Shown: positions 1 to 41,226 of the stretch, in pieces
Layout: each line of letters opens with the position of its first letter
Numbering within the stretch: the stretch's first letter is position 1
From: an uncultured Ruminococcus sp.
Lineage (GTDB): Bacteria > Bacillota > Clostridia > Oscillospirales > Acutalibacteraceae
Reading direction: 5' to 3'
DNA: 41,226 nt
Assembly (NCBI GenBank): GCA_905233145.1
Contig: CAJODI010000002.1
Location: 1 to 41,226, forward strand
Program-made: the position numbers and the translations under genes
Notes under the pieces: model-generated
Database searches by the model: none
Seen by the model: only the letters and a program-made list of their open reading frames with translations
Told to the model about the DNA's origin: nothing

Positions 1-108
1 TGATGACTTCTTCTTTACCTTGATTCGTTATCTGTCTATCCCTTCTGTTCGTTCATCCCACAAATTTCCGTGATGAACCCAACATTTTGCATAATATTCC
101 AAAAAAAT

Positions 109-144
109 ACAGCGTTTCCACCCATAGACAGGAGGAAACGCTGT
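109..144 (-). terminator. Rho-independent terminator of metA
   Basis: 11-bp perfect stem ACAGCGTTTCC/GGAAACGCTGT; on the minus strand followed by a T run (complement of aaaaaaa 101-107). Confidence 0.85.
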
Positions 145-170
145 TAAAATTTATAGCAATTGCCGTTAAT

Positions 171-1115
171 TTATTTTCCCTGTTTTGCGAACGGCTTGTT
201 TTTGATCTCCTTCAAATCATACGGCGTAGCCTGATACACAAAGTAGTTCAGCCAGTTTGTGTAGAGCAGGGTCGCGTTGCTTCGCCAAACCAGTCTGGGA
301 GTTCTGGTCGTGTCGCCGTTCGGAAAATAGTTGTGCGGCACACGCGGATTTATTCCGCGGCTTTGGTCGCGGAAAAATTCCTTTGCCAAGGTGTCGCGGT
401 CGTATTCGGCGTGACCGGTCACAAAAAAATGTCTGCCGCTTTTGTTACACACAATGCTCACGCCTGCGCGCTCGGATATCGCGAGGATCTCAAGCTTTTT
501 GCATGAGCGGATGTCATCCTCGTCAACGCCGGTGTAGCGCGAATGAGGAATAGAAAACTCGTCGTCAAAGCCCCTCATCAGCGGATGGCGAGGATCAAGC
601 ACGGTGTGACGGTAAATCCCGCTGAGCTTTTCGGGAAGCAGCTTTTTTTGTATTCCATAGTGATAATAAAGCCCTGCCTGCGCACCCCAGCAGATGTGAA
701 AGGTTGAAAAAACATTGCGCTTTGACCATTCCATGATCTCGCAGAGCTCTTCCCAGTAGTCAACTTCTTCAAAATCGAGCTGCTCAACCGGTGCGCCGGT
801 GATTATCATTCCATCAAACGACTCGTCCCTGACCTCGTCAAAGGTCTTGTAGAAGGTCGTCAGATGGTGATACGAGGTGTTTTTTGAGATGTGAGTAGCC
901 ATCTGCAAAAGCTCAATGTCCACCTGCAAAGGGCTGTTGCCCAGAAGCCTGAGGAGCTGGGTTTCGGTTTCGATTTTTGTGGGCATAAGATTAAGAATCA
1001 GTATTTTCAGCGGACGAATATCCTGCCTGATCGCCACGTCGTCCGGCATGACAAAGATATTTTCCCCTTCCAAAATCTTAATCGCCGGTAAATTGCTTTG
1101 AACCTTAATCGGCAT
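171..1115 (-). CDS. metA: Homoserine O-succinyl/acetyltransferase MetA
   Basis: ORF protein [64 protein letters not shown] is characteristic of MetA. Start refined from 1142 to ATG at 1115, which has GAGGTG upstream. Confidence 0.95.
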
Positions 1116-1207
1116 ATCTCTCACCTCACTTATAAAAATCAATAGTTATACAGTCGGGAACAAACGCATCCTGCAAGAAAACGCTTCTTCCCGACCGAAA
1201 TTGTCAA

Positions 1208-2647
1208 TTAATATTGCTTGCCCCAGTAAACCATATGCTTTGCAGGCTTTCCGCAGCAAACGCAGGTGTCTGCAAGGTGCTCCTCTTCAAAGGGTATGCA
1301 TCTGCTCTTTACGCCGCCTGTAGCGTCCTTAAGCTTGTCCTCGCACTCGCTGTCGCCGCACCACATAGCCTTGATAAAGCCGGGATGATTCTTGGCAATA
1401 TCTATAAACTCGTCGTAGCTTGTCGCGGTAAAGGTCTTTTCCTGAGTATTTTTAAGTGCGCGGTCATACATATCGTTGTGGATAGTATCAAGTAGCTTTT
1501 CAACAAACTCAACAAGCTCCGAAAGCGGCACGAACGCCTTTTCTCTGGTGTCGCGTCTTACAACAACGCACTGGTTCTTTTCGATATCCTTGGGACCGAT
1601 TTCAACTCTTACCGGAACGCCCTTCATCTCGTATTCGGCAAATTTCCAGCCGGGCTGTTTGTCGCTGTCGTCAAGCTTAACTCTGAATTTTGGGGCAAGC
1701 TCGGCTTTAAGCTCATTAGCCTTGTCGAGAACGCCTTCCTTGTGCTGAGCTATGGGAATAATCGCAACCTGAATCGGAGCAATCCTCGGAGGAAGCACAA
1801 GTCCGTCGTCGTCGCTGTGAACCATAATCAAAGCGCCGATCATTCGCGTCGAAACGCCCCAAGAGGTTTGATGCGGAAAATGAAGCTTGTTGTCCTTGCC
1901 GGTGTAGGTAATTCCAAAGCTCTTGGCAAAGCCGTCGCCAAAATAGTGCGAGGTTCCGCCCTGAAGAGCAACGCCGTTGTGCATCATTGGTTCAATTGTA
2001 TATGTAGCTTCCGCTCCGGCGAATTTTTCTTTTTCGGTTTTTTGACCGATCACTGCCGGGATCGCAAGGGTTTCACGATAAAAATCGTTGTATACGTGGA
2101 GCATACGCAGGGTCTCCTCCTGAGCCTCCTCGGGGGTTTCGTGCATTGTATGACCCTCCTGCCACAAAAACTCAGAGGTGCGCAGGAACGGACGAGTAGT
2201 TTTTTCCCATCTTACTACGCTGCACCACTGATTATAAAGCTTTGGCAGGTCGCGGTAGGTATTGATAACCTTTTTGTAGTGCTCACAGAAAAGGGTCTCC
2301 GAGGTTGGGCGAACAGCCAAACGCTCGTTGAGCTTTTCCTGGCCGCCGATCGTTACCCATGCACATTCGGGAGCAAATCCCTCAACGTGATCCTTCTCCT
2401 TTTGGAGCAGGCTTTCGGGGATAAACATCGGCATATATACATTTTCGTGGCCGGTTTCCTTAAAGCGGCGATCAAGGTCAGCCTGTATATTTTCCCAAAT
2501 TGCGTAGCCGTATGGACGAATAACCATGCAGCCCTTCACGCCGGAGTAATCAACCAGCTCTGCTTTTTTTACTATGTCTGTGTACCATTTTGCAAAGTCC
2601 TCGTCGCGGCTTGTGATAGCCTCGACCATTTTTTTATTATCAGCCAT
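1208..2647 (-). CDS. proS: Prolyl-tRNA synthetase, archaeal/eukaryotic-like type (ProS3)
   Basis: Class II aaRS motifs ([41 protein letters not shown]), 479 aa, Cys-containing C-terminal extension; no bacterial-type insertion domain visible. Confidence 0.95.
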
Positions 2648-2751
2648 AAAAATCTCCTCCGTAACGGAAATATTATCGTAATATTTCTATTATACTACAT
2701 ATAAAAAATTTTTCAAGTTTTTATACTATTTTCTGATAAAACACAGCCGCC

Positions 2752-2790
2752 GGGCAATTCAAAATCCGAATCGCACGGCGGTTTTTAAAT
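2752..2790. terminator. Putative bidirectional terminator between argF and proS
   Basis: CCGCC...GGCGG hairpin followed by TTTTT on the + strand; weaker T-rich tail on the - strand. Confidence 0.5.
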
Positions 2791-2802
2791 TCGCTTATAA
2801 AC

Positions 2803-3738
2803 TTACCTCTCCGAGCCTTCGGCTTTGTCAGAATCTGTCATGCACTGTACAAGCACAGCCTTTTGAGCGTGGAGGCGGTTTTCTGCTTCCTCAAAGATTT
2901 CGTTCGCGTGAGCCTCAAACACCTCGGCGGTGATTTCCTCTCCGCGGTGAGCCGGCAGGCAGTGAAGCACCATGCACTCGGCGTTAGCCTGAGCCATAAG
3001 CTCGTCGTTCACCTGATATCCCTCAAACGCAGCCTCGCGGATCTTCTTCTCTTCCTCCTGACCCATTGAAGCCCAAACGTCAGTCAAAATCACGTCGGCG
3101 TTCTTTGCCGCTTTCATCGGGTCGCGAACTATCTCAAATTTGTCGCCGTACTGCTTGCCGAATTCAACAATATTTTCGGGCGGCATATAGTCCTCGGGGC
3201 ACGCAGCAGAAAAACTCATTCCGGTTTTGAGCGCGCCGACGATCAGCGAATTCATCATATTGTTGCCGTCGCCGATAAAGCACATTTTCAGTCCCTCAAG
3301 CTTGCCCTTGAACTCGCGGATCGTCATCAAATCAGCAAGCACCTGGCACGGATGGCAATAGTCTGTCAGTCCGTTGATGATCGGGATCGAGCCGTACTCG
3401 GCAAGAGCTTCGACCTCGCTCTGCTCAAAGGTACGGATCATGATCGCGTCAATAAAGCGCGAGAGCACCCTTGCGGTGTCCTGAACCGGCTCGCCCCTGC
3501 CGATTTGCAGGTCGTTTGACGAGAGGAACAGCGGATATCCGCCGAGCTGAGTCATGCCCACTTCAAAGGATACGCGCGTTCTTGTGCTGGATTTTTCAAA
3601 AATCATTCCAAGGGTTTTGCCCTTCAAAAGCTTGTGCTCAATTCCGTGCTTCTGCTCATATTTTAACTGGTCGGCAAGGTTCAGGGTGTTCATGATTTCT
3701 TCCGTTGACCAGTCCTGCAATTTAAGTAAATGCTTCAT
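2803..3738 (-). CDS. argF: Ornithine carbamoyltransferase
   Basis: STRTR carbamoyl-phosphate motif (EKSSTRTRVSFEVGMTQLGG), HCLPAHRGEEI, TDVWASMGQEEE. Confidence 0.96.
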   Translation of the reverse strand: MKHLLKLQDWSTEEIMNTLNLADQLKYEQKHGIEHKLLKGKTLGMIFEKSSTRTRVSFEVGMTQLGGYPLFLSSNDLQIGRGEPVQDTARVLSRFIDAIMIRTFEQSEVEALAEYGSIPIINGLTDYCHPCQVLADLMTIREFKGKLEGLKMCFIGDGNNMMNSLIVGALKTGMSFSAACPEDYMPPENIVEFGKQYGDKFEIVRDPMKAAKNADVILTDVWASMGQEEEKKIREAAFEGYQVNDELMAQANAECMVLHCLPAHRGEEITAEVFEAHANEIFEEAENRLHAQKAVLVQCMTDSDKAEGSER

Positions 3739-3741
3739 AGT

Positions 3742-4908
3742 TTATCCCTCCAAGGTGGTATTAAGTATAGCTACTGCTTCGTCAAGCTCCTCGCGGCTGA
3801 TCATCAGCGGCGGCAGCATTCTCAGCAGATTTTTTGCCGTAATTATCAAAAGTCCGTTTTTAACGCAGCTTGCGGCAACCTCGTGAACGTCGCCTTCGCA
3901 AAGCTCGATCCCAACCATAAGGCCCATTCTTCTGACGTTTTTTACGCCTTCAAGCTCAAGCAGCTTGTTTTCAAGATACTTTCCCTTTGCCTCGACCTCG
4001 TCCAAAAAGCCCTCAGAGGTCAAAACGTCCAAAACATAATTTGCGCCGGCGCAAACAACGGGATTCGCGCCAAAGGTGGTGCCGTGGGTCGAGGGCTGCA
4101 TAACCTCGCCGAGCTTTTCGGAACATATACAAGCTCCAATCGGAAGTCCTCCGCCAAGTCCCTTTGCTGCCGTAATCAGGTCGGGCTTTACGCCGTAGTT
4201 TTCAAAGGCAAAGAGCTTTCCGGTTCTTCCGCAGCCGGTCTGGACCTCGTCAACAATAACGAGAATATCTTTCTCTTTGCAAAATTCAAACAAGCTTTTT
4301 ACATAGTCTGCGTCAAGAATATTTACTCCGCCCTCGCCCTGAATAAGCTCAAGCATAACAGCGCAGGTTTTGTCGGAAACCGCTTTTTCAAGCGCAGAAA
4401 AATCGTTAGCCTCGGCATAGACAAAGCCCTCGGTGAACGGAAAGAAAAAGTTGTGAAAAACCTCCTGACCGGTTGCCGAAAGAGTTGTTACCGTTCTTCC
4501 GTGAAAAGAATTTTTCAGCGTTACAATCTCATTTCTGCCGCTTCCGTACTTGTCAAAGCTGTATTTTCTCGCAATTTTAATCGCGCATTCATTTGCCTCC
4601 GCTCCGCTGTTGCCGAAGCAAACCTTTGCCATTCCGGTAAGGGTACACAGCTTTTCGGCAAGGTTTGAAGCCTGTTCGGAATAAAAATAGTTAGACATAT
4701 GCTGTAGCCTTGCCGCCTGAGCTGTGACAGCCTTTACCCAGCCGTCGTCGCAGTAGCCAAGGCTGTTTACGCCGATTCCGGAGGATACGTCAAGATATCT
4801 CTTGCCGTCCTCGTCATAAGCGACCACGCCCTTGCCGCTTTTGAGAGCAACGTCGTAGCGACCGTAGGTATGCATTATATACTTTAAATCTTTTTCTTTG
4901 GTATTCAA
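3742..4908 (-). CDS. argD: Acetylornithine aminotransferase
   Basis: Class III aminotransferase motifs (VDEVQTGCGRTGKLFAFE, PDLITAAKGLGGGLPIGA, GTTFGANPV). Probable TTG start one base after the upstream GNAT stop. Confidence 0.95.
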   Translation of the reverse strand: MNTKEKDLKYIMHTYGRYDVALKSGKGVVAYDEDGKRYLDVSSGIGVNSLGYCDDGWVKAVTAQAARLQHMSNYFYSEQASNLAEKLCTLTGMAKVCFGNSGAEANECAIKIARKYSFDKYGSGRNEIVTLKNSFHGRTVTTLSATGQEVFHNFFFPFTEGFVYAEANDFSALEKAVSDKTCAVMLELIQGEGGVNILDADYVKSLFEFCKEKDILVIVDEVQTGCGRTGKLFAFENYGVKPDLITAAKGLGGGLPIGACICSEKLGEVMQPSTHGTTFGANPVVCAGANYVLDVLTSEGFLDEVEAKGKYLENKLLELEGVKNVRRMGLMVGIELCEGDVHEVAASCVKNGLLIITAKNLLRMLPPLMISREELDEAVAILNTTLEG

Positions 4909-4909
4909 G

Positions 4910-5344
4910 TTATTTCGCCTCTTTTAACTGATGATTGTCGTATGAATAAACAAAAACATCGTCGCGTTTTTCAAAGCCGAAATCACGCCAAAAATTCTGA
5001 CCGATCTCGTTGTTTTGATAGCTGAAAATATGGGTCTTGTCAATGCCCTCGGCACGAATTTTTTTTATCGCCTTTTCAGCAAGCGCGTGACCTATATGTC
5101 TGCGCCGGTATTCGGGCAGCACCGCCATATGATGAATAAAGCCGCGTCTACCGTCGTGACCGGCAAGCACCGTTCCCACGATTTTTCCGTCAACTACGGC
5201 AACCTGGCTCATGCCCTCGTTGCGCCTGAGGTATCTGTCCATCTGACCTCTCTCGTCAGCCGCCGAAAGCGCACGCTTTGAGGTGGTCTGCCACATCTCA
5301 AAAACCTCGTCGTAGTCGTCAATTGTCATTGGTCTAATTATCAT
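4910..5344 (-). CDS. GNAT-family N-acetyltransferase embedded in the arginine operon
   Basis: GNAT acetyl-CoA binding motif region HHMAVLPEYRRRHIGHALAEKAI; tightly packed between argB and argD. Confidence 0.88.
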   Translation of the reverse strand: MIIRPMTIDDYDEVFEMWQTTSKRALSAADERGQMDRYLRRNEGMSQVAVVDGKIVGTVLAGHDGRRGFIHHMAVLPEYRRRHIGHALAEKAIKKIRAEGIDKTHIFSYQNNEIGQNFWRDFGFEKRDDVFVYSYDNHQLKEAK

Positions 5345-5353
5345 TTTCTATCC

Positions 5354-6205
5354 TTAATAAAACATAGTTCCGATTCCCTCGTCGCTGAAAAGCTCCAGAA
5401 GGATCGAATGCTCAAGCCTGCCGTCAATAATGTGCGCACGGCTCACGCCGTTTCTGACCGCCTCAACGCAGCAGTCGATTTTTGGGATCATGCCGCCCTT
5501 GATGATACCGTCTCTTTTAAGCATCGGCACCTCGCTGACATTGACAACCGGCATAAGCGAAGCCTCGTCGCTGACATCGCGCAACAGTCCGCGAATATCC
5601 GTCATAAGTATCAGTTTTTTTGCACCGATTTTTGCTGCGATCTGAGCCGCCGCAAGATCGGCGTTGATATTATAAACCTTGCCGTCATATCCTCCGGCGA
5701 TCGTTGAAACGATCGGAATATAGCCGTCTCTGAGAGCCATATTCAGCGGCTCCGGATTAACGTCGCGAATCTCGCCCACATAGCCGAGGTCATGCGCAGA
5801 AGCAAGCTTGTCTGCCATAAGCAGCTTGCCGTCAAGTCCGCAAAAACCGATAGCCTTTCCGCCGTGGCTTTCAAGCAACTGAACCAGACTTTTGTTCACC
5901 TTTCCGGCGAGCACCATCTGAACAATATCAATCGTCTCCTCGTCGGTCACGCGCATTCCGTCCTTGAACTCGCTCTTTTTGCCCACAGCGTCAAGCATGG
6001 CATTGATCTCCGGTCCTCCGCCGTGGACAAGCACAACATTGATCCCCACAAGCTGCATTAGTACCAAATCGCTCATAACCGCAGCTTTAAGATCTTCATT
6101 AATCATTGCGTTACCGCCGTATTTGACAACGATCGTCTCGCCCGCAAGCTTTTTTATATAGGGCATCGCCTGAATCAACACCCTTGCCCTTTTAGAATTA
6201 TCCAT
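5354..6205 (-). CDS. argB: Acetylglutamate kinase
   Basis: VVKYGGNAM, LVHGGGPEINAML, GGMIPKIDCCVEAV motifs. Confidence 0.96.
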   Translation of the reverse strand: MDNSKRARVLIQAMPYIKKLAGETIVVKYGGNAMINEDLKAAVMSDLVLMQLVGINVVLVHGGGPEINAMLDAVGKKSEFKDGMRVTDEETIDIVQMVLAGKVNKSLVQLLESHGGKAIGFCGLDGKLLMADKLASAHDLGYVGEIRDVNPEPLNMALRDGYIPIVSTIAGGYDGKVYNINADLAAAQIAAKIGAKKLILMTDIRGLLRDVSDEASLMPVVNVSEVPMLKRDGIIKGGMIPKIDCCVEAVRNGVSRAHIIDGRLEHSILLELFSDEGIGTMFY

Positions 6206-6254
6206 TTATTTTACCTCGTTACATACGTTTGTTTTCACGGAATCGTTATTTTCT

Positions 6255-6417
6255 CGACAATGCCTCGGAAATGATTTTCACCTCGGCTGTCTCGCTCCAT
6301 ACGTTTATTTTTTGGAAATTTTTTACGCGCTTCATGCGTTTATTTTTTTTGAAAGGTTAAACTCCCGACAATGCCTCGGAGATATTTTTCACCTCGGTTG
6401 CCATGCTTTATACGTTT
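6255..6417. repeat. Pair of 52-bp direct repeats in the argJ-argB intergenic region
   Basis: 6255-6306 (CGACAATGCCTCGGAAATGATTTTCACCTCGG...ATACGTTT) and 6366-6417 (CGACAATGCCTCGGAGATATTTTTCACCTCGG...ATACGTTT), equal length, most positions identical by eye. Confidence 0.75.
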
Positions 6418-6455
6418 CTGTTTATGGCTTTCGTTCCCTTAATTGATCGAAAAAT

Positions 6456-7682
6456 TTATGTCCTGTAATCTCCGTTGATTTTTACGTAATCGTATGTCAA
6501 ATCGCAGCCGTAGGCTTCTGCCTTGCCCTCGCCGTCGTTCAGGCTGACTGCAACGGTGATTTCTTTTTCAAGCAAGATCTCCTTTGCTTTTTCCTCGGAA
6601 AATTCAACGCCTGCGCCGTTTTCACAAACCAAGATCTCGCCCTTTGGCGATTCAAACTCGACCTTCACCTTACTTACGTCAACGTCCGCGCCGCTGTAGC
6701 CTATCGCGCACAGCACCCTGCCCCAGTTTGCGTCCGCGCCGTACATTGCGGCTTTGAACAAGCTTGAACAGATTATGCTCTTTGAAACCATAACGGCGTC
6801 TTTTTTGGTTTTGGCGCCGTCAACCGAGCAAATCAGCAGTTTTGTTGCGCCCTCGCCGTCAGCGGCAAGCTTTTTTGCAAGCGATTTGAACGCCTCTGTA
6901 AGTGCGCCGACAAACACCCGGTAATCCTCGTTTTTCTCACGTATCTCATTGTTTCCGGCAAGTCCGGAAGCCATGATTGCAAGCGTGTCGTTTGTTGAGG
7001 TGTCGCCGTCCACGCTCACCATATTGTAGCTGTCCTCGACCGCCTCGCGCAGAGCTTCCTCCAGCATTTCGGCAGAAACAGCCGCGTCGGTTGTGACAAA
7101 AGAAAGCATTGTTCCCATATTGATATGGATCATTCCGCTGCCCTTTGCGATTCCGCCGATTGTAACGGTTTTGCCGCCAAGCTCAACCTGCATAGCCATT
7201 TCTTTTTTTACGGTGTCGGTGGTCATGATCGCTTCGGCAGCGTTGGTTCCGCCGTCCTTGCTCAGCTTGCCCTTCATCATCGCAGCACCCTTTATAACAG
7301 GCTCGATTGGAAGCGGCTGACCGATAACTCCGGTCGAGGCTACTATCACGTCCTCCGCCTTTACTCCGAGGGTCTCGGCAGCGATTTCGCACATTCTTTG
7401 AGCGATTTCGATTCCGTCGGCGTTGCAGGTGTTGGCGTTGCCCGAATTTACGATAACCGCCTGAGCCACTCCGTTTTGAAGGTGCTTCTTTGTCACCGTA
7501 ATAGTTGAGCTTTTCACCAAATTTTTGGTATATACCGCCGCTGCCGCGCAGGGCTTTTCGCAGTATATCAGCGCGAGGTCGCGCTTAGTTTTATTTGACG
7601 GTTTGATCCCGGCGCAAACTCCCTGAGCCGAAAAGCCCAGCGGAGAAGTCACGCCGCCGTCGATAAATTTATATTTAATCAT
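6456..7682 (-). CDS. argJ: Bifunctional ornithine acetyltransferase / N-acetylglutamate synthase ArgJ
   Basis: MIKYKFIDGGVTSPLGFSAQGVCAGIK start; GMIHINMGTMLSFVTTDA with the conserved Thr of the autoproteolysis-type site. Confidence 0.95.
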   Translation of the reverse strand: MIKYKFIDGGVTSPLGFSAQGVCAGIKPSNKTKRDLALIYCEKPCAAAAVYTKNLVKSSTITVTKKHLQNGVAQAVIVNSGNANTCNADGIEIAQRMCEIAAETLGVKAEDVIVASTGVIGQPLPIEPVIKGAAMMKGKLSKDGGTNAAEAIMTTDTVKKEMAMQVELGGKTVTIGGIAKGSGMIHINMGTMLSFVTTDAAVSAEMLEEALREAVEDSYNMVSVDGDTSTNDTLAIMASGLAGNNEIREKNEDYRVFVGALTEAFKSLAKKLAADGEGATKLLICSVDGAKTKKDAVMVSKSIICSSLFKAAMYGADANWGRVLCAIGYSGADVDVSKVKVEFESPKGEILVCENGAGVEFSEEKAKEILLEKEITVAVSLNDGEGKAEAYGCDLTYDYVKINGDYRT

Positions 7683-7692
7683 GATTTCCTCA

Positions 7693-7855
7693 AGGGCACC
7701 TCTAAAAATTCACTGTTGTTCAAAGGTGCGGATATTTTATAGTAGATTTTTGTCAAAACGACGATGTCATACTGACGTATAACGAGGAGTTTTGGCAGAA
7801 ATATGCTGTGAAAGATTTGTGACTATGGGCAGCTATGAATTTTTAGTGGTGCCCT
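7693..7855. mobile_element. MITE-like element, copy 1, between argJ and argC
   Basis: Terminal inverted repeats AGGGCACCTCTAAAAATTCA (7693-7712) and TGAATTTTTAGTGGTGCCCT (7836-7855), 19/20 complementary; non-coding interior; homologous copy at 33981-34141. Confidence 0.8.
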
Positions 7856-8888
7856 AAAATGCAGGCGGAACAATAACAAGTCCCGTCTTTTCGTCAAGTC
7901 CGAAAATAATGTTCATATTTTGGATTGCCTGACCTGCCGCGCCCTTTACCATATTGTCAATTGCGGCGCAGGCAACAAGCTTGTTCGCGCGCGGATCGTG
8001 ATGGATCGAAACGTCGCAGAAATTTGAATAGCGAACGTTGTGGATATCGGCGCAGCTTCCGTCGTCAAGCAGTCTTACAAAGAATTCGTCCTTGTAGTAA
8101 TACTCATAAGCCTTGCGGATCTGCTCAAAACTTACTCCGTCCTTGATATCGGCGTAAACCGTCGCCAGAATTCCTCTGTTGACCGGCAAAAGATGCGGAA
8201 CAAAGGTAATCGTCACATTTTCGCCGCTCAGCTTTGAGAGCGTCTGCTCGATCTCGGGAGTGTGGCGGTGGCTTGCAACCTTGTAGGCGTGAAAGCCCTC
8301 ATTAAGCTCCGGAAAATGGCTGCCCTGAGTAGGCTTTCTGCCTGCGCCGGTAACGCCGCTCTTGCAGTCGCAGATAATACCCTTGGTTTCAATCAATCCG
8401 TTCACAATTGCCGGAGCGATCGCGAGCGGAGAACAGGTCGTATAACAGCCGGGGTTTGCCACCAACTTTTTACCCTTTATTTTGTCTCTGAAAAATTCCG
8501 GCAAGCCGTAAACGCTCTGAGCGTGAAGCTCCTTGTCAAGAAATTTTCCGCCGTACCATTCGGCGTATTCGTCCTCGCTTTCAAGGCGAAAATCCGCGCC
8601 GAGGTCAATGAACGCCTTGCCGCTGTCAATGCATTTTTTGCCAAGCTCCTGCGAAAGTCCGTGAGGAAGCGCGGCAAAAATAACGTCGCTTTTCTCAACG
8701 ACCGCGTCCTGATTTTCGCATGTCATATCGTTTAAAAATTTATAAGAGGGATACACCTCGCTGAGCTTTTGACCCTCAAACGAAACCGAGCTGATCGCCG
8801 CGATCTCCGCCTCGGGGTGAGCTGTTATCAGCCGCACAAGCTCCACGCCGGCATATCCGGTCGCACCCACAATTCCTACCTTTATCAT
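7854..8888 (-). CDS. argC: N-acetyl-gamma-glutamyl-phosphate reductase
   Basis: MIKVGIVGATGYAGVELVRLI start and NPGCYTTCSPLAIAP active-site Cys. Start refined from 8972 to ATG at 8888 with AGGAGAG upstream. Confidence 0.96.
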   Translation of the reverse strand: MIKVGIVGATGYAGVELVRLITAHPEAEIAAISSVSFEGQKLSEVYPSYKFLNDMTCENQDAVVEKSDVIFAALPHGLSQELGKKCIDSGKAFIDLGADFRLESEDEYAEWYGGKFLDKELHAQSVYGLPEFFRDKIKGKKLVANPGCYTTCSPLAIAPAIVNGLIETKGIICDCKSGVTGAGRKPTQGSHFPELNEGFHAYKVASHRHTPEIEQTLSKLSGENVTITFVPHLLPVNRGILATVYADIKDGVSFEQIRKAYEYYYKDEFFVRLLDDGSCADIHNVRYSNFCDVSIHHDPRANKLVACAAIDNMVKGAAGQAIQNMNIIFGLDEKTGLVIVPPAF

Positions 8889-8913
8889 AATTCTCTCCTG
8901 TTGGTTTTTTATC

Positions 8914-8988
8914 GTAGGGGCGCACCTGCGTGTGCGCCCTAAACTGCAAAGTTCATCTTTGAGGTCGCACACATGGGTGCGTCCCTAC
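8914..8988. repeat. REP/BIME-like palindromic unit 1
   Basis: GTAGGGGCGCACCTGCGTGTGCGCCC ... GGTCGCACACATGGGTGCGTCCCTAC; arms form an imperfect inverted repeat, and the left arm contains its own hairpin GGGCGCAC/GTGCGCCC. Confidence 0.85.
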
Positions 8989-9009
8989 AGTATTATGTCA
9001 ACGGTTTTC

Positions 9010-9087
9010 CGTAGGGGCGCACCTGCGTGTGCGCCCTGAACTGCAAAGTTTCATCTTTGAGGTCGCACACTTGGGTGCGACCCTACG
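9010..9087. repeat. REP/BIME-like palindromic unit 2 (direct copy of unit 1)
   Basis: CGTAGGGGCGCACCTGCGTGTGCGCCCTGAACTGCAAAGTTTCATCTTTGAGGTCGCACACTTGGGTGCGACCCTACG; nearly identical to unit 1; ends 4 nt from the RAYT stop codon. Confidence 0.88.
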
Positions 9088-9090
9088 GTA

Positions 9091-9594
9091 TCAATAAAAC
9101 TCACTATAATATTTGTCAAAAATCCATTTTATTGGGTTTTCTTCAATATATTTTCTGATTTCTTTCAAATCTCTTTCATTTCTGATAATATGTTCATAAT
9201 ATCCTCGTTGCCAAACATGCTTTTCAAACGGAGCTGCTTTTCCGCTTTTCACAAGCTTTATATATTTGTTTGTTGTTTGTGTTTTAAACCATTTTATAAT
9301 ATCAGACAAAAATAAATCTGAATTTGAATCAAGTTTAAAAAGAATAAAATGAAGATGATTTGGCATAACACAAAAACAATCAATATTTATTCCGGGATAT
9401 TTTTCTTCAAGAGATTTCAACGTTTGAGCAATCATTTCTCCGCATATATTGGGATAAACTCTCAATTTAGAGTTATTCTCCGAAACGCTGCCCAATATAT
9501 TTTTTCTGTTGTATGTACATACGGTTACAAAGTACGCGCTGTTTTGCGAATAATCAAAGTAAGGTATTCTAAGCTGTTTTCTTGAATAAAACAT
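9091..9594 (-). CDS. REP-associated tyrosine transposase (RAYT / TnpA_REP, Y1 HUH family)
   Basis: YFVTVCTYNRKNIL, HUH motif CVMPNHLHFILF, and catalytic-Tyr region WQRGYYEHIIRNERDLKEIRKYIEENPIKW. Confidence 0.93.
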   Translation of the reverse strand: MFYSRKQLRIPYFDYSQNSAYFVTVCTYNRKNILGSVSENNSKLRVYPNICGEMIAQTLKSLEEKYPGINIDCFCVMPNHLHFILFKLDSNSDLFLSDIIKWFKTQTTNKYIKLVKSGKAAPFEKHVWQRGYYEHIIRNERDLKEIRKYIEENPIKWIFDKYYSEFY

Positions 9595-10967
9595 TATTTA
9601 ATCGTCAACTGCGCAACTCGTTTCGCTTGCGCCTTTACAAGCTCCGGCGCGGGACCGCCGAAAGCTGTTCTCTGAGAAACGCATTTTTCAAGCGAGATCG
9701 CCTTGTAAACATCCTCGTTGAACACCTCGCAAACCGCCTTGTATTCCTCGATCGGAAGGTTTTCCAAATCCGTACCAAGCTCGATACACCTTGCAACAAG
9801 CTCTCCGGTCGCCTTGTATGCGTCGCGGAACGGAACTCCGTTTTTGGTCAGCCAGTCAGCGCAATCAGTAGCGTTTATAAATCCGCCGGCGGCAGCCTTG
9901 CGCATGTTTTTAGGAAGCACCTTCATGGTGTCGAGCATCGGAGTAAAGGCAGTCAGGCACATTTTGACGGTATCGACCGCGTCAAAAATCGCTTCCTTGT
10001 CCTCCTGCATGTCCTTGTTATATGCAAGCGCGATTCCCTTCATAACGGTGAGCAGCGTCATGGTGTCGCCAAAAACTCTGCCGCTTTTGCCGCGCACAAG
10101 CTCCGCGATATCGGGATTCTTTTTCTGAGGCATAATTGAAGAACCTGTCGAAAAGGCGTCGTCAAGCTCAATAAACTTGAACTCCCAGCTGCACCACATA
10201 ATAATTTCTTCGGAAAAACGGCTGAGATGAACCATAATTATCGAAAGCGTTGACGCAAATTCGATGCAGTAATCTCGGTCTGAAACACCGTCCAGCGAAT
10301 TGTTTGTTATTCTTTCAAAGCCGAGCAGCTCAGCGGTGATCGTTCTGTCGATCGGATAAGTAGTGCCTGCCAAAGCGCAGGAGCCGAGCGGCATTTCATC
10401 CATTCTTTTGAGGCAGTCCTCAAGGCGCGAAATGTCGCGCAAAAGCATTTCTCCGTAGGCAAGCAGATGGTGACCGAAAGTGATCGGCTGCGCCCTTTGA
10501 AGGTGGGTATAGCCCGGCATAACCGTGTCGCTGTATTCCTCAGCCTTGCCTGCGATCACCTTGATCAAATCCAGAACGAGATTTTTTACATTTACAACTT
10601 CTTTTTTGAGATAGAGCTTGATATCCACCGCAACCTGGTCGTTTCTGCTTCGCGAGGTGTGAAGTCTTTTGCCGTTTTCTCCGATTCTTTTTGTAAGTTC
10701 TCCCTCGATAAACGTGTGAATATCCTCGGCGTCCGGATCGATTTTGAGCTTTCCGTTCTCGATATCCGCAAGGATTCCGTTCAAGCCCTTTACAATATCA
10801 TTGGCGCTGTCGGTGCTGATGATTCCACATCTGCCCAGCATAGTCGCGTGGGCAATGCTGCCCTCGATATCCTCTTTGTACATTCTGCTGTCAAAGGAAA
10901 TCGAGCTGTTAAAATCATTGGTTGTTTTTGAAAGCTCCTTTTTGAAGCGTCCCTTCCATAGCTGCAT
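9594..10967 (-). CDS. argH: Argininosuccinate lyase
   Basis: MQLWKGRFKKELSK; signature GSSIMPQKKNPD; HTSRSRNDQVA. Confidence 0.96.
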   Translation of the reverse strand: MQLWKGRFKKELSKTTNDFNSSISFDSRMYKEDIEGSIAHATMLGRCGIISTDSANDIVKGLNGILADIENGKLKIDPDAEDIHTFIEGELTKRIGENGKRLHTSRSRNDQVAVDIKLYLKKEVVNVKNLVLDLIKVIAGKAEEYSDTVMPGYTHLQRAQPITFGHHLLAYGEMLLRDISRLEDCLKRMDEMPLGSCALAGTTYPIDRTITAELLGFERITNNSLDGVSDRDYCIEFASTLSIIMVHLSRFSEEIIMWCSWEFKFIELDDAFSTGSSIMPQKKNPDIAELVRGKSGRVFGDTMTLLTVMKGIALAYNKDMQEDKEAIFDAVDTVKMCLTAFTPMLDTMKVLPKNMRKAAAGGFINATDCADWLTKNGVPFRDAYKATGELVARCIELGTDLENLPIEEYKAVCEVFNEDVYKAISLEKCVSQRTAFGGPAPELVKAQAKRVAQLTIK

Positions 10968-11038
10968 TTTTATCTCCCTTTAAACACTTTATGGGGCAGG
11001 TAAAAACCTGCCCCGAACAAGTCAAATGATTATATCTG

Positions 11039-12262
11039 TTATTTAATAAGACCCTTCTTAGCCCTAACCTTGATCGGAAGTCCAAAGAGGTTGATAAAGC
11101 CTGCGCTGTCGTTCTGATCGTAAACCTCGTCCTCGTCAAAGGTAGCGATTTCTTCGTCGTAGAGCGAATACGGACTTGTAACTCCTGCGTCAATGATATT
11201 GCCCTTGTACAGCTTAAGCTTTACCTCACCGGTAACATACTCCTGTGTGCTGTCAACAAACGCAGACATAGCCTCTCTGAGCGGAGTATACCACTTGCCG
11301 TCGTAAACAAGGTCTGCAAAGGTGTTAGCAAGGTTCTTTTTGTAGTGAAGAGTGTCTTTGTCAAGGCAGATTTCCTCAAGCTTGTCGTGAGCCGCATAAA
11401 GGATAGTGCCGCCGGGAGTTTCATATACTCCGCGCGCCTTCATGCCTACAAGACGGTTTTCGACGATGTCGGTAATACCCACGCCGTTTCTTCCGCCGAT
11501 TTCGTTAAGCTTTTCAATCAGCTCAACCGAACCCACAGCCTCGCCGTTAAGCTTGGTTGGGATGCCCTTTTCAAATGAGATGGTCACGTACTCCGGAGCG
11601 TCGGGGGCTTGCTCGGGAGATACGCCCATTTCAAGGAAGCCTTCTTTGTTATACATCGGCTCGTTTGCCGGATCCTCAAGGTCAAGGCCCTCGTGACTGA
11701 GGTGCCAAAGGTTTTTGTCCTTTGAGTAGTTGGTTTCTCTGTTGATTTTGAGCGGAATATTCTTTGCCTCTGCATAAGCGATTTCTTCTTCTCTGGACTT
11801 AAACTCCCATGTTCTCCACGGAGCGATGATCTTCATGTCCGGAGCATATGCCTTGATTGCAAGCTCAAAGCGAACCTGGTCGTTGCCCTTTCCGGTGCAG
11901 CCGTGGCAGATCGCGTCGGCACCTTCAGCCTTTGCGATTTCAACAAGTCTTTTCGCAATAATCGGACGGGCAAAGGAAGTGCCAAGAAGATACTTGCCCT
12001 CATAAACCGCACCCGCCTTAACTGTCGGGAAGATGTAATCCTCAACAAATTCCTTGTTGAGATCCTCGATATAAAGCTTTGACGCGCCGGTAGCGATCGC
12101 CTTTTCCTCAAGGCCGTCAAGCTCGGTGCCCTGACCGACATTGCCGGAAACCGCAATAACCTCGCAGTTGTCGTAATTTTCCTTGAGCCAGGGGATAATT
12201 ATAGATGTATCAAGACCGCCCGAATAGGCGAGAACTACTTTTTTGATTTTGCTGTCAGCCAT
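11039..12262 (-). CDS. argG: Argininosuccinate synthase
   Basis: [34 protein letters not shown]; signature motifs of ArgG. Confidence 0.97.
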
Positions 12263-12294
12263 TTTGATTCCTCCAAAATAATTGTTACTATTAC

Positions 12295-12322
12295 ATTATA
12301 CTCCGTGATTTTAAAAAATCAA
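12295..12322 (-). promoter_or_regulatory. Predicted sigma-A promoter of the arg operon
   Basis: Minus strand: -35 TTGATT (12322-12317), 16-nt spacer, -10 TATAAT (12300-12295), upstream of argG. Confidence 0.65.
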
Positions 12323-12329
12323 GTGTTTT

Positions 12330-12345
12330 TTGAATATTTATTCAA
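12330..12345. promoter_or_regulatory. Candidate ARG box (ArgR/AhrC operator)
   Basis: TTGAATATTTATTCAA palindrome just upstream of the predicted argG -35; resembles ArgR half sites (TGAAT...ATTCA). More ATTCA/GAATATT sites at 12481-12540. Confidence 0.5.
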
Positions 12346-12585
12346 CAGTTCTTTAAAATAGTCACTTTGCATATATTTTATATAATATATCATCTTTCAA
12401 TGTGCATTTCTTCTGTATTTTTGGATGTAGAGTTATCACCGGCAATTATTATCAAAGGTTTTACAAGCAATCGTACCGTGTAATATTCATTTTATATTCA
12501 AAATAATGAATATTATTGTAGTAGCATTGAATATTATTCGGTTTTCTGTTATACTTATATATATGAAAACCGAAAGGATGATTTT

Positions 12586-13086
12586 ATGTTCAAAGAAATT
12601 TTACCGCGTGAGCTTGCCGACAATCCGTTCAAGCTTATCGGCGACGACTGGACGCTTGTAACAAGCGGCACCAGGGAAAGCTTCAACACAATGACCGCAA
12701 GCTGGGGCGGCGTGGGAATTATGTGGGGCGCTCCCGTTGCGATCACCTTTATCAGACCGCAGAGATACACCTTTGAATTTACCGAGCAAAACGATTATTG
12801 TTCGCTTTGCTTCTTCGACGAAAAGTATCGCTCCGCGCTGAAGCTCTGCGGCACAAAAAGCGGCAGAGACGTTGACAAAGTAAAGGAAACCGGACTGACT
12901 CCGGCGTTCACCGAAGAGGGAGTTCCTTACTTTGAAGAAGCGCGGCTCGTGCTGATATGCAAAAAGCAGTACGCTCAGCTTCTCAGCGAAGAAAGCGTGG
13001 TTGACGAGAGCATCAAAAAATGGTACGACAACGACTACCACAAAATGTATATCAGCCAAATTGTAAAGGTGCTGAAAGCGGAATAA
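12586..13086 (+). CDS. Flavin reductase-like domain (FMN-binding) protein
   Basis: DDWTLVTSGTRESFNTMTASWGGVGIMWGAPVAITFIRPQRYTFEF typical of the flavin reductase-like domain family. Confidence 0.85.
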   Translation: MFKEILPRELADNPFKLIGDDWTLVTSGTRESFNTMTASWGGVGIMWGAPVAITFIRPQRYTFEFTEQNDYCSLCFFDEKYRSALKLCGTKSGRDVDKVKETGLTPAFTEEGVPYFEEARLVLICKKQYAQLLSEESVVDESIKKWYDNDYHKMYISQIVKVLKAE

Positions 13087-13089
13087 GCC

Positions 13090-13132
13090 AAATCACCCCA
13101 ATCGAAAGTAAAATCGGTTGAGGTGATTTTTT
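13090..13132 (+). terminator. Rho-independent terminator
   Basis: AAATCACCCCAATCGA...TCGGTTGAGGTGATTTTTT stem-loop with T run after the flavin reductase-like gene. Confidence 0.8.
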
Positions 13133-13198
13133 GTTGCTTATCAGCAGCAATCATACAGTGTTAAACGGTTTTAATAATCGTATTATCAAATGACATTA

Positions 13199-14812
13199 TC
13201 ATAATATGTTATCCACTGTTTTAAGATTTGTAAAAACTATAAGATGACCATTCTCGTTTCTTTGCCCTGTTGATAAATATTCTGCATTAGGTGTGGGAGA
13301 CAAATCTTCTGTTTGATCTCCGTCCGCGCCCGAATTGAACACTATACCTACCGCGTCTTTGGGGATTTCGGCAGTATAATAGGGCTCTCCAAAATCATTT
13401 ACTCCCTCATATGTCATAGCCGTGCCCGGCCAATCGCCGAGAAGCGAGTTGCCTTCAGCGTCCCATGCGAAAATATTCACATTTCCCCAAATCTGAGTGT
13501 CAATAAAGCTGATCGTTGTTTTTTCCTTTTCGATGCCTGCGTTGGGGTAAATAATAAGATCATTGTCGGAGTTTCTTTCGCCGTTTGTCCTATAAACTCC
13601 GTCTTCCTGCGCATGAGCATACACGGTCTCGTCACCGAGTCCGTTATTGAATATTATGAGCTGACCAAGCTCCCACATCGGATAGGAAGCGCGATAGGTG
13701 TTTTCGGTTCCGTCAACCTTGCTCATAGCTGTGCCAGGCCATGGATCGGTGATTCCCTGTGAATAGATATAAACGTTTTCCCAGCAAACGCTGTTGACAA
13801 AGTCTATGTTGCAAAAATCCTTGCAGGGCGCAGGAGTGGAAACTAAATAATGACCAAGATCATCTTGCTCGCCCGAGAGCCAATAATGATCGTAGCTAAA
13901 ATCAGTGATATCCTCTGTCTGGCTGTCCCCTCCGTTGCTGATCAAAACTCCGCTGGCACCTTTAGGTACGTTTACAATAAATTCATTCTCACCCAGCACG
14001 TTAGTTTGGGTTTCTTCAATAGCCGTTCCGGGCCATTCTCCGCATAATTCGTTTCCGTCTTCGTCCCATGCGTATAAATAAGCCGTTCCCCAACCGAGAT
14101 TATCGGTCAAAATAAATGTACTTTCATATTCCGGTACCACGTATTTTTGACCTGTTCTTCCGCTGCCGCCAAGGTCGGCAAGATAGAACTGGATCGTTGT
14201 TGCGTCTGCGATCGAAACAGTGCCGTTGCCGTCAACATCAGCCAAAGTCTCTTGCAGCTCGGTCAACTCGCAGCCCTCAAACTGAGCCAGACTGAAGCTT
14301 ATTTTTGTCGCGTCGGAAATCGAAACGCTTCCGTCAAGGTCAACGTCGCCGTACAAATAAGGATCCTCTGCTTCGGACTTAAGGTTATCGCTCACATAAA
14401 AATGACCGGTCTCGGGGTCGCGCTCGCCTGTGATATAATAATGATCAACCGAAAGATCGGTGATTTCAACAGTCTGGTTGCCGTCAAAGCTGTCGCTAAA
14501 AATTATTCCGTATGCACCTTCCGGAATTGAATATAAATACATATCGTACCCGTATTCGTCCTCAGATTTATCGTACAGCGCGATTCCCGGCCATTCGCCG
14601 CAAAGCGGGGTGCCGTCCGCGTCCCATGCATAAATGTTCATTTTTCCCCAACCGGCGGTATCGGAAATATATTTCGCGCAGGCTACTGCCGGAACGTCGG
14701 AATTTGTTTTCTCCGCTGCTGCCGCGCTCACCGAAAAGCACGACGCAGCCATGAACGCCGCCAGCACAAGGCTGACGAGTTTTCTCAGTTTTGTTGTTTG
14801 TTTACTCATCAA
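13199..14812 (-). CDS. Secreted dockerin protein with about four CBM26-like starch-binding modules
   Basis: Signal peptide MMSKQTTKLRKLVSLVLAAFMAASCFSVSAAAAE; four WxNVYxYAWDxxGxxLxGxWPGxxM modules; duplicated dockerin motif YGDVDLDGSVSISDATKISFSLAQFE / LADVDGNGTVSIADATTIQFYLADL. Confidence 0.82.
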   Translation of the reverse strand: MMSKQTTKLRKLVSLVLAAFMAASCFSVSAAAAEKTNSDVPAVACAKYISDTAGWGKMNIYAWDADGTPLCGEWPGIALYDKSEDEYGYDMYLYSIPEGAYGIIFSDSFDGNQTVEITDLSVDHYYITGERDPETGHFYVSDNLKSEAEDPYLYGDVDLDGSVSISDATKISFSLAQFEGCELTELQETLADVDGNGTVSIADATTIQFYLADLGGSGRTGQKYVVPEYESTFILTDNLGWGTAYLYAWDEDGNELCGEWPGTAIEETQTNVLGENEFIVNVPKGASGVLISNGGDSQTEDITDFSYDHYWLSGEQDDLGHYLVSTPAPCKDFCNIDFVNSVCWENVYIYSQGITDPWPGTAMSKVDGTENTYRASYPMWELGQLIIFNNGLGDETVYAHAQEDGVYRTNGERNSDNDLIIYPNAGIEKEKTTISFIDTQIWGNVNIFAWDAEGNSLLGDWPGTAMTYEGVNDFGEPYYTAEIPKDAVGIVFNSGADGDQTEDLSPTPNAEYLSTGQRNENGHLIVFTNLKTVDNIL

Positions 14813-14867
14813 AAAGCCTCCTCAAAAAAGATAATAATAGTAAAAATTAGGTTTCGGAATAACGCCT

Positions 14868-16202
14868 TCACCAAGTTCCGACGGTTGCCTTTCCGTCTTG
14901 CCAGCCTGTTATATAATAACCGATTACCGATCTGTCATAATTAATATCAACAGTTTGGTCTCCGTCCGCGCCCGAATTGAATACTATTCCGGAAGTTTTG
15001 AGCGGAAGATCAGCACCGTACATTTGTTCGCCAAAACAATCATAGCCGCAGTACATCATCTTCATGCCCGGCCATTCGCCGCAAAGCGCGTTGCCGTCTT
15101 CGTCCCAGGCATATACATATACATTTTCCCAAGTATAAAGATTCGTAAATCTTATATCATATTCCCAACTTAGGCGGTATCCGGTATAAAACTTCAAAGC
15201 ACCGTTTTCGTCTTTTTCTCCGGTCGAATAGAATATTTCGTCACAAGGAGTTAATTCAACCGAATACTCGCCGCTCTCACCGGAAAGAAATATCATACCC
15301 TTTGCTTCACCCGAAATTATTGCGCCATACATAGCTTCGCCGTTTACGCTTTCGCCGATATACTCCATTTCTGTTCCCGGCCACTCGTCGCTGACCGGAA
15401 AGCCGTCCTCGTCCCACGCGTAGACATAAATTGTTCCCCAATTCAGGTTATCAAAAAGCTTAAAGCTGTAGCCGTAGTCATCTTCCTCGTATCTATAATA
15501 TCTTTGACCGTTTTTGCTGTTGTACTCCATCTCGGCAAGCCAAAACTGAATAGCGGTTGCATCCGCGATAGTTACCGTGCCGCTTCCGTCAACGTCGGCA
15601 AGAGCCTGTTGCAAATCGGAAAGCTTGCTGTCCTCAAACTGAGCCAGATAAAACGAGATTTTTGTCGCGTCGGCAATCGTAATATTTTCGTCAAGGTCAA
15701 CGTCGCCGTAAAAATATTTCGGAGTCGGGGTATAGTTCCACGGATACGCAATAAGGTGTCCGTTCTGGTCTCTTTCTCCGGTAACATAATAGTCAACGTC
15801 AGCAATTTCTATGTCGCCTGTTTGATCGCCATCATAGCCTGAGTTAAAAAGGAAGCCACAAGCATCGGACGGAATAGTACAGCCGAAAATCGGCTCTCCG
15901 AAATCATTTAGTCCGATTTGATTCATCGGCATACCCGGCCAATCGCCCAAAAGCGCGATTCCGTCAGCGTTCCAGGCGTAGGCATACACATTCTCCCAGC
16001 CCTGATTATTAATGAAGCGAGTAAGACCGCCACAAGCAGATTCCTGTGTTCCTGCGCTGTCGTCGGTATCAGCCGCCTGCGAACCGACGTCGGCGTTTGT
16101 TTTTTCCGCAGCCGCCGCGCTCACCGAAAAGCAAGACACAGCCATGACCGCCGCCAAAAAAATGCTGATGATTCTCCGTAGTTTTCTTGCTTGTTTACTC
16201 AT
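14868..16202 (-). CDS. Secreted dockerin protein with about three CBM26-like starch-binding modules (paralogue of preceding gene)
   Basis: Near-identical signal peptide; three WENVYAYAWNADG..WPG modules; dockerin YGDVDLDENITIADATKISFYLAQFE / LADVDGSGTVTIADATAIQFWLAEM. Confidence 0.82.
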   Translation of the reverse strand: MSKQARKLRRIISIFLAAVMAVSCFSVSAAAAEKTNADVGSQAADTDDSAGTQESACGGLTRFINNQGWENVYAYAWNADGIALLGDWPGMPMNQIGLNDFGEPIFGCTIPSDACGFLFNSGYDGDQTGDIEIADVDYYVTGERDQNGHLIAYPWNYTPTPKYFYGDVDLDENITIADATKISFYLAQFEDSKLSDLQQALADVDGSGTVTIADATAIQFWLAEMEYNSKNGQRYYRYEEDDYGYSFKLFDNLNWGTIYVYAWDEDGFPVSDEWPGTEMEYIGESVNGEAMYGAIISGEAKGMIFLSGESGEYSVELTPCDEIFYSTGEKDENGALKFYTGYRLSWEYDIRFTNLYTWENVYVYAWDEDGNALCGEWPGMKMMYCGYDCFGEQMYGADLPLKTSGIVFNSGADGDQTVDINYDRSVIGYYITGWQDGKATVGTW

Positions 16203-16451
16203 AAAAATGCCTCCTTAAAATGAAATAATTTATTTTTGAACAATACCAAATTACCAAAGTATTGTTCTTATAACTTTATTGTATCATCATGCAAAAGCTT
16301 ATTCAATTAGCTTAATAAACATAGCTTATTTATCTTTTTTGTATGAAACTAACACAATTTTCGCTATGTGGAAAACTTCTCGGCGTTCGTCACAAAATTT
16401 CACCAAATCTTTTGTGCACAATGAAAAATACCAATTTCTTTCATACACAAC

Positions 16452-16486
16452 AAAACGGACAGCATGATCTTACTCATACTGTCCGC
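16452..16486 (-). terminator. Rho-independent terminator of the 16523 gene
   Basis: CGGACAG...CTGTCCG stem, T-rich tail on the minus strand. Confidence 0.65.
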
Positions 16487-16522
16487 TGAAATAATTCGGT
16501 TAATATGTTTCGCAGGTGCCCT

Positions 16523-17362
16523 TTAGTAATTCCACCTGTCAAAGAATCTTACGTCCTGATAGGTCATAATGTAGTTTTGGCTCTCATGAAACGCGCTTTG
16601 AACGAGCACCGGGTTATACATGTACATTATTCTGTGCTGGACCGCGTCGTGGTTTTCATCAAATATATATCTTACCGCCTGGCGGCAAGCCTCGGTCGTA
16701 CCGCGGTCGGTTCTTCCGTCGTAGCGGCAGCCGGTAATAACCGCCTGAACGCTTTGATATCCGTCAAAGCACATTGCGTCCTTGACCGACTGTGCAATAA
16801 GCGACGCCCCCACAAAGCCGCCGGAGCCAAACTCGCCGTTGCAAAGCCGTTCGAGCAAATCTCTGTCCTCGTCAGTCAGTGTAACCGGAGCGCATTTATA
16901 GGTATAGTCAGGGTTATCGATTGCAATTAGATAGCCCTCGTCCCACTGGGAATTATAATCCGCCGGAGAATCCGGAATAATAGCTGTTGCAAAAGGTACG
17001 GTAACCTTTGCGGTTGTCGGAGCTGCGGTCGTCGCGGCTTTTGTCGCGTCGGTCTTTGCCGCGGTCTCGGTTTCCTTTGCTGTAGTCTGCGACTCGGCTT
17101 TGGTGCTCGCCGCCTCTGTCTGAATGGGAGCTGTTGAGCCCTTCGCAGCTTCGGTTTCCGGCTGCGAAGTATCGACCGGCAAACTCGTATCGGGAACAGC
17201 CTGCGAAACAGTCGCGGCGATTTGAGTTTGTCGGCGCGGAACAAGCCTGAAAAATACACAAATCACCGTTACCGCAGCCAAAGTCGCGGTTCCTATCATT
17301 TTGAAATGCTCCTTGTGCGCTATGAAGAAGTCTTTATTTAATTTGTTGAACGACAGCTTCAT
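16523..17362 (-). CDS. Membrane-anchored SleB-like cell-wall hydrolase candidate with Thr/Ala-rich linker
   Basis: N-terminal TM helix, low-complexity linker, C-terminal LTDEDRDLLERLCNGEFGSGGFVGASLIAQSVKDAM resembling the Hydrolase_2/SleB fold. Confidence 0.6.
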   Translation of the reverse strand: MKLSFNKLNKDFFIAHKEHFKMIGTATLAAVTVICVFFRLVPRRQTQIAATVSQAVPDTSLPVDTSQPETEAAKGSTAPIQTEAASTKAESQTTAKETETAAKTDATKAATTAAPTTAKVTVPFATAIIPDSPADYNSQWDEGYLIAIDNPDYTYKCAPVTLTDEDRDLLERLCNGEFGSGGFVGASLIAQSVKDAMCFDGYQSVQAVITGCRYDGRTDRGTTEACRQAVRYIFDENHDAVQHRIMYMYNPVLVQSAFHESQNYIMTYQDVRFFDRWNY

Positions 17363-17500
17363 ATGAAATCATCCTTACGCAGAGCCCTTGCAAAATTTAG
17401 GCAACACCACACAATTCATGGCACACGCCTTGTTTAATATTATTCCGTCAGACTGCGCAATCCGCACACCAGAATTATGCGGTATTGCCTTTACTTTGGG

Positions 17501-18370
17501 TTATTTGCCCTTCTTGATTTTTTCTTGTTCTTCGCTGCTGTTAAAGATACTGCTTCCGCCCCACTTGTCAAAGAATCTCACGTCTTGATAGGTCATGATA
17601 TAGTTTTGACTTTCGTGGAACTGGCTTGATACAACCATCGGGTTATACATATACAAAATCTTGTGCTGAATGGCGTCGTGATTTTCGTCAAATACATATT
17701 TTATCGCCTGTTTGCACGCGGCGTTAGTGCCTTTTTTGGTGCTTCCGTCATAACGGCAAGCCGAAATGACCTCCTTAACGCTCTCGTAGCCCTCAAAGCA
17801 CATTGCGTCCTTGACGCACTGGGCAACCAAAGCCGCGCCGATAAATCCGCCCGAGCCAAATTCGCCGTAGCAAAGACGTTCAAGAAGCTCCCGATCCTCT
17901 TTTGAAAGAGTGACTTTAGGACATTTATAGGTTGTGTCCGGGTTATCAATAGCAAGAAGATATCCGGCGTTCCACTGCGCGCCATAATCAGCAGGCGTGT
18001 TTGGTACAACAGCTGTGGCATATTGCGCCATGGTCACAGGCTCTTGGCTTTCCTCCTGAACTGCGGTAGCCTGCTGCTGATTTTGCGTTTCGGGGTTAAG
18101 AGCAGCTTGAGTTGCTTCTTCAGGCGGATCGGTAAAGTTTCTGTAAAAAATGTTAGTCGGCGAGGTTGAAGGAATCGGTTCCTTCGTTGTCTTTTGAGCG
18201 CTTGTCAGCATACCCGATGTCAGGATGTCCTGATCGGACGCTCTGTTAGCCCTGAGAGAGCCAATTTCAAATAAAACCAAAACCGTAACAATGATAGTAG
18301 CCACAATAATCAGCTTTTTCTCATGCACTACGAATAAATACTTATTTAATTTATCGAAAGAAAACTTCAC
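17501..18370 (-). CDS. SleB-like cell-wall hydrolase candidate (paralogue of preceding gene)
   Basis: Same architecture: LSKEDRELLERLCYGEFGSGGFIGAALVAQCVKDAMCFEGYESVKEV and the same C-terminal HESQNYIMTYQDVRFFDKW. Confidence 0.6.
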   Translation of the reverse strand: MKFSFDKLNKYLFVVHEKKLIIVATIIVTVLVLFEIGSLRANRASDQDILTSGMLTSAQKTTKEPIPSTSPTNIFYRNFTDPPEEATQAALNPETQNQQQATAVQEESQEPVTMAQYATAVVPNTPADYGAQWNAGYLLAIDNPDTTYKCPKVTLSKEDRELLERLCYGEFGSGGFIGAALVAQCVKDAMCFEGYESVKEVISACRYDGSTKKGTNAACKQAIKYVFDENHDAIQHKILYMYNPMVVSSQFHESQNYIMTYQDVRFFDKWGGSSIFNSSEEQEKIKKGK

Positions 18371-18981
18371 AAAATACCACCTTTACACGGTATTTATCGA
18401 ATGATTCGATAATTTATCAAGTCATGGCAGCCTGTCCGAAAGCTAAAGCAAGCAACAGGATACTCAGTCTAATTCTCTCGTCAAATCGCACAAAGCTTTT
18501 GTGAAAAACAGCCGTATATTTGGGCATATTTTTAAATAGCTTGGTAAATATTTGACTTTTTTGATTGTGCTGCCTAAACATTAGGAAATGTCTGGAAATA
18601 CTATATTCTCAATTTAGTATTATATCATGTATTTTGCTTTATTTCAAGAGAAATATAAATAAGATTTATAAAAAACATTACAAATTACACATGCCGGTTT
18701 GTGATCAAAAATATTCAAATGTTATCAATAGCGGCAGAAAATAACAAAGATAGGCAATATCGCGTTATTTATGTGTTCGATATTGCCTATATATCATTAT
18801 AAAACATTATAGCAACAGATGTTATGCAAATTTCCAATAATACGCTTTCAAACAAATGTCAGCCGAAAATTCAGCAGAACAAGGCTATGAAGCAGGAATC
18901 CTGACGGATTCCATCGAAAAAAAGCCTTGTCTTGCGAAAATCGCTCGCTTTTATGCATTCCGCTATTTATAAAACAAAGCC

Positions 18982-19719
18982 CTAAATAACAAAGCCTCCG
19001 TTTACGCCCAGGATTTGTCCGGTGATAAACTTAGCTTTGTCTGAACAGAGAAAAACGACCGCTTCTGCAATATCCTTAGGTGTGCCAAGGGTGTTTAGCG
19101 GAGTTTCTTCTCTAAGACCCTGAACTGTTGTTTCATCAAAATCCTTCATCATATTGGTCATCACCACTCCGGGACAAACGCAGTTTACACGAATCCCCGA
19201 CAAGCCGACTTCCTTTGCAAGTGCCTTGCTAAGTCCGATGATCCCTGCCTTTGCGGCACTGTAGTGAACCTCGCAAGAAGCACCGACCTGCCCCCACATT
19301 GAGCTAATATTGACAATCGCTCCGCTGTGATTTGGCAGCATAAAACGCTTCAAAGCCTCGCGGCAGCAAAAAAACGCACCGTCAAGGTTTATTCCCCGCA
19401 TTTTGCTCCAATCCTCGTTGGTAATGTCAGTAAAAAGCTTTTGCTGTGCGATTCCTGCATTGTTGACAAGAAAGCTAAGCTGACCGGAGCGTTCGGAGAT
19501 TTGATCAAACATTTTACCAACGGAATTGCTGTCGGAAATATCTGCCTGAACCGAGTATGCTTCAACTCCATAGCTTTCGGTTAAAATGTCACAAAGCTGC
19601 CTCGCTTTTTGGGGCTTTGAGTTTGTATGAACTATGACCCGGCAGCCGGCTTTGGCAAAGGCGACGGCAAGTGCCGAGCCTATCCCTCCGGTCGCTCCGG
19701 TAATTAATACGTTTTTCAT
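18982..19719 (-). CDS. Short-chain dehydrogenase/reductase (FabG-like)
   Basis: Rossmann TGATGGIGSALA; NNAG; catalytic S...YSAAKAG; C-terminal FITGQILGVNGGF. Confidence 0.92.
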   Translation of the reverse strand: MKNVLITGATGGIGSALAVAFAKAGCRVIVHTNSKPQKARQLCDILTESYGVEAYSVQADISDSNSVGKMFDQISERSGQLSFLVNNAGIAQQKLFTDITNEDWSKMRGINLDGAFFCCREALKRFMLPNHSGAIVNISSMWGQVGASCEVHYSAAKAGIIGLSKALAKEVGLSGIRVNCVCPGVVMTNMMKDFDETTVQGLREETPLNTLGTPKDIAEAVVFLCSDKAKFITGQILGVNGGFVI

Positions 19720-19736
19720 ATATTTACCCTATAAAT

Positions 19737-19772
19737 CAGGGCGCACGTTGCCGCGCGCCCATATCCTTTTTT
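19737..19772. terminator. Hairpin between SDR and glnS
   Basis: AGGGCGCACGTTGCCGCGCGCCC stem followed by T7 on the + strand. Confidence 0.5.
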
Positions 19773-19774
19773 TA

Positions 19775-21466
19775 TTAAGCTTTTTTGAAGCCGTCCTTCA
19801 GGCTTACGCTGCGGTTGAACACAAGACGCTCAGGTGAACTGTCCTTGTTGTCAACACAAAAGTAGCCCAAACGCATAAACTGAAAGCTTTTGGGAGCAAC
19901 TGAATTCTCAAGATTTTTCTCAGCCTTACAGTGTTTCAGAATTTCAAGTGAATTCGGATTGAGATAATCAAGAAAATTTTTGTCTCCCGCGTCCGGATCG
20001 GGAACGGTAAAGAGGTTGTCATACAGCCTAACCTCAGCTTCGGCGCAGTTTTTCGCGTCAACCCAATGAATGGTGCCGCGCACCTTTCTGCCGTCGGGAG
20101 TGTTGCCTCCGCGGGTTTCGGGGTCATACTCTGCATAAACCTCAACGACCTTGCCGTTTTCGTCCTTTTTACATCCGGTGCATTTTACAATATAGGTGGA
20201 TTTTAGTCTAACCTCGTTGCCGGGATAAAGCCTTTGATACTTTTTGATCGGCTCCTCCATAAAGTCGTCCTCTTCAATCCAGCACTCGCGCGAAAAGGTC
20301 ACGGTTCTCGTTCCGTCCTCCGGACGGTTTGGATTGTTTTCAACCTCAAATTCCTCGGTCTTATCCTCGGGATAGTTGGTGATAACAAGCTTTACCGGGT
20401 GAAGCACACACATTGCGCGCTGTGCGGTCTCATTGAGATCATCGCGCAGACAGTGCTCCAAAAAGCTGTATTCAACAATTGAATTTACCTTTGATACTCC
20501 GATTTGGTCAATAAACGAGCGTATTGAACGCGGAGTGTAGCCCCTGCGGCGAAGTCCGCATAGAGTGGGCATTCTGGGGTCGTCCCAACCGTCCACATGA
20601 TTGTTTTCAACCAGTTCTCTGAGCTTGCGCTTAGACATAACCGTGTTGTTTATGCCAAGCCTTGCAAATTCAATCTGCCGCGGCTTGCAGGGGACGGAAA
20701 TATTGTCGATTACCCAGTCGTAAAGCGGACGATGCGCCTCAAATTCCAGCGAACAAAGGCTGTGAGTGATTCCCTCTATCGCGTCCTCGATTGGATGAGC
20801 AAAATCGTACATCGGATAGATGCACCACTTGTCTCCGGTGCGGTGGTGAGTAAGGCGGTTGATTCTGTAAATGACCGGGTCGCGCATGTTGAAGTTACCT
20901 GAGGCAAGGTCGATCTTGGCGCGGAGCGTCATCTTTCCATCCTCAAACTCGCCGTTTTTCATTCGTTCAAAAAGATCAAGGCTCTCCTCAATCGGTCTGT
21001 CGCGGAAAGGACTTTTCGCCGGGGTTTGGGTGTCGCCGCGGAACTCGCGCACCTGATCAGGGGTCAGCTCGCAGACATAAGCAAGACCCTTTTTGATAAG
21101 CTCAACCGCGAATTCATACATTTGTTCAAAATATTCGGACGCATAAAAAAACCTGTCGCCCCAGTCAAAGCCAAGCCACTTGATATCTTCTTTGATTGCG
21201 TCAACGTACTCAACATCCTCTTTGGTCGGATTGGTGTCGTCCATACGCAGGTTGCACATACCGCGATATTTTTCGGCTGTTCCAAAGTTTATGCAGACAG
21301 CCTTTGCGTGACCGATATGCAAATAGCCGTTTGGTTCGGGAGGAAAACGAGTGTGAACTGTCTGTCCCTCGTACTTTCCGCCCCCGGCAATATCCTCGTC
21401 AATAAAATCGTGGATAAAATTGCCGGTCATAACCTCGTCGTTTACGGTGTTTTTATTATCTTCCAT
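19775..21466 (-). CDS. glnS: Glutaminyl-tRNA synthetase
   Basis: [30 protein letters not shown] (KMSKS-like); C-terminal [27 protein letters not shown]. Confidence 0.97.
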
Positions 21467-21484
21467 TTTTTATTTTCCTCATTA

Positions 21485-22939
21485 TTAATCAAATTTAGCA
21501 AGTCCCTTTTCAAGTCTTGCAAGAGCTTCCTCTCGTCCGAGAATGTCAAGAATCTCAACCGCTCCGCCGGGAGTCACGACCTTTCCTGCGGCGGCGATCC
21601 TTACCGGCCACATTACCGTACCGTTCTTAAGCTCCTTTTCAACCGCCATATTAATAAGGCAGTCGTGAATCGCTTCGGAGGTCCATTCGGGCATCGCCTT
21701 TAGGCGTTCATAAGCTTCTTTGAGAACGACAGGAGCGTTTTCAAGATTGGTTTTGCTCTTTTTGTTGACGAACAGATCCTTTTCATACTCCGGAAGCTCG
21801 GCAAAAAAGTCGAGCATTTCGGGAATTTGTGTAAGCTGAGTTACGCGCTTTTGCAAGATCTCGGCAAGCTTGTTCCACGGCATTTCTCTGTCTCCGAAAA
21901 CTTTTTTGTAGTACGGCATAGCCGCTGCGGTAAATTCCTCCGCGCTCATAGCCTTGATGTATTCGCCGTTGAACCACGAAAGCTTGTCGTAGTCAAAAAC
22001 AGAGGGTGATTTGCTGATTCCGTTTACATCAAATTCCGACTCAAGCTCGGAAAGAGTAAATATTTCACGGTTGTCCTTTGGACACCAGCCAAGCAAGGCT
22101 ATATAGTTTATGATAGCCTGTGGCAGATATCCGTCGTCTATAAGATCATAAAAGCCGGTCGCGCCGTGACGCTTTGAAAGCTTTGATACGTTGCCGTCCT
22201 CGTCCTTGCCCATAATCAGCGGAAGGTGAATATAGGTAGGGATTTCCCATCCAAAAGCCTCATAAAGCAGATTGTATTTCGGAGTTGAGCTAAGATATTC
22301 GGAACCGCGCACAACATGAGTAATGCCCATTGTATGGTCGTCGATTACGTTAGCAAAATTGTAGGTCGGGTAACCGTCGGTCTTAATAAGAATTTGATCC
22401 TGAAGCTCGGAGTTGTCAACGGTGATTTCGCCGAAAACAGCGTCAACAAAGGTGGTGCTGCCCTCAACCGGCATTTTCTGACGGATAACATAGGGAACGC
22501 CCTCGGCAAGCAGACGATCGATTTCGTCCTGCGGCAAATCTCGGCAATGACGGTCATAGCCGCCTCCTACAGTCTCATTTTGCAGCTTTTCAAGGCGTTC
22601 CTTGGTGCAGAAGCAGCGATAAGCCTTGCCCTCTTTGATAAGCTGCTCGGCGTAAGGCAGGTACATATCCTTGCGCTCAGACTGCACATAAGGCCCGTAA
22701 TCGCCGCCCACATCGGGACCTTCGTCATGACGCAAGCCTGCAAGCTTTAGGGTATTGTAGATAAAGTCAACCGCGCCGTCAACAAGGCGTTCACGGTCTG
22801 TATCCTCGATTCTCAAGATAAACCTGCCGCCCTGAGATTTTGCCACAAGGTATTCATACAAAGCGGTCCTCAGATTTCCTACATGCATAAAGCCCGTCGG
22901 GCTCGGCGCGTATCTTGTTCTGACTGTATGCTCAGACAT
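21485..22939 (-). CDS. gltX: Glutamyl-tRNA synthetase
   Basis: TRYAPSPTGFMHVGNLRTALYEYL; KLSKRHGA. Start refined from 22990 to ATG at 22939 with GGGAGGAT upstream. Confidence 0.96.
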   Translation of the reverse strand: MSEHTVRTRYAPSPTGFMHVGNLRTALYEYLVAKSQGGRFILRIEDTDRERLVDGAVDFIYNTLKLAGLRHDEGPDVGGDYGPYVQSERKDMYLPYAEQLIKEGKAYRCFCTKERLEKLQNETVGGGYDRHCRDLPQDEIDRLLAEGVPYVIRQKMPVEGSTTFVDAVFGEITVDNSELQDQILIKTDGYPTYNFANVIDDHTMGITHVVRGSEYLSSTPKYNLLYEAFGWEIPTYIHLPLIMGKDEDGNVSKLSKRHGATGFYDLIDDGYLPQAIINYIALLGWCPKDNREIFTLSELESEFDVNGISKSPSVFDYDKLSWFNGEYIKAMSAEEFTAAAMPYYKKVFGDREMPWNKLAEILQKRVTQLTQIPEMLDFFAELPEYEKDLFVNKKSKTNLENAPVVLKEAYERLKAMPEWTSEAIHDCLINMAVEKELKNGTVMWPVRIAAAGKVVTPGGAVEILDILGREEALARLEKGLAKFD

Positions 22940-23280
22940 TCTTTCATCCTCCCGGATCCAAATAAACATAAAATAGGCAGCGCCGCACAATTCACATCAC
23001 AGCCTGAATCATGCGATAACGCCCTCAAAAAACCTTCCGCACACAAGCACGAAATATTCGCAGCATAATATTGCCAAATATTTATGGTGTATTTCAGCCT
23101 AACCACGAAGCATTGACAATAATCTGCCATAAATCTTCTGCACGGTATTGAATTATTAGGGTTTCCAATATATTATATCATAACAAAAAGAGTTTTTCAA
23201 TTATTTGCTTTACTTATTATTCAAAAAGTTGTATAATACAATAAAAAGACATCAAAAACCATAAAGCAAGGTGATAAGCT

Positions 23281-24285
23281 ATGAAAAAGAAATTATCTGT
23301 TTTTGTTTGCTCGGCATTTCTGGCAGCAACGCTTTGTTCCTGCGGAATTTCCCCCGCGGAAACCTTTGACAACGAACCGGTCGATAACACCTACCCCAAT
23401 TACGCGGCAGGCGGAAAGCTGGTGTTTAAGGACAATAATCTCTATTTGGTCAACACTTTCTTTAACGGTACGAAAGCCGGAGTTATAAGAATTAATTCCG
23501 ACGGCGCGGAAAACATATATAAACTCGACACATTTGAAGGCGACTCTTTTCCTGAGATAATTTCGCTTTATGACCTAAACGGAAAATTCTACACCAACTA
23601 CCTGTACGATGATCATATTCATATCTTTGATGAAAACGGCGACGGACTTACTCCGACTGAATACAACACAAAGCTTGAAAACGACAATTATTATCTGAGC
23701 GAGGATTACGCGGTGCTTCCACTGGGCTTTAATGTCGAGGGAATCGAGCTGAGCGTTGTAAAGGACGGAAAGGCAAGTAAGGTTGACTATACGTTCATCA
23801 ATTATTTTGTTGATAACGGAAAAATCTACGGCGCCGGAGTTGACGAAAAGCTTCATTGCTATGATATAGCCTCAGAGAAATTTGAGGACGTTGCCGATAT
23901 TTGGATCGACTCTAATACGCCCAAATTCTTTATTGACGACGGATACTGCTATTCCGTAAACGATAGCGGTGAAAAAGGAACGGGGCTATACAGATATGAC
24001 ATAAAAGACGGCTCTTCCGCCTTGGTCACAGACAAAAAGGTCAAGTCGATCAACAGCTATAACTCAAAGATTTATTTCGCTGCCGACGACGGGATCTACA
24101 GCTTTGACGGCGCAAACAGCGCGAAAATCGCTGACTTGGTTGCTGACGAGCTTTATATTCTTGACAACGAGTGGGTATACGCACTTAATACCGAAAACGG
24201 AGATCTTCACAGAGTCTCGATGAATTCGGGCAAAACCGAGGTTGTAAACTACACCGTGAGCAGCTCAAACGATCAGGCAAAATAA
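23281..24285 (+). CDS. Lipoprotein with beta-propeller-like (DUF5050-type) repeats
   Basis: Signal peptide with lipobox-like ATLCSCG; repeated short blade-like motifs (GKIYGAGVDEKLHCYDIASEK; SKIYFAADDGIYSFDGANSAKIADL). Confidence 0.65.
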   Translation: MKKKLSVFVCSAFLAATLCSCGISPAETFDNEPVDNTYPNYAAGGKLVFKDNNLYLVNTFFNGTKAGVIRINSDGAENIYKLDTFEGDSFPEIISLYDLNGKFYTNYLYDDHIHIFDENGDGLTPTEYNTKLENDNYYLSEDYAVLPLGFNVEGIELSVVKDGKASKVDYTFINYFVDNGKIYGAGVDEKLHCYDIASEKFEDVADIWIDSNTPKFFIDDGYCYSVNDSGEKGTGLYRYDIKDGSSALVTDKKVKSINSYNSKIYFAADDGIYSFDGANSAKIADLVADELYILDNEWVYALNTENGDLHRVSMNSGKTEVVNYTVSSSNDQAK

Positions 24286-24293
24286 AATAATCA

Positions 24294-24337
24294 CGCCCGA
24301 AAGAGTGGATTTCACCATTCCTTCGGGCGATTTTTTT
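24294..24337 (+). terminator. Rho-independent terminator of the lipoprotein gene
   Basis: CGCCCGAAAG...CCTTCGGGCG followed by ATTTTTTT. Confidence 0.88.
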
Positions 24338-24505
24338 GCAAAATTTTGCGTATTCTGTAACAAAAAATCAAAGTCATTAAAAGAATTGCCCTCATAAACC
24401 ATATTACAGGCAACATCAAATACCCGATTATGCGGTATTAAAAGTGAATAGAATAGCTTTAGGGCGCGTGAGCCAAAACTCACACGCCCTACAATTATTT
24501 TTTGA

Positions 24506-27289
24506 TTATGATTTTCCTAAAACAATGCCGTCAAATTCTGCAAGATATAATTGCAGGTGTGTTACATCATTTATATCAACCCTTCCGTCGCCGTTTGCGT
24601 CGGCGGCAGCAAGCTGCTTATCGGATAATTCAATAAGACCTACAAAACCTTTTTGAATTTCGGTGACGTCTTTAATATCAATTGTGTTGTTGAAATTAAC
24701 GTCGCCGATTTCAAATGCAGTGAAATCAATGTGATTATTATTTGCATATGTTTCTGCGTATGAGCCTTTCTTTCCGTAAATTATCAAGTTCGAGCAACCG
24801 TAAAAAGCACCATCGGCGATATCATTTACACTGTCGGGAATGATTATGGATCTTAGACTTGTGCAATCAGAAAATGCATTAGTGTCAATTTTATTTATGC
24901 TTTTTGGGATGGTTACAGATTTTAACGACGAACACCCAGAAAAAACGTCCCAGCCCATTGAAGTAACGCTGTTAGGAATAGTAATTTCAGTTAAATATTT
25001 GCAATCGAGAAAAGCATCATCGCCTATATATGTTACTCCGTTTCTAATAACTGCTTTGCTAAAATGCATATGTGACCATGGAGAAAATTCATCTTCCATA
25101 GCTCCGTTGCCGCTGATAGTTAGTACTCCGTTTTTGTTAATTGTCCATGTGCAATCGCCTGTTGTGCCGCTGGCTATTAAACCATTTATGTTTTTGATAA
25201 ATGTAATGCCATTACTATTGGCATAGTTTTCGGCGGTACTGCCTTTATATCCTGTGATCGTAAAGCCGTCAATTACATTATCGTTATAATAACCGAACGC
25301 TTTCGTTCCGATACTTGTTACAGATTTGGGGATAACTACCGAAGTTAGGTCAGGACAATTTTCAAATGCTCTGACACCGATATACGTAACTGATTCAGGA
25401 ATACTTACAGAGGTCAGCTTGTTACAGCCGGAAAACGCGTCATAACCAATAGTTGTGACAGAATCAGGAATAATCACAGAGGTCAGGATGGTACATCCAT
25501 GAAAAGCATAATTATAAATACAATTCACAGAGTCGGGAACAACAAAAGATGAATTCGGATAGCCGGGTGCATACTGCAAAAGTGTGGTACGATCTTTATT
25601 ATATAAGTCTCCGAAATATGAACAGTAAGCCGGATTATCATTATCTACCTTGATATTTGTCAATTTGCTGCAAGAGCTGAATATTCCTGTACCAATGTTG
25701 GTAACAGAGCTTGGGATTTTTACAGAGGTCAAGCCACTGCAATTTGAAAATGCAAAATTCCCAATACTTGTAACTGAATCGGGAATTGTCACGGAACTCA
25801 GATTAGGACAATTCGCAAAAGCCCAATCGCCAATGTTTGTTACCCCGTCCTCAATTATTACTTTTTTTACTTTACTGCCTTTCCACGGAGCATAGTTATC
25901 AGCGTTATAATCCTCCATAGCACCGTCGCCGCTTATTGTCAGCGTGCCCTCGCCATCTAATATCCAAGTGCAATCGCCTGTCGTGTTGATTAATTTATTT
26001 GCCACTACCTTTATAATAAAGGATTGGTCTTCCGGCAATTTTTCGGGGCTGTTTCCATTGTCATATATAAGATATGAATTTCCGGATTGTACTCTTTTAG
26101 CGGAAGATAAAAATCCAATTTTACCACTGGAGTTAAACTTAACGCCTATTGCGCCCTTACCGTTTTCCACAACAAAATCTTCGATATCTGCAGAGGTATA
26201 GCCGCAATGTTCGACTTTTCCCGTGTAAATTTTCTTCCATGTGTTTTGGTCGGTAGAGGGCATAGATAAATCATCATCAAACGGTATATAATAAAGAGAA
26301 TACTCATAGCCCTGCGAAACAGTTACAAAATTGATCTTATCAATCACAGTGAAATTATCCTTAAAGTCAAATGCGTTAATATAGGTGGCTTTTTTATAGG
26401 TTACGCTTTTATATCCACTGTATGTTTCATTTTGATACAGCTTTACATTGTCATCTATAAATTGATAATCGACAATGGCGTAATTTCCGCTTGCATTAAG
26501 CATATAATCGTCTTCGTACGATATCCAAAAATAGCCTTCTTCACCCCAATTTTTTCCCCAGCTGTTTTTGCAAAGCCATGCACCATCATTGCTGGGTTGA
26601 AGTCCTTTTTTAAAATTCAATCTGCTATAATTATCATCCCATCCAACAACACAAACAGCATGACCTGTTCCTTCATCATAAATATTACGATCCAAATAGT
26701 AAGAACTGGTTTCTTTATTAAAAAAGTAATCATTGTTAAGATAATTCCCAAACACAGCGCCGTATTTATATATAGCAACTTTTGCGGTATCAATATCTGG
26801 GCAATCCAAACACATAACACTGTTTATACATACTGTTGTTTTAGCGTTTGCATCATATTTATCAAAGTCTTCTTCTTTTGTGTTTTCCGGGAAATCATTC
26901 TCTGTCTTTGCACCCCGCCAAGAAGTAAAGTACCCTACAGCATCACTTTTACCAAGTCCGTGCGCTCCGTTTGCAGCATAATACAAATGCATAGGAGAAA
27001 AGGAGGGATTAAGAGATGTATCATCACTCTTTAACCGCGTCTCCAAAGTAGCCATAGCAGCATAAGCCCAACAAGAGTCCCCTTTTTGCCGGCGCACAGG
27101 CGTAGTGAAACCTAAATCTTTACTTGAATACCTAGATGGCAGCTCAAAGTCAGGAATCAATATTGTTTTTCCGGTTGCACTTACTTCTTCCGAATCAATT
27201 TCTGCTGCCGAGACGGTGAACGGTACCGTTGACATCAGCATTACTGCCGTTAGAATTACGGCGAGTGATTTTTTGAATAAATGTTTCAT
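24506..27289 (-). CDS. Secreted papain-like (C1) cysteine protease with BspA-type LRRs and C-terminal dockerin
   Basis: Signal peptide; catalytic motifs KGDSCWAYAAMATLE, GTGHAVCVVGWDD, CKNSWGKNWGEEGYFWISYED; LRR_5 repeats (IPDSVTSIGNFAFSNCSGLTSVKIPSSV); dockerin GDVNFNNTIDIKDVTEIQKGFVGL / AAADANGDGRVDINDVTHLQLYLAEFDG. Confidence 0.88.
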   Translation of the reverse strand: MKHLFKKSLAVILTAVMLMSTVPFTVSAAEIDSEEVSATGKTILIPDFELPSRYSSKDLGFTTPVRRQKGDSCWAYAAMATLETRLKSDDTSLNPSFSPMHLYYAANGAHGLGKSDAVGYFTSWRGAKTENDFPENTKEEDFDKYDANAKTTVCINSVMCLDCPDIDTAKVAIYKYGAVFGNYLNNDYFFNKETSSYYLDRNIYDEGTGHAVCVVGWDDNYSRLNFKKGLQPSNDGAWLCKNSWGKNWGEEGYFWISYEDDYMLNASGNYAIVDYQFIDDNVKLYQNETYSGYKSVTYKKATYINAFDFKDNFTVIDKINFVTVSQGYEYSLYYIPFDDDLSMPSTDQNTWKKIYTGKVEHCGYTSADIEDFVVENGKGAIGVKFNSSGKIGFLSSAKRVQSGNSYLIYDNGNSPEKLPEDQSFIIKVVANKLINTTGDCTWILDGEGTLTISGDGAMEDYNADNYAPWKGSKVKKVIIEDGVTNIGDWAFANCPNLSSVTIPDSVTSIGNFAFSNCSGLTSVKIPSSVTNIGTGIFSSCSKLTNIKVDNDNPAYCSYFGDLYNKDRTTLLQYAPGYPNSSFVVPDSVNCIYNYAFHGCTILTSVIIPDSVTTIGYDAFSGCNKLTSVSIPESVTYIGVRAFENCPDLTSVVIPKSVTSIGTKAFGYYNDNVIDGFTITGYKGSTAENYANSNGITFIKNINGLIASGTTGDCTWTINKNGVLTISGNGAMEDEFSPWSHMHFSKAVIRNGVTYIGDDAFLDCKYLTEITIPNSVTSMGWDVFSGCSSLKSVTIPKSINKIDTNAFSDCTSLRSIIIPDSVNDIADGAFYGCSNLIIYGKKGSYAETYANNNHIDFTAFEIGDVNFNNTIDIKDVTEIQKGFVGLIELSDKQLAAADANGDGRVDINDVTHLQLYLAEFDGIVLGKS

Positions 27290-27481
27290 AATAAACCTCC
27301 TTGCTTTTTTATTTTAGTTTGTATGAATGACTACGAGAAGAAATCTCTCATAGTTGATTGTTTTAATAGCAAAAAATATCGTCAAAGCTTAAACATGAAT
27401 GGAACATCGTAATCTTCTCCTCTCAAATAATATAACGCTTCAAATCGACATTTGGTTACAATCATTTTAAACAAATAAAAA

Positions 27482-27509
27482 CGGCGCACAACCGAAAAGC
27501 CGTGCGCCC
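27482..27509. terminator. GC-rich bidirectional hairpin
   Basis: CGGCGCACAACCGAAAAGCCGTGCGCCC flanked by A-run and A-rich tail on both sides. Confidence 0.55.
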
Positions 27510-27531
27510 AAAAACACATGCTCCGATTGTC

Positions 27532-27640
27532 GCCAAACAAAACCTTTCAAATTTACAAAGAGACAGTAATAAGAAAGTAGAGCCTGTATTTTTAACAAAA
27601 TACAAACTGTCTCTTTTTTTAATATAAAGTTTTGTTTGGC
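27532..27640. repeat. ~109-bp long palindrome, MITE-like or large intergenic hairpin
   Basis: Outer arms GCCAAACAAAAC / GTTTTGTTTGGC (12 bp perfect) and inner arms AAAGAGACAGT / ACTGTCTCTTT (11 bp perfect), plus a small internal hairpin. Confidence 0.7.
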
Positions 27641-27723
27641 ACCCTCATTATACCATATTCAATCCCTCAAATTCAACCTACAGTTTTAATAATATACTGC
27701 GGTATTTTTTGTAACAATACACA

Positions 27724-27768
27724 AAACGCCCCCTGATAAGCGGATATGCCTATCAAGGAGCGTTTTTA
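27724..27768 (+). terminator. Terminator-like hairpin downstream of the antiporter gene
   Basis: AAACGCCCCCTGATAAGCGGATATGCCTATCAAGGAGCGTTTTTAT. Confidence 0.6.
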
Positions 27769-27796
27769 TATTTATGTGCCGATGCGATTTTTTACG

Positions 27797-29005
27797 TTAA
27801 GTTTGTGATAAAGTTGGTTTGGTATTACGCGAATACAGCAGCTTTAGCGCGATCGGCGTGACTATGCTGGAAACTATAATCAAGAGGATAACCGAGGTGA
27901 AGTACGAGGATTCTATCATGCCGACTGCCAAGCCCTTTTGCGCCACTATCAGCGCGACCTCGCCGCGCGTCATCATGCCGACGCCGATTTTGAGCGAATC
28001 TCCCCATCCAAAGCGGCACAGCCGGGAAGTCAAGCCGCAGCCGATGATTTTGGTGACCAGCGCGACCGCAACAAAGCACAGCGAAAACAGCACCAAATTC
28101 AGTGAAATATTGTCTAAATTAGTTTTTAAGCCGATACTCGCAAAGAAAACCGGTCCGAAAATCATATAGGAGTTTATATCCAGCTTTTCTTCGATATATA
28201 CCGCGTCTCTCAGCGAGCAAAGCACGATTCCGGCAACATACGCGCCTGTGATATCGGCAATTCCAAAGAATTTTTCAGCAGCATATGCAAATCCAAAGCA
28301 AAGCGCGAGAGCCATTATCGGAATACGCCTTGTGCGCGGATAACGCTTGTCAAAAAACTTGAACAGCTTGTAGATAATAAATCCAACAACAACCGCTGCA
28401 AAGAAAAACAATATCGTGCTCAAAGCGACCCAACCGGGATTTGCTTCCGGATTTTTGAAGCCTATCACAAAGGTCAGCACCAAAATTCCGATAACGTCGT
28501 CGATTATCGCGGCGTTGAGGATCGTCGTTCCGATGTCGCTCTTGAGTTTGCCAAGCTCTTTGAGCGTTTCAACCGTAATACTGACGCTCGTGGCAGTCAT
28601 AATTACGCCGATAAACACCGCGGTAAAGAATTTATCACTGCCCCAAGGTGCCGCGCCGTAAAAGCCCATATAAAGCAGGGTGCCGCCCAAGAGCGGAACA
28701 GCCACGCCTGTGCAGGCAATAGCGAGAGCCTTTGGACCCGTTTTGAGCAGATCCCTGAGGTTAGTTCCCAAGCCTGCCGAGAACATCAAAAGTATAACGC
28801 CTATTTCCGCCGCCTGGCTGAGAAAATCGTTGAGCTGAACTATTCCGAGCACACTCGGTCCTATCAGCAGTCCGGCAACGATCTCTCCCACAACCTGCGG
28901 AGCTCTTAGCTTTCGGGCAATAAGCCCAAACAGCTTCGCCGCGATTATAATTATCGCTAAATCCTTAAATATTTCTATTGTGTTCACAAAATCACGCCCA
29001 TCCAT
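27797..29005 (-). CDS. Cation:proton antiporter, CPA2 (KefB/NapA-like) family
   Basis: Multi-pass; APQVVGEIVAGLLIGPSVLG; MFSAGLGTNLRDLLKTG; ADITGAYVAGIVL; MMTRGEVALIVAQKGL. Start uncertain (29062 in the ORF track; ATG 29005 or GTG slightly downstream fits the family better). Confidence 0.88.
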   Translation of the reverse strand: MDGRDFVNTIEIFKDLAIIIIAAKLFGLIARKLRAPQVVGEIVAGLLIGPSVLGIVQLNDFLSQAAEIGVILLMFSAGLGTNLRDLLKTGPKALAIACTGVAVPLLGGTLLYMGFYGAAPWGSDKFFTAVFIGVIMTATSVSITVETLKELGKLKSDIGTTILNAAIIDDVIGILVLTFVIGFKNPEANPGWVALSTILFFFAAVVVGFIIYKLFKFFDKRYPRTRRIPIMALALCFGFAYAAEKFFGIADITGAYVAGIVLCSLRDAVYIEEKLDINSYMIFGPVFFASIGLKTNLDNISLNLVLFSLCFVAVALVTKIIGCGLTSRLCRFGWGDSLKIGVGMMTRGEVALIVAQKGLAVGMIESSYFTSVILLIIVSSIVTPIALKLLYSRNTKPTLSQT

Positions 29006-29049
29006 ATTTTGAAAACGTTTAAAATCTTTATGCAACACAGCGCAATAGC

Positions 29050-29100
29050 AACGCAAAAGCATTTATGGAAACAAGATCCAACCATAAACGCTTTTGCGTT
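29050..29100. repeat. 19-bp-arm palindrome 3' of the four-helix-bundle gene
   Basis: AACGCAAAAGCATTTATGG (29050-29068) / CCATAAACGCTTTTGCGTT (29082-29100), one mismatch that is a possible G-U pair. Confidence 0.75.
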
Positions 29101-29107
29101 AGCTTCA

Positions 29108-29467
29108 CTATTTATTATAATTTAATTTCACTGTGTTTATTGAAGAAATCAACATTCGTCTTATGCTTCCACAGTCTGTTTTATGTTTCCTATACTGTTC
29201 GTGTGATATGTAATCTGTTCGATACAATAATTCGAGCCAATACTCACTTTCATAGCATTCTTTTAATGCAATCTGCATTTTTGAAATAAAATCCGCTTTA
29301 CCTTGAGCATATTTTGATTCGTGAATATTTGCTCCAATGCTTGTTCCGCTTCGCAACAATTGATTAACTAAAACCGCTTCTTTATGATTTTGCTTTATGT
29401 GTTTGCATAAATTCACAATATCAACAGCAAAATCCTTGGCTTTATCGAGCATTATACTTTCTGACAT
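29108..29467 (-). CDS. Four-helix-bundle protein (23S rRNA intervening-sequence protein / S23 family; fold shared with DGR Avd)
   Basis: DKAKDFAVDIVNLCKHIKQNHKEAVLVNQLLRSGTSIGANIHESKYAQGKADFISKMQIALKECYESEYWLELL is the family signature. ATG at 29467 preferred over TTG at 29470. Confidence 0.92.
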   Translation of the reverse strand: MSESIMLDKAKDFAVDIVNLCKHIKQNHKEAVLVNQLLRSGTSIGANIHESKYAQGKADFISKMQIALKECYESEYWLELLYRTDYISHEQYRKHKTDCGSIRRMLISSINTVKLNYNK

Positions 29468-29469
29468 CA

Positions 29470-29511
29470 AAAATCACCTCAATCAAATTATATCACGATT
29501 GAGGTGATTTT
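29470..29511. promoter_or_regulatory. 15-bp perfect palindrome overlapping the RBS of the four-helix-bundle gene, with a -10-like sequence in the loop
   Basis: AAAATCACCTCAATC (29470-29484) / GATTGAGGTGATTTT (29497-29511). Minus strand loop contains TGATATAAT (extended -10); GAGGTG RBS lies in the 3' arm. Confidence 0.7.
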
Positions 29512-29525
29512 AAAAGCTTTGATAA

Positions 29526-29732
29526 GCGAATTTAGCTAAATTGTCGCTGTGCGACAGCTAAATTATTCAATTTCATTGAATAGCTAAATTTTGCGAATGA
29601 TCGCAAAGCTAAATTAAATTCACCATATGGCTTGCGAAGCAAATTTAGCTCCGAAAGGAATTTAGCTTGCGTAGCAAATTTAGCTCGCGTAAGCGAATTT
29701 AGCTTTATATGCTCGCGTAAGCGAATTTAGCT
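29526..29732. repeat. Array of AGCTAAATT motifs alternating with variable mini-hairpins
   Basis: AATTTAGCT (+) at 29642, 29659, 29677, 29696, 29724; AGCTAAATT (+) at 29534, 29556, 29582, 29607. Intervening hairpins include GTCGC-TGT-GCGAC, ATTCAAT-TTC-ATTGAAT, TTGCGA-ATGA-TCGCAA, TCC-GAAA-GGA, TGC-GTA-GCA. Confidence 0.88.
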
Positions 29733-29738
29733 CTTTTA

Positions 29739-30770
29739 TCAGCCGAGTTCAGCAAAATACTTGATTGTTCTTACCATCTGGCTTGTGTATGAGTTCTCGT
29801 TGTCGTACCATGAAACAACCTGAACCTCATAAAGATCGTCGGCGATCTTTGAAACCATTGTCTGAGTTGCGTCAAAGAGTGAACCGAATCTCATACCGAT
29901 AACGTCGGAGGAAACAATCGGATCCTCGTTATAGCCAAAGGACTCGGAAGCAGCAGCCTTCATAGCAGCGTTGATGCCCTCAACTGTAACATCTGTGCCC
30001 TTAACAACAGCTGTGAGGATTGTTGTTGAGCCTGTGGGAACAGGAACACGCTGAGCCGAACCGATGAGCTTGCCGTCGAGCTCGGGAATTACAAGACCGA
30101 TAGCCTTTGCAGCACCTGTTGAGTTAGGAACAATGTTTGCAGCGCCGGCTCTTGCACGTCTGAGGTCGCCCTTTCTGTGAGGACCGTCAAGGATCATCTG
30201 ATCACCTGTGTAAGCGTGGATTGTGCTCATGATACCGCTCTGGATCGGAGCGTATTTATTGAGTGTGTCAGCCATTGGAGCAAGGCAGTTGGTTGTGCAT
30301 GAAGCAGCAGAAATAATCTTGTCATCAGCTGTGAGAACCTTCTCGTTTACGCTGTATACAATTGTAGGAAGATCTTTGCCTGCGGGAGCAGAAATAACAA
30401 CCTTCTTTGCGCCGGCGTCAATGTGAGCCTGGCTCTTCTCCTTTGAGCAATAGAAGCCTGTACACTCGAGAACAACATCAACACCAAGCTCGCCCCAAGG
30501 AAGCTCTGCAGCGTTTGGCTTAGCATAAATTGTGATTTCCTTACCGTCAACGATGATTGAATTCTCGCCTGCCTCAACAGTGTGGAGATTCTCACCGATT
30601 GTACCGCAATAGCCCTTCTGAGCTGTGTCGTACTTAAGAAGGTTAGCGAGCATCTTGGGATCTGTAAGATCGTTGATAGCTACTACCTCATAGCCCTCTG
30701 CGCCGAACATCTGTCTGAAAGCGAGACGACCGATACGGCCAAAGCCGTTAATTGCAACTTTTACTGACAT
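29739..30770 (-). CDS. gap: Glyceraldehyde-3-phosphate dehydrogenase
   Basis: [41 protein letters not shown] active site; [16 protein letters not shown]. Confidence 0.98.
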
Positions 30771-30997
30771 AATTTTATATCCTCCTAAAATTAAGATAAA
30801 TATATTATATTACATTTTTTTCATTTCTTCAATAGTTTGATAAAATATTAACGAGATTTTTTGTCTTTTAGTCAAAACGCTAAAACACATCAAGATAATC
30901 AACTGTTTTTTAGTGATTATTTCATATCAATCGGCAATTTAGCCATAATATCACTCTTTTTGGCAATTAATCATTTGCAAAAAAGCAACACTGAATC

Positions 30998-31026
30998 TTG
31001 ACAAGCATTTGATATTGTTATAAAAT
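30998..31026 (+). promoter_or_regulatory. Predicted sigma-A promoter of rny
   Basis: TTGACA (30998-31003), 17-nt spacer, TAAAAT (31021-31026); implies a ~280-nt 5' leader. Confidence 0.6.
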
Positions 31027-31315
31027 AGATAGGAAGTGTTGTGTCACAATACTTTTTGCAAAGGGCAGTTGTTGTCATGCCCCTTTGTCTTAATCAGACT
31101 CTTTATTGAGCCGTTATATATAGATATTCTATAACTTTTATTTGCTGTTTCAAAGCTTTAATAATTTAAATTAAGTTAAAATTATTTAAAATCTTTTAAA
31201 AAATGACATTTGAAAATTGAATAATATCTTGATTAACGGCTTCCTAAAGCATGTTTGATTGATTTTTAATTTTGAAAAAACTACTGAAACAAATTTGATT
31301 TAGGAGGTGTCAGAA

Positions 31316-32866
31316 ATGGATTTGCTTGCAATAATCATCGGTATTATTGCATTGGTTATCGGCGCGGCAATCGGTATTTTCCTGGGTATACAAATCAGGA
31401 AGAATACTGCCGAAAAGGAAATCGGCAGTGCGGAAGAAGAAGCCAAAAAGATTGTTGCCGAAGCCATCAAAACGGCTGAAGCAAAAAAGAAAGAGGTCGT
31501 TTTGGAAGGCAAGGAGGAGGTTCACCGCTTTAGAAATGAAAGCGAGAAGGAGATCTCCGACCGCCGCAAGGAGGTTCAGCGTCAGGAGCGTCGTATCCAA
31601 CAAAAGGAGGAGACTCTTGACCGAAAGCTGGATAACATTGAGAAAAAAGAGGACAGAATTACCAAAAAGCTCAAAGAGGCTGACGAAAAGCTTGAGGAAG
31701 CTGAAACTCTCAAGAAAAGCCAGTTTGAGATGCTCGAAAAAATTTCGGGGTATACTGCCGACCAGGCAAAGGCTTATTTGCTTTCTCAGCTTGAGGACGA
31801 GCTCGCTCACGAAAAGTCCGTAAAAATTATGGAATATCAGGAGCAGCTTAAGGACGAAGCTGACGACAAAGCGCGCAACGTCATTTCACTTGCGATCCAA
31901 AGGCTTGCCGCTGAGCAGGTCGCAGAGGCAACTATTTCGGTAGTGCCGCTGCCAAATGACGAGATGAAGGGAAGAATCATCGGTCGTGAGGGCAGAAACA
32001 TCAGAGCAATCGAGACATTAACAGGCGTAGACCTGATTATTGATGATACACCGGAGGCAATCACGCTGTCATGCTTTGAGCCTGTCAGAAGAGAAGTTGC
32101 CAGAATCGCGCTTGAAAGACTCATTTCAGACGGACGAATTCACCCGGCAAGAATTGAAGAAACCATTGAAAAGGCAAGGCGCGAGGTTGACGCTACAATC
32201 AAGCGCGAGGGCGAAAGAGCCGTGCTTGAGGCAGGCATCCACAACGTTCATCCGGAGCTTGTCAAGCTTTTGGGCAGACTTCGCTATCGCACCAGCTACG
32301 GTCAAAACGTACTTAATCACTCGCTCGAGGTATCGTATCTTGCAGGCATGATGGCAAGCGAGCTGGGCATTGACCCGACTATCGCAAAGCGCGCAGGACT
32401 GCTGCATGATATTGGAAAATCCATTGACCACGAGGTTGAAGGAACACATATCCAAATCGGCGTTGATCTTGCCAGAAAATATAAGGAGAGCGACGCGGTC
32501 ATTCACGCGATTCACGCTCACCACGGAGATGTTGAAGCAAAAACAATTGTTGCATGTCTGGTTCAGGCAGCCGACGCACTATCTGCCGCAAGACCGGGAG
32601 CAAGACGCGAGAATGTTGAAAATTACATCAAGCGACTGCAAAAGCTTGAAGAGGTTGCTTCCTCGTTTGGCGGCGTAGACCGCAGCTTCGCGATCCAGGC
32701 AGGACGCGAGGTTAGAGTTATGGTTAAACCGGAGGTCGTTAATGACGACCGCATGGTTCCGCTTGCAAGAGAAATCTGCAAAAAGATTGAGGATGAGCTG
32801 GATTATCCGGGTCAGATCAAGGTCAATATTATCCGCGAAAGCCGCGCAACCGATTACGCAAAATAA
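31316..32866 (+). CDS. rny: Ribonuclease Y
   Basis: N-terminal TM, long coiled coil, KH domain ([31 protein letters not shown]), HD domain ([19 protein letters not shown]). ATG at 31316 after AGGAGGT; the GTG at 31307 overlaps the RBS. Confidence 0.97.
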
Positions 32867-32885
32867 TCATATTTAAGCTTAAACT

Positions 32886-32936
32886 TAATCGGGAACAAGG
32901 GTTGTATTTGAAATACACCTTTGTTCCCGATTTTTT
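32886..32936 (+). terminator. Rho-independent terminator of rny
   Basis: AATCGGGAACAAGGGTTGTATTTGAAATACACCTTTGTTCCCGATTTTTT strong stem plus T run. Confidence 0.92.
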
Positions 32937-32962
32937 CGTATTTGAAGAGCACGCGTGAGTTC

Positions 32963-33970
32963 TTACTGATTTATAAGTTCCCGAATAGTGCAAAGTATTT
33001 TGTCCCGCGCTTTGTCGTAATAAACAAAATGATCAACGGTTTCTTTGACTTCATTTAAACCTATTTCTTGTTCTTCCTTAGTATCGCACTCAATCATCAG
33101 CGACCTCTTAATATTAAACTCCAGCCATTCAAGCCGACCGTTATTTGAATAGTATATGCTTTCCCAGTCCACATTTTTTTCAAGCTTAGTATTATCAAAA
33201 TATGTTTCAAAGAATGTTTTAAATAAATCAAAATTTATATCGCATTTTTCATAACCCGACCAACACAGCGCGAGTTCGTATAATTCCAAATACGGATTGG
33301 AATAGCCCAAGCACTCCAAGTCTATTATTCTGTAATCGTCATCCAGCCACAAAACATTTTTGGGATCCATATCGTTGTGACAAATTGATAAATAGTTCGG
33401 TAAATGCTTAACAGCAGCATTGCCTTTGTTGATGCTTTCGGTTATGATCTCTAATTTATCATATAATAATTCATAAATCGGAGATTTCTCGACTTTGGAA
33501 ATATCTATATAATGTTTAAAATCTATAACCTTTTCTTTTGATGGATATTCGGTATTGACCAAATCTATATTATGTATTTTTGCAAGTGCTTTTCCCATTT
33601 CTTGGCAATGATGATTTGTTATTTCATCGCTCTTTAAAGATCTTCCGCTGTACCAATTATAAACATAAAAATATTGCCCTTCAATTTCCTGCATTTTCGT
33701 GCCGCTGAATACTAGGGGATATATTGCTTTAATATTATTTTTTCTCAAAGCTTCTTCATATTTCTCAGCTTTAGCAAAATTGTCTATTGCAGTTGGTCTT
33801 TTCATAATATTGGGGTTCAATAGTTTAACTATGTATTCTCCTTTATCTGTTACCGTCCTAATCATCTTATGAGTCAATCCGCCGGTCACCTTTTTCGGAT
33901 CTTCAACCAGATTCCCCAGATGGAGCTTTTCTGCGATTTTATTGAAAAATATATTTGTATCCATTTGCAA
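32963..33970 (-). CDS. Aminoglycoside phosphotransferase / choline kinase-like protein
   Basis: GGLTHKMIRTVTDKGEYIVKLLNP; YLSICHNDMDPKNVLWLDDDYRIIDLECLGYSNPYLELYELAL (HNDxxxxN and IDxE kinase motifs). Confidence 0.85.
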   Translation of the reverse strand: MQMDTNIFFNKIAEKLHLGNLVEDPKKVTGGLTHKMIRTVTDKGEYIVKLLNPNIMKRPTAIDNFAKAEKYEEALRKNNIKAIYPLVFSGTKMQEIEGQYFYVYNWYSGRSLKSDEITNHHCQEMGKALAKIHNIDLVNTEYPSKEKVIDFKHYIDISKVEKSPIYELLYDKLEIITESINKGNAAVKHLPNYLSICHNDMDPKNVLWLDDDYRIIDLECLGYSNPYLELYELALCWSGYEKCDINFDLFKTFFETYFDNTKLEKNVDWESIYYSNNGRLEWLEFNIKRSLMIECDTKEEQEIGLNEVKETVDHFVYYDKARDKILCTIRELINQ

Positions 33971-33980
33971 CGCTTCCTTA

Positions 33981-34141
33981 AGGGCACATCTTAAAACTCA
34001 CTATTGTTCAAAGATGCAGATGTTTTTAGTAGATTTTTGTCAAAACTACGATGCCATACTGACCTATAACGAGAAGTTTTGGCAGAATATGCTGTGAAAT
34101 ATTTGTAACTATGGGCAGCTATGAATTTTTAGAGATGCCCT
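33981..34141. mobile_element. MITE-like element, copy 2
   Basis: AGGGCACATCTTAAAACTCA ... TGAATTTTTAGAGATGCCCT; internal sequence aligns along its length with 7693-7855; GGGCA...TGCCC core is flanked by TTAA on both sides (ccTTAAGGGCA...TGCCCTTAAtat). Confidence 0.82.
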
Positions 34142-34153
34142 TAATATATGGAG

Positions 34154-34200
34154 AACGGTTCCCCTGATAACAATAGTAATCAAGGAAACCGTTGTTTTTA
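34154..34200 (+). terminator. Terminator-like hairpin between secA and the kinase gene
   Basis: AACGGTTCCCCTGATAACAATAGTAATCAAGGAAACCGTTGTTTTTATT. Confidence 0.6.
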
Positions 34201-34225
34201 TTTGTAAATCAAATGCATTTTTCCC

Positions 34226-34377
34226 AAAAACGTCGTTTCAAGATGAAAGCATTTTCGGGCATTCGAGACTTGAACTTAGTCCAAGCCTTCTGCTCGGACT
34301 AAAAAACGTTATTTCATGATGATCGCATTTTCGGGCAACCGAGGCTTGGATTTACTCCGAGCCTTCTACTCGGATTA
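34226..34377. repeat. Two tandem 76-bp repeats abutting the secA stop codon
   Basis: 34226-34301 and 34302-34377, identical length, 62/76 identical by hand alignment; shared core GCATTTTCGGGC...CCGAG-loop-CTCGG. Confidence 0.85.
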
Positions 34378-34379
34378 AA

Positions 34380-37253
34380 TTATTCGTCTCTGCCGCAGCA
34401 TTTTTTGTATTTTTTGCCGCTTCCGCAGGGGCACGGATCGTTTCTGCCGACCTTCTTGCCTTTGCGAACAGTCTTGTTGGCGGTGTCTGTGCCGTCGCCC
34501 GAGGTTTGGGTCGGCTGAGCAACCTGCTCACGCTTTAGAGCTGCCTCAACAGGGTTGGGGTGAACGGGCTTTTCCGCGCCGCTGTCAAGATTCACCTGAT
34601 GAGCCGCAGCAGCCTGCTTTTCGGCTGCCTTTCTTGCCGCCTCGATCGCTTCCTGACGCTTCTGGATCTCATAAACGCGCTTTGGCATAATAAGCATCAT
34701 ACGAATTGTATCCTCGCGGATGTTCTCAATCATCTCGTCGAACATGTCGAAGCCTTCAATACGATACTCAACAACAGGGTCGTGCTGGCCGTAAGAACGC
34801 AGTCTGATACCGCTTTTGAGCTGATCCATGTTGTCGATGTGATCCATCCAGTGGGTATCAACGCTCTTGAGCAGGTAAACGCGCTCCATCTCGCGGATAG
34901 TCTCGGCAGGGAGAAGCTCTTCGTTTTCTTTGAATATTGCAAGCGCGTCGTCTACGATCATCTGACCAAATTCGCTTGGTTCCATTTCTTCAATGTCGTC
35001 CGGAGTGAATTTGTATTTGCTTTCGTCGCTGATTATCCAGCCCTTGTAATATTCCAGCAAGCCCTGAATGTTCCAGTTTTCGCGCGGTCCGTCGGGCAGG
35101 AAGTGCTTGACCGATGTGTCGATACTGTCGGAAACCATTTTGAGCACGGTTTCGTGCAGATCTTCGCCGTCGAGCACTTGGTCACGCTGGGCGTAAATAA
35201 TTTCACGCTGACGGTTGAGAACGTCGTCGTACTGAAGCACGTCTTTACGAATTCCAAAGTTGCGAAGCTCAACCTTTTCCTGAGAGCTTTCGATGATGCC
35301 GGAAAGCATTTTGTTCTCGATCGGAGTGTCCTCGTCAACGTTCATGCGCTCCATCATTGCTTTCATGCGGTCACCGCCGAACAGCCTCATGAGGTCGTCC
35401 TCGGTCGAAAGGAAGAAGCGGCTGACGCCGGGATCGCCCTGACGTCCGGAACGTCCGCGGAGCTGGTTGTCGATTCGGCGTGATTCGTGACGCTCGGTGC
35501 CTATGATCATAAGTCCGCCGGCGTCGCGCACCTGCTGAGCCTCGTCCTTGATTTCTTCTTTATATTTTTCGTTGAGCTCATGGAAGGTTTTGCGGGCGTT
35601 GATGATCTCCTCGTCCTCGGTCTCCGCATAGCCGGTTGCCTCCTCGATCAGTTCCTCAGGGAAGCCTTGCTTGCGCATTGACGCCTTTGCCATGTATTCG
35701 GCGTTACCGCCGAGGATAATATCGGTACCACGGCCTGCCATGTTGGTAGCAATTGTTACCGCGCCGTATTTACCTGCCTGAGCGACGATTTCCGCTTCCT
35801 TTTCATGCTGCTTCGCGTTGAGAACATTGTGCTGAATTCCGCGGCGTTTGAGCAGCTTTGAAAGGTGTTCTGATTTTTCAATTGAAATTGTGCCGACAAG
35901 CACCGGCTGACCTTTTGCGTGCGCCTCGCAAATCTGGTTGATAACCGCGTTGAACTTTCCGTTTTCGGTCTTATAAACCGAGTCAGGCAGATCGACACGA
36001 ATTATCGGCTTGTTTGTTGGAATCTCAACAACGTCGAGCTTGTAGATTTCCTGGAATTCCTCCGACTCTGTCTCACCGGTACCGGTCATGCCGGAAAGCT
36101 TTTTGTAAAGTCTGAAGTAGTTCTGGAAGGTGATGGTCGCAAGGGTCTTGCTTTCGCTTTGAACCTTTACGCCTTCCTTTGCCTCTATAGCCTGGTGCAA
36201 GCCCTCGTTAAAGCGTCTGCCGTACATAAGACGACCTGTGAACTCGTCAACAATGATAACCTCGCCGTCCTTTACAACGTAGTCAACGTCGAGCTTCATT
36301 GTGCCGTTAGCCTTGATTGCCTGATTAACGTGGTGCTGAATTGTAAGGTTATCGGGATCTGTGAGGTTTTCGATTCCAAAGAATTCCTCAGCCTTTTTAA
36401 CACCGCTTTGGGTCAGCGTAGCGGTCTTTTGCTTTTCGTCGATAACATAGTCGATCCCGTTTTCGGCGTAGTATTCCTCCATGTCCTCCTTGCTGTCAAG
36501 CTCGGTGAAACGCTGCATTTTCAGTGTTTTTGCAAAAGCATCGGCTCTTTCGTAGAGGTCGGTAGACTTGTCGCCCTTTCCGGAAATAATAAGCGGAGTT
36601 CTAGCTTCGTCTATGAGGATCGAGTCAACCTCATCGACAATAGCAAAGGCGTGCTCACGCTGAACCTTGTTTTCTTTGTAAACAACCATGTTGTCACGCA
36701 GATAGTCAAAGCCCAGCTCATTGTTTGTTCCGTAGGTGATATCGGCGTTATAAGCCTCTTTTCTGAGACCGTTATCAAGGTCGTGAGTAATAAGACCGAC
36801 ACTAAGTCCCATATAACGGTAAAGCTTGCCCATCCACTCGGAGTCACGACGGGCAAGATAATCGTTGACCGTAACGATGTGAACGCCGTTACCCGTAAGT
36901 GCGTTGAGGTATGCCGGAAGGGTAGCCACAAGAGTTTTACCTTCACCGGTTTTCATTTCGGCAATTCTTCCCTGATGAAGCACGATTCCGCCTATAACTT
37001 GAACCGGAAAGTGCTTCATGCCCAAAACTCTCCAGCCTGCTTCTCGACATGCCGCGAATGCGTCAGGCAAAATATCGTCTGTTGTTTCTCCGTTTGCCAA
37101 GCGTTCCTTCAAAATTGCTGTCTGATTCTTTAGCTCCGATTCAGACATTTGAGCATATTTATCCTCCAGCGCAAGCACCTTATCGCAGATTGGCTGAATC
37201 CGCTTGACCTCGCGCTTGCTGTAGTTACCAAACATTGATTTTAAGAAGTTCAT
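34380..37253 (-). CDS. secA: Preprotein translocase ATPase SecA
   Basis: [41 protein letters not shown]-terminal zinc-binding [22 protein letters not shown]. Confidence 0.98.
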
Positions 37254-37333
37254 TGGTTTTGTCCTTTCTGTTTCTGTATATTTATTAATTTGATTGTTTT
37301 CAAAATTGCCTGTTGTCTTTGCCCTTTTTAGGG

Positions 37334-38734
37334 TTATTGACGTCCTTTTAGTTTTTCGGAGGCTTTGATCATGGCTGCTTCTGCAACCGGTCCCGCATAT
37401 GAGAAGCCAAATCCCGAATCTTCAACAACGCAAGCAAAAGCAAGCGGACAATCTTCATCTTGAGCGTAACCAATCATCCAGCCGTTTGGGGCTTTTTCTT
37501 CGCCAACCTCGCCCGTACCTGTTTTGGCACATACGCTAAGGTCGCCAAAGAGGTTATCGCCATAGTAGTCGGTGATTGTATAGCGCATGATTTCGCCAAG
37601 CTTTTTGGCGGTGTCGGGATTAAACATTTCGCGCCCCTTGCCTGAGGTCTTTTTCAGTCCAAGCATTGAGAGCAATTCGCCCGAAGTATCCTTAAACACT
37701 GTGGGATTCACGGTCTGACCGCCGTTTGCTATCGCGCCGCAGAGCATAGCCATCTGCATTGGATTCACCTTGTCGTTGTACTGACCCACACCCGACCAGG
37801 CAAGCTGATTTGTGTCAGCCTTTGAGACATCGTAAACGCCCTTGGCTGTATTGATATCGTCAACCTTAAAGCTAAGGTTAATTCCTATTTTTTCTGCTGT
37901 TTCTGTCATAATCTCGGGGCCCAGTTCAACTGCCAGCTCGGCAAAAACTATGTTGCATGAGCACGCCATAGCCTGTTTAAAATCTATTGTACCGTGAGCG
38001 TCAACACAGTTTATGTCGCTTCCGCCGATTTCCTCACTGCCCTCGCAATACCATGTTCTTTCATAAATATCGGGAATATGCTCAATTGCTGCCGCGCAGG
38101 TAACGAGCTTAAAAATAGAACCCGGAGTGTATGATGATGACAGAACGTTGTCAAGATAAACGCCGTCGTATTCCTTTTCGTTATCCTCGGTGATTTTGGG
38201 CGGATCGTTTGGGTCATAGGAAAGTGTGCTGACCGAACAGATAATCTCGCCTGTTTTATAATTATATATCACGCACGCGCCTTTTTTGTCATAAGAGCTG
38301 AGTGCGTCGTAGGCTGCCGCGCAGACGTCTGCGTCTACCGAAAGCGTAATATCATGGGAGCTTCTCAGCGATTCGGGCATGTTTAGACCCCAAATGAGGT
38401 TGTAACCCGTGAGTTCTGAGCGATACATGCTTTGAACCGCGGTCGAAATATTCAGGCTGTTGTCGCCCACTACATGAAGCAGAGCGCGGCGCACGTTTGA
38501 GTCTGAGTGATAAACACGTTCACCGTCAACAGTCTGAGCAAGCGCAACGCCGTTGCGATCAAAAATCGTGCCTGCCTGAGCAAGTCCTCCGTTGCCCGAA
38601 ATATGGGCATTATAAGGCTGGTCAACCCAGTCGTCGGCACTCATGACAAGCTCTGCCGAGAAAAAGCCTATTCCGCCGATAAACGCCAGCGTTATTATTA
38701 AAATCAATGTGCTTCTTCTAAGCACGCGCTTCAT
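37334..38734 (-). CDS. Class B penicillin-binding protein (transpeptidase)
   Basis: SxxK ([10 protein letters not shown]), SxN (SCN), KTG (KTGTGEVG); N-terminal TM. Confidence 0.92.
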
Positions 38735-38744
38735 GCTTGATCAC

Positions 38745-38825
38745 CCCTTTTAGTCCGAGCTCTTTTAGTCCGAGCTGATAGCTCGGCGGAAATTCAAACC
38801 TCGGTAGCCCGAAAATGCCTGTATC
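38745..38825. repeat. Third copy (inverted) of the secA-downstream repeat family
   Basis: Reverse complement GGCATTTTCGGGCTACCGAGGTTTGAATTTCCGCCGAGCTATCAGCTCGGACTAAAA matches the 34302-34377 unit; terminal CTTTTAGTCCGAGCT is duplicated. Confidence 0.78.
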
Positions 38826-39225
38826 TGAAAACAGCGAGAAAATATAGTTACTGAAAACTTAAAACTGAAAAACTGTTAAATGAATAATAGCGGTCGGGCA
38901 GACAGGTTTTATTTTAAAAATTCGTCTGTTTCCCGATTGGATAAATATGGAGTAAATTAGTTTAAATAATACTGAAAACTAAAAACTGCAAAATGAATAA
39001 CGGAGGACGTGAAAATAGAGCTAAAGAATAGGTTTGTTCCCATTTGTTTTTAACCATACTTTTCTCTACAAAAAAGAAGATCAAACCAATAGTAATACAG
39101 TCGGGAACAACGGTATTTTTTTAGAGAATTGTTTCTTCACGACATTAATTGTCCATTGTCCATTAAATTGACTTTTCGAGCTGCCGACGTTTATTGTTAC
39201 ACCGACCTCTCTGCTCAACTTAAGA

Positions 39226-40902
39226 CTACCTTCGCATGGAATATGTTCTTTCGTCGGCTGCCTTGATGAATGCCAAAAGTCCCCAGCAGCCCATAACGCT
39301 TGAGCCGCCGCAGCTTATAAACGGAAAGGTTACGCCTGTGAGCGGAAGAATATCGGTCGCGCCGAAAATATTCAGCGAAAGCTGAACTACAAACAGTCCT
39401 GCCGCGCAGCACGCCGAAATTGAATAAAAGGTGCTGCGGCTTCTGGTTGTGATCGCGCGGGCGTAGATAACAAGAAGTCCGACAGCAAGCGCGAGGGTAA
39501 CGGCAACGATTATGCCCATTTCCTCAGCAACCAAACCAAAAACCAAGTCGCTTTCCGATGCAGCAACCTGCTTTAAAAAGCCGTTGCCCACTCCCACGCC
39601 GAAAAGTCCGCCGCTGGCAATAAATGTCATCACATGCGTCTGCTGATAGCCTTCATCCTGCGCGTACTGCCATGCGTGACGCCACGCCTTGAAGCGGTCG
39701 GCAACATACGGCTTGAATCGCAGCACAAAGGTCACGCCAAACGCTGCAGCAGCAAGCGCGAGAATAATTGTTTTGAAATCGCCCGAACGCATAAACGCTA
39801 TGAGCAAAAATGTCATAAAGAATATCAAGGCTGTGCCGAAATCACCCATGAGCGCGAGCAAGCCAACGCAGATCATAGAAAATATAATAAACTCAAAAAG
39901 GTTTTTCTTTGTTTGCAGCTTGTCAAGCGCACTCGCACCGATAAATATGTAAATGACCTTGACAAGCTCAGACGGCTGAATTGAAAAAGAGCCGATATAA
40001 ATCCAGTTTGCCGCTCCCTTTGTTATTTTTCCGAAAAGTATACTTGTCAGCAGCAAAACTACCGCAGCAATCATCATCGGGATCCTGAGCTTGTTCACCT
40101 TGTCGGGATTTTCTATGAACCGAATTATTATACAGAAAATCACCATTCCGATCACAGCGGCAACAAGCTGGACGTAAGCCGAGCGTTCGACCTGCCGCAC
40201 AAGCAGCATTACGCCGATTCCGGTCAAAAATAACGCCAGTGCCTCAAGCTCAAAATTGACCCGCCTGAGCACAAAATATGTTACAAAGAAGAAGGCCCAT
40301 TCGACAAAAGCAAGAGCTCCGAACAGAATAAGCGGCGAATAAACATTTGTGCCGTCGTTCCAGAACATCGCCTCAACGCACATAAACAGGTGGAATAGCG
40401 TTATCATAATCATTAGCTTCCACGACTGGATCGCCGGCTTTTCGCTTGCCTTTTTGAAAAACCAGCTTGACCTCAGCGGCTCCTTGTATTCTTCACCGCG
40501 CCTAAAAACAAATTCCGATCCGCCGACCTTTAGCGTATCATCAATCAAAAGCCTTTTTCTGCCCTCAATCTGCTCTCCGTTTACATAGGTTCCGGACTTT
40601 GAGCCGGTGTCGGTTACAAACCAACCCTCGGCACGCCTAAGCAAAACACAGTGATTTCGCGAAACAGTGGGGTCGTCAACAATAATATCGCTTGCCCTGC
40701 TTCGTCCGATCGAATTCTCCCAGAAAATAACCGGCAGCTTTGAACCTGTAGCAGAGTTAAACAGCGTTACCAGCGGCTTTTCCGGGCGTCTCCTGCGACG
40801 CATAGCGGCATAGCACTGATATACAATTATGATTGCGTATATCGGCAAAAGAATTCTCAGCGCGACAACGCCTATATCAAAAATTACAGCCATATCAAAC
40901 AT
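39226..40902 (-). CDS. FHA domain-SEDS (FtsW/RodA/SpoVE-like) fusion protein
   Basis: FHA motif SIGRSRASDIIVDDPTVSRNHCVLLRRAEGWFVTDTGSKSGTYVNGEQI, followed by multi-pass SEDS with GDFGTALIFFMTFLLIAFM and ILPLTGVTFPFISCGGSSVMGCWGLLA. Confidence 0.93.
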   Translation of the reverse strand: MFDMAVIFDIGVVALRILLPIYAIIIVYQCYAAMRRRRRPEKPLVTLFNSATGSKLPVIFWENSIGRSRASDIIVDDPTVSRNHCVLLRRAEGWFVTDTGSKSGTYVNGEQIEGRKRLLIDDTLKVGGSEFVFRRGEEYKEPLRSSWFFKKASEKPAIQSWKLMIMITLFHLFMCVEAMFWNDGTNVYSPLILFGALAFVEWAFFFVTYFVLRRVNFELEALALFLTGIGVMLLVRQVERSAYVQLVAAVIGMVIFCIIIRFIENPDKVNKLRIPMMIAAVVLLLTSILFGKITKGAANWIYIGSFSIQPSELVKVIYIFIGASALDKLQTKKNLFEFIIFSMICVGLLALMGDFGTALIFFMTFLLIAFMRSGDFKTIILALAAAAFGVTFVLRFKPYVADRFKAWRHAWQYAQDEGYQQTHVMTFIASGGLFGVGVGNGFLKQVAASESDLVFGLVAEEMGIIVAVTLALAVGLLVIYARAITTRSRSTFYSISACCAAGLFVVQLSLNIFGATDILPLTGVTFPFISCGGSSVMGCWGLLAFIKAADERTYSMRR

Positions 40903-41086
40903 TTTTATCCGCCTTTATCCTGCGTATTTATAATTTGCCTGCAAGAAGAAAGTAAATGTAAAATTCAAACAATTATACACTATAAATTGTATCGCATATC
41001 GGTCAAAATGTCAAGAGTTTGATTCAAAAGCCCCAAATATCCGCGTGTATATAGATTTGCTTTATTTCAGCTCTATATTAAACCAA

Positions 41087-41119
41087 AAAACCGACCCACA
41101 TCTGTGAATCGGTTTTGTA
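41087..41119 (-). terminator. Terminator of the truncated gene at the window edge
   Basis: AAAACCGA...TCGGTTTT stem; minus-strand T run. Confidence 0.7.
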
Positions 41120-41147
41120 TATGAATTAAGTTAATTTCAAGCTTAGA

Positions 41148-41226
41148 TTACTCTACCTCGAGCTCCCAGCCGTTGATTGTGTAAACGCCGTTGAGGTCGC
41201 TGATCTTGAGGTCAGCTGTCTTGTTC
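41148..41226 (-). CDS. C-terminal fragment of a CDS cut by the window edge
   Basis: Minus strand reads ...NKTADLKISDLNGVYTINGWELEVE-stop, followed by a terminator. Confidence 0.6.
   Translation of the reverse strand, partial: NKTADLKISDLNGVYTINGWELEVE

Follow-up and report, generated by a model that had tools for sequence, protein, structure and literature searches.

Open reading frames of the S23 (IVP) family have long been known from palindromic intervening sequences (IVSs) in rRNA genes, and it has been suspected that they belong to a mobile element (PMC4990558). The IVSs of 23S rRNA in Coxiella and Leptospira are small elements with complementary ends that carry an S23-family ORF, replace the loop of a hairpin and are sporadically distributed, and S23 has been reported to form a homopentameric ring (PMC4990558). 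Gut-1 RNA (Rfam RF01706; Weinberg et al. 2010, PMC2864571) is a noncoding RNA candidate that was not classed as cis-regulatory, and in 2010 it was known only from human gut metagenomes. In Beggiatoaceae, short degenerate 7-nt words (the TAACTGA repeats) are repeated between genes (PMC4679880); they are not known to be linked to S23. A function has been lacking for S23/IVP proteins since their discovery in rRNA intervening sequences and for Gut-1 since 2010, and where dispersed heptanucleotide repeats come from is likewise unexplained. The STRRs of cyanobacteria are also heptanucleotide repeats lying between genes. The association described below connects S23, Gut-1 and such repeats in one directly testable hypothesis.

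The locus studied here is an array of short hairpins separated by a constant word (called a comb below), in a 41,226-nt stretch of DNA (the window) from an uncultured Ruminococcus sp. Its neighbours are gap on one side, and an S23 gene followed by a Na/H exchanger gene on the other. Like the rRNA IVSs, the window element carries an S23-family ORF, and elements of its kind resemble them in small size, in complementary arms, in apparent entry at hairpin loops and in sporadic distribution. It is, however, intergenic (Rfam finds no rRNA in the window, so its S23 gene is not inserted in an rRNA gene), its arms consist of 7-nt repeats, and there are many copies per genome. In combs, S23 lies 3' of the closed structure; IVS-like complementary ends that enclose the ORF are seen at S23 genes with plain heptamer arms. 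The likeness to the TAACTGA repeats lies in the short repeated words, while the arms found here are inverted, paired and tied to one gene family.

The preliminary description held that no known description covers the array, which is true of the whole, for which the literature found holds no description, and not of one half. The 77-nt Gut-1 consensus (UGAAAU-h1-GUGAAAU-h2-GUGAAAU-h3-UGAAAU) is the left half of combs of the GUGAAAU type, and four combs exceed the Gut-1 gathering threshold of 50 bits (L257, 87.6; L259, 67.1; L247, 56.8; L254, 52.1), the last two being linked to S23. The window has no Gut-1 match at the gathering threshold or at E up to 1; it shares the layout of three variable hairpins, with the constant 7-nt word GCTAAAT replacing GTGAAAT. 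Unlike the comb, Gut-1 was described with one arm and one 7-mer, and with no protein, right arm or mobility. Rfam searches of the window at gathering and permissive thresholds gave chance matches only, to the short hairpin over the S23 Shine-Dalgarno (SD) sequence and one to the array. Our search of the literature, confined to published papers and to a minority of the subscription journals, turned up no account of the whole comb, of the heptamer rule or of a link between S23 and Gut-1, and no paper that connects S23 to arrays of hairpins or heptamers. Two familiar kinds of array were considered and rejected: a CRISPR array, as the spacers are palindromic and the repeats opposed, and a REP/BIME element with conserved palindrome and GTAG/GGAG head, as the arms vary with pairing kept and the linker is the constant part.

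Layout and pairing of the comb

On the plus strand of the window, exact copies of AGCTAAATT are found at 29534, 29556, 29582 and 29607, and exact copies of AATTTAGCT at 29642, 29659, 29677, 29696 and 29724. These are the nine copies reported before, all exact (29534-29732) and oriented five against four around CATATG (29623-29628), as had been stated; a tenth, AATTTAGCT at 29529-29537, overlaps the first AGCTAAATT copy. The array and the stop codon of gap lie 6 nt apart. The self-complementary spacers GTCGC-TGT-GCGAC, ATTCAAT-TTC-ATTGAAT, TTGCGA-ATGA-TCGCAA, CC-GAAA-GG, TGC-GTA-GCA and CGC-GTAA-GCG had been listed correctly.

The orientation needs correction: the meaningful strand of the array is the minus strand, which codes for S23, not the plus strand used earlier. 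The covariance model R1, based on an alignment (A1) of 37 combs including that of the window, scores the plus strand far lower (7.0e-21) than the minus strand (Table 1). Read on the minus strand, the window array is M-h-M-h-M-h-M-h-M-h-centre-M'-h5-M'-h6-M'-h7-M', with S23 downstream. The family layout on the S23-coding strand is a leading hairpin h0, M1-h1-M2-h2-M3-h3-M4-h4, a partial fifth motif, the centre GGCGAATTT and M1'-h5-M2'-h6-M3'-h7-M4', then S23. The extra leading M-unit of the window replaces the h0 of most relatives.

Table 1. Features of the comb and its neighbours in the window
Feature	Position	Strand	Remarks
Whole comb array	29529..29732	-	Covariance model R1 match 29511-29741 minus, E=7.9e-52
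Extra leading unit: motif AGCTAAATT (29724-29732) and spacer CGCTTACGCGAGCATATAA	29705..29732	-	
M1 (29696-29704), hairpin h1 CGC-TTAC-GCG (29686-29695), M2 (29677-29685)	29677..29704	-	
Hairpin h2 TGC-TAC-GCA (29668-29676), M3 (29659-29667), hairpin h3 CC-TTTC-GG (29651-29658)	29651..29676	-	
M4 (29642-29650), hairpin h4 TGC-TTC-GCA (29633-29641)	29633..29650	-	
Centre AGCCATATGGTGAATTT	29616..29632	-	GGTGAATTT can pair with AAATTCGCT of M1/h1 (helix P1)
Inverted motif M1' (29607-29615), h5 TTGCGATCATTCGCAA (29591-29606), M2' (29582-29590)	within 29556..29615	-	
h6 ATTCAATGAAATTGAAT (29565-29581), M3' (29556-29564)	within 29556..29615	-	
h7 GTCGCACAGCGAC (29543-29555), M4' (29534-29542)	29534..29555	-	
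Hairpin of 15-16 bp just 5' of the S23 start	29470..29511	-	TATAAT in loop, Shine-Dalgarno GAGGTG in 3' arm
S23/IVP four-helix-bundle protein gene, ATG at 29467	29108..29467	-	PF05635 E=1e-28, TIGR02436 E=1e-33
gap (GAPDH), upstream host gene, outside the element	29739..30770	-	PF00044/PF02800

Three or more perfect terminal pairs are found in 59 of the 76 distinct spacers collected from 12 genomes (shuffles: mean 1.8, maximum 7), and the plus strand folds with z=-4.0. In A1, the 30 pairs of the seven named hairpins have 94.1% of their cells paired (61.7% when shuffled) and 323 double-changed cells (101 when shuffled); both-sided changes are found in 28 of the 30 pairs, and with the partners slid by 1-3 columns at most 46% are paired. 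The covariation of the arms is overwhelming, and the earlier suggestion of selection on structure rather than sequence holds. Because the base adjoining the constant word covaries too (T-A, G-C, C-G, A-T), the constant core is the 7-nt word GCTAAAT.

The centre also pairs with the end of M1 and the 5' arm of h1. This helix, P1, covaries in the family (AAATTCGCC/GGCGAATTT, AAATCCACC/GGTGGATTT, AAATAAATC/GATTTATTT and ATATTCGCC/GGCGAATAT), being 98.9% paired with 21 double-changed cells compared to 4.7 when shuffled. Since P1 and h1 compete for the same arm, two alternative folds are suggested. The loops of the two arms are mirror-like: the left arm has TNC/TNNC loops (51), the right arm GNA/GNNA loops (24). 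A tandem G.A mismatch is present in 13 hairpins of the right arm but absent from the left arm, and no hairpin has its T.C counterpart; at least in the right arm, the strand that folds is thus more likely to be the S23-sense one. The proposed complementarity of the two opposed motif sets is kept even when the motif itself changes. M2 and M4' are 95.7% paired across word types, which is weaker evidence than P1 because word types cluster by descent. Combs without S23 (solo combs) retain paired arms.

Linkage to S23 genes and the heptamer words

The array had been tied, with some reserve, to the adjacent gene for a four-helix-bundle protein (E=2e-34 to PDB 2RLD), and this link is strong. Out of 80 loci with close relatives of the window S23, taken from a scan of about 85,000 genomes, 55 have a motif array within 400 nt directly 5' of S23; motif density is 14.45/kb in these 400 nt, 1.28 downstream and 0.19 elsewhere. 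When a genome scan with R1 was compared to a separate PF05635 scan, 15 S23 genes proved to lie at most about 110 bp from a comb, and 14 of these have a comb 5' of the gene and on its strand. S23 need not be present in cis, since some genomes have more combs than S23 genes. At one locus (L073), S23 is enclosed by two opposed arms; in the window, the comb closes upstream of S23.

The covariance-model search proposed in the preliminary description shows that the motif/hairpin alternation recurs in other genomes. R1 finds combs in 34 of 98 related genomes and in 50 of 291 genomes of the class, with none to about twenty matches per genome, and the unit order h1-h7 is kept across many genera. A viral collection yielded seven contigs, of which only one (L231, IMGVR_UViG_3300018494_004344) has a genuine comb, at its end, the others having other kinds of repeats. 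The 25 plasmid records of S23 all have <60% identity and include no close comb-type S23.

Combs with the same hairpin order use AGTTATATT, AGTGATATT, GTGAAAT, ATGAAAT or GATGAAATC, and combs with other words at S23 genes use GTTATAT, GTGATAT, GTGAAAT or ATGAAAT. This is an unusual way to evolve: a word repeated at least eight times changes in concert, in nearly all copies and both arms, and the hairpins between drift in sequence. Transitional combs were found at two loci (L249 and L250). Mapped on the S23 tree, the word label changes 19 times compared to 44 when shuffled, a clustering inflated by near-copies. Among relatives, no clear enrichment was found for a candidate AATTTCAT array; ATGAAAT combs were found later by structure.

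Heptamers are not confined to combs. With no motif given beforehand, 60 of the 75 regions upstream of S23 have some 7-mer five or more times, and none of the 66 control windows does. Among 33 S23 loci from the same taxonomic order, 32 have heptamer arms or combs (25 with period-7 arms, 23 of them on both sides, and 7 with combs), and the remaining one is close to a contig end. Period 7 is found in 49 of 52 arms from 26 selected heptamer-type loci (1 of 106 controls), and in the flanks of 7 out of 8 S23 genes on plasmids of Treponema, Monoglobus, Nostoc, Planktothrix, Bernardetia and Chlorohelix. Near-universal as they are beside the S23 genes examined, these 7-letter repeats suggest what S23 may bind. 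One S23 locus (L193) stands halfway between plain heptamer arms (TTAACTA) and repeats spaced by hairpins (GTGAATAGTGAAGG).

The number of copies per heptamer arm clusters at 4.3-4.9 (some arms have many more). Counting partial units, the right arm of combs has five units in 34 out of 47 and the left arm five or six in 34 out of 47 (varying from 4 to 6). Both solved S23 structures (2RLD and 2GSC) contain five chains. The match between five units per arm and five chains, which is a correlation and not a demonstration, is the ground for proposing that an S23 ring binds the repeats. A profile search of PDB for a sequence link to the Avd protein of DGRs finds only 2RLD and 2GSC, so the analogy to Avd stays a lead.

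Copies, insertion sites and cargo

In the 2.07-Mb source genome the 9-mer has 53 exact copies and the reversed control word 4. Most of the 53 are in a few arrays (contigs C2, C3, C6, C28, C30 and C40), and 30 pairs of copies lie 5-25 nt apart (0 for the control). The other arrays sit between unrelated genes without S23 (their neighbours, by ORF reading, include EF-G-like, RarA/GlyA-like, amylase and spermidine/putrescine transporter genes), and the array is therefore a dispersed repeat, of which the window holds a copy with S23; most combs of this genome are solo. The array had been taken for a feature of the gap 3' UTR, which is not borne out, as it is one copy of a dispersed mobile element. 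The remaining three S23 genes of the genome are flanked by heptamer-arm repeats (TGAATAG, TGTGGAG). In contig C52, an S23 element (L027, 1358-1966) starts right after the CCA end of a tRNA, and a copy of the tRNA 3' end and the repeat is duplicated on the other side of S23. In contig C33 (L028), the S23 element is preceded by a duplicate that has no more than the beginning of another S23 gene, as though its copying had broken off early.

All-against-all comparison reveals discrete units with unrelated flanks, which start at about -200/-270 and run to a point just past S23, or past S23 and the next ORF. Two of them in one genome (L139 and L148) are 98% identical over 636 bp in different surroundings, and three cassettes (L159, L160 and L164) are 97-98% identical, including the following ORF, at unrelated places. 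When the flanks of these three are rejoined, they fold into terminator-like hairpins of about 10-12 bp (three sites, where one cross-join folded equally), and it therefore seems that the cassettes went into the loops of terminators. In most cases a long hairpin (mean stem 9.9 bp, compared to 4.3 bp in the control) immediately adjoins the first motif, often right after a tRNA or tmRNA. Comparing empty and occupied versions of a tRNA-Ser locus, native terminators follow the CCA in the empty ones; h0 may belong either to the host or to the element. For the window, nearly all other readable gap loci of the genus have no array, and most of these have terminator-like sequence shortly after gap; no precise empty site was obtained among them because the gap-nhaP neighbourhood is not conserved. 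A single comb unit stands right after gap, in the same place as the window array, at L208 (genome G007), either as a relic of an older insertion or as an independent insertion. At L133 and L137, the comb directly follows a coding frame and appears to provide its stop codon (AGC TAA).

The ORF after S23 varies among otherwise similar elements (NUDIX, HD, histidine phosphatase, methyltransferase and DJ-1). The small ORFs 3' of S23, some of which move with it, look like cargo. Short spacing or overlap between S23 and small downstream ORFs, including a CCA-adding enzyme, was seen at L117-L169. For the element we identified neither a transposase nor a reverse transcriptase, nor a target-site duplication that is fixed.

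Readings of the element

We consider it probable that the array, acting in cis, and the S23/IVP protein are the two halves of one small structured element, selfish and mobile, with the S23 pentamer reading the heptamers. The pentamer would recognise its own element by binding single-stranded copies of the heptamer (in RNA or in exposed DNA), with one heptamer per subunit and the hairpins looped out. The ring protein TRAP reads regularly spaced short RNA words (trinucleotides) in a complex with RNA; the proposed logic is alike, and as there is no sequence relation TRAP serves as an analogy only. Bound S23 would protect or present the element for copying, solo combs would be non-autonomous relics or trans-mobilised copies, and the enzyme activity that moves the element probably comes from the host or from a different element. 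A broader idea, which we put forward tentatively, is that S23/IVP genes across bacteria may be the core of one class of mobile elements, which the S23 pentamer recognises at a five-fold heptamer array, each subunit reading one heptamer; rRNA IVSs, Gut-1 and many dispersed heptanucleotide repeats would be parts of it, with the word changing along with the protein.

It seems unlikely to us that the comb is instead a structured 5' UTR through which S23 autoregulates its own expression and that of the following gene, with no function in mobility. Such a leader would explain the constant position and orientation 5' of S23, and the pairing of the h1 5' arm with either h1 or the centre looks switch-like. 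It would also fit the SD-masking hairpin (14-16 bp), which is strong in the window and three relatives (L122, L140 and L145) and at a loose threshold is not enriched over controls. In the L125 group, TATAAT is found right before h0, which would place the comb in the S23 mRNA. In some tRNA-linked elements, however, a TTGAAA-N17-TATAAT-like promoter (recognised by eye) lies between comb and S23, so that the comb is not in the S23 mRNA there. Most combs in the source genome and many elsewhere have no S23, and the copies are dispersed with defined ends, which also speaks against a leader.

We give little credence to the comb as a stand-alone noncoding RNA of the Gut-1 kind that has a host function and lies next to S23 by happenstance. 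The classification of Gut-1, left half of the GUGAAAU-type combs, as a noncoding RNA that is not cis-regulatory agrees with it, as does the pairing kept in solo combs, but the adjacency to S23 far exceeds chance, the same locus is patchily occupied between species, and copy number varies widely between genomes. Slightly less credible again is an element of the REP/BIME or attC kind, mobilised by an enzyme with DNA hairpins as its target, either an integrase or a transposase of the Y1 (IS200/IS605) type. Here, too, a hairpin follows a constant short word, orientations are opposed and insertion is beside or in terminator hairpins, and the loops of both arms would suit compact DNA hairpins; REP and attC, however, do not have such variable arm sequences, and what accompanies the comb is an S23 gene instead of a transposase gene. 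Neutral microsatellite-like expansion by polymerase slippage at a palindrome, which the C6 array (direct tandem copies, seven near-identical units) and long heptamer runs in some S23 flanks might recall, is highly improbable given the compensatory changes in nearly all hairpin pairs, the conserved hairpin order and the tight linkage to one gene family.

Three further observations concern the S23 genes. The SD-masking hairpin could, by analogy with some transposase genes, silence S23 in read-through transcripts. The S23 genes at L316, L317 and L320, located between hsdS and hsdR, cas2 and cas1, and drmD and pglX, respectively, are insertions inside plasmid defence gene clusters. In the window, an imperfect inverted repeat (AACGCAAAAGCGTTTATGG...CCATAAATGCTTTTGCGTT, 29046-29105) directly follows S23 and overlaps the listed start of the Na/H exchanger ORF.
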